Virus record (IMG/VR): IMGVR_UViG_3300020438_000005
Span: 1-33,597 of that record
DNA: 33,597 nucleotides
Strand: one strand, 5' to 3'
Source: a virus
Positions 1 through 33,597 of this stretch are shown one piece after another. The position numbers were made by a program, and so were the translations under genes. The stretch's first letter is position 1, and every line of letters begins with the position of its first letter. The notes under the pieces were generated by a model that saw nothing but the letters and a program-made list of their open reading frames with translations, made no database searches and was not told the origin of the DNA.

Positions 1-77
1 AGAAAACCCTGATTTTAGTTTATTAAAACAAACATTAGAGTCTAAAGATGAAGCGTTTGCTACATTCGATGCAAATG
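1..77. repeat. Left copy of 77-bp terminal overlap
   Basis: This stretch is identical to the last 77 bases of the window (33521-33597). A coding frame stays open across the join, so the contig closes into a circle of about 33,520 bp. Seventy-seven is a common assembler k-mer length, so the repeat is more likely an assembly overlap than a biological terminal repeat. Confidence 0.9.
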
Positions 78-358
78 CACGACCATATATAGAATATGAA
101 ACTACAGGTCGACCTGTTGAAATGGGGCCACCAGAAGATATTTTGGAAGGTCAAGAAGTTGATAGTTTTATAAAAGAACAATTAACAGAGTCAGATAATT
201 ATAATGATTTGTTAAGAGCCGAAGCAGAGTTTAAAGACTTAGATTCTGATTTATTAGAAGCATTGCAAGACGCAGGATACAATCCCGAAATAGACACGTT
301 ATCTAATACAATAGATGGTTTGCAAAGCATAATTGATTGCAATAGAGGTAGAACATAA
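2..358 (+). CDS. C-terminal part of a 604-aa candidate ejection protein (wraps from 32064)
   Basis: This is the 3' end of the gene that begins at 32064. When 33521 is set equal to 1, the frame continues here from base 2 without a stop and ends with TAA at 356-358. The full product would be 604 residues. The portion here is acidic and probably helical, with no recognisable catalytic motif. The ATG at 122 is internal and should not be taken as a start. The stop codon overlaps the start of the next gene by one base (TAATG), so the two are translationally coupled. Its place between tail tubular protein B and the tail fibre gene is where internal (ejection) proteins lie in T7-type podoviruses. The role is inferred from position, size and composition. 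Confidence 0.8.
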   Translation, partial: ENPDFSLLKQTLESKDEAFATFDANARPYIEYETTGRPVEMGPPEDILEGQEVDSFIKEQLTESDNYNDLLRAEAEFKDLDSDLLEALQDAGYNPEIDTLSNTIDGLQSIIDCNRGRT

Positions 359-2778
359 TGGCATCGCCTATTGAAATTAATAAATTGCGCCCTGGTTCTG
401 TAAGTTATATGGCTTGTATTAATAAAGCTGTGCAAGATAAAAAAATATCTAAAACAATTGGCAATCAATTATTAGAAGCAGACAAGATTGGCGCTACGGA
501 AGACATGATTGCTAACATGGCAACTAATTTAAGTTTGCAAAGACATGACCGTATTGTAGATACAGTACGATTAGCTAATGCATGGCGTTATGTAGAAAAC
601 TATGAAGGCTCAAAATCAACAGCCATTATGTCATTAATGGTTAGAGAAATGGGCGTAAAAGGAAATCCTGTTAATATTGAATCGTTAGGCAAAGTATTAA
701 TGGCAAACAATTCAGCAGGATTTGCTGATGCATTAAGTCGTTTTAGAACACGATTAGGTGGTTTGTCACAAGATAGTGAAGCGTTAGATGATTTTGTTCG
801 CGCTTTATGGGGTAACGAAGTTAAAGATGGTGAAATTGAAGGGTTTGCAGGCGAATGGTTAGAATTAGTTGATAGCATTAGAAAACAGTTTAATGATGCT
901 GGTGGTTCTATTTCTAAAATGGAAGATTGGTTATTGCCGCAAAAACATGACACAGGTGCAGTATCGGCAGTAACAATGGAAGAATGGATGGATTATGTAT
1001 TGCCTAAACTTGATAGAGCTAAAATGCTTGATGACAGAGGCGAACCTTTAAAACAAAAACCATTAGAAGAAGTGTTAGAGTCAGTGTATGAAAGTATTAA
1101 AACAGGCGGTTTATCAAGTATAGCGGATTTTAGTAATCCTAATGTTGGTAAAAAACTATCGCGCAAACATTCTAATCGACGAATATTACATTTTGAAACG
1201 GCTGATAATTGGTTAGATTATCAAAATAGATTTGGTCGTGGCGATGTATTAACAGTATTAACTGATTATATGTCTATGATGTCTAATGATACGGCGGTAA
1301 TTAGTGTGTTTGGAACTAATCCGCAAAGAACATTTGATGCATTGTTAGCAACAACTAAGAAAAAATATGGGGATGATTTTGGTAACACAAATACAGCAAT
1401 GTTAAATGCTGTGTTTAAAGAAGTTACTGGTCGGTTAAATGCCAGCAGCATACCGACTTGGGCAGATTGGATGAATTCTGCAAGACATTTAATTGTTGCT
1501 GCTAAATTAGGCAAAGCAATGTTAGTGTCATTTAGTGATTTAGGTACAGCAGGAACAACAGCAGCTTATAACAACCTTCCTGTAATGAAAGTTTATAAAC
1601 GATGGATTGGTTTATTAGACCCAACTAACGAAGCAGATAAAATTAATGCTGGTCGAATGGGTTTAATATTTGATACATGGTTGGGTCGTTTTAGTGGAGC
1701 TAATCGTTATGCAGATGTTTATGGTATAGGCAAAGCAGCAAAGGTATCGGAAGCTGTAATGCGATTTTCCGGGTTAGAGCCTTGGACAGAAGCTGGACGA
1801 AAAGCGTTTGGGATGGAATTTGCAGCAATGTTAGGGGATAACTTTGATGTTGCATTTAAAGATTTAGACCCTGCATTACTTACAACATTAGACCGATATG
1901 GCATTAATGAAGTAGATTGGGACAAATTCCGCGCTACGGAAAAACAAGTATTTCCTGATGGAAGTGCGTTTGCTGATTTAACAAAAGATGCAGGACATAA
2001 ATTTCATGGAATGATAATTACAGAAACGGATTATGCGATTCCTATGCCGGATGCAAGAGTTCGTGCTATAACATCTGCTGGTTTGCAACGTGGTACAGTG
2101 GGTGGTGAAATTATGCGTAGTGCGTCAATGGTTAAATCGTTTCAGATTACAATGATTACAAAACATTTAATGCGTGGAGCAACGCAAGCATCATTAACTA
2201 ATAAGGTTGCATACTTAGGCTCATTAGGTGCAGCAATGACTACTATGGGCTTTATGGGTTTACAGGTAAAAGATATAGCAGATGGCAAGCAACCTAGGTA
2301 TTTAGGTGCAGAAGATTGGGAAAAACAATCACAATTATTTAAAGAGTCTATTATTAATGGTGGATTTTTAGGGGTATTAGCAGAAAGCTCTACAGCATTA
2401 GAACAACGATATGGTAGTGATTTATTAGATATGCTGGCTGGTCCAGCGCCACAATTAGCAGATGATTTAATAAGAGTGTTTCCTGGTATACCATATAGAA
2501 TGCTAGGTGAACTTATACAAACAGGTGAACTAGAAGAATCATTGTATAGAAAAGATGCTGGACAAGTTATTACAACAATTAAAAACTGGTCTCCTAATTT
2601 ATGGTATATGAATTTAGTAAAACAAAGTATGTTTAATCAATTTACGATAATGGCTGACCCATCAAAAGAAAGGTCATATTTAAGGTCAATGCAATATCGC
2701 AATAAAGATTATGGTGTAGATTATTTCTGGGCACCAACAGATGCATTGCCAGAGGAAATGCCTACATTAATAGAATAA
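358..2778 (+). CDS. Large internal virion (ejection) protein, T7 gp16-like by position
   Basis: An 806-residue protein, the last of four consecutive large or helical proteins that follow tail tubular protein B. In T7-type podoviruses this slot holds the proteins ejected into the host to form the DNA-translocating channel. The stretch near residues 278-300 (RILHFETADNWLDYQNRFG) resembles a segment I recall from large internal proteins of other podoviruses. I see no lytic transglycosylase motif, unlike the N-terminus of T7 gp16. Around residues 620-680 there are hydrophobic and glycine-rich segments that could associate with membrane. It starts at a TAATG overlap with the preceding gene and is followed 32 bases later by the tail fibre gene. 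The virion role is likely; the exact function is not shown. Confidence 0.75.
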   Translation: MASPIEINKLRPGSVSYMACINKAVQDKKISKTIGNQLLEADKIGATEDMIANMATNLSLQRHDRIVDTVRLANAWRYVENYEGSKSTAIMSLMVREMGVKGNPVNIESLGKVLMANNSAGFADALSRFRTRLGGLSQDSEALDDFVRALWGNEVKDGEIEGFAGEWLELVDSIRKQFNDAGGSISKMEDWLLPQKHDTGAVSAVTMEEWMDYVLPKLDRAKMLDDRGEPLKQKPLEEVLESVYESIKTGGLSSIADFSNPNVGKKLSRKHSNRRILHFETADNWLDYQNRFGRGDVLTVLTDYMSMMSNDTAVISVFGTNPQRTFDALLATTKKKYGDDFGNTNTAMLNAVFKEVTGRLNASSIPTWADWMNSARHLIVAAKLGKAMLVSFSDLGTAGTTAAYNNLPVMKVYKRWIGLLDPTNEADKINAGRMGLIFDTWLGRFSGANRYADVYGIGKAAKVSEAVMRFSGLEPWTEAGRKAFGMEFAAMLGDNFDVAFKDLDPALLTTLDRYGINEVDWDKFRATEKQVFPDGSAFADLTKDAGHKFHGMIITETDYAIPMPDARVRAITSAGLQRGTVGGEIMRSASMVKSFQITMITKHLMRGATQASLTNKVAYLGSLGAAMTTMGFMGLQVKDIADGKQPRYLGAEDWEKQSQLFKESIINGGFLGVLAESSTALEQRYGSDLLDMLAGPAPQLADDLIRVFPGIPYRMLGELIQTGELEESLYRKDAGQVITTIKNWSPNLWYMNLVKQSMFNQFTIMADPSKERSYLRSMQYRNKDYGVDYFWAPTDALPEEMPTLIE

Positions 2779-2810
2779 TGTAGTATAATCGAAAAACTTG
2801 AGGTAATAAC

Positions 2811-4103
2811 ATGACAGTTACAGCCGCAACTACAAGGAACGACTACACTGCTACTAGCGGTCAGACGGTCTTTGCCTATACGTTTACTGCTCTAGCTGAG
2901 TCAGACATTGTTGTATTAAAGAATGGTACAACGCTAACGCTAGGTGGTAGTAATGATTATACACTATCGGGAATAGGAAGCTATGGCGGTAATGTAACGC
3001 TTGTAGTTGGTGCAACAACAGGTGATGTTATTTCTATTTATTTAGATATGCCAATTGCTAGAACAACCAACTATCAAAACAGTGGTGACTTTTTAGCATT
3101 AGATGTTAATGGTGACTTTGACAAACTATACATAGCGTTACAGGAAGAACAGACAAATGGGCAACGGTCTATAAGAAGACCACTAGCTGATATAAATACA
3201 ATTAGTATGGAGTTGCCTAAAGCAACAGATAGGGCTGGTAAGTTGGCTGGCTTTACATCAACTGGTGCTGTAGAAGCGGTTGCGTATTCTGGCGCAAACA
3301 GTACGTTTACAGTTTTAAACATTGACACGTTTACAGGGAATGGTTCAACAACAGCGTTTACATTGACTGACACGATTACGGCTAAAGAGTTTTTGCAAAT
3401 TTCAATTGATGGCGTAATGCAAGCTGTAGCAACTTACTCTGTGTCTGGAACAACTTTAACCTTTACGGAAGCACCACCTTTAAATTCTGGTATTGAAGTT
3501 AGAAAGTTTATCGGAAATGTTACAACCCTTGAAGGTATCTCAGGTGTAACGGCTGGTACTAATCTTAACGGTGGTGGTACGTCAGGGAATGTAACAGTTA
3601 ATGTAGATACAGCTCCTAGTTTCACTCAGGTAGATATTACGGCCCAAGGTGACCTAAGACTCCAAGATTCATCTGGAGGACAGTACGCAGCATTACAAGC
3701 GGCTGCAACGACTACATCTTATACATTGACGCTACCAGCAGCCGTTGGTTCGTCTGGTCAGGTTTTACAAACTACGGATGGGTCTGGGACTTTGGGATTT
3801 GCTACCGTAGGCGGTGCATATAACGAATGGGCTGTTAAAACGACAACGTATCAATTAGTTCACAAAGACCAGATTATCTGCAATCACGCAAGCACACCTT
3901 TTACGGTTACGTTACCTACAGCGAATGTTGCTGGCGGTAATGTTGGCAATACAGTAATTATCAAAAATGTTGGAGCAGCAACAGTAACAATTGCTAGAAA
4001 TTCTAGCCCAATAGATTCGGTAGCAGCAGATGGAACACTCCCAACTGGTAATGCAGTCCAGATGGTTTATACGGACGATACAATCGGGTGGGCAACTCTC
4101 TGA
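2811..4103 (+). CDS. Tail fibre protein with T7 gp17-like N-terminal domain
   Basis: A 430-residue protein. Residues 1 to about 150 match the pattern of the T7 gp17 N-terminal domain, which anchors fibres to the tail: a TxGQTxFxYTF-like start, a beta-rich middle, and the segment DFDKLYIALQEEQTNGQRSIRRP that links to the shaft. The rest is beta-rich with many Thr, Gly and Ala, including LTLPAAVGSSGQVLQTTDG, which resembles fibre or collar repeats. It lacks a long distal receptor-binding region, so it is probably a fibre base onto which the adhesins encoded downstream are mounted. GAGGTAATAAC precedes the ATG as a ribosome site. It is followed 10 bases later by a glycine-rich adhesin gene. Confidence 0.85.
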   Translation: MTVTAATTRNDYTATSGQTVFAYTFTALAESDIVVLKNGTTLTLGGSNDYTLSGIGSYGGNVTLVVGATTGDVISIYLDMPIARTTNYQNSGDFLALDVNGDFDKLYIALQEEQTNGQRSIRRPLADINTISMELPKATDRAGKLAGFTSTGAVEAVAYSGANSTFTVLNIDTFTGNGSTTAFTLTDTITAKEFLQISIDGVMQAVATYSVSGTTLTFTEAPPLNSGIEVRKFIGNVTTLEGISGVTAGTNLNGGGTSGNVTVNVDTAPSFTQVDITAQGDLRLQDSSGGQYAALQAAATTTSYTLTLPAAVGSSGQVLQTTDGSGTLGFATVGGAYNEWAVKTTTYQLVHKDQIICNHASTPFTVTLPTANVAGGNVGNTVIIKNVGAATVTIARNSSPIDSVAADGTLPTGNAVQMVYTDDTIGWATL

Positions 4104-4113
4104 GGATTATAGA

Positions 4114-5070
4114 ATGGCAATTTTAGGAAACAACACAGCAGGACGAGCATTACCAAATATAGGTTTTTTTGCTTCACAGTCATGGACGCCACCATACTCA
4201 ATGCAAGCCTATGTGTATGTTGTTGGCGGAGGTGGGTCAGGCGCAGCGACTCAACACTCTTCTTCTAATAGGTCAACGGGCGGTGGTGCTGGTGGTTGTG
4301 CTGTTAGTTTATTAACGCTTCTGTCATCTGTTGCATATACTATTTCGATAGGTGCTGGCGGTGCTCGCAAACAGTCAACACTTGCTGGTGCAGCCGGTAG
4401 TAGTTCATCTTTTTCGGGGTCAGGAATAACTACGATGTCAGCTTTTGGAGGAATTGGAGGAGTGTCTGCTAGTTCAGGAACGGCCACAGGCGCGGCTGGT
4501 GGGGCTGCATCAGGAGGTAACATTTGCAATAACACTGGCGGTGCTGGGGGTGATTGTTCTAATGCAAATTATAATGTGTCGGGTGGCGGAGGTGTTGGCT
4601 TGTGGTCTACAGGAAACAAGGGTGGAGCTGGCACATCTAATGGTTTTCAAAGCGCAGCCGGTGGAATGTTAAATTATCCAACAGGCGCATTGGTAACGGG
4701 AACAGATTATACCAATTCTCCTTACAATGGTAAGTCGGCAAAACCTACAATGGCACCTTTTGATATTATTTCTAATTATGCCCCACAGGCAAATCTTCTT
4801 GATTCTGGCAGTGTGTCATTTTATGGAAATCAACAGCTTCAAGCAGGGGCATTTAGTTCGGCATATCCATATATAAATTTTACGTCTTACGGCCAAGTAC
4901 CAGCAAGCCCTTTTCAGGGTGGCGCAAGTTTTTGTGCCAGTGGAACTACTCCATGTTTTGCTGGAGCAGGAGGACTAGGCGCTGGTGGTGGAGCATCATA
5001 TGGATCAACCGTAATATCGGGGGCTGGTGGTGATGGGGCCGTTTTAATTTTTCCAGTGGATATGGTGTAA
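4114..5070 (+). CDS. Glycine-rich tail adhesin (first copy)
   Basis: A 318-residue protein rich in Gly, Ala and Ser with repeated GGGG, GGAGG and GAGG blocks, including YVVGGGGSGAAT near residue 35 and AGAGGLGAGGGASYG near the C-terminus. This composition is typical of phage glycine-rich tail tip domains, in which polyglycine helices pack into a receptor-binding sandwich. I chose the ATG at 4114 because GAGGATTATAG precedes it; the open frame extends upstream to 4030 but only inside the fibre gene. It lies between the fibre base and a small assembly-type protein. A second gene of the same type lies at 7797. Host receptor binding is inferred from the family. Confidence 0.75.
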   Translation: MAILGNNTAGRALPNIGFFASQSWTPPYSMQAYVYVVGGGGSGAATQHSSSNRSTGGGAGGCAVSLLTLLSSVAYTISIGAGGARKQSTLAGAAGSSSSFSGSGITTMSAFGGIGGVSASSGTATGAAGGAASGGNICNNTGGAGGDCSNANYNVSGGGGVGLWSTGNKGGAGTSNGFQSAAGGMLNYPTGALVTGTDYTNSPYNGKSAKPTMAPFDIISNYAPQANLLDSGSVSFYGNQQLQAGAFSSAYPYINFTSYGQVPASPFQGGASFCASGTTPCFAGAGGLGAGGGASYGSTVISGAGGDGAVLIFPVDMV

Positions 5071-5073
5071 CAA

Positions 5074-5394
5074 ATGGCTAGATACAAAATTACGTATAAA
5101 GATGGCACTACTAATGAAATTATTGCTGCCGAGGATTTTTGTAAAGACATTACAAAAGATGGTGGGTCGTATGAATTAATTGCAGAGCCAGCTTTAACAG
5201 ATGATGAAATTAAATTAAACGCAACAGCGTGGCGCAATATTGAATTAGAAGCAACAGATATTGTGAGTCAGACATCTGATTATGGAAAGTTTAGAGGCGC
5301 AACTAGAGATGAAGTAATCGCCTATCGAACGGCGCTAAGAGCGTGGACAGGAACCGCTGATTTTCCAGACAAGAAACCAACCTTGGGAAGCTAG
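5074..5394 (+). CDS. Tail fibre assembly chaperone-like protein
   Basis: A 106-residue protein. The C-terminal stretch AYRTALRAWTGTADFPDKK follows the pattern of phage tail assembly chaperones (R-x-A-L-R-x-W...FP-x-x-P), which fold or attach fibres. The N-terminal part (KITYKDGTTNEIIAAEDF) is a small beta region. It starts 3 bases after the glycine-rich adhesin and ends 2 bases before the pectate-lyase-fold tailspike, so it belongs to the receptor-binding block. Whether it serves the upstream adhesin, the downstream spike, or is itself structural cannot be told from sequence. Confidence 0.6.
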   Translation: MARYKITYKDGTTNEIIAAEDFCKDITKDGGSYELIAEPALTDDEIKLNATAWRNIELEATDIVSQTSDYGKFRGATRDEVIAYRTALRAWTGTADFPDKKPTLGS

Positions 5395-5396
5395 TT

Positions 5397-7253
5397 ATGG
5401 CACTAACAGAAGCACATAACAGGATGATTTTTGGCGCACCAGCTAATGTTAAAGATTTTGGTGCGGTAGGAAACGGTACGACTGATGATAGTGCTGCTAT
5501 TCAATTAGCACTAGACCAAGCAGGGCGTGTATATCTTCCAGCAGGAACGTATCGAATTGACACTAGCCTGAGAATTAAATCATCCACACATTTTTTTGGC
5601 GATGGTGTTGAAGCATCTATTTTAAAAGAAGGTGGTGATGACGCAGCAGTAACACTAACTACATTGAATACCTCTATCTTGATTAACCAAGCCTATCAAG
5701 ATAATGCAGCAAGCGGCAATGATTCTATGATAGTTGAGAATATTGGCTTTCATGGTAAACGTTCAACAGCCGTGGCGGATGGTGCGGTAACAACTACCAA
5801 TAAGGGCATTGGTGGTATTTATTTCAAATACGCTACAAGAAGCCAGATTAAGAATTGTTACTTTAAAGATGGTTGGTCTGGGTTTGTATTCGATGGAACG
5901 CGAACAGGGTTTACCAACCTTGAACAAAACAGAATTGAGAATTGCACTGTATTTAACGCAGATAGTTGGAACGCTAATGGCAACACTGGCACACCCAGAG
6001 GAATGTCCATCGCTTGTGACTACACGATGCTTACTGATAATGCAGTTAACTCATCAGCAACAGGCTATTACATTAGCGGCACAAATGTAGTGGTTGATGG
6101 ATGTGAAGCGCACGATTGGAACTACGACAACGGGTTTTACTGTCTTGCACCGCAGATTAAAATGACTAACTGCACAGCAAATGGCAATTCATTTGGCAAT
6201 GGTTTTTCTTTAGCTTATAACCCTGGTGCGCTAGTTACAAACTGCGAAGCATTAAATTGCTCAAACATGGGTTTTAGGCTACACGCGCCACAACGAAATT
6301 CATCACTAGCAAACTGTAAGGCGATTAACTGTGGGTATGGGTTACGCGCAGAAAACACAGTAAGTTGGACTAGAGCAGCAGCCAATGTCACAGCAGCGGA
6401 TGAAACAATAAATGTTGCGCCAACTGGTACAGCCAATGTTACGGTGAGGATGGTAACAGTTGACTTAGGCGAAGCCGTAAGCGGCACGTTATTCACTGCT
6501 GATGGCTGGATTAATATTGACGGTGGAACGGCAGCAGGATTCAACGGTTCATTTCCTATTTACTCTCTTAGCGGAAACAACATTAAATTTATTTCTGAGG
6601 ATGCACCTGTGGGTAACTCAGGTGGTACGCCAGTTGTTCGATATTGCTTACATGATATTAATGTTAATAATTTCTTAACAGATACAAATGAGATTGATGC
6701 AGTAGAGCTACATAGAACAGGCAATATTATTCTAAACAATCTTACTGTCAAACAAGCTAAAAGCTACGGTGTGGAAATATTTGATAGCCGTTCTATTACT
6801 GTCGCTAATTGTATGTTTTATGAAACCTATCAGGCTGGCGTGTACGCACAGGATTCTGTCGGAGTAATCATCGACAACATCAAGACTTACGACACAAAAG
6901 GGTCGGGTGATACATCATCTAATCGAGGGGTTATTTCTTTCTACCAAGTGCAAGGTTTAACAATTACCAACGTAGTCGGTAGCAGTTATAAAACGTATTG
7001 GATAGCGCAAAGTGCTACGGCAGAGACTTACGCATCAACAGGCATAGTTAAGGATAACTATCGAACCGACAATATTACGCAACTAGACTTTACTTTATTC
7101 CCAATATTTTACGAAGGCAGCGGTGCTGGTACGCCAGAATCAGTCGTAGTTGCTGGTATTGGTAGTGTATGGCACAGGAATAATGGTGGCTCAAATACTT
7201 GTTTGTACGTTAAAGAATCTGGAGCAAGCAATACAGGATGGGTGGCTAAGTAA
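5397..7253 (+). CDS. Tailspike with pectate-lyase-like beta-helix
   Basis: A 618-residue protein. Residues 17-54 (VKDFGAVGNGTTDDSAAIQLAL... then VYLPAGTYRI) are the classic opening of the pectate lyase 3 superfamily right-handed beta-helix used by phage tailspikes. The following 400 residues show the rung pattern of short strands with stacked Asn and Cys (for example MTNCTANGN, VTNCEALNCSN, LANCKAINCG). This fold often carries polysaccharide depolymerase activity, but I cannot point to catalytic acids. The last 60 or so residues (VVVAGIGSVWHRNNGG... to GWVAK) look like the short capping domain found at the end of many spikes. It is coupled to the next gene by a TAATG overlap. Confidence 0.8.
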   Translation: MALTEAHNRMIFGAPANVKDFGAVGNGTTDDSAAIQLALDQAGRVYLPAGTYRIDTSLRIKSSTHFFGDGVEASILKEGGDDAAVTLTTLNTSILINQAYQDNAASGNDSMIVENIGFHGKRSTAVADGAVTTTNKGIGGIYFKYATRSQIKNCYFKDGWSGFVFDGTRTGFTNLEQNRIENCTVFNADSWNANGNTGTPRGMSIACDYTMLTDNAVNSSATGYYISGTNVVVDGCEAHDWNYDNGFYCLAPQIKMTNCTANGNSFGNGFSLAYNPGALVTNCEALNCSNMGFRLHAPQRNSSLANCKAINCGYGLRAENTVSWTRAAANVTAADETINVAPTGTANVTVRMVTVDLGEAVSGTLFTADGWINIDGGTAAGFNGSFPIYSLSGNNIKFISEDAPVGNSGGTPVVRYCLHDINVNNFLTDTNEIDAVELHRTGNIILNNLTVKQAKSYGVEIFDSRSITVANCMFYETYQAGVYAQDSVGVIIDNIKTYDTKGSGDTSSNRGVISFYQVQGLTITNVVGSSYKTYWIAQSATAETYASTGIVKDNYRTDNITQLDFTLFPIFYEGSGAGTPESVVVAGIGSVWHRNNGGSNTCLYVKESGASNTGWVAK

Positions 7254-7531
7254 TGGATATGAAAATGTTAACCAATGTACTACCTGTTGCAACCGTAGCA
7301 GCAGCAACAATTTTTAGTTATGCGACTCTAAGTGCAACGGCAGAAAGTAACACAGATGACATTGACCGCAACCACAAAACGCTAGAGAAGCATGAGGAAA
7401 AAATAGACACATTGGAAGACGAAGTTATTCGTCTTGCTAGTAAGACTGAGCGAATCGAAGAGGTTACGAGAGAAACCAAATTAGACGTTAAAGAAGTTTT
7501 ATTGATTTTACGAAGGGAGTCCACGAAATGA
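7253..7531 (+). CDS. Small protein with N-terminal membrane segment and coiled coil
   Basis: A 92-residue protein. Residues 5-28 are hydrophobic (LPVATVAAATIFSYATL) and could be a signal anchor. The remainder is a charged heptad-like helix (KHEEKIDTLEDEVIRLASKTERIEEVTRE). This layout resembles an inner-membrane spanin or a haemolysin XhlA-type protein turned around, but it sits between the tailspike and a beta-barrel protein, not with the lysis genes. It overlaps the tailspike stop (TAATG) and the next gene (ATGA). The function is unknown; a lysis role and a virion role are both possible. Confidence 0.6.
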   Translation: MDMKMLTNVLPVATVAAATIFSYATLSATAESNTDDIDRNHKTLEKHEEKIDTLEDEVIRLASKTERIEEVTRETKLDVKEVLLILRRESTK

Positions 7532-7800
7532 GTAATCCGTATGAAGGCGTAGGAGCCAGCTTAAACGGTGCCGTAAGTACATGGGTATCCGTTACCCCTA
7601 GTGACGGTTCAGACAACGTAGGAACGGGAAATACAGCGATTGGTTTGTACATTGGAACAGCAGGAAACATTGTTGTTATTACCAAAAACGGTGACACAAT
7701 TACTGTGCCTGTTCCAGACAATTTCTATTTTATTTGCGGTGTAACTAGAGTTAAGTCTACGTCTACAACTGCATCTAACATCTTTGCATTAATCGCATGA
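7528..7800 (+). CDS. Small beta-rich phage structural protein
   Basis: A 90-residue, beta-rich protein. The pattern LYIGTAGNIVVITKNGDTITV followed by a turn and ending in a VKSTSTTASNIFALIA-like C-terminus matches a small conserved phage protein commonly found near tail or head genes and usually annotated as hypothetical. It overlaps its neighbours by 4 bases on both sides (ATGA), so it is translated with the 92-aa membrane protein before it and the glycine-rich adhesin after it. A minor virion or decoration role is inferred only from fold type and place. Confidence 0.6.
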   Translation: MSNPYEGVGASLNGAVSTWVSVTPSDGSDNVGTGNTAIGLYIGTAGNIVVITKNGDTITVPVPDNFYFICGVTRVKSTSTTASNIFALIA

Positions 7801-8777
7801 CACTTGCCCACTTAAACGCATCAATCTTTTCGTCTATTCCCAGAGGCGGAAAGCGTGTTGGGCCTGACATTGTTGCCGATTTGCTGGTATGTGCTGGAGG
7901 CGCATCAGGTGGGCCTGGCCGGGGTGCTGGCGGGGGCGCGGGGGGAATGATTAATAACACCAATGTAACACTAGCAGGGGGAACAGCATTTACTGTAACC
8001 GTAGGGGCTGGCGGTGCTGCGGTTTCAAACACAGGCTTTCAAGGAAACAATGGTTCAAATTCTGTTTTGTCGGGAACAGGGTTGACCACCCTTACAGCGA
8101 TTGGCGGGGGCGGGGGCGGTAACGCCTTGGCAACTTCTAATGATGGCCTAAATGGTGGGTCGGGGGGCGGTGCTACACGGTCAGGCTCGGTCGGGACGGC
8201 CACCACAGGGCAGGGAAATAATGGCGGTACTGGCGCCCAGGCAGGCTCGCAAGATGGTGGAGGCGGTGGGGGCGGTGCAGATGTTGATACTGGTTTTCCA
8301 GAAGCGGCTGTTGCTTGGTCGGGTTTTCCAGCCGATTCGGCTTACGGTGGGTATGGCGGTGCTGCGAAACAGGCTAGTTGGGGAGCCGTAACATTAAATT
8401 CGGTTAGTAACAAATACGCAGGTGGTGGAGGTGGAGGGGCATACAAAGGCACATCTGCTGGCGGAGAAGGTCAAGCTCGGCCTGGAAATAATGGGTCTGG
8501 AAATGGCGGTCAATTTGATTATAGAAGACAAGCTCTTGGTCAGGCTAATCCAGTAATTGCTGCAACGGCCGCCTCGGCTAATACCGCAGGGGGCGGTGGA
8601 GGCGGTGGGGGATTCTCTCTCGGAGGAATAGACGCTAACATAGGCGCGGCAGGAGGCTCTGGCATCGTGGTCATTCGTTATCAAGGAACGCAGACCGCAT
8701 CGGGTGGAACAGTCACTTCAACTGGCGGCTACACTTATCATACATTTTTATCTAGCGGCACATTTACAACGGCATAA
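7797..8777 (+). CDS. Glycine-rich tail adhesin (second copy)
   Basis: A 326-residue glycine-rich protein. After a short unique N-terminus it reads DLLVCAGGASGGPGRGAGGG, then TVTVGAGGA, LSGTGLTTLTAIGGGGGG and further GGGG blocks. It closes with GSGIVVIRYQGTQ and a TSTGGYTYHTFLSSGTFTT-like tail, the usual end of phage glycine-rich domain proteins. It is built like the 4114 protein (both have a VGAGGA/IGAGGA plus SGTGLTT/SGSGITT unit) but clearly divergent, so this phage carries two related adhesins around a tailspike. It is coupled to the previous gene by ATGA and followed 2 bases later by the 142-aa protein. Confidence 0.75.
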   Translation: MTLAHLNASIFSSIPRGGKRVGPDIVADLLVCAGGASGGPGRGAGGGAGGMINNTNVTLAGGTAFTVTVGAGGAAVSNTGFQGNNGSNSVLSGTGLTTLTAIGGGGGGNALATSNDGLNGGSGGGATRSGSVGTATTGQGNNGGTGAQAGSQDGGGGGGGADVDTGFPEAAVAWSGFPADSAYGGYGGAAKQASWGAVTLNSVSNKYAGGGGGGAYKGTSAGGEGQARPGNNGSGNGGQFDYRRQALGQANPVIAATAASANTAGGGGGGGGFSLGGIDANIGAAGGSGIVVIRYQGTQTASGGTVTSTGGYTYHTFLSSGTFTTA

Positions 8778-8779
8778 AT

Positions 8780-9208
8780 ATGGCACATTTTGCAAAAGTT
8801 AAAAGTCGAAAAGTTATTGAAGTCATTGTTGCTGAACAAGATTACATTGATTCGTTGCCAATCGAAAAAGGCGTGAAGTGGGTGCAAACAAGTTATAACA
8901 CTAGCGGTAATATTCACTACGGTTGGGAAGAAGTTACTATCCAAGAATACGATGAGGATGATAATCCTTCGTCAACTTATAAGACGCAGCAGCCGTATGC
9001 GGATGGCGGTGTGCCTTTAAGAAAAAACTATGCTGGTGTTGGATATACCTATGACACAGGGCGAGATGCTTTTTATGCGCCTAAACCTTTTCCTAGTTGG
9101 ACACTTAATGAAGACACTTGTTTGTGGGAACCACCCACCCCCATGCCTGATGATGACCTGATGTATGAGTGGGATGAATCAAAGAAAGAGTGGGTCGAAA
9201 TAGAGTGA
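8780..9208 (+). CDS. Conserved marine-phage-type tail region protein
   Basis: A 142-residue protein beginning MAHFAKVKSRKVIEVIVAEQ, with a middle block KNYAGVGYTYDTGRDAFYAP and then KPFPSWTLNEDTCLWEPPTP. These three blocks recur together in proteins of marine phages, where they lie in tail or baseplate regions; this is from memory and not a search. It is acidic, soluble and rich in Trp and Tyr. It sits directly after the second glycine-rich adhesin, as the 106-aa chaperone-like protein sits after the first. A fibre accessory or assembly role is the simplest inference, but no activity can be read from the sequence. Confidence 0.6.
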   Translation: MAHFAKVKSRKVIEVIVAEQDYIDSLPIEKGVKWVQTSYNTSGNIHYGWEEVTIQEYDEDDNPSSTYKTQQPYADGGVPLRKNYAGVGYTYDTGRDAFYAPKPFPSWTLNEDTCLWEPPTPMPDDDLMYEWDESKKEWVEIE

Positions 9209-9433
9209 ATGGAGATTATCGTCTTTGCTTTGATTGTGCAGCTAACGCCTGATGATAGTGAGCGTGTTGCTAATTATTTTATTAATCAAAAACAATGCGT
9301 ACACATAGCAAGAGTTTTAACTAAACGAGAGGAAAACTATAAGCCAGCATTAGCGTTTTGTAGACCAGCCTTTGTTGACCCTAACAAAGTTGAGGTAGAT
9401 GGATATGCCAAAACAATTACAAATAACCAGTAA
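9209..9433 (+). CDS. Hypothetical protein, 74 aa
   Basis: Starts on the base after the previous stop (TGA then ATG). It has a short hydrophobic start (MEIIVFALIVQL) followed by a soluble region with three cysteines. The last 29 bases overlap the next gene's chosen start. The hydrophobic N-terminus could be a weak signal or a buried beta strand. I do not recognise a family. The position between tail genes and lysis genes gives no clear hint. Confidence 0.5.
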   Translation: MEIIVFALIVQLTPDDSERVANYFINQKQCVHIARVLTKREENYKPALAFCRPAFVDPNKVEVDGYAKTITNNQ

Positions 9434-9722
9434 GTACGCAAAGTACGATTTAGACCAAGATGGCACAGTAACAGACGAAGAAATAGAACGTCATCAACAA
9501 CTGGTAGAACTAGAACTAAGAGAAGAAAAAGCCGATTCACAAAAACAAATGGCGTGGGTTGCTATGGCTTCTATGGTTTTATTTTCTATATTCCTTATGT
9601 CACCTATAATGCCTGACTCTAGAGTTAACGCATTGTCTGACCTTTTAGGTTTATTTTATATTGCACAGGCGAGTGTGTGTGGTGCGTACTTTGGGGCAAC
9701 TGCATACATGAGTAGAAAGTAG
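9405..9722 (+). CDS. Membrane protein with EF-hand loop, holin candidate
   Basis: A 105-residue protein. Residues 15-26 (DLDQDGTVTDEE) form a perfect 12-residue EF-hand loop with D15, D17, D19, T21, T23 and E26 at the calcium-coordinating positions. A charged helix follows, then two hydrophobic segments at about residues 48-66 and 77-98. I prefer the ATG at 9405 over 9399 because GAGG lies 9 bases upstream of it. It is the first of several membrane proteins leading up to the lysozyme gene, so a holin or holin-regulator role is plausible. A single EF-hand ahead of two membrane helices is unusual for a holin, and calcium binding is inferred from the motif only. Confidence 0.65.
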   Translation: MPKQLQITSKYAKYDLDQDGTVTDEEIERHQQLVELELREEKADSQKQMAWVAMASMVLFSIFLMSPIMPDSRVNALSDLLGLFYIAQASVCGAYFGATAYMSRK

Positions 9723-9723
9723 T

Positions 9724-10167
9724 GTGCTTGAAGAAATACAACAAGCAAACCAAGCATTTGCTACAATTAAATCAGCCTTGCAAAATGGCAGGGAGTTTTA
9801 TGACGTAAGCGAATCGTGTGCTACATACTTTAATTGTAAAAGTTTAATTGCAAGACGAAGTAAAAAGAAAGGAAGAAAGACAGAACTGCAAAACTTTATG
9901 GAGTTAGAGAAACTTCGCAAGCAAGAAGAATGGATAAGAGAATGGATGATATATGCTGGCAGACCTAACCTATATGACGATTGGTTAAAGTTTCAAAGTC
10001 AGTGTAAAAAAGTAAGAGCCGCAGAAGAACGTGCAAAAAAACAATCAGATGAAGCAATAGCCAATCAAGTTATGAAATGGTTTAAATGGATGGGCGGTGC
10101 TACAGCTACATTGTTTTCTATTCTTGTGGCAATAATGGACTTCTTACAAGTAGCAAAGGGAGATTAA
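9724..10167 (+). CDS. Hypothetical protein with C-terminal membrane segment
   Basis: A 147-residue protein starting with GTG (the downstream frame reads MLEEIQQANQAF). It is basic and helical (ARRSKKKGRKTELQNFM), contains EWIREWMIYAGRPNLYDDW near the middle, and ends with a single hydrophobic segment at about residues 119-141. The topology (cytoplasmic basic domain with a C-terminal anchor) fits a peripheral lysis or membrane protein, but I do not recognise a named family. It starts 1 base after the previous stop and ends 1 base before the 3-TM holin candidate. A role in lysis is inferred from the cluster. Confidence 0.55.
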   Translation: MLEEIQQANQAFATIKSALQNGREFYDVSESCATYFNCKSLIARRSKKKGRKTELQNFMELEKLRKQEEWIREWMIYAGRPNLYDDWLKFQSQCKKVRAAEERAKKQSDEAIANQVMKWFKWMGGATATLFSILVAIMDFLQVAKGD

Positions 10168-10168
10168 A

Positions 10169-10540
10169 ATGTTGCAAGCATTGATAGGCCCAGTAGCAGG
10201 ATTGTTAGATAAGTTTATTCCTGATGCTGACGAAAAAGCAAAGCTGGCTCATGACATAGCTACATTATCTGAACGACACCATCAAGAAATAATGATGGCG
10301 CAGATAGAAGTGTTAAAAGCTGATGCAAAGGGCAACTGGTTCCAAGCGTCTTGGAGACCACTTTGCGGTTATGTTTGCGTACTTGCGTTAGCAATCAATT
10401 TTCTAGTATCGCCAATTGCAGCAGGGTTTGGTGTAATAATTCCTCAAGCTGATGCGTCAGTTATGATGCCGATTCTTTTGGGTATGTTGGGATTGTCGGG
10501 TGGTAGAAGTTATGAGCGAATAAAAGGTGTTGGCAAATGA
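10169..10540 (+). CDS. Holin of the 3-TM gene-transfer-release type
   Basis: A 123-residue protein. The middle motif NWFQASWRPLCGYVCVLALA, followed by a second hydrophobic run (VMMPILLGMLGLSGGRSYERIKG), is the signature of the three-TM holin family first described from gene transfer agents (GTA_holin_3TM), where SWRP precedes the first helix and GMLGL..GR.YE.IKG ends the protein. The N-terminal 50 residues form a charged helix. A good ribosome site (GGGAGATTAAA) precedes the ATG. The lysozyme gene follows with a 4-base overlap, the standard holin-endolysin arrangement. It would form the membrane lesion that releases the signal-less lysozyme. Confidence 0.8.
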   Translation: MLQALIGPVAGLLDKFIPDADEKAKLAHDIATLSERHHQEIMMAQIEVLKADAKGNWFQASWRPLCGYVCVLALAINFLVSPIAAGFGVIIPQADASVMMPILLGMLGLSGGRSYERIKGVGK

Positions 10541-10965
10541 CACGTTTTAATCAACTTAAAATAATGTTACGCAAACATGAAGGTGTACGAAAACACGTTT
10601 ATAAATGCTCTAATGGATTTGAAACAATAGGTGTTGGACGCAACATATCAGAGTCCGGTATAGGACTTACCGATGGTGAAATAGACCAGATGCTAATGAA
10701 TGATATATTCAGAGTTATTGGTGAGTTATCGGAAGAGTACGAGTGGTTTAATAACCTTGATGATGTACGCAGAGATGCTATGATTGATATAAGTTTTAAT
10801 CTTGGACAGACAGTATTACGAAAGTTTACTAACGCCTTGCAAGCTATGCATGACAAAGATTATCATTTAGCTGCTAATGAGTTTATGAAGTCCAGGTGGG
10901 CATCACAGGTTGGCAAACGTGCAGAAGAATTAACTAACATGATTCGTTATGGAAAGTACCAATAA
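10537..10965 (+). CDS. Endolysin, T4-type lysozyme (glycoside hydrolase family 24)
   Basis: A 142-residue muramidase that cleaves peptidoglycan. The catalytic pattern of phage lysozymes, E-x8-(D/C)-x5-T, is present as E15, C24 and T30 in KHEGVRKHVYKCSNGFETIG, followed by VGRN. Cys replaces Asp at the second position, as in some P22- and lambdoid-type members. The C-terminal region (FNLGQTVLRKFTNALQAM and W-A-x-Q-V-G-K-R) fits the family. No signal peptide or signal-anchor is visible, so release should need the holin just upstream, with which it overlaps by 4 bases. Length is normal for the family. A hairpin lies directly after the stop. Confidence 0.92.
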   Translation: MTRFNQLKIMLRKHEGVRKHVYKCSNGFETIGVGRNISESGIGLTDGEIDQMLMNDIFRVIGELSEEYEWFNNLDDVRRDAMIDISFNLGQTVLRKFTNALQAMHDKDYHLAANEFMKSRWASQVGKRAEELTNMIRYGKYQ

Positions 10966-10983
10966 AAAAGCCCCCGAAGGGGC
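10964..10983 (-). terminator. Rho-independent terminator for leftward transcription
   Basis: The stem GCCCC / GGGGC with loop CGAA (10970-10983) is preceded on the plus strand by six A. Read leftward it is a GC-rich hairpin followed by TTTTTT, a proper intrinsic terminator. Read rightward it lacks a U-tract, so late transcripts may pass. It would end the leftward replication operon that starts near 13580. Confidence 0.7.
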
Positions 10984-11003
10984 AATCATTGGAGGAAATA
11001 AAT

Positions 11004-11027
11004 ATGCTTGGTAAAGGTATCATGTAA
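11004..11027 (+). CDS. Seven-codon leader minigene
   Basis: A strong ribosome site (GGAGG at 10991-10995) lies at ideal spacing before an ATG that opens a seven-residue frame reading MLGKGIM. Its TAA overlaps the ATG of the 87-aa gene at 11027 (TAATG). The larger gene has no Shine-Dalgarno sequence of its own at proper spacing, so it is probably translated by re-initiation after this minigene. Either the peptide itself or only the coupling may matter. Confidence 0.45.
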   Translation: MLGKGIM

Positions 11028-11290
11028 TGGCAGAAAAGAAAAGTTTATTAAAACGAATTGGTGTATCGGGTGTTAACAAACCTAAACGCACACCAAATCA
11101 TCCAACAAAAAGCCATGTTGTTGTGGCTAGTGATGGTGGTAAACAAAAGACTATTCGATTTGGGCAGCAAGGTGTAACTGGTGATAGACAAAATACGGCA
11201 CGTTCACGTTCGTTTAAAGCTAGACATCGTAAGAATATAGCGCGTGGTAAAATGTCTGCTGCGTATTGGGCTAATCGTGTAAAATGGTGA
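11027..11290 (+). CDS. Conserved basic protein of marine phages
   Basis: An 87-residue, strongly basic protein. The blocks KSLLKRIGVSGVNKPKRTP, KTIRFGQQGV and the C-terminus KMSAAYWANRVKW are ones I recall from a small protein conserved across many marine phages and some large algal viruses, annotated only as a domain of unknown function. The charge suggests nucleic acid binding, and the invariant end suggests a specific contact. It is coupled to the seven-codon leader at 11004 and followed 3 bases later by a second basic mini-protein. Function unknown. Confidence 0.75.
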   Translation: MAEKKSLLKRIGVSGVNKPKRTPNHPTKSHVVVASDGGKQKTIRFGQQGVTGDRQNTARSRSFKARHRKNIARGKMSAAYWANRVKW

Positions 11291-11293
11291 TAT

Positions 11294-11425
11294 ATGAAAG
11301 GTTTGTATTACAATATTAATCAACGAAAAAAGAAAGGTATTAGCAGGAGTAAAAAGAAATCAACTATTACTCCAGAAGCATATGCTAATATGAAACGTGG
11401 ATTTAAGAAAAGGATGAAAAAATAA
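11294..11425 (+). CDS. Basic mini-protein, 43 aa
   Basis: Encodes 43 residues starting MKGLYYNINQRKKKGISRSK and ending in a lysine-rich tail with the segment ITPEAYANMKRGFKKRMKK. Short proteins of this exact type (GLYYNINxRKKxGxSRSKxxSTIxxxAY) recur in marine phage genomes. It starts 3 bases after the 87-aa gene and shares one base with the next mini-gene (TAATG). Over a third of the residues are Lys or Arg, so nucleic acid or polyphosphate binding is likely. No function is established that I know of. Confidence 0.7.
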   Translation: MKGLYYNINQRKKKGISRSKKKSTITPEAYANMKRGFKKRMKK

Positions 11426-11493
11426 TGCCTCAAGGAAAAGGAACATACGGTACAAAAAAAGGCAGACCACCTAAAAAGAAAAACAAAAAGTAA
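11425..11493 (+). CDS. Basic mini-protein, 22 aa
   Basis: A 22-residue frame reading MPQGKGTYGTKKGRPPKKK and then NKK. It starts at a TAATG overlap with the 43-aa gene. The GKGTYG-x-K-x-GRPPKK pattern is one I recognise from tiny proteins in many marine phages, which supports a real gene despite its length. GRP followed by lysines resembles an AT-hook, suggesting minor-groove DNA binding. It ends exactly one base before the stop of the convergent NinG-like gene, with no terminator between them. Confidence 0.65.
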   Translation: MPQGKGTYGTKKGRPPKKKNKK

Positions 11494-11877
11494 TTAGTTC
11501 CAGCTTACAGGTTCATAGTCTGGATTAGCTTCTAACTTTTTATATTCGTGTTTATAGTGTCCAGCTATTGCTTTACGCAACGCTTTAGTGGTTTTCATTA
11601 GCACATTGCTTTTTTCTTGTAATATTTCAAGATGCGCTGGCCCTAAGTATTTGTTTAAGAATTGCGTAAACTCAATAGGGTTTCCAGTGTAGTGCATATG
11701 GCAGTATGAGCACATACACAGAGTATTGTACAAACTCCATCGCGTAGATTTGCGGCTCCTAGAAAAAACATGGCAGTTGTGCATCTGCCTATCCATGTTT
11801 CCACAGGCCTCACACGTATTTTTGGCTTTTAATCTAACAACTTTAGACATCCATTGGTCACACGCTTCACGTTTCAT
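11494..11877 (-). CDS. NinG-like HNH-type recombination endonuclease
   Basis: A 127-residue protein. C22-x2-C25 and C56-x2-C59 form a zinc site around HNCHVFSRSRKSTRWSLYN, followed by CHMHYTGNPIEF. This is the layout of lambda NinG/Rap and related HNH nucleases (Cys pair, His-rich loop, Cys pair, then a 'hYxGN' segment), which resolve or nick recombination intermediates. It is shorter than lambda NinG (about 200 residues). Its start codon directly follows the stop of the NinB-like gene (TAA then ATG), and GGAG lies 7 bases before the ATG. It is the last gene of the leftward operon. Confidence 0.7.
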   Translation of the reverse strand: MKREACDQWMSKVVRLKAKNTCEACGNMDRQMHNCHVFSRSRKSTRWSLYNTLCMCSYCHMHYTGNPIEFTQFLNKYLGPAHLEILQEKSNVLMKTTKALRKAIAGHYKHEYKKLEANPDYEPVSWN

Positions 11878-12294
11878 TTATATAAACTCCTTGCTAGGAA
11901 ATGGTATGTGTACACCCACCCTTGTTGAAAGCAACTGATTAATAACATCATAAACTTCAGATACCTGATTAGTCTTTAAATTTTCAGTGCTATCAATATT
12001 AAACATAGCTTTTTGAATGGTTTTCCAAAATGCCTTAAAACTATCTTCAGTCCATGGAACTTCTAGTGGTTCGTTTAAAAATTTACTATCAATTGTTTGA
12101 TACAAACCATGGTCATTTAATACAGCCGCAGCTTGTCTAAAGTAAACGTGTATTGCGCCTTGTTGTTTAAGGGTTCTGGTTTGTCCTGTTACATACTTAA
12201 AAGTTAAAAATTTATGCTCTTTATATAATCGGTCAACATCTTCTTTAAAAAGTTGCAGAGAATGGTCGTTAAAGATATATGTTTGTTTACCCAT
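11878..12294 (-). CDS. NinB-like recombination protein
   Basis: A 138-residue protein. The region TRTLKQQGAIHVYFRQAAAVL, followed by VPWTEDSFKAFWKTIQKAMF and ending VYDVINQLLSTRVGVHIPFP, matches a phage family usually called NinB-like, which in lambda binds single-stranded DNA and helps RecFOR-type recombination. Similarity to lambda NinB itself is distant; the placement before a NinG-like gene and after O and P supports the call. It is separated from the P-like gene by 2 bases. No catalytic residues are expected. Confidence 0.6.
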   Translation of the reverse strand: MGKQTYIFNDHSLQLFKEDVDRLYKEHKFLTFKYVTGQTRTLKQQGAIHVYFRQAAAVLNDHGLYQTIDSKFLNEPLEVPWTEDSFKAFWKTIQKAMFNIDSTENLKTNQVSEVYDVINQLLSTRVGVHIPFPSKEFI

Positions 12295-12296
12295 AA

Positions 12297-12737
12297 TTAG
12301 TCCTTAAATAAATCTTTAAGAGCATCGATGTTTTCTCGTACATTCGCTTCAGAAGGTATATTCTCTAGCAGAGGTTCTTCATAGGTTCGATGCAGCGCCT
12401 TAGTTACTGTCAATGCTTTGCATGCCTCTATCATGGCGTTAATCGTTGGAAGGTAATCACTCGTAGTCAAAAGATTATCAGTGGCTTTGAGTATTACTTC
12501 AGGGGAATAAGACGAAAGTTTAGATAGCCATAATTTCTTTGCCATATCTAAATGGTTGCCATCGTAAGCGCTAAAAAACTGATTGTGATAGTTGACCTCA
12601 AGTATGCCAAAAACACGGTTAATAACGTCAATATACTCGCTCCTGTCCTCACTATTGATGTGGTCACTCTGCCCATGACCTGTCTGTAATTCTTTGGATA
12701 ACGTCAGACCTTCTAAGACTTGATTTACTTTTTCCAT
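12297..12737 (-). CDS. Replication protein P-like helicase loader
   Basis: A protein of about 146 residues. The region INRVFGILEVNYHNQFFSAY, then AKKLWLSKLSSYSPEVILKA and SDYLPTINAMIEAC, follows the lambda P family pattern (W-x3-L...I-x2-A...YLPT-x2-x-M-x2-C). P delivers host DnaB helicase to the origin bound by O. I chose the second ATG (12737) because AAGGGA lies 6 bases before it; the first ATG at 12743 sits right against that site. The gene overlaps the end of the O-like gene by 74 bases in another frame, which is unusual. It is shorter than lambda P (233 residues). Confidence 0.65.
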   Translation of the reverse strand: MEKVNQVLEGLTLSKELQTGHGQSDHINSEDRSEYIDVINRVFGILEVNYHNQFFSAYDGNHLDMAKKLWLSKLSSYSPEVILKATDNLLTTSDYLPTINAMIEACKALTVTKALHRTYEEPLLENIPSEANVRENIDALKDLFKD

Positions 12738-13362
12738 TGCCATTCCCTTTTGGTGTTATGGTGTCTTCCCAGCGTTCTCCATTTAAAAATGTAGTCGGCA
12801 GGGGTATGTATTGCGGTTCGGATTTCCAGTTTCCCACTGTAAGTCGCTGCTCAATGTGGAACGCAATCTTACTCATTAATACTTCATCTACTTTCAACGC
12901 TTCCCAAGTTATCTTTGCCTTCTTCTTATTCTCTCGTCTAGGATAAATACTCCAAAACGATTCAAAAGGTATATACTTATATTCCTCTTGTATATTATCT
13001 CTGCTTATTTCGTCAACCCCATCTTGACTATTATCGGTAGGGGGGTTGATGATTTCGTCAAGTGGGTTTATTCGAATTAATCGTTTTACTATTTCGGATT
13101 GTGCGTTTCGCTGGTGTTCAACGCTAATGTGTCCGGCTTTTTTAAGTTGTGCAATCCATCGGCTAATCGTTTCGGGTTTAGATATTCCGTATAGTTTAGC
13201 GAAGTATCCATTTGTTGCCCAACAATAGCCATGTTTGTTAGCCAATGCGCCAATCTCTCCGTATAAGAGTTTAGCGTTTGGCGTGCAGTTGGAACAGTAT
13301 CTAACACTCGCTGGTATTACAGCATAATAGCTAGGTTGCTGTTCGGGGTGTTTGTCGCTCAT
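12664..13362 (-). CDS. Replication initiator, lambda O-like
   Basis: A 232-residue protein. Residues 10-80 (YYAVIPASVRYCSNCTPNAKLLYGEI... to SKPETISRWIAQLKKAGHI) are the winged-helix domain found at the N-terminus of O-type phage initiators. Residues 130-200 (FESFWSIYPRRENKKKAKITW) are the C-terminal domain common in the same proteins. O binds iterons within its own gene and recruits P and DnaB. The linker between the two domains is encoded over a run of short repeats next to an AT-rich stretch (12961-13061), a plausible origin. It overlaps the upstream regulator gene by 32 bases and the downstream P-like gene by 74. Confidence 0.75.
   Translation of the reverse strand: MSDKHPEQQPSYYAVIPASVRYCSNCTPNAKLLYGEIGALANKHGYCWATNGYFAKLYGISKPETISRWIAQLKKAGHISVEHQRNAQSEIVKRLIRINPLDEIINPPTDNSQDGVDEISRDNIQEEYKYIPFESFWSIYPRRENKKKAKITWEALKVDEVLMSKIAFHIEQRLTVGNWKSEPQYIPLPTTFLNGERWEDTITPKGNGNGKSKSSLRRSDVIQRITDRSWAE
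12961..13061. other. Candidate replication origin within the O-like gene
   Basis: An AT-rich stretch (12961-13010) lies beside two copies of ATTTCGTCAA (13007-13016 and 13052-13061) and an 8-base inverted repeat TCAACCCC / GGGGTTGA (13013-13020 and 13042-13049). The position matches the lambda origin, which lies in the middle of the O gene between its DNA-binding and P-binding halves. There are few repeats and they could reflect codon choice in the repeated 'DEI' residues, so this is tentative. Confidence 0.35.
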
Positions 13363-13564
13363 TAGTTTCTCCGCGTTTTATGAATTCCGATACAGGCACG
13401 TTAAAGATTTCTGCAAACGCCTGTACTGTTTCAAGTTTAGCGCCGCGTTGTTTATTAATGATTAGCGATATGGTGGCTGGCGCACAAGCGCCTGTCTTTA
13501 CTATATCTGCTTGGGTCATTTGATGCTTGTCCATGTAATGCCTGAGTGATTTTTCAATATCCAT
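13331..13564 (-). CDS. Cro/CI-type helix-turn-helix regulator
   Basis: A 77-residue DNA-binding protein. Residues 14-58 (QMTQADIVKTGACAPATISLI... to LETVQAFAEIFNV) are a typical HTH_3 domain: MTQxDI opens helix 2, PATISLI is the recognition helix, and VxxFAExFNV closes the domain. I chose the ATG at 13564, since GGAG lies 7 bases upstream and the -10 of the leftward promoter lies beyond it; the frame runs on upstream to 13675 only across the promoter. It has no C-terminal cleavage or oligomerisation domain, so it is closer to Cro than to CI. As first gene of the operon with O, P and nin genes it takes the place of lambda cro. Confidence 0.8.
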   Translation of the reverse strand: MDIEKSLRHYMDKHQMTQADIVKTGACAPATISLIINKQRGAKLETVQAFAEIFNVPVSEFIKRGETNERQTPRTAT

Positions 13565-13591
13565 TTGATTTCTCCGTCCGTTGGAGTTTTT

Positions 13592-13620
13592 ATTATAGTT
13601 TTTGCTATCCGGGTTTGCAA
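13592..13620 (-). promoter_or_regulatory. Leftward sigma70 promoter of the replication operon
   Basis: Read on the minus strand: -35 TTGCAA (13620-13615), a 17-base spacer, and a perfect -10 TATAAT (13597-13592). Transcription would begin around 13585 and lead into the HTH-O-P-nin operon. The -35 hexamer is its own reverse complement and also serves the rightward promoter. Confidence 0.7.
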
Positions 13621-13643
13621 TGCGAAATGTTATCGGCGATAAT
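13615..13643 (+). promoter_or_regulatory. Rightward sigma70 promoter of the recombination operon
   Basis: -35 TTGCAA (13615-13620), a 17-base spacer, and -10 GATAAT (13638-13643). It drives the genes from 13690 to 15773. It shares its -35 with the leftward promoter, so only one polymerase should be able to bind at a time. Confidence 0.6.
13630..13642. promoter_or_regulatory. Candidate operator, 13-bp perfect palindrome
   Basis: TTATCG-G-CGATAA is a perfect 6+1+6 inverted repeat covering the spacer and -10 of the rightward promoter. A dimeric HTH protein such as the 77-residue regulator encoded next door could bind it and block rightward transcription. Its 3' half belongs to the 15-base element CGATAATAATGCTAT (13637-13651), which recurs at the 18.5-kb control region. 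Confidence 0.5.
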
Positions 13644-13689
13644 AATGCTATGGACTTCGCGGCCAAGGACGGCATTTTGGAGAATTAAT

Positions 13690-13974
13690 ATGTTAGAAGA
13701 TTATAACGAGAAGTTACGAGTTAAAAGAAAGTGGAAAGAAATCACTTTGCACGATGCAGCAGATAGGTTGTCTAGAATATGTCTCGGGGATTCATTCGAT
13801 AATATGAGTGATTTTGAGCGTGGCGAGTATGACGCTGTTTATCTGCATGAGGTAAGAATGGGTCAGTCGGATGAATACTATGATGGTTATGGTGCTGAGT
13901 ATGCCCGGCAGCAGATTGCTGATTTTTGGAGTACGGTCAATGAAAGGAGGGCTAGGCATGATGAAAATAGATAA
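13690..13974 (+). CDS. Hypothetical protein, first gene of the rightward early operon
   Basis: A 94-residue protein. The ATG at 13690 is chosen because GGAG stands 7 bases before it; the frame upstream crosses the promoter. It starts MLEDYNEKLRVKRKWKEITL, then reads an acidic middle (GDSFDNMSDFERGEYDAVY) and a C-terminal helix. The segment 'LHDAADRLSRICLGDSFDNMSDFERGEY' recalls the layout of a short HTH (A-x-x-L...S-x-x-E-x-G), so it could be a diverged Xre-like regulator, but I am not confident. It overlaps the next gene by 17 bases. Confidence 0.55.
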   Translation: MLEDYNEKLRVKRKWKEITLHDAADRLSRICLGDSFDNMSDFERGEYDAVYLHEVRMGQSDEYYDGYGAEYARQQIADFWSTVNERRARHDENR

Positions 13975-14227
13975 AAATGTTCCTCTTGATAGTGCTAAAG
14001 GGCATGGCAAGTATTCGGGAACTGCAAGACAAATGGGCCGAGGGCATTCGGTTTTCTGTAAAGATACGGACGAAGCTAGGGGGTTGTCGGCGCAGATTAG
14101 ATTGCAAGGATATCAGCCTAGGCAAAGAACAGTTACGGAAAAAAACGAAGATGGTTTTTTGGTAAATGGTGTTCGTGTCTGGAAATGTGAAAGATTAAGG
14201 GAGGGGAATAAAGATGAAAGCAAGTGA
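13958..14227 (+). CDS. Hypothetical protein, early operon
   Basis: An 89-residue protein. GGAGG lies 7 bases before the ATG at 13958, which starts MMKIDKNVPLDSAKGHGKYS. It is basic and Gly-rich in the middle (GTARQMGRGHSVFCKDTDEA) and ends with a predicted beta-hairpin (TVTEKNEDGFLVNGVRVWKC). No family recognised. It overlaps both neighbours, so it is translationally coupled within the recombination operon; a DNA-related role is possible. Confidence 0.55.
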   Translation: MMKIDKNVPLDSAKGHGKYSGTARQMGRGHSVFCKDTDEARGLSAQIRLQGYQPRQRTVTEKNEDGFLVNGVRVWKCERLREGNKDESK

Positions 14228-14783
14228 ATCTATTGAGAATTTAGCTGCGGCATTACTTGACGCACAAAACGAAATGGGTGGTGCTGTCATGGATAGCAAG
14301 AACCCATTTTTTAAGTCTAATTATGCTGATTTAACGTCTGTTATTAAGTGCATCAAAGAGCCATTCACAAGCCATGGTTTAGCTTACACACAATTTCCTG
14401 TAAGTAATGAACGTGGCGTGGGTGTATGCACGCGATTGATGCATAGTTCGGGGGAGTGGATTGAAAATGAGTTTGTGCTGCCGCTATCTAAGCAGGACCC
14501 CCAATCTGCAGGCGCTGCGATTACCTATTCTCGCCGATATTCATTAGCGGCTATCGCAGGAATTCCTCAAGTCGACGATGATGCAGAGTCGGCTATGCTG
14601 CGTCCTAAAAAAATAATAACCATTGCTCAAATTGAGTGGCTCAAAAAAGAGCTAAACTCGGAAAAAGATATGAAAGCATTTGAGAAATGGATTCGGTCTA
14701 AAGGGATTGAATCGATAGAGTCTATGACGAGCGAGCAGTTTTATGAAATTAAGCCAAAAGTCAAGACAAGGGTAAAAGCATGA
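14214..14783 (+). CDS. ERF-family single-strand annealing recombinase
   Basis: A 189-residue protein. The first 130 residues follow the ERF superfamily: ESIENLAAALLDAQNEM at the start, then KNPFFKSNYADLTSVIKCIK and, most typical, AGAAITYSRRYSLAAIAGIP followed by DDDAE. ERF proteins such as P22 Erf anneal complementary single strands during phage recombination and genome circularisation. The C-terminal 60 residues are a lysine-rich helix. GGGGAATAAAG precedes the ATG. The stop overlaps the exonuclease start (ATGA), so the annealing protein and its partner exonuclease are made together, as in lambda Red. Confidence 0.88.
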   Translation: MKASESIENLAAALLDAQNEMGGAVMDSKNPFFKSNYADLTSVIKCIKEPFTSHGLAYTQFPVSNERGVGVCTRLMHSSGEWIENEFVLPLSKQDPQSAGAAITYSRRYSLAAIAGIPQVDDDAESAMLRPKKIITIAQIEWLKKELNSEKDMKAFEKWIRSKGIESIESMTSEQFYEIKPKVKTRVKA

Positions 14784-15436
14784 TTGACGATATGAGAAAT
14801 GTTACTGTTGATAAAAATGCTCAAGGCACTGAGGCGTGGTTGGAGTCGCGCTTCGGTGTATTGTCGGCTAGTAATTTTGACAAGTTAGTTACGTCAGTCG
14901 GTAAAAAGTCAACGCAGTCTGTTGGTCTTGTAAATCAGTTGATTGCTGAACGGTTGATGAAGTCTGCTGGCATTGTTGTTAACGAGGGTTTTACCATGAC
15001 CGATGCAATGGTGCGTGGGCAGGAACTGGAAGATGAAGCTAGGCAGTATTTTTCTTTTAATCAAAAAAGTCTTGTTCAAACGTGCGGTTTTATTACCAGC
15101 ATTGATATGGATTGGGGCTGCTCGCCTGATGCGCTTGTTATGGATAACAAAACTATGAGGGTGTGCGGTCTTGAAATCAAATGTCCGTTAGCTAAAACAC
15201 ACGTTTCGTATATGCGTGGTGGTAAATTGCCTGTCAAGTATGTCCAGCAAGTGCAAGGTAGCATGGCGGTTACTGGATTATCAGAATGGTATTTCATGTC
15301 TTATCATCCGTCCTTACCGGCGTTTATTGTGTTGGTTAAACGTGATGATGAATTTATAGATAAACTGACGGCTGAAGCTATAGCCGTTTTAAACGAAGTA
15401 AGTGATGAAGTGGAGAGATTTAATGGAAATGGATAA
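14780..15436 (+). CDS. YqaJ-type (lambda Exo-like) recombination exonuclease
   Basis: A 218-residue exonuclease of the PD-(D/E)XK fold. Residues 15-34 (QGTEAWLESRFGVLSASNFD) are the usual YqaJ opening. Motifs in order: GQELE at 80-84, SPDAL with D117, the catalytic pair E132-x-K134 in LEIKCP, and Q156/Q159 in YVQQVQGSMA. Lambda Exo-like enzymes digest the 5' strand of double-stranded ends to expose single strands for the annealing protein, here the ERF protein just upstream. It overlaps the ERF gene by 4 bases and the SSB-like gene by 14. All key residues are present. Confidence 0.9.
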   Translation: MIDDMRNVTVDKNAQGTEAWLESRFGVLSASNFDKLVTSVGKKSTQSVGLVNQLIAERLMKSAGIVVNEGFTMTDAMVRGQELEDEARQYFSFNQKSLVQTCGFITSIDMDWGCSPDALVMDNKTMRVCGLEIKCPLAKTHVSYMRGGKLPVKYVQQVQGSMAVTGLSEWYFMSYHPSLPAFIVLVKRDDEFIDKLTAEAIAVLNEVSDEVERFNGNG

Positions 15437-15773
15437 GTTGGGTATTGAGAGAATGGGCATTAGTTTGACGATTGACGTTATGAAGTTAGACAAGTCACGT
15501 TTTATAGCCAAGCAAAACGGCGGCAAAGAATGTGATTTAACCTTGTGGTTATCACCAAACAAAAAGGATAAGTTTGATAATCATGGGGGTATTCAAATTG
15601 CCTTGTCAAAAGATGAGCGCCAAGCTGGTAAGGAAGCGCCTTATGTTGGTAATGCGCGCGTATTCTGGGCTAAAGCGGAAATCCTGGCGGATGAACCAGC
15701 GCCAGTGGAAGATGAACCAGCGCCAGTGGAAGATGATACAGGTCAGAAATTTGATGATGATATTCCATTTTAA
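15423..15773 (+). CDS. SSB-like single-stranded DNA-binding protein
   Basis: A 116-residue protein. The start at 15423 is chosen for the GGAGA about 6 bases upstream. Residues 8-90 form a beta-rich, OB-fold-sized domain (ISLTIDVMKLDKSRFIAKQN...ARVFWAKAEIL). It is followed by an acidic linker with a duplicated DEPAPVE unit and the last residues FDDDIPF, the same as the tip with which E. coli SSB recruits RecO, RecQ, PriA and exonuclease I. The tip plus a location after ERF and YqaJ genes supports an SSB role, although the N-terminal domain is not a recognisable bacterial SSB. Confidence 0.7.
   Translation: MEMDKLGIERMGISLTIDVMKLDKSRFIAKQNGGKECDLTLWLSPNKKDKFDNHGGIQIALSKDERQAGKEAPYVGNARVFWAKAEILADEPAPVEDEPAPVEDDTGQKFDDDIPF
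15690..15731 (+). repeat. 21-bp tandem duplication in the SSB-like gene
   Basis: A perfect 21-base unit occurs twice in tandem (15690-15710, 15711-15731) and encodes DEPAPVE twice in the flexible acidic linker. Being a multiple of three it changes only linker length. It is a likely site of slippage variation. Confidence 0.85.
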
Positions 15774-15801
15774 AGCCCATTTTGCGCTACAGGCATGGGC
15801 T
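15774..15801. other. Inverted repeat between convergent early operons
   Basis: AGCCCAT (15774-15780) and ATGGGCT (15795-15801) flank 14 bases, directly after the SSB-like stop. A second pair, GGCCT / AGGCC, follows by 15829. Neither arm has a convincing U-tract on either strand. It may be a weak bidirectional terminator where the rightward and leftward early operons meet. Confidence 0.3.
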
Positions 15802-15831
15802 AGGCCTGCTTCATACGACCGGAGTAGGCCG

Positions 15832-16056
15832 TCAGCTTATGCTTGGGTCAAGCCAATACCTTGCAATCGATACTGAATTACCATAACGATTTTTAACATT
15901 GACGCGCTCAGTCGTTATCATGTCATGTCCAATCTTATTTCTCAAATCATGAATAACGGCGGCTAGTCGGTAGATTCCTAGTTCGTCAAGCGCTTGCAAT
16001 GGTTCGATGCAATGGTTAATTTTCAAATATTCCAATAACTGATATTGCTGATTCAT
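15832..16056 (-). CDS. Small winged-helix DNA-binding protein
   Basis: A 74-residue protein starting MNQQYQLLEYLKINHCIEPL. The pattern LLEYL...CIEPLQALDELGIYRLAAVIHDLRNKIGH...TERVNV is that of a small helix-turn-helix protein family common in phages and prophages, with a recognition helix around residues 28-40 and a wing ending in a Tyr. It may regulate phage genes or act on host functions. GGGAGAATGAT precedes the ATG. It is the last gene of the leftward set that begins at 18436, ending 58 bases from the SSB-like gene. Confidence 0.7.
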   Translation of the reverse strand: MNQQYQLLEYLKINHCIEPLQALDELGIYRLAAVIHDLRNKIGHDMITTERVNVKNRYGNSVSIARYWLDPSIS

Positions 16057-16057
16057 A

Positions 16058-16465
16058 TCATTCTCCCTTGTGGACTCCGGCGTGGTTTAACATGGTTTCG
16101 ACCTCTTCTAATAGGTCATGAAAATACTTTTGCGCTTCATCGGTATACCCAACGCCATTGTTTTGCTTTTTAAAACGATTGTGGCATTTGTAGGATAAAG
16201 CTAAATCTGCCAGTTCTGAAGTAAGGCAAACCCAATCCTCGGATTTTACTCTAACTTTATTAGGAACAGTTCCATCGACCTTATGCCTTATTGCTATGTG
16301 TCCGTCGATTGGAGCAAAGCAGTTCAACGCGTGTTCATCGGTTTCGCCCTTGTCGGTTTTGTGGGTGATTGTGATAGTGACTCCATCGTGTCCGCTGTCT
16401 GCGTCGATGCGTTCCAGTTTTATTGTGTCCGTACTAAACACGGACGGAAAAGTTGTATAAATCAT
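16058..16465 (-). CDS. Hypothetical protein, leftward early gene
   Basis: A 135-residue protein. I chose the ATG at 16465 since GGAG stands 6 bases upstream; a TTG at 16477 also opens the frame. The first 80 residues look beta-rich (ITITHKTDKGETDEHALNCF, HIAIRHKVDG), the rest helical and acidic (QKYFHDLLEEVETMLNHAGV). It is soluble with no membrane segment. No family recognised. It lies 1 base before the 74-aa HTH gene, so both are co-translated. Confidence 0.55.
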   Translation of the reverse strand: MIYTTFPSVFSTDTIKLERIDADSGHDGVTITITHKTDKGETDEHALNCFAPIDGHIAIRHKVDGTVPNKVRVKSEDWVCLTSELADLALSYKCHNRFKKQNNGVGYTDEAQKYFHDLLEEVETMLNHAGVHKGE

Positions 16466-16477
16466 ATTATTCTCCAA

Positions 16478-16633
16478 TTATGAGTTAAGCCATTCGTCAA
16501 AAGTTTTGAGGGGCTCGCCGGTCGTAAAATCGTTTCCTTGTCCGTCATCAGCGAAAGCAAGATAAGCTTCATACTCGTTTTCATTGGTTCCGCGTGCTTT
16601 GGTTTGCCAATGTTCGTTTTGTTCTAGTTCCAT
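16478..16633 (-). CDS. Small acidic hypothetical protein, 51 aa
   Basis: A 51-residue acidic protein starting MELEQNEHWQTKARGTNENE and containing DDGQGNDFTTGEPLKTFDEW. GGAG lies 8 bases before the ATG. Its ribosome site and first five codons (MELEQ) are nearly the same DNA as those of the next gene upstream (16814), so the two starts arose by duplication. This supports translation of both small frames. A role as a small acidic inhibitor or DNA mimic is possible but not shown. Confidence 0.55.
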   Translation of the reverse strand: MELEQNEHWQTKARGTNENEYEAYLAFADDGQGNDFTTGEPLKTFDEWLNS

Positions 16634-16646
16634 TTTATATACTCCA
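16618..16646 (-). repeat. 29-bp leader/start repeat, copy 1
   Basis: The ribosome site, spacer, ATG and first codons of the 51-aa gene. It is identical over 29 bases to 16799-16827, a direct repeat 181 bases apart. Confidence 0.9.
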
Positions 16647-16814
16647 TTCTAAATAAACAGTTCGCTGCATGTCTTCGTTATTACAGTGGGGGCATGCTTG
16701 AATAGACGGCACAGCTTCTTCAAATATATCATCGCAAACTAAGCAGTGGACTGTTAGCACCGTGAAGCGGTCTTCCCACAGGTCATCGTTACGTGTCGTT
16801 TGTTCTAGTTCCAT
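16635..16814 (-). CDS. Small zinc-ribbon protein, 59 aa
   Basis: A 59-residue protein starting MELEQTTRNDDLWEDRF. C24-x2-C27 (HCLVCDD) and C41-x2-C44 (CPHC) form a probable zinc ribbon, typical of small proteins that touch nucleic acid or RNA polymerase. GGAG lies 8 bases before the ATG. It begins only 18 bases after an intrinsic terminator, so its expression may depend on read-through. The stop is 1 base before the 16633 start, which lies in its last codons' neighbourhood and shares the duplicated leader. Confidence 0.6.
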   Translation of the reverse strand: MELEQTTRNDDLWEDRFTVLTVHCLVCDDIFEEAVPSIQACPHCNNEDMQRTVYLEWSI

Positions 16815-16827
16815 TTTATATACTCCA
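16799..16827 (-). repeat. 29-bp leader/start repeat, copy 2
   Basis: The same 29 bases in front of and inside the start of the 59-aa zinc-ribbon gene. Recombination between the two copies would delete one gene cleanly and fuse the leader to the other. Confidence 0.9.
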
Positions 16828-16831
16828 GTTT

Positions 16832-16864
16832 AAAAAGCCGCCACGGAAACGAGACCGTAGCGGC
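16832..16864 (-). terminator. Intrinsic terminator inside the leftward early gene set
   Basis: On the minus strand GCCGC-T-ACGG, an 8-base loop, CCGT-G-GCGGC and then TTTTT. The stem has ten pairs with one T-G wobble. It lies 12 bases after the 110-aa gene's stop and 18 bases before the 59-aa gene, so it should cut or attenuate expression of the last four leftward genes. Confidence 0.8.
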
Positions 16865-16875
16865 GTGGGTTGTGG

Positions 16876-17208
16876 TTATTGGTGGGCGCAATCTACGGTC
16901 TTTTGTATCGTAGTTTGTCCGGCGGTCGTATAGACTTCGATTTCGTCCAATGGGCGGATAAATAAAAGGCTATCGCTTTTCGGAAACAGCAAAGCACGCT
17001 TAATGCAAGCGCCGTTTACATGGAAACGATACTCTCGCACGCCGTTGGGGTGTTCGCGGTGCGTGGTAGAATGCTCAACAAATGCATGGGAATTGCGCCT
17101 GCTAGTCCCCACAAAAACCGAGACTAGCGCATCTTTGCGAGCGCCCCAAGATTTCCCGCTTTTATAAATACATGCGGTGACTTGATTCCAAATTGGGTAT
17201 GATTTCAT
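16876..17208 (-). CDS. Conserved phage protein of unknown function
   Basis: A 110-residue basic protein starting MKSYPIWNQVTACIYKSGKS. The blocks SWGARKDALVSVFVGTSRRN, then SHAFVEHSTTHR and YRFHVNGACIKRAL, are arranged as in small conserved phage proteins I recall only as hypothetical. It looks beta-rich and compact. GGAG with normal spacing precedes the ATG. The intergenic region upstream holds two small hairpins and the intrinsic terminator follows the stop. Confidence 0.6.
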   Translation of the reverse strand: MKSYPIWNQVTACIYKSGKSWGARKDALVSVFVGTSRRNSHAFVEHSTTHREHPNGVREYRFHVNGACIKRALLFPKSDSLLFIRPLDEIEVYTTAGQTTIQKTVDCAHQ

Positions 17209-17231
17209 TTGATACTCCTGTTTTATGAATT

Positions 17232-17268
17232 GATGCCGGATTGCATCGCATAACGCCGCGTGGCGGCG
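17232..17268. other. Two tandem hairpins between early genes
   Basis: GATGC / GCATC (17232-17247) and CGCCGC-GTG-GCGGCG (17254-17268) lie in the 73-base gap between the 85-aa and 110-aa genes. Neither has a U-tract. They could slow polymerase or mark an RNA processing point. Confidence 0.4.
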
Positions 17269-17281
17269 CTAGCCGATAAAA

Positions 17282-17539
17282 TCAAGCTTTCGATAATCGC
17301 TTACGCTCTTCTTTGATTAATTCGTAAGTTGTAAATCTCTCAAATTCTTGCGCTTTTAATCGTGCGGTTGCTTCCTTTATCGCCGCTGCTCTGGTTTCAA
17401 AATATTCCCAGTCGATAAGATATCCGGCGCTCGGGTGTGTCGCGTCATAGAATCCTTGCGAATCTTTCCAAACTGAAATGTCTTTGGCTTTCCAAATCCG
17501 GCCAATGCCTCGTGCTTTTATAATCCTGCCAATTCTCAT
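17282..17539 (-). CDS. Hypothetical protein, 85 aa
   Basis: An 85-residue basic protein starting MRIGRIIKARGIGRIWKAKD. The N-terminal half looks beta-rich with conserved-looking aromatic residues (GFYDATHPSAGYLIDWEYFE), the C-terminal half is a long charged helix. GGAG stands 8 bases before the ATG, and the start overlaps the previous gene's stop by 4 bases (ATGA). No family recognised. Confidence 0.55.
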   Translation of the reverse strand: MRIGRIIKARGIGRIWKAKDISVWKDSQGFYDATHPSAGYLIDWEYFETRAAAIKEATARLKAQEFERFTTYELIKEERKRLSKA

Positions 17540-17754
17540 GATGTACTCTCCGGGTTATCGCCCGGCAAACGATTTGCCGAACTGGGTGTGTTAGAATATA
17601 AGTCGAGTTGATGGTGCAATAAGTCGTGCTGCTCGGGTTCGGGGTTATATGGTAGATACTGACCGCAAGGCGTACGCAGCAAGCCGTGTTGTTTTAGCTG
17701 CTCATTGGTTAACTTATCCATTGCGGTTAAGAGTTGATAGTCTAGGCTAAACAC
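17536..17754 (-). CDS. Hypothetical protein, about 72 aa
   Basis: A small protein with start uncertain. GTG at 17754 has GGAG 8 bases upstream and is preferred; GTG at 17763 and ATG at 17721 also open the frame. The central part reads MDKLTNEQLKQHGLLRTPCG, followed by a His-rich stretch (EQHDLLHHQLDLY) and a polar tail. No family recognised. It overlaps genes on both sides, consistent with tight packing of the leftward early set. Confidence 0.45.
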   Translation of the reverse strand: MFSLDYQLLTAMDKLTNEQLKQHGLLRTPCGQYLPYNPEPEQHDLLHHQLDLYSNTPSSANRLPGDNPESTS

Positions 17755-17947
17755 TGGCAGCACTCCGTAGAAAGTCGGGGTCGCTGCGCTCTAGCGTTAT
17801 CTCATATCCTAGGGACTGAATGACGCGCAAAGCGTGAGGGGTTAAAGTTTTAGTATCGGTTAACTGGGTGAAACGTCGAGCGACGGAACAAACAGGATAG
17901 TAAACGGGGTTGCCGTAAATGTGTTTTTCTCGAATAACTATTTTCAT
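17747..17947 (-). CDS. Hypothetical protein, 66 aa
   Basis: A 66-residue protein. The ATG at 17947 is chosen for the GGAG 8 bases before it; the frame extends upstream without a good site. It starts MKIVIREKHIYGNPVYYPVC, followed by SVARRFTQLTDTKTLTPHAL and ends in a polar tail. The pattern 'YPVCxVARRFTQLTxTKTLTP' suggests a small compact domain in which a Cys and several Thr may be conserved. Unknown function. Confidence 0.5.
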   Translation of the reverse strand: MKIVIREKHIYGNPVYYPVCSVARRFTQLTDTKTLTPHALRVIQSLGYEITLERSDPDFLRSAASV

Positions 17948-17999
17948 TTTTAAAGCTCCGTTATTTATGAAATGGATCTTGCTATCCAGAGGGGATTTC

Positions 18000-18017
18000 G
18001 GGGCGCTCCCACGCCCC
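18000..18017. other. Intergenic hairpin
   Basis: GGGGCG-CTCCCA-CGCCCC, a 6-pair stem with 6-base loop, lies between the 96-aa and 66-aa leftward genes. No T-run follows on either strand, so an intrinsic terminator is unlikely; a pause or RNA-stability element is possible. Confidence 0.4.
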
Positions 18018-18032
18018 TCATCAGGCAAGTTT

Positions 18033-18323
18033 CTAATACTCGTTCGCGGCATAGCTTCGCTGCTCTACAATTCGGGCGGCGTCTGCTTTCAGTTCGTTAA
18101 GTGCGTCTTCGTAGGTGGCAAAAGGTTTTCCGAAATTGCCCACAAACTCTTGCCATTCACTAAGCGCATAACATTCGCTAAAAGTATCAAATCCATCATC
18201 CCAATGCGCCAATGAATAAACGGCAAGTTTCTTAATTATGGGCTGCTCGCATGATGCCCACCAATTTTTCTCTGATAAGCGCTTTTCTGCCCAAGCCATT
18301 TCTCTATCGTTTACATATTCCAT
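18033..18323 (-). CDS. Hypothetical protein, 96 aa
   Basis: A 96-residue acidic, Trp-rich protein starting MEYVNDREMAWAEKRLSEKN. It is probably helical throughout (SEWQEFVGNFGKPFATYEDA, LNELKADAARIVEQ). GGAGATTATC precedes the ATG. It overlaps the end of the upstream 41-aa gene by 13 bases. No family recognised. It is the second gene after the LexA-box control region, so it is a candidate SOS-inducible phage function. Confidence 0.55.
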   Translation of the reverse strand: MEYVNDREMAWAEKRLSEKNWWASCEQPIIKKLAVYSLAHWDDGFDTFSECYALSEWQEFVGNFGKPFATYEDALNELKADAARIVEQRSYAANEY

Positions 18324-18436
18324 GATAATCTCCTGTTATGTCTTCTAAGTTTTTTGTTGCTCAGTTTCTTATTAAGTTTGGTTTCTTTCCTCGATAGGCT
18401 GGAAACCTCGTTTAGTTTTACTCCGTTTTTTTTCAT
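18311..18436 (-). CDS. Basic mini-protein, first leftward gene after the SOS box
   Basis: A 41-residue very basic protein starting MKKNGVKLNEVSSLSRKETK and ending in a run of Lys, Arg and Asn. The ATG at 18436 has a strong ribosome site (GGAGG 8 bases upstream) and lies about 20 bases beyond the predicted transcription start. The longer frame from 18514 would cross the promoter. It is the promoter-proximal gene of the leftward set. The high charge suggests nucleic acid or membrane contact. Function unknown. Confidence 0.5.
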   Translation of the reverse strand: MKKNGVKLNEVSSLSRKETKLNKKLSNKKLRRHNRRLSWNM

Positions 18437-18464
18437 CGTCCGCTCCTCCCTGTGTACTGAGGTT

Positions 18465-18494
18465 ATTATAGCATTATTATCGTATTGCAAACAA
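18465..18494 (-). promoter_or_regulatory. Leftward sigma70 promoter of the small early genes
   Basis: On the minus strand a perfect -10 TATAAT (18470-18465) is extended by TGC just upstream, with a weak -35 TTGTTT (18494-18489) at 18 bases. The -10 lies at the edge of the 15-base element CGATAATAATGCTAT (18482-18468), also found at the 13.6-kb promoter, and the LexA box begins 1 base beyond the -35. Confidence 0.6.
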
Positions 18495-18495
18495 A

Positions 18496-18511
18496 CTGTA
18501 CATTTATACAG
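18496..18511. promoter_or_regulatory. LexA (SOS) box
   Basis: CTGTACATTTATACAG fits the gamma/beta-proteobacterial LexA consensus CTGT-N8-ACAG with an AT-rich core. It lies between the leftward -35 (18489-18494) and the rightward -35 (18524-18529), so bound LexA could hinder both promoters. On DNA damage the early leftward genes, and perhaps the packaging operon, would be released. Confidence 0.65.
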
Positions 18512-18523
18512 CATACGGAGGTA

Positions 18524-18553
18524 TTGATTGTCGGGTGTTACAAAAGATATAAT
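18524..18553 (+). promoter_or_regulatory. Rightward promoter of the packaging and head operon
   Basis: -35 TTGATT (18524-18529), an 18-base spacer and -10 TATAAT (18548-18553). The downstream base C and the 'TTGATTG' start are shared with the capsid promoter at 24633. It leads into the small terminase region. Confidence 0.6.
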
Positions 18554-18576
18554 CCGGTCAATGGTTTACTATCAAA

Positions 18577-18819
18577 GTGCAGCGCATGGGTAAAGGCTAT
18601 CTGGACCAACTGCCAAAAGCAGACATCGACCGACATTTTCCAGAGAAGAACGGAGGGAAAGGAGCCCACGCCCGAAAGTCAACCGCGGAGAGTCGGCAAC
18701 GATTCCGAGACAATTACGATTTAATTTTTGGCAACGATTCACACGCACGCGCAGGCGGCCCCCCCCTTCCCGAAGGCGCGGCGCAGAACCCTGTAGCCTC
18801 CAGCTCAAAAAAAAATTGA
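18577..18819 (+). CDS. Small hypothetical protein upstream of terminase
   Basis: An 80-residue protein from GTG at 18577, or 77 residues from ATG at 18586 (MGKGYLDQLPKADIDRHFPE); neither has a strong ribosome site. The motif RKSTAESRQRFRDNYDLIFG resembles a short motif (DNYDxIFG) of small proteins found near phage terminase genes. After it the tail is low-complexity, encoded over a run of eight C (18759-18766) that could be a slippage or sequencing weak point. The gene lies 10 bases before the terminase small subunit candidate. Confidence 0.5.
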   Translation: MQRMGKGYLDQLPKADIDRHFPEKNGGKGAHARKSTAESRQRFRDNYDLIFGNDSHARAGGPPLPEGAAQNPVASSSKKN

Positions 18820-18829
18820 GGATTATTTA

Positions 18830-19144
18830 ATGCCATCACGTTTAGGATGTCCCAATCGAAATAAGAAGTTTCTTCATTCGCGTTTAAAAGAGATGTATGG
18901 AGAGCATTTTAACCCCATATTGCGTGCTGCTGAGGCAGCTAACCAATTGCATGAGTTAGCGCAAGAAACCGGCACAGCGGCTGATTTATCGCGTTCTGTG
19001 GATGCTTGGGTTCGTGTAGGTGAGTTTGTAGAACCGAGATTAAAGGCCACGACTATTGAAGCTGATGGTGGTTTGACTGTTTCTATTCAGCGCAAGCGTT
19101 ATGATGGTACGGTTGAAGAAGAAGAGATTGATACAGACGAGTAG
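18830..19144 (+). CDS. Candidate terminase small subunit
   Basis: A 104-residue protein starting MPSRLGCPNRNKKFLHSRLK. The arrangement 'LKEMYGEHFNPILRAAEAAN...A-x-DAWVRVGEFVEPRLKA' matches a small phage protein found just upstream of large terminase genes and often called the small subunit (basic start, helical pair, then a YVEPKLKA-like motif). The C-terminus is acidic. GAGG precedes the ATG by 8 bases. The small subunit would recognise packaging sites on phage DNA. The call rests on pattern and place and not on a clear fold match. Confidence 0.55.
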   Translation: MPSRLGCPNRNKKFLHSRLKEMYGEHFNPILRAAEAANQLHELAQETGTAADLSRSVDAWVRVGEFVEPRLKATTIEADGGLTVSIQRKRYDGTVEEEEIDTDE

Positions 19145-19175
19145 AAACGAACACGGAAAAGGTGTTGTTAAACTA

Positions 19176-19349
19176 ATGAAATGCTTGCATTGCAACAATG
19201 AGCTTATATGGGGTGGAGACCATGATGTTGATGAGGAAGATTGCCGAGACGATTTGTTTCTCATGGTAACTAACCTTACTTGCCCCAATGACGAATGTCA
19301 GTCTTTTGTTGAGGTATGGAAGCCTGTCTTGAAACTGGAAGCTAGTTAG
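19176..19349 (+). CDS. Small zinc-binding protein, 57 aa
   Basis: A 57-residue acidic protein starting MKCLHCNNELIWGGDHDVDE. C3-x2-C6, then a CPNDEC near residues 36-41, form a four-Cys zinc site. I start at 19176 because the upstream frame is inside the previous gene. The ribosome site is weak (AAGGTG about 11 bases upstream). It lies between the terminase subunits' genes with a similar Cys-rich protein following; function unknown. Confidence 0.5.
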   Translation: MKCLHCNNELIWGGDHDVDEEDCRDDLFLMVTNLTCPNDECQSFVEVWKPVLKLEAS

Positions 19350-19433
19350 TAGTGTCTTTAGTAGCTCTTGTGTACTTATGGATGGATTAAGGCGCAAACC
19401 CTTATGTGGAGTGATTTTCCGAGTATCAATTAA

Positions 19434-19655
19434 ATGACTATATCTTGTTATGTTTGTGGCAATAAAGAAAATTTAGATGGTTTTGTTGATTACGAAGATA
19501 GCAGTCCTGATGTAGACCATATTTCGATATTTCAATGTAATGCTTGTTTATGTAGTGTAACGATTACTTATCCGTCTCAAAAATTTGTTGATGCTGTTGA
19601 TGAGTTTTTAGAAGGGCCACATTTACGTTTGGTAAGAAAGGGTGATATTGAATGA
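19434..19655 (+). CDS. Small zinc-binding protein, 73 aa
   Basis: A 73-residue acidic protein. C5-x2-C8 (CYVCGNKENLDGF) and C35-x2-C38 (CNACLC) would hold zinc. It ends 4 bases into the large terminase gene (ATGA). Tandem with the 57-aa Cys-rich protein just upstream, it may be a paralogue. No ribosome site is obvious (AT-rich before the ATG). Possible roles include DNA binding during packaging, but this is not shown. Confidence 0.5.
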   Translation: MTISCYVCGNKENLDGFVDYEDSSPDVDHISIFQCNACLCSVTITYPSQKFVDAVDEFLEGPHLRLVRKGDIE

Positions 19656-21106
19656 ATATTGAATACAATCTTATGCCACAGGGTAAGGTGTTGCAGGATT
19701 TTTCTGATTGTAGGGAGCGTAATTCTTTTATCATGGGGCCTTTAGGTTCTGGTAAGACGGTTCAATGTATTCTTAAATTGTTTGATTTAATGTGCGAACA
19801 AGAGCCTGTTAAACAAAAAGGTCATAAGAATAATGGTGTTCGTTTATCTAGGGTTATAGCGGCTAGGAACACGTATAGTGAGTTATTTTCTACTACGATT
19901 AAGGATTGGTTGGAAATACATGGTGAGCTAGGAGACTTCAAACAAGGTAATAAAGAACCACCTACTCATTATATACGGTTTAATTTAGAGGATGGCACAC
20001 AGGTACATTGTGACGTTATATTTATAGCCTTTGATAGACCAGAACACGTTAAGAAGGCTAGGGGTATACAGACTACATGGGTGTGGTTAAACGAGGTTAA
20101 GGAACATTCCAAGGCTGTTTTGGATATGTTAGACCTGAGACATGGTAGATACCCATCGAATAAGGAGGGTGGTAGACCCACACATCATGGCATTATTGGT
20201 GATACTAACGCACCTGATGAAGACCATTGGTATTTTAAGATTGCTGAGATAGAAAGGCCCGAAGGATGGGCGTTTTATCGTCAGGCTGGTGGTGTTTTTA
20301 AGGATGGTGAGAGTTGGAAGTTAAACGATAATGCCGAAAACCTGATAAACCTACCATCTGATTACTACAAAAGGGGTATGAACGGTAAGGATAATGATTG
20401 GATAAAGGTTAATCTGGCGAACGAATACGGCTTTGTATCTAATGGTAAACCTGTACACCCCATGTATACTGATTCAGTACACTGTCAGCACCTGGATTTT
20501 AAACCAGATAAAGACATTCCTATTGTTTTAGGCTTTGACTTTGGACGAACACCAGCCTGTGCGTTTATTCAGAAAACAGCAATAGGGCGGTGGATTTGTT
20601 TTGATGAACTGGTGTGTACAGATAGTGGTGCTGTAGATTTTGCGCCTACGTTAAAACGCTACATTGAAGAACATTACCCTAATTGTACGTTTAAAGGCTG
20701 GGGTGACCCATCGGGTAATAATAAAAACCAGTCTAATTCTGATACACCATTTCAAATAATTCGTGCAGCAGGAATACCCTGTCATCCTACTCAATCTAAT
20801 GACCCTCTAAAACGCAGAGCAGCCCTAGAAGTGCCTATGAAAGAGATGTGTATGGATGGTAAGCCACGTTTTACTGTACTACCTAAAGCCTCAATGATTC
20901 GCAAAGGGCTACAAGGTGGCTTTTGTTATCGCAGGGTACAGGTATCCAATGAACGATATACTGATGAACCTGATAAAAATGAATATTCACACCCTGTAGA
21001 AGCACTTGAATATGCTTTACAAGGCGAAGGAGAGGGCCGTCAAGCATTAAGACGTACTGGATTTACTAAACCAATTACAGCAAAAGTAAATTTTAGTGTC
21101 TTCTGA
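19652..21106 (+). CDS. terL: Terminase large subunit
   Basis: A 484-residue packaging motor. The ATPase half has Walker A GPLGSGKT at residues 29-36 and Walker B VWLNE at about 143-147. The RuvC-like nuclease half has its first Asp in LGFDFGRTPA (around residues 293-299), the second in GWGDPSG (around 350) and a C-terminal HPVEALEYAL segment where the last acidic residue normally lies. It cuts concatemeric DNA and pumps it into the prohead through the portal. It starts at an ATGA overlap with the Cys-rich gene, and its end overlaps a GTG-started gene by 11 bases. Packaging type (headful or cohesive end) cannot be told from sequence. Confidence 0.92.
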   Translation: MNIEYNLMPQGKVLQDFSDCRERNSFIMGPLGSGKTVQCILKLFDLMCEQEPVKQKGHKNNGVRLSRVIAARNTYSELFSTTIKDWLEIHGELGDFKQGNKEPPTHYIRFNLEDGTQVHCDVIFIAFDRPEHVKKARGIQTTWVWLNEVKEHSKAVLDMLDLRHGRYPSNKEGGRPTHHGIIGDTNAPDEDHWYFKIAEIERPEGWAFYRQAGGVFKDGESWKLNDNAENLINLPSDYYKRGMNGKDNDWIKVNLANEYGFVSNGKPVHPMYTDSVHCQHLDFKPDKDIPIVLGFDFGRTPACAFIQKTAIGRWICFDELVCTDSGAVDFAPTLKRYIEEHYPNCTFKGWGDPSGNNKNQSNSDTPFQIIRAAGIPCHPTQSNDPLKRRAALEVPMKEMCMDGKPRFTVLPKASMIRKGLQGGFCYRRVQVSNERYTDEPDKNEYSHPVEALEYALQGEGEGRQALRRTGFTKPITAKVNFSVF

Positions 21107-21449
21107 ACTTTATATTTTATTTACGGATGATGATGGTCATTGGTGGAGTCGCTTTTTAAACAAAGAGATACGTCATTGTTTTGTAGTAAAGCCTGAGAAT
21201 GGCGCGTATATGGTTGTATCACGACAGCATGACAGGTTAGAATTAGCTTTATGGAAAAATCTTATTATAGGAAAATCCTATAAATTGTTAAAATTTAAGC
21301 AACGACCACCAATTAAAGGACTGTTTGTTTTAAATACTTGTACTGGATTAGCTAAACAGTTGTTAGGAATAAATAATCCGTTTATATTAACGCCCTATCA
21401 GTTATATAAATATGTGAGGAAGCATAATGGGATTACTAAAACGACCTAA
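21096..21449 (+). CDS. Terminase-adjacent protein, possible permuted papain-like fold
   Basis: A 117-residue protein starting with GTG within the end of the terminase gene. It has a His in RHCFVVKPENGAYMVV (H27) followed much later by a Cys in LNTCTGLAKQLLG (C82) and an end 'LTPYQLYKYVRKH'. His-before-Cys order with 'xNxC..x.K..LG' resembles circularly permuted NlpC/P60-type proteins. This could be a protease or amidase, or only a structural echo. Similar proteins sit next to terminase genes in other marine phages, to my recollection as hypotheticals. It overlaps the next gene by 23 bases. Confidence 0.55.
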   Translation: MSSELYILFTDDDGHWWSRFLNKEIRHCFVVKPENGAYMVVSRQHDRLELALWKNLIIGKSYKLLKFKQRPPIKGLFVLNTCTGLAKQLLGINNPFILTPYQLYKYVRKHNGITKTT

Positions 21450-21705
21450 AATGCCAGAACCAACTGCTGAAGAACTCGCAGTAACAGCTAGGCAAAAAGT
21501 TGCTTTGAATAAAGAAATTGAAGACGAAGAAAAACGTCTTAAAGCATTGTCTAGGGGTGGATTAGGTACACGTTCTATGCTTGCGGCAGCAACACCTATG
21601 GGCAACAAAGCTAAATCAGGTGGTAAAAAACGAGGCCAGACGTTTACATTATTTGGTCAAACATATAATTCAGCAGATATGATGGGTGCTGGCAAAAAAT
21701 CATGA
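21427..21705 (+). CDS. Small basic virion-region protein upstream of portal
   Basis: A 92-residue protein starting MGLLKRPKMPEPTAEELAVT. A helical, charged middle (NKEIEDEEKRLKALSRGGLG) is followed by a Gly/Lys-rich tail (MGNKAKSGGKKRGQTFTLFG). Small proteins of this composition commonly precede the portal gene in podoviruses; their role is not established. GAGGAAGCATA precedes the ATG. The stop overlaps the portal start (ATGA). Confidence 0.6.
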   Translation: MGLLKRPKMPEPTAEELAVTARQKVALNKEIEDEEKRLKALSRGGLGTRSMLAAATPMGNKAKSGGKKRGQTFTLFGQTYNSADMMGAGKKS

Positions 21706-23285
21706 GACTTCCTAAAGAGCTAGGCTCATTGAATGACCTTAAACGCAGAGAAGCAAAAGCGTTTGAAGCGACAATGTATTGGCACTCATTACTTGATGAT
21801 GTTTACGAGCAGTTTCTGCCTAATAGAAATTTGTTTGATAACAACCGTCAAGGCCAAAATAAAATGGAGCATATTTTTGATTCAACTCCATTAGAGGCTA
21901 TTCAACAAGGCGCATCTAAATTACAGGAAAACATTGCGCCTATCTGGACGCGGTGGGTTACATTTGCACCATCTAATCAAATTATAAATTTAATGCAGCA
22001 ACAAGATGTTGGCATTACTGAAGAACAATTACGCGCAATACTAGAACAACAAGCTATTGTTGTATTTGATTACATTAATCGAAGTAATTTTGCTACACAG
22101 TTTTTTGAACACGCGCTAGACCTGTTAGTTGGTACAGGCACTATGCGTGTAGACGAAGAAGATGATGACAATATGCCTCTTGTGTTTAATGCTATTCCGC
22201 AAAAAGGTTTGGCATTTGAGGAAGGGCCATATGGAAGTATCGAAACACATTGGAGACGATTTAAAGTAAAAGCTAGAAACTTAGAAAGACAATGGCGTGG
22301 CTTTAAACCATCTCAAAAATGTGCAGATATGATTAAAAACGCACCTAATGAAGAAGTTGAAATAGCAGAAGGTGTAGTATATATACCTAAAACCAAAACA
22401 TATTATGGTTGTGTATGGTTAAAAGACGAAGATTATATTAGTTGGATGGAAGATTATGGCGCATCTAGTCCTTGGGTAACAGGTCGATATTCAAAAGTAT
22501 CGGGTGAAGTAAGGGGTCGAGGCCCAGCATTGCAAGCATTACCCGATGCTAAATCATTAAACAAGACGAAAGAGTTTGTTTTACAGAAAGCGGCAATAGA
22601 TTTAGCAGGAATGTACACCGCAACGGATGATGGTGTGACTAATCCTTATAATATTTCTATTTCGCCCGGAATCGTAATTCCAGTAGGGTCTAATAATAGC
22701 GCTAATCCATCAATTCAACGATTAGATACTGGTGCTAATTTAAGTTTAGTAGAGTTTGAAATAACTGAATTACAGATGGCAATCAAACGAGCATTATTTA
22801 ATGATTTGCGCGACCCAGCAGGGCCAGTTCGTTCAGCTACAGAGGTAGCAATTGAATCAAGGGAGTTAGCAAAACGAATTGGTAGTGCGTTTGGTCGGTT
22901 GCAAACAGAAGTTCTTATACCTATTATTAAACGTGTTGTGTATATTTTATCACGCAGAGGTTTAATTACACCTATTCAACTCAATGGCAGAGATGTTGAA
23001 ATTAAATTTTTGTCACCATTAGCTAAAGCGCAAGACGGTGAGGATTTATTATCTGTCCAACAAGCAGTATCGTTTGTTATGCAAACAGCAGGAGCAGAAC
23101 AAAGTTCATTAGCATTTAAAACGGAAAACTTTGGAACATGGGCAGCACAAAAAACAGGTATGCCATCTGAGTTAGTAAGAAGTGAAATGGAAAAACAACA
23201 ATACATCCAAGCAGCGGCTCAAGCCATGGAGGCAGGCATGCAACCGTCAGCACAAAATGAAGGGCCTCAAATGCAAATGCAATGA
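21702..23285 (+). CDS. Portal (head-tail connector) protein, T7 gp8 type
   Basis: A 527-residue protein. Residues 16-80 (AFEATMYWHSLLDDVYEQFL...IFDSTPLEAIQQGASKLQEN) followed by PIWTRWVTFAP fit the T7-type head-tail connector family, as do VRSATEVAIESRELAKRIGS (around 375-395) and RLQTEVLIPIIKRVVYIL. Twelve copies would form the ring through which DNA enters and leaves the head. Length matches T7 gp8 (536). The gene is flanked by ATGA overlaps on both sides. The C-terminal tail is Gln- and Met-rich. Confidence 0.9.
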   Translation: MRLPKELGSLNDLKRREAKAFEATMYWHSLLDDVYEQFLPNRNLFDNNRQGQNKMEHIFDSTPLEAIQQGASKLQENIAPIWTRWVTFAPSNQIINLMQQQDVGITEEQLRAILEQQAIVVFDYINRSNFATQFFEHALDLLVGTGTMRVDEEDDDNMPLVFNAIPQKGLAFEEGPYGSIETHWRRFKVKARNLERQWRGFKPSQKCADMIKNAPNEEVEIAEGVVYIPKTKTYYGCVWLKDEDYISWMEDYGASSPWVTGRYSKVSGEVRGRGPALQALPDAKSLNKTKEFVLQKAAIDLAGMYTATDDGVTNPYNISISPGIVIPVGSNNSANPSIQRLDTGANLSLVEFEITELQMAIKRALFNDLRDPAGPVRSATEVAIESRELAKRIGSAFGRLQTEVLIPIIKRVVYILSRRGLITPIQLNGRDVEIKFLSPLAKAQDGEDLLSVQQAVSFVMQTAGAEQSSLAFKTENFGTWAAQKTGMPSELVRSEMEKQQYIQAAAQAMEAGMQPSAQNEGPQMQMQ

Positions 23286-23566
23286 CATGGAATGACATTG
23301 ATAACACTTCATTAAATAAAGATGAAGCTCAAAAACATAATGCTGAAAAGCGCAGGGAAGCGGCTGAATTAGCACAAGCATATCACCGTTTATTTCAAAC
23401 AAAAGATGGCGAAAGGGTTTTAGAAGACCTGACTAAACGATTTTTGTGGAATAACGATACGGCGTTTGCAAGTCCTAATGTTAATTACGAAGCAGCCTAC
23501 CATAATGGAGAAACAGGTGTAATTAAGTTTATTGCAAATCAATTACAACAGGCAGAAATATTATGA
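23282..23566 (+). CDS. Bbp19-like small phage protein
   Basis: A 94-residue protein. Residues 33-94 (AYHRLFQTKDGERVLEDLTK followed by GETGVIKFIANQL) match the layout of the small Bbp19-like family, named for the Bordetella phage BPP-1 protein and lying near the portal in related podoviruses. Its function there is not known to me. The N-terminus is helical and charged. It shares 4 bases with the portal gene and 4 with the next gene. Confidence 0.6.
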   Translation: MTWNDIDNTSLNKDEAQKHNAEKRREAAELAQAYHRLFQTKDGERVLEDLTKRFLWNNDTAFASPNVNYEAAYHNGETGVIKFIANQLQQAEIL

Positions 23567-23886
23567 CAGAAACAAAAAAAAGAAAGAAAAAAACAGTAGA
23601 AACAATTTTGCCTGACCCAACACCGTCTTTTCATCCCGATTATTTAGAAACTATTGGTTTTGATTTTGATTGGTTGCAAAAATTAGCGGATGAATACGAG
23701 TTTGATAAGTTTGAATATGTGCATAAGTTTAGAGCGTTTCGTTGTTATCGAAAAAATGTGCATGTTGAGTGGATTGATATAAATATGTTGGCTGTAAAAA
23801 ATGGCAAAAGGCAATTATGTGAAATTATGATGAAGCATCAGCCATTAGGAAAGCATCGAAAAATTATTTATTTACCTTGGGAGTAA
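23563..23886 (+). CDS. Hypothetical protein between portal and scaffold
   Basis: A 107-residue protein starting MTETKKRKKKTVETILPDPT. A lysine-rich N-terminus is followed by an aromatic region (FDFDWLQKLADEYEFDKFEY) and a C-terminus ending KHRKIIYLPWE. No known motif. Placed in the head gene block with an ATGA overlap upstream and 3 bases before the scaffold gene; a head assembly role is possible. Confidence 0.55.
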   Translation: MTETKKRKKKTVETILPDPTPSFHPDYLETIGFDFDWLQKLADEYEFDKFEYVHKFRAFRCYRKNVHVEWIDINMLAVKNGKRQLCEIMMKHQPLGKHRKIIYLPWE

Positions 23887-23889
23887 ACT

Positions 23890-24636
23890 ATGGAAGAGCA
23901 GACCGTTGAAGAAGCTGTTGAAACGACAGAACAAAGCGATACTCTGCTAGGTCAGGTAGCACCAGAGCTAGGAGAGGGTGAATACTATTTAAGTGAAGGT
24001 GTAAAAGGCACAGGCGATGTTCCAGAGTGGTATAAAGCAGACAAATACAAGTCTGTTGCAGAGCAAGCTAAAGCCTATCCTGAGTTATTAGCTAAGTTTG
24101 GTGGATTTACTGGCGCACCTAAAGATGGTTATGAGCGTCCAGACAATGCAATGGAAGAAGATGCTTTGTATGATGCAATGAACGAATATGGTTCTAAATA
24201 CAATATGTCAGCAGAAGCCTTTAAGGAAGGTTGGGAATTGCTAACAACACAAGCACAAGTAGCTGAAGAAGTATCTAAAGAACAAGAATTAGCTAAACTT
24301 GGAAATGATGCAGGGCAAAGAATTAACTCTATTAATGGTTGTTTAAGAAACGGATTAGATAATGATGACTATGAAGAAGCATCAACATTAGTTACGTCAG
24401 CCGATAACATTCGTTTAGCTGAGTTAGTGCGTAAAGCATTAGCGCCTGCCAGATTGCCAATTGAAGGCGGTGAAAGTCCTACAGGAATTACTTGGCAAGA
24501 CATCGAAGCCGAAATGTTTAAAAAGACAGATGACGGACAAATGTTACGGTCGGTTAGTCCAGAACATGAGAAAAAAGTGCAACGTATGATGCAAGAGTTT
24601 GGTGGCGATTTGCCAAATGTTCAAATAATGGGTTGA
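23890..24636 (+). CDS. Capsid scaffolding protein
   Basis: A 248-residue acidic, helix-rich protein lying directly before the capsid gene and after the portal, the usual slot of T7 gp9-type scaffolds. It has a glutamate-rich start (MEEQTVEEAVETTEQ), a middle 'VPEWYKADKYKSVAEQAKAY' and 'KFGGFTGAPKDGYERP', which occur in podovirus scaffold proteins, and a C-terminal helix (HEKKVQRMMQEFG) that may contact the capsid protein. GGAG lies 6 bases before the ATG. The capsid promoter's -35 overlaps its stop codon. Confidence 0.8.
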   Translation: MEEQTVEEAVETTEQSDTLLGQVAPELGEGEYYLSEGVKGTGDVPEWYKADKYKSVAEQAKAYPELLAKFGGFTGAPKDGYERPDNAMEEDALYDAMNEYGSKYNMSAEAFKEGWELLTTQAQVAEEVSKEQELAKLGNDAGQRINSINGCLRNGLDNDDYEEASTLVTSADNIRLAELVRKALAPARLPIEGGESPTGITWQDIEAEMFKKTDDGQMLRSVSPEHEKKVQRMMQEFGGDLPNVQIMG

Positions 24637-24660
24637 TTGACGTTATAAATTGGTTATAAT
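24633..24660 (+). promoter_or_regulatory. Promoter for the major capsid gene
   Basis: -35 TTGATT (24633-24638, overlapping the scaffold stop), a 16-base spacer and -10 TATAAT (24655-24660). It shares TTGATTG and TATAATC with the rightward promoter at 18524. It would give a separate strong capsid transcript. Confidence 0.6.
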
Positions 24661-24686
24661 CGGCAAACTGGATACCGATTCTATCG

Positions 24687-24724
24687 CCCAGTAATTTAGG
24701 TTGGACGCTAACCTCATTACTGGG
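24687..24724 (+). other. Leader stem-loop of the capsid mRNA
   Basis: CCCAGTAAT (24687-24695) pairs perfectly with ATTACTGGG (24716-24724), with an inner AGGTT / AACCT stem. A long stable 5' hairpin about 60 bases upstream of the capsid start. No U-tract follows directly, so it is likely an RNA-stability or processing element, not a terminator. Confidence 0.6.
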
Positions 24725-24759
24725 ATACTTAGCAAAAACCTTGGAAAACTTTTTTTTAA

Positions 24760-24774
24760 CTGAAACCTTTTCAG
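24760..24774 (+). other. Small hairpin next to capsid ribosome site
   Basis: CTGAAA-CCT-TTTCAG forms a 6-pair hairpin ending at the first base of the AGGGGA ribosome site of the capsid gene. It may present the ribosome site or modulate initiation. Confidence 0.4.
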
Positions 24775-24783
24775 GGGATTGTT

Positions 24784-25629
24784 ATGAGTAAAACACTGTC
24801 AAGTGTTGCCGTAACCGAATTTGATAGCATGGTAAAACAGGCTTATCAAGGCATGGGCATGCTCAAGCCAGCGGTTACACAGCGCAACAATGTGATTGGT
24901 GACACATACAAATTTCGTCGTATGGGAACAGGTCTCGCTAACCAAAAGTCTACATCTGATTTAGTAACACCAATGGATGTAACGCATGAGTTTAAAACAG
25001 CAACACTAACTAACTGGAACGCACCCGAATATACTGATATGTTCGATGCGCAAGATGTTAACTTTGATGAAAAGCAAGAACTGGCAAATACTATTGCTGG
25101 TGCTTTGGGTCGAAGATGTGACCAGTTAGTAATTGATGCTATGGATGCGTCTACGCCATTGACTACTACAGTTGGTACGGCAGTTGGTGGTGCAGGAACT
25201 AACCTTAATATGGCAAAAGTCATCAAAGCCCAAGTAGAATTACGCAATCAAAATGTTCCAAATACGGAATTATTTGCGGTTGTTAATGCGCTTGGTTTAA
25301 GTGGTCTTCTTAATGATACTAATGCAACATCGTCGGATTTCCAAAATATTAAAGCTCTTGTGTCTGGAGAGATTGATACGCTTGTTGGATTTAAGTTTAT
25401 GATAATAAGCGATAGGGCTGAAGGCGGTTTGACAGTAGCAGCTAACGTAGTCGATTCCTGGTTCTTTAATCGACCAGCGGTAGGACTTGCTATTGGCATT
25501 GACATGAAGACTGAAGTTAACTGGATACCAGAACGCACGTCATGGTTGTGTAACGGAGCATTGAAAGCTGGCTCGGTTGTACGCGATGAAGGCGGTTTGG
25601 TTAAAGTCCAATATACGCAGACCGCATAG
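24784..25629 (+). CDS. Major capsid protein
   Basis: A 281-residue protein starting MSKTLSSVAVTEFDSMVKQA. It matches the pattern of a podovirus capsid family: a helical N-terminus, 'RNNVIGDTYKFRRMGTGLAN', then TNWNAPEYTDMFDAQDVNFD and GALGRRCDQLVIDAM, and near the end 'WSxxERTSWLCNGALKAGSVV', where the HK97-fold P-domain would close. About 400 copies or fewer would build the shell. It has its own promoter and structured leader, a strong ribosome site, and is followed by the decoration-like gene and a terminator. Shorter than T7 gp10A (345). Confidence 0.85.
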   Translation: MSKTLSSVAVTEFDSMVKQAYQGMGMLKPAVTQRNNVIGDTYKFRRMGTGLANQKSTSDLVTPMDVTHEFKTATLTNWNAPEYTDMFDAQDVNFDEKQELANTIAGALGRRCDQLVIDAMDASTPLTTTVGTAVGGAGTNLNMAKVIKAQVELRNQNVPNTELFAVVNALGLSGLLNDTNATSSDFQNIKALVSGEIDTLVGFKFMIISDRAEGGLTVAANVVDSWFFNRPAVGLAIGIDMKTEVNWIPERTSWLCNGALKAGSVVRDEGGLVKVQYTQTA

Positions 25630-25640
25630 GAGGTATAAAC

Positions 25641-25904
25641 ATGGCTTTTTCAAGAGATGGCTTATGCCGAATAGGTGGATCTGGTACAGGTGGTGCAACG
25701 TGGCAGTATTCAACTGCTGATGCGACTTCAACTGTTACTGCTGATACTAATTACTTTGCTAGTGCGAAAGATGAGTTAAACGCTGGCGATGCGATGATTA
25801 TCATTGGTACAACTGGAAGTACGCCAACTGGACGTATTAGTTATGTCGAATCTAACAACGGTACAACTGTTGTAATGGGTGCTGGCATAGTTATAACTGC
25901 TTAA
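25641..25904 (+). CDS. Head decoration-like small protein
   Basis: An 87-residue beta-rich protein starting MAFSRDGLCRIGGSGTGGAT. Small proteins with this start (a xDGLxRIGG motif then beta strands) often follow the capsid gene in marine podoviruses and may be capsid cement proteins. A strong ribosome site (AGGAGG) precedes the ATG. It is made at high level with the capsid protein and is separated from the tail genes by an intrinsic terminator. Confidence 0.6.
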   Translation: MAFSRDGLCRIGGSGTGGATWQYSTADATSTVTADTNYFASAKDELNAGDAMIIIGTTGSTPTGRISYVESNNGTTVVMGAGIVITA

Positions 25905-25908
25905 AGAT

Positions 25909-25930
25909 AGGGGGCGAAAGCCCCCTTTCT
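25909..25930 (+). terminator. Intrinsic terminator after the capsid-decoration pair
   Basis: AGGGGGC-GAAA-GCCCCCT, a 7-pair perfect stem with a stable GAAA tetraloop, followed by TTTCT (short U-tract). It probably lets high-level capsid transcripts end while some read-through supplies tail genes. Confidence 0.8.
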
Positions 25931-25943
25931 AAAGAGGTTTCTA

Positions 25944-26501
25944 ATGGCAGAGAAGATTAAACTTATCTCCAATGCACTTATATTGATTGGTGATTTGCCT
26001 GTCACTTCTTTGAGTGGAAACTCTCGCGCAGAAACAGTTGCTAATAATCTTTACGATAGCATTGTTCAAAACGAACTATCTAAATTTAGATGGGGGTTTG
26101 CTAGGCGTAAGGCGCAGTTAGCTCTAACAGTTGACACGCCAATAGGTAACGAATGGCGGCAAATTTATCAGTTGCCAACAGATTTAATTACCCTAATAAA
26201 TGTAAACCAAGCGATTCCATATCAAATTTATAGTGACAAACTCCATTGTAACTATAATGGGTCGTTGTATATTGATTACACTGCAAATGTAGCAGAAGGC
26301 GAGTTTCCTGTTTATTTTGCTAAAATGATTGAATATGCATTGGCAATGGACTTTGCTACGTCTATTAGAGATAGTTCTGCATCATTATCAGAAAATGCGT
26401 CTAAGTATGCAAATGCGTCACGCATGGCACGATTTACTGATTCCCAACAACATCCGACCGAACCACTGAGAAGCCAACCGTTTATTGCCGTGAGGCGCTA
26501 A
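25944..26501 (+). CDS. Tail tubular protein A (T7 gp11-like)
   Basis: A 185-residue protein starting MAEKIKLISNALILIGDLPV. The pattern 'NALILIGDLPVTSLSGNSRAETVANNLYDSIVQNELSKFRWGFARRKAQL' matches the adaptor family that caps the portal and forms the tail tube collar. Length is close to T7 gp11 (196). It is followed directly by its partner, tail tubular protein B, with no gap. The ribosome site is AGAGG 10 bases upstream. Confidence 0.85.
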   Translation: MAEKIKLISNALILIGDLPVTSLSGNSRAETVANNLYDSIVQNELSKFRWGFARRKAQLALTVDTPIGNEWRQIYQLPTDLITLINVNQAIPYQIYSDKLHCNYNGSLYIDYTANVAEGEFPVYFAKMIEYALAMDFATSIRDSSASLSENASKYANASRMARFTDSQQHPTEPLRSQPFIAVRR

Positions 26502-29078
26502 ATGGCTAAGTCAAGATTCATACAAACTAGCTTTGCCAGCGGTGAATTGTCACCGTTGTTAAAAGGTCGTACTGATTTAAACCAATATTACGCAGGAACC
26601 TCTACAGCAGAAAATGTTGTTATTGTGCCGCAGGGCGGTTTAAAGCGCAGGGCTGGTACGTCAGTAGTAGGCGAAGGTATATTGCCGCTTATACGCAATA
26701 CGACAACCCCTACAATGCCTAGTGGTGGTACGGCTGGTAATATTAACGATGGTAATTTAGCGACTAACACAACAACGAATGTAATAGGTACAGGTGGCAC
26801 ATCTGGTCAACCTGATTTTGTTGTAGCGCATTATGATATTACGTCAACAACGACAGAGATACTGTTTTTAGACATACGCAAGATTAAAACGGTTACTGTA
26901 TCAGCAACGGTATGTAATCTTAAATTGCAGTATTCAACAGATAATGCAGCTTGGACTACAGCAGAAACGTTTGCTGTAAATAACACCGAACTAACATTTA
27001 GAAAACGTGTGACGTTGGCTAAACGATATTGGCGCTTAGTAAGGTCTGGTGATAGTACAGGTGATTTAGGCTCACAAACAATAAACCTTGCAGAGTTTAA
27101 TTTACAAACTGAAAAAGCTATTGGCACTGAAACAACTAATGCAGTAAAAATGTTTGATTTTGCTGTTGAGTATGACCGTCAGTATTTATGTGTGTTGACG
27201 GAAGGCAATATGGCAATCTATTTGTGCGGTGATACTACGTTACATAGTGCTGATTTAATTATGGACTACACAGAAACAGAGATAATGGATGTACGCCATT
27301 GTCAAACCGAACAGGTTATGTTGTTGTTTCACGAAAACCATGCATCTAAACGCATTATAAATGATGGTTTTTCTAATTATAATTCGTTTGCTCTGGATGA
27401 TATTCCGTACTTGAATGTTCCTCAATTTGATTATAACGATGATAATAGTCCTACGCCTGCTAATGATGTGCAACGTTTAACTTTTAATAGTTTTGTTGCA
27501 GGGGATACTTATCAAATAGATATTGAAGGTGTATTAAGTAAAAATATTACATTTGCTGGTGTAGCTGGAGCGGACCAACAACAATCTACTAAATTTAATT
27601 TAGAAAAAAACTTACAGGAAATGCCTGTATTTGGCGAAACAGGTGTTGCGGTAACTTATGTTAGTAGCGCAATATTTGATATAACAATTTCTGGGGAATC
27701 AACAAAAGATTTTGAATTGTATTCGGGGTTTCCTACATCGGGTACAGCTAGTAAAACATTAGCGTTTGCAAAAACAGCAAATGGTTCGCCACGCAAAGAA
27801 GATGTATGGTCAACAACACGGGGTTATCCAAAAATGGGCGCTTTTCATGCTGGGCGCTTGTGGTTGGGTGGTACTAAATCTAAATCACAAAGTTTGTTTG
27901 CATCTAAGTCAGGTTCGTTTTTTGATTTCTTTTTTGAAGATGGCGCAGATGATGAAGGAATGTTTCTTACGCTTACCTCTAAAAATCTTACATCAATTGT
28001 AAATATAAACTCGGATAGAGGGTTACAAGTATTTACGAGAGGAGCAGAGTTTGTTGTAGAAAATAATACACCAAGTACAGTGTCTATTGTAAGTCAAACA
28101 CAACATGGTTCGTTACCTGTTGACATAACATCAATAGATGGCGCGTCATTATTTGTAGACCAAAACGGTCAGTCTATTCGACAGTATGTGTTTAGTTTTA
28201 ACGAGGATGCATATACGTCAGCAGATATAAGTGTTTTATCAAGCCATTTAATAAAAACGCCAGTAGATATAGCCGTATTGTCAGGTACGTCATCAGAGGA
28301 TGCTAATTGGGTATTTATAGTCAATACAGATGGTACAGCGTCTATATTAAATACGGTTCGCGTTCAAGATATAAATGGGTTTACGTCAGTAAAAGCAGCA
28401 GCAAATATAGATGATGCAACTAACACATCGGCTATACAAAGTTGTGTAGTAGTGCAAAACGAAATGTATCAGGTTGCAAAACGATTCCAAACAGGTGCAG
28501 GATATCGATGGAATATAGAAAAGTGGAATTATGACCGTATGCTTGATGGTGCATATTTTCAAACTAGCAGTTTAAATACTATTACAACATTAGATATTTA
28601 TAACGGTTGTAAGCTACAAGTAGTTGGTGGTAAAACTACAGATGGTGTTATTGTAGGTCGCGTAAACATTGGTGAAAAAACAGTATCCAATGGAGAGATA
28701 ACATTAACTAACGATGAAATTACAGGCATAGATTGTGTTGAAGTAGGGTTTCCATTTACACCAACAATTGAACCTATGCCGTTAAATACCACTATAGGTA
28801 GTGGTGACAATGTAATGCGAGAGAAAAAGATTTGCCGTATGAATGTGCGTGTTTATGAAAGTGCTGGCATTTACATTGATGGTAATCCTGTTCCTAACAG
28901 GCAGTTTAGTCTTGCAGCAACAAGTCCTGTTGGAACAGTTATTACACCACGCACAGATGTTATACAAGACAACAATGGCGGCAATGGATGGGGTATTAAT
29001 GTAGTGCCTGTTATTACTGTACCTAATTCAATGCCATTCCAAATACAAGCAATTGAATACGAAGTGGAGTCATCTTAA
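26502..29078 (+). CDS. Tail tubular protein B (T7 gp12-like nozzle)
   Basis: An 858-residue protein. The opening KSRFIQTSFASGELSPLLKG and 'DLNQYYAGTSTAENVVIVPQGGLKRRAGT' are signature segments of the T7-type nozzle protein. The rest is long, beta-rich and contains 'SKSGSFFDFFFEDGADDEGM' and VNINSDRGLQVFTRGAEFVV, also typical. Six copies form the tail nozzle below the gp11-type adaptor. Length is near T7 gp12 (794). The stop overlaps the next gene's start (TAATG). Confidence 0.9.
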   Translation: MAKSRFIQTSFASGELSPLLKGRTDLNQYYAGTSTAENVVIVPQGGLKRRAGTSVVGEGILPLIRNTTTPTMPSGGTAGNINDGNLATNTTTNVIGTGGTSGQPDFVVAHYDITSTTTEILFLDIRKIKTVTVSATVCNLKLQYSTDNAAWTTAETFAVNNTELTFRKRVTLAKRYWRLVRSGDSTGDLGSQTINLAEFNLQTEKAIGTETTNAVKMFDFAVEYDRQYLCVLTEGNMAIYLCGDTTLHSADLIMDYTETEIMDVRHCQTEQVMLLFHENHASKRIINDGFSNYNSFALDDIPYLNVPQFDYNDDNSPTPANDVQRLTFNSFVAGDTYQIDIEGVLSKNITFAGVAGADQQQSTKFNLEKNLQEMPVFGETGVAVTYVSSAIFDITISGESTKDFELYSGFPTSGTASKTLAFAKTANGSPRKEDVWSTTRGYPKMGAFHAGRLWLGGTKSKSQSLFASKSGSFFDFFFEDGADDEGMFLTLTSKNLTSIVNINSDRGLQVFTRGAEFVVENNTPSTVSIVSQTQHGSLPVDITSIDGASLFVDQNGQSIRQYVFSFNEDAYTSADISVLSSHLIKTPVDIAVLSGTSSEDANWVFIVNTDGTASILNTVRVQDINGFTSVKAAANIDDATNTSAIQSCVVVQNEMYQVAKRFQTGAGYRWNIEKWNYDRMLDGAYFQTSSLNTITTLDIYNGCKLQVVGGKTTDGVIVGRVNIGEKTVSNGEITLTNDEITGIDCVEVGFPFTPTIEPMPLNTTIGSGDNVMREKKICRMNVRVYESAGIYIDGNPVPNRQFSLAATSPVGTVITPRTDVIQDNNGGNGWGINVVPVITVPNSMPFQIQAIEYEVESS

Positions 29079-29518
29079 TGATTTTTGGGTTAACAGGATT
29101 TCAATTAGCAATATTATCTATTATGGGTGGAAGTACAATAGGTCAAATGTATTCTACTAGACAAGGTTATAAAGCCCAACAAGAGTCTATTGAAAGGCAA
29201 GCAGAACAAGAGCGTATTGCAGCAGAAACCGAAGAACTTAAAAGACGAGAAAAAAACAATAGGATACTGGCTGCAAATATTGTTGGCAGTATGGATTCTG
29301 GGTTTTCGTTAGAAGGAACACCAAGTTCTATTTATTTAGCAGCAGCCGAAAAAACAGGTCTAGCAGAAGGATTGCAATCATTAAATACTAATTTGTTGCA
29401 AGCACAAAGACAGCGTGAACGAAACATGGCTGGTTCAGTTGGGCGCAGACAAGTGTTTAGTCAAGGATTAAGTGGTATAACGGATGCAGCGTTAATGGGT
29501 GAATCGTTTACTACATAG
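29078..29518 (+). CDS. Internal virion protein, T7 gp14-like by position
   Basis: A 146-residue protein. A hydrophobic N-terminus (FGLTGFQLAILSIMGGSTIG) is followed by a long charged coiled coil (ESIERQAEQERIAAETEELK). Then comes a 'LAANIVGSMDSGFSLEGTPS' region and a helix ending NMAGSVGRRQVF. This matches the size and shape of ejection proteins in the gp14 slot, which insert into the outer membrane. It comes immediately after the nozzle gene and before the larger internal proteins. Function inferred. Confidence 0.75.
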   Translation: MIFGLTGFQLAILSIMGGSTIGQMYSTRQGYKAQQESIERQAEQERIAAETEELKRREKNNRILAANIVGSMDSGFSLEGTPSSIYLAAAEKTGLAEGLQSLNTNLLQAQRQRERNMAGSVGRRQVFSQGLSGITDAALMGESFTT

Positions 29519-29526
29519 GATATATT

Positions 29527-32055
29527 ATGGCAAGAGAACCTATTACATTTCAATCGCTTGGCACACAGTTTAGACCTATTGGTAGAGACCCTACGGCTGG
29601 TGCAAAAAATCAAGCTAATGCTGAAATATTTGCACAAATAAGGCGTTTAGCAAGCGGTGCTGGAACAGCCGAAGCAGAACGTATAGCACCAGAATTAGCT
29701 CAAGCACAAATAGATGAAGCTAAAACAGCCGCTGTTGAAAATAACGAACCTATTAAAATGCCAGAAAAACGGTTAGGAATAATTCCGGGCGCACAACAAT
29801 ATAACAGACAAATTGAATTAGGATATAAAGCTGAAGTAGCTATGTCCTTTGATAGTAATATTAATGCAATTGCAGAACCATATTTAAATGATAGCTCACG
29901 CAATCCCGCAGAGTTTCAAAAAGTAGCGGAAGGTTTTTTTGAAGGTTTTAGCAAGTCAATTGACCCTGTTATAGCACCGTCTATTATCCCTCAAGCACAA
30001 GGAAAAATATCTAGTTTATTTACATCATTAAATAATAAATATTTAGCACAAGAATTAAAAAACGCAAATGCAGCAGTAAAAAATACTCAATCAATGTTAA
30101 CACGCGAAATGACCGATGCTATTGTTTCTGGTGACAATACAAAAGCAAAAATGCATTTTCGTCAACTTCGTGAAGGTATTGAGGCTTATAGCGCTGCAAA
30201 TCCTAACTTTGACAAAGCAACAGCATTACAGGGTCTTGGCGCTACAAAAAAAGATGCTGAAATTACAGCAGAAGCTAATCGAATATTTAACGAACAAGGC
30301 TCTGGTGCAGCGCTTCAATACATTGAACAGTTTAGAATTAACAAACCGTCCGAATGGACACAAGAACAAACAATAACAAATTTAGCGCAATTACAAACAG
30401 ACATTAATCGGCGCGAGTCAATTAATAAATCATCTACCGCAGCACAAAATGCAGTAATTAGAAATGACCTTAATACGCTATTAAAAATGGCAATGAACGG
30501 AGACAAACTTCCTCCAGAAGATATAAACGAACTAGAAACAAGTATTGCTTTAATGCCTGAACTAGAACGAGGGCCTGCGCTTGAAGTAATCCAAAATGTG
30601 CGGTCAATACAACAGTATACAAGTTTAGATGCTAAAGCGCGGCAAGATATGCGAGAAGCAACTAATACGTCTGAAACATATCCGTTGTATTTAAATTTAG
30701 TAGAAGCAGAAAATAAATTGCAAAACGCTTTTGAACATAAAGGCATTAAACAATTAGTTGACATGGGTATTGTGTCGACAGAAGACATGGATGAATATAC
30801 AGGATTTATTACAACATTATTTGAAGACATTAGTGCAGCAGAAAACTCTGGTGATATTCAAGCAACATTTGACCAATTTTCTGCAAGCTATAAACAATTG
30901 CAAAAATATGCATATCAAGCAAGCGACATAGCTGGCAACCCAGTATCTATGTTTCTTCCTAAACAAGTAGACACGTTAGTAGGTCAATTAAAATCATTTA
31001 CTAAATTAGAAAACGAAGGACAAAATGTTTTTCCTATGGCTCAAAAATTAGCATTAGTAGCCGCATTAAGTGTAGACCCACAAAATAGTATTTTTGCTAA
31101 TTTAGCTAAAAACGGTCAAGGCTCAATGGCTGTGGCTGGGCAAATAATTGCAAATACAAATAATTTTGGATTAGCTCAAACAATACTTCAAGGACAAAAT
31201 CAAATTAATACTAATCCTGAGTTATACAACATTGAAAAACCACTTATGAGTCAAGCAACAGAAACATGGAATGAAATGACAGCAGGAATTTATGATAACC
31301 AACCACCGTTTGTTACAAAGGCAGTTCGTGACGCAGTAATGGCATATTACGTTACATTAGACGATGCTAAAGTAACTTCAACAAATAACGCAATAGATAA
31401 AAGATTATATAAGGAATCGATAGATGCTGTAACAGGTGGCATTTCAAAGTTAAACAACCACAATTATATTCTTCCATTAGATTTTAGACGGGGAATAAAT
31501 GGTAATGATGTTGAAGCGTATTTATTTCAAGTTATGGATAGCAATACGTTTTGGAATATGGAAGAAGTTAAAATGCCCGATTTTAAGTTGCCTGCACGTT
31601 ACAAAGAAGGCAGCCCACAATTTAATCCAATGAGGTTAAATCAAAACCGACCATTTGCAGATAATGGTATTCCATTAATATCAAAAGCAGAATGGGATAA
31701 TGTAGGTTTAGTTAGTGTTGGCACAAATCGTTATAAATTAATTAGAGCAGGGCAATCTGGAAGTGTAAATAACCCAGCACAAATGATTAAAACGAAAAAT
31801 GCAGATGGTGGAATTTCAGATTACATTATAACAATTACGCCAGATATGATTTATACGTTTAAAGAACAAGAACGAATAAAACAAGGCACAAGCGATGCAA
31901 AATTGTCTGATTTAATAAGTCGTGAGCAAATTAAAAGTGCAGAAGCAGGGTCACCAGTTGAACTTAATTTAATTGACAATATGCAACTTAAAAGACAAAA
32001 CGAAGAAGAATGGAAAAAAGCGCAAGTCAAAATATTAAAAGAAATGGATGACTAA
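29527..32055 (+). CDS. Internal virion protein, T7 gp15-like by position
   Basis: An 842-residue, mostly helical protein with many Gln, Asn and Ala. It starts MAREPITFQSLGTQFRPIGR. There is no membrane segment or catalytic motif that I can see. T7 gp15 (747 residues) is likewise a large helical core protein ejected into the periplasm with gp16. Its place between the gp14-like protein and the 604-aa protein fits. A ribosome site precedes the ATG weakly (AGGATATATT). Confidence 0.75.
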   Translation: MAREPITFQSLGTQFRPIGRDPTAGAKNQANAEIFAQIRRLASGAGTAEAERIAPELAQAQIDEAKTAAVENNEPIKMPEKRLGIIPGAQQYNRQIELGYKAEVAMSFDSNINAIAEPYLNDSSRNPAEFQKVAEGFFEGFSKSIDPVIAPSIIPQAQGKISSLFTSLNNKYLAQELKNANAAVKNTQSMLTREMTDAIVSGDNTKAKMHFRQLREGIEAYSAANPNFDKATALQGLGATKKDAEITAEANRIFNEQGSGAALQYIEQFRINKPSEWTQEQTITNLAQLQTDINRRESINKSSTAAQNAVIRNDLNTLLKMAMNGDKLPPEDINELETSIALMPELERGPALEVIQNVRSIQQYTSLDAKARQDMREATNTSETYPLYLNLVEAENKLQNAFEHKGIKQLVDMGIVSTEDMDEYTGFITTLFEDISAAENSGDIQATFDQFSASYKQLQKYAYQASDIAGNPVSMFLPKQVDTLVGQLKSFTKLENEGQNVFPMAQKLALVAALSVDPQNSIFANLAKNGQGSMAVAGQIIANTNNFGLAQTILQGQNQINTNPELYNIEKPLMSQATETWNEMTAGIYDNQPPFVTKAVRDAVMAYYVTLDDAKVTSTNNAIDKRLYKESIDAVTGGISKLNNHNYILPLDFRRGINGNDVEAYLFQVMDSNTFWNMEEVKMPDFKLPARYKEGSPQFNPMRLNQNRPFADNGIPLISKAEWDNVGLVSVGTNRYKLIRAGQSGSVNNPAQMIKTKNADGGISDYIITITPDMIYTFKEQERIKQGTSDAKLSDLISREQIKSAEAGSPVELNLIDNMQLKRQNEEEWKKAQVKILKEMDD

Positions 32056-32063
32056 TTTTTCTA

Positions 32064-33597
32064 ATGTTTCTTATAGAAGACAATAGCAATCAACCTTTAC
32101 CTAATAGTGTTCCTTATGTTCCTATAAACCCCGAAACAACATTTAATTTTTGGGAGTCAGCGGCATCAGCATGGCAAATGGTTGTTGATGAAGAAACAAC
32201 TTTAAGCTGGATGTATAACAATCAAAGTTATTTTGACCGCGATGCAAAAGTAAGAGAATTAGTTTCTAATGGTTTTGATTTAAACCCTTATAGAACATTA
32301 GGGGGTGATGTTAAATATGATGAATTATCGTTAGCTACTAATGGAGCTATTAAAACAGATAGACAATTGTTTTTAGAGCGCAATGAATTATTGGCAAAAC
32401 GACGAGAGCAAAACCAATTAGTGCAAGAACGTGGTAATGGTTTTGGTCAGTTTTTAGGTGCAACCGCAGCTTACATGGTAGCAGAGCCAGTAAATATATT
32501 AGCTATGCCATTAGCAGGAGCATATAGCACAGCTAAAAGTTTGACGGTATTAGGCGCAGCAGCAAAAACCGCAGTATATGAAGGCGCTACAGTTGGTGTT
32601 ACTGAATCAATAATACAAGCTGGCGCAGTTATGCCTTACAAAGAACAAATTGGTTCACCTTATACGTTTTCAGATGCAGCCTCTAATGTTGCTGGCGCAA
32701 TGATTGGCACAAGTATATTTGGTGGTGCTATAGGCGGTGCAGCAAAATGGCTAGAAAACTATGCAAATGCATCAGCAGGATTAAGCCTTAAAAAACAAGA
32801 CGGTTTATTACCAACATTAAAATTATCATCACGTTTAGAACGTAATGAAGATGGAACTATTAATCATACTTACAAAACACCATCAAATAAAGATGCGGAT
32901 GTTGATGATGATGAGGTAGTTGAAGTATTAACAGGTAATTTATCAAACGAACAGCTAGATTCATTAAATACTTTGTTAGCAGAAGCTAGTGAGTTAGATT
33001 TAAAAGCAGCTCAAGATTACGATTTTTTAGATGATTGGAGTAAAACATCTAAATTATTAAACGAAGACGATGCATTTTTAAAAATGCTTGATGAAGAAGA
33101 TACAGAAATTAATTTACGAATTAAAGAAGAAGAAGAAAATTTAAAAAATGCAGGAAAAGCCGAAACCATATGGAAATACATAGCCGATAATGGTGGGCTT
33201 GATATTGAGTGGTTTGCTGGTGGTGATTTTGCTGGTGATATGGCAAGTGCAAAAAAAATACAAGCTGCAAGTGGTCGGCAAGGTAAACGATATGCATTGA
33301 AAAAAAATGGTGAAATTAAAAGTTCTGATATGTTTCACGAAACATTAGTGCAAAGATACGCTTATATTACTGAAGAACAAGCTAATGATTTATTGGAAGA
33401 AATGGCAGGGGCTAATTCAAACCGCGATATATTAATTCCTGACTCAGATTCAAATGTTAAAGAAATAGAACTGCGAATTGAACAATTAAATAGACAACTA
33501 GAAGACAATCAGCGGTTGCAAGAAAACCCTGATTTTAGTTTATTAAAACAAACATTAGAGTCTAAAGATGAAGCGTTTGCTACATTCGATGCAAATG
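32064..33597 (+). CDS. Candidate ejection protein, N-terminal part (continues at base 2)
   Basis: The frame starts at ATG 32064 (MFLIEDNSNQPLPNSVPYVP) and stays open to the window end, continuing at base 2 and stopping at 358 for a total of 604 residues. Around residues 130-235 are glycine- and alanine-rich hydrophobic helices (for example VAEPVNILAMPLAGAYSTAK and GAMIGTSIFGGAIGGAAK), as expected for a protein that crosses the host membrane during ejection. Around 365-455 the order 'NGGLDIEWFAGGD...YALKKNGEIKSSDMF...AYITEEQANDLLEEM' resembles an accessory domain of large polyvalent and ejection proteins. It lies 8 bases after the gp15-like gene. Confidence 0.75.
   Translation, partial: MFLIEDNSNQPLPNSVPYVPINPETTFNFWESAASAWQMVVDEETTLSWMYNNQSYFDRDAKVRELVSNGFDLNPYRTLGGDVKYDELSLATNGAIKTDRQLFLERNELLAKRREQNQLVQERGNGFGQFLGATAAYMVAEPVNILAMPLAGAYSTAKSLTVLGAAAKTAVYEGATVGVTESIIQAGAVMPYKEQIGSPYTFSDAASNVAGAMIGTSIFGGAIGGAAKWLENYANASAGLSLKKQDGLLPTLKLSSRLERNEDGTINHTYKTPSNKDADVDDDEVVEVLTGNLSNEQLDSLNTLLAEASELDLKAAQDYDFLDDWSKTSKLLNEDDAFLKMLDEEDTEINLRIKEEEENLKNAGKAETIWKYIADNGGLDIEWFAGGDFAGDMASAKKIQAASGRQGKRYALKKNGEIKSSDMFHETLVQRYAYITEEQANDLLEEMAGANSNRDILIPDSDSNVKEIELRIEQLNRQLEDNQRLQENPDFSLLKQTLESKDEAFATFDAN
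33521..33597. repeat. Right copy of 77-bp terminal overlap
   Basis: This stretch is identical to bases 1-77. Joining the two ends keeps the 604-aa frame open and gives a circular map of about 33,520 bp. Confidence 0.9.

Follow-up and report, generated by a model that had tools for sequence, protein, structure and literature searches.

Organization of the locus

The window analysed here, an IMG/VR virus record of 33,597 bases with a GC content of 40%, carries its terminase, head-tail adaptor, capsid and tail genes in the rightward direction, together with an Erf/YqaJ recombination operon and a leftward replication operon (including an O-like initiator and NinG). The features that bear on the argument, one to a line, are as follows:

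13331-13564, minus strand: 77-aa XRE (Cro/C1-type) regulator at the head of the replication operon, lacking an S24 cleavage domain
15832-18439, minus strand: leftward operon with roughly ten small genes (open reading frames, most without a family match), the proposed LexA-controlled unit
15832-16056, minus strand: last leftward gene, a winged-helix HTH_39 protein (PF14090, E = 7.6e-11; phrog_4973)
Start at 18439, minus strand: first leftward gene, 42 aa, with a strong Shine-Dalgarno sequence (GGGAGGAG)
18465-18494, minus strand: predicted leftward early promoter by consensus match, TTGTTT-N18-TATAAT (-35 at 18494-18489, -10 at 18470-18465)
18496-18511, no strand assigned: predicted LexA-type operator CTGTACATTTATACAG (20-mer AACTGTACATTTATACAGCA at 18494-18513)
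18524-18553, plus strand: predicted rightward promoter, TTGATT-N18-TATAAT, with 10 of 12 consensus matches (-35 at 18524-18529, -10 at 18548-18553)
18586-18819, plus strand: first rightward gene, a conserved small HFPExNGGKG protein of unknown function, which almost all relatives carry beside TerL, 48-76% identical to the window's version
18759-18817, plus strand: single-copy C8-TTCCCGAAGGCGCGG...A9-TT element, conserved in relatives, a candidate cos/pac site or origin
18830-19144, plus strand: putative small terminase subunit (terS), with approximately 40-52% alignment to the gene at the same place in relatives and no family match
19652-21106, plus strand: large terminase subunit (phrog_2, E = 1.2e-13)

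The terminal HTH_39 protein is the only recognizable regulator or domain in the leftward operon. Nearly all of its genes lack any family match, and none matches an antirepressor or DinI family, which leaves the original suggestion of a promoter-proximal antirepressor or inducer gene without support, although an antirepressor could lie among the unmatched genes. No viral contig with the same leftward gene set was found, the protein encoded at 18033-18323 had no relatives among viral contigs, and that encoded at 17282-17539 had a single distant one, in an unrelated context. A search of viral contigs with the window's TerS protein found no relatives, a pattern search with the leftward promoter returned only unrelated contigs, and a distant blastn comparison of the 17.5-21.2 kb region with phages gave a single 63-bp match.

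Both promoters were called from consensus matches alone. The palindrome lies 1 base from the leftward -35 hexamer and 12 bases from the rightward one, distances that agree with those first reported, and it spans bases about 49 to 64 upstream of the point where rightward transcription is inferred to begin. The leftward -35 sequence, TTGTTT, is poor (3 of 6 consensus matches), and an alternative leftward pair, TGTACA-N18-AATAAT, overlaps it and would place its -35 inside the palindrome. The site is therefore positioned, at the predicted leftward promoter, where LexA binding could hinder RNA polymerase. An artefact of coding sequence was considered and set aside, the palindrome being outside coding sequence provided that translation of the 42-aa gene begins at 18439, where the ribosome site is strong, rather than at an upstream ATG at 18514. 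As a separate observation, the leftward promoter (18465-18491) and a rightward promoter at 13.6 kb (13614-13650) have TTTGCAATRCGA and CGATAATAATGCTAT in common, perhaps as an operator through which the XRE regulator acts on both; a 15-mer common to the two promoters is only marginally above shuffled controls.

A predicted LexA operator

The original description of 18496-18511 as a match to CTGT-N8-ACAG was confirmed, coordinates included, and the scoring against a LexA matrix that it had proposed was carried out with an approximate 20-position matrix built from about 20 E. coli sites. On this matrix CTGTACATTTATACAG reaches 21.2 bits (the training E. coli sites span 13-24), and the second-best site in the window reaches 12.0 bits. 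Its heterology index, calculated from the same training sites, is 4.8 (E. coli recA, 4.6). The CTGT-N8-ACAG palindrome with its AT-rich core has the form of a beta/gammaproteobacterial LexA box, a motif of this type being that of E. coli and of most beta- and gammaproteobacteria (PMC3108266).

The exact probability of such a box under a first-order Markov model is 4e-8 per position, corresponding to 0.0014 expected by chance per window and 4e-6 in the promoter gap of approximately 110 bp. This significance derives from the AT-rich core and the flanks rather than from the bare eight-letter pattern, which, with one mismatch allowed, occurs 12 times in the window against 11.4 expected and is thus at chance level. 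There are only two exact CTGT-N8-ACAG sites in the window; the second, at 22122-22137, lies within the head-tail adaptor gene and is absent from the top matrix matches.

Boxes in related phages

Boxes that fit the LexA consensus turn up at different promoters across the phage group. The matching promoter itself is usually without one: none is present at that position in the relative closest in TerL (L002, 95%), whose leftward genes form a different set, nor in most of the approximately 45 loci for which sequence 5' of terS is available. In favour of the LexA reading, about 750 kb of first-round relatives contained no site of at least 14 bits outside the terminase region. An anchored pattern search with ACAGTACCCCCCNCC gave, among the matches listed, mostly unrelated sequences and no usable statistics.

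The boxes that do recur stand in three settings. In L113 (identical to L003), L114 and L115, the leader of a leftward operon keeps TACTGTTTATTTATACAGTG, with a TATAAT about 21 bases upstream of it; the sister loci L010, L012 and L117 share that promoter and lack the box. The boxed operon of these three loci carries an ardC antirestriction gene (PF08401, PF18818, phrog_7245; the Pfam families were tested in L115). The ardC-type gene of the relatives' leftward operon lies at 1251-2129 in L115 and, as read directly from the letters, at about 6000-6880 in L002.

In the second setting, comprising 23 loci (L283-L303, L314 and L319), the box precedes a metallophosphoesterase gene (phrog_221) by 67 bp and ends 2 bp 5' of the -35 of a TTAGAA-N17-TATAAT promoter. 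Across the 16 distinct sequences there are 4 deviations over the 8 half-site positions, as against 16 over the 8-bp core and 46 over the 17 spacer positions, so that the half-sites are conserved about as well as the -35 and -10 hexamers while core and spacer drift; this is how an operator would be predicted to vary. In another three relatives (L304-L306) the site is degenerate. The boxed metallophosphoesterase gene is found in one branch of relatives, downstream of an Erf/exonuclease/SSB operon.

The third setting is a cultured phage of Vibrio parahaemolyticus, ZCVPP1 (L112, PV295601.1), in which AACTGTAGATTCATACAGTT abuts a -35-like TTGCAC, with an annotated gene following after approximately 60 bases; another site, of 17.6 bits, lies approximately 540 bases away. 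The two LexA-like sites of ZCVPP1, at 30708 and 31252, bracket a region of about 0.6 kb whose sole annotated gene is a short reverse open reading frame, perhaps spurious. The geometry in the window (box, one base, -35) matches that of the phosphoesterase loci and of ZCVPP1.

The probable reader of the box

No S24 peptidase (PF00717), the domain of LexA/CI-type cleavable repressors, was found in the window or in 19 relatives, and the control genomes were positive. Nor was an integrase (PF00589) found in the window, its relatives or ZCVPP1, records that may be incomplete; three more distant Vibrio phages do have an integrase, and the AT-rich boxes are absent from them. Since the phages encode no detectable S24 repressor and the motif is of the E. 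coli type, the LexA protein of the host is the simplest reader.

Information on the host comes from a sole cellular match, a relative's contig in a Piscirickettsiaceae metagenome-assembled genome (MAG). In this host surrogate, which may be incomplete, no LexA was found and canonical boxes did not exceed the control level, and the phage that it contains has no box above 11.3 bits. A MAG lacking a LexA match whose phage lacks a box fits the reading of the site as a target of host LexA, but this is one genome, and possibly an incomplete one.

The site at 18496-18511 is thus probably an operator at which host LexA represses the leftward operon until the SOS response; from the letters of the DNA we infer the binding of host LexA, repression by it and the role of the operon alike. 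In an undamaged host, LexA would sit one base outside the leftward -35, covering its edge (or, if the alternative promoter applies, occupying its -35), and RNA polymerase would be blocked; RecA-driven cleavage of LexA, provoked by DNA damage or by infection itself, would then release the operon from 18439 to 15832. Matrix score, geometry and the recurrence of the same architecture in relatives all argue for the original proposal that LexA controls the leftward early operon. The contents of the boxed operons in relatives (ardC in L115) suggest, by analogy, early host-takeover functions. Of the broader proposal of SOS-coupled development, LexA control of the leftward operon is the probable part. 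No lysogeny gene (integrase or S24 repressor) came to light in the window or its relatives, so that classical prophage induction is without support.

Palindromes and a conserved element beside terS

LexA-like palindromes are also found, single or in tandem (for example TACTGTATGGATGTACAGTA and CACTGTACGAATATACAGTA), within approximately 100 bp of the terS stop codon in about 25 of about 80 loci, where they lie 3' of terS, directly before or near a single-copy element of 56-60 bp. In relatives this element has the form C6-9...GAAGGCGCG...TATATATAT...A9TT and is next to terS in most (L002-L081, 3' of terS); the window's copy stands before terS, overlaps the end of the preceding open reading frame and has no LexA-like array. 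It may be a packaging (cos/pac) site or an origin, which is a guess. Six contigs (L005, L006, L063, L066, L068 and L069) start inside the element. The parts of BcepC6B and of Pseudoalteromonas phage Y3 that were scanned contain no comparable box and no C/A element.

In several loci the interval between the terS stop and the element is filled with DnaA-box-like TGTGNATAA repeats, on one strand only and 70-fold enriched over the remaining DNA. These arrays, mostly together with LexA-like palindromes, are located as follows:

L003, about 510-608, one strand: TGTGNATAA array
L015, 5840-5936, one strand: TGTGNATAA array
L017, 6240-6367, one strand: TGTGNATAA array
L036 and L039, one strand: TGTGNATAA arrays
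L045, 622-732, one strand: TGTGNATAA array

No promoter was recognized by eye in the arrays 3' of terS.

Alternative readings

The original prediction extended LexA control to the rightward terminase and head operon, and a version of it in which LexA at this box also, or even mainly, governs that operon and so couples packaging to SOS draws on the position of the box between both promoters and on the many relatives in which LexA-like boxes fall within the packaging operon, immediately 3' of terS. Direct rightward repression is nevertheless doubtful because the inferred start is approximately 56 bases from the box centre; the relatives' boxes that have a clear promoter serve other genes, and those 3' of terS have none recognizable by eye. 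The rightward packaging promoter may be repressed too, though less probably than the leftward one, and packaging control as a whole is unlikely.

The palindrome might alternatively be the operator of a phage regulator, such as the 77-aa XRE protein encoded in the window, its likeness to a LexA box being fortuitous or a case of mimicry, and one such regulator may serve both the 18.4-kb and the 13.6-kb promoters through the sequences that they share. Against this, the window has a single site above 12.0 bits, the promoter of the XRE gene itself has none, the E. coli consensus recurs over its full 20 bp, flanks included, upstream of different genes in relatives, and no LexA/S24 homologue is encoded; the proposal seems improbable.

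It is likewise improbable that the LexA-like palindromes of the group, that of the window included, are terminase (pac/cos) or replication-origin repeats rather than LexA operators. The tandem arrays directly before the 58-bp single-copy element in many relatives, and the enriched one-stranded DnaA-box-like repeats, would be explained in this way, but the box is linked to a promoter and outside such arrays in the window, in L113-L115, at the phosphoesterase loci and in ZCVPP1, and that of the window is separated from the element by approximately 250 bp that include a gene. A chance palindrome without function, which the absence of a box at this promoter in most relatives would fit, is hardly credible given the expectations calculated above and the recurrence of boxes at relatives' promoters.

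Comparison with known systems

Phage operons controlled by LexA are known from temperate phages, in which they serve prophage induction. The LexA-controlled antirepressor operons of coliphage 186 (tum), N15 (antC) and Salmonella Gifsy prophages (gfoA/gftA) (PMC3121763) resemble the host-LexA operator proposed here in having a small phage operon whose promoter carries a LexA box and repressors that are not cleaved, the Gifsy circuit employing small DicA/RacR-type regulators. Unlike those phages, no antirepressor, integrase or CI-type immunity gene was found here, the first genes of the operon have no family match, and the boxed unit in relatives carries ardC or a metallophosphoesterase gene. 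Such antirepressor modules belong to temperate phages with an integrase or other maintenance system, and PF00589 is absent from the present records, which may be incomplete.

Bacillus phage GIL01 uses host LexA directly as its repressor (PMC6182141; PMC4551915), as is proposed for the window, and the lack of a phage-encoded cleavable repressor is common to both. GIL01 is temperate, infects a Gram-positive host and has tandem boxes at early and late promoters, a co-repressor (gp7) and an activator (gp6), whereas the present phage is podovirus-like, has one box of gammaproteobacterial type and yielded no lysogeny gene.

The PSOSP method calls SOS-dependent prophages from a LexA heterology index, and 99.34% of the bacteria with canonical boxes were Gammaproteobacteria (PMC12527982). 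A low-heterology box in a phage promoter region is what the window shares with prophages called in this way, which are integrated and have a known host, unlike the free virus contigs without integrase described here. Related terminases are found in HTVC010P/MEP301-like marine podoviruses (MEP301 also has a related portal) and in Burkholderia phage BcepC6B; unlike the window, the whole MEP301 record has no LexA box of at least 11 bits, and neither does the half of BcepC6B that was scanned.

Implications

A phage operon with a LexA box is of a known kind; what is unusual is the recurrence of such boxes at different operons in phages where no integrase or cleavable repressor was found. Some genes of this phage and its relatives are probably switched on when the DNA of the host is damaged. 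More tentatively, and with somewhat less than even confidence, a widespread marine podovirus-like group without integrase or self-cleaving repressor may have repeatedly wired different operons (early genes of unknown function, ardC, a metallophosphoesterase gene and perhaps packaging) into the LexA regulon of the host; a non-lysogenic phage would then read the SOS state of its host during infection, and some members have tandem boxes next to the candidate packaging or origin site. With ZCVPP1, a cultured Vibrio phage is at hand in which this idea can be put to a direct test. If it is true, these phages would use SOS as a signal of timing or host state during infection, or would keep a dormant state that is not integrated.
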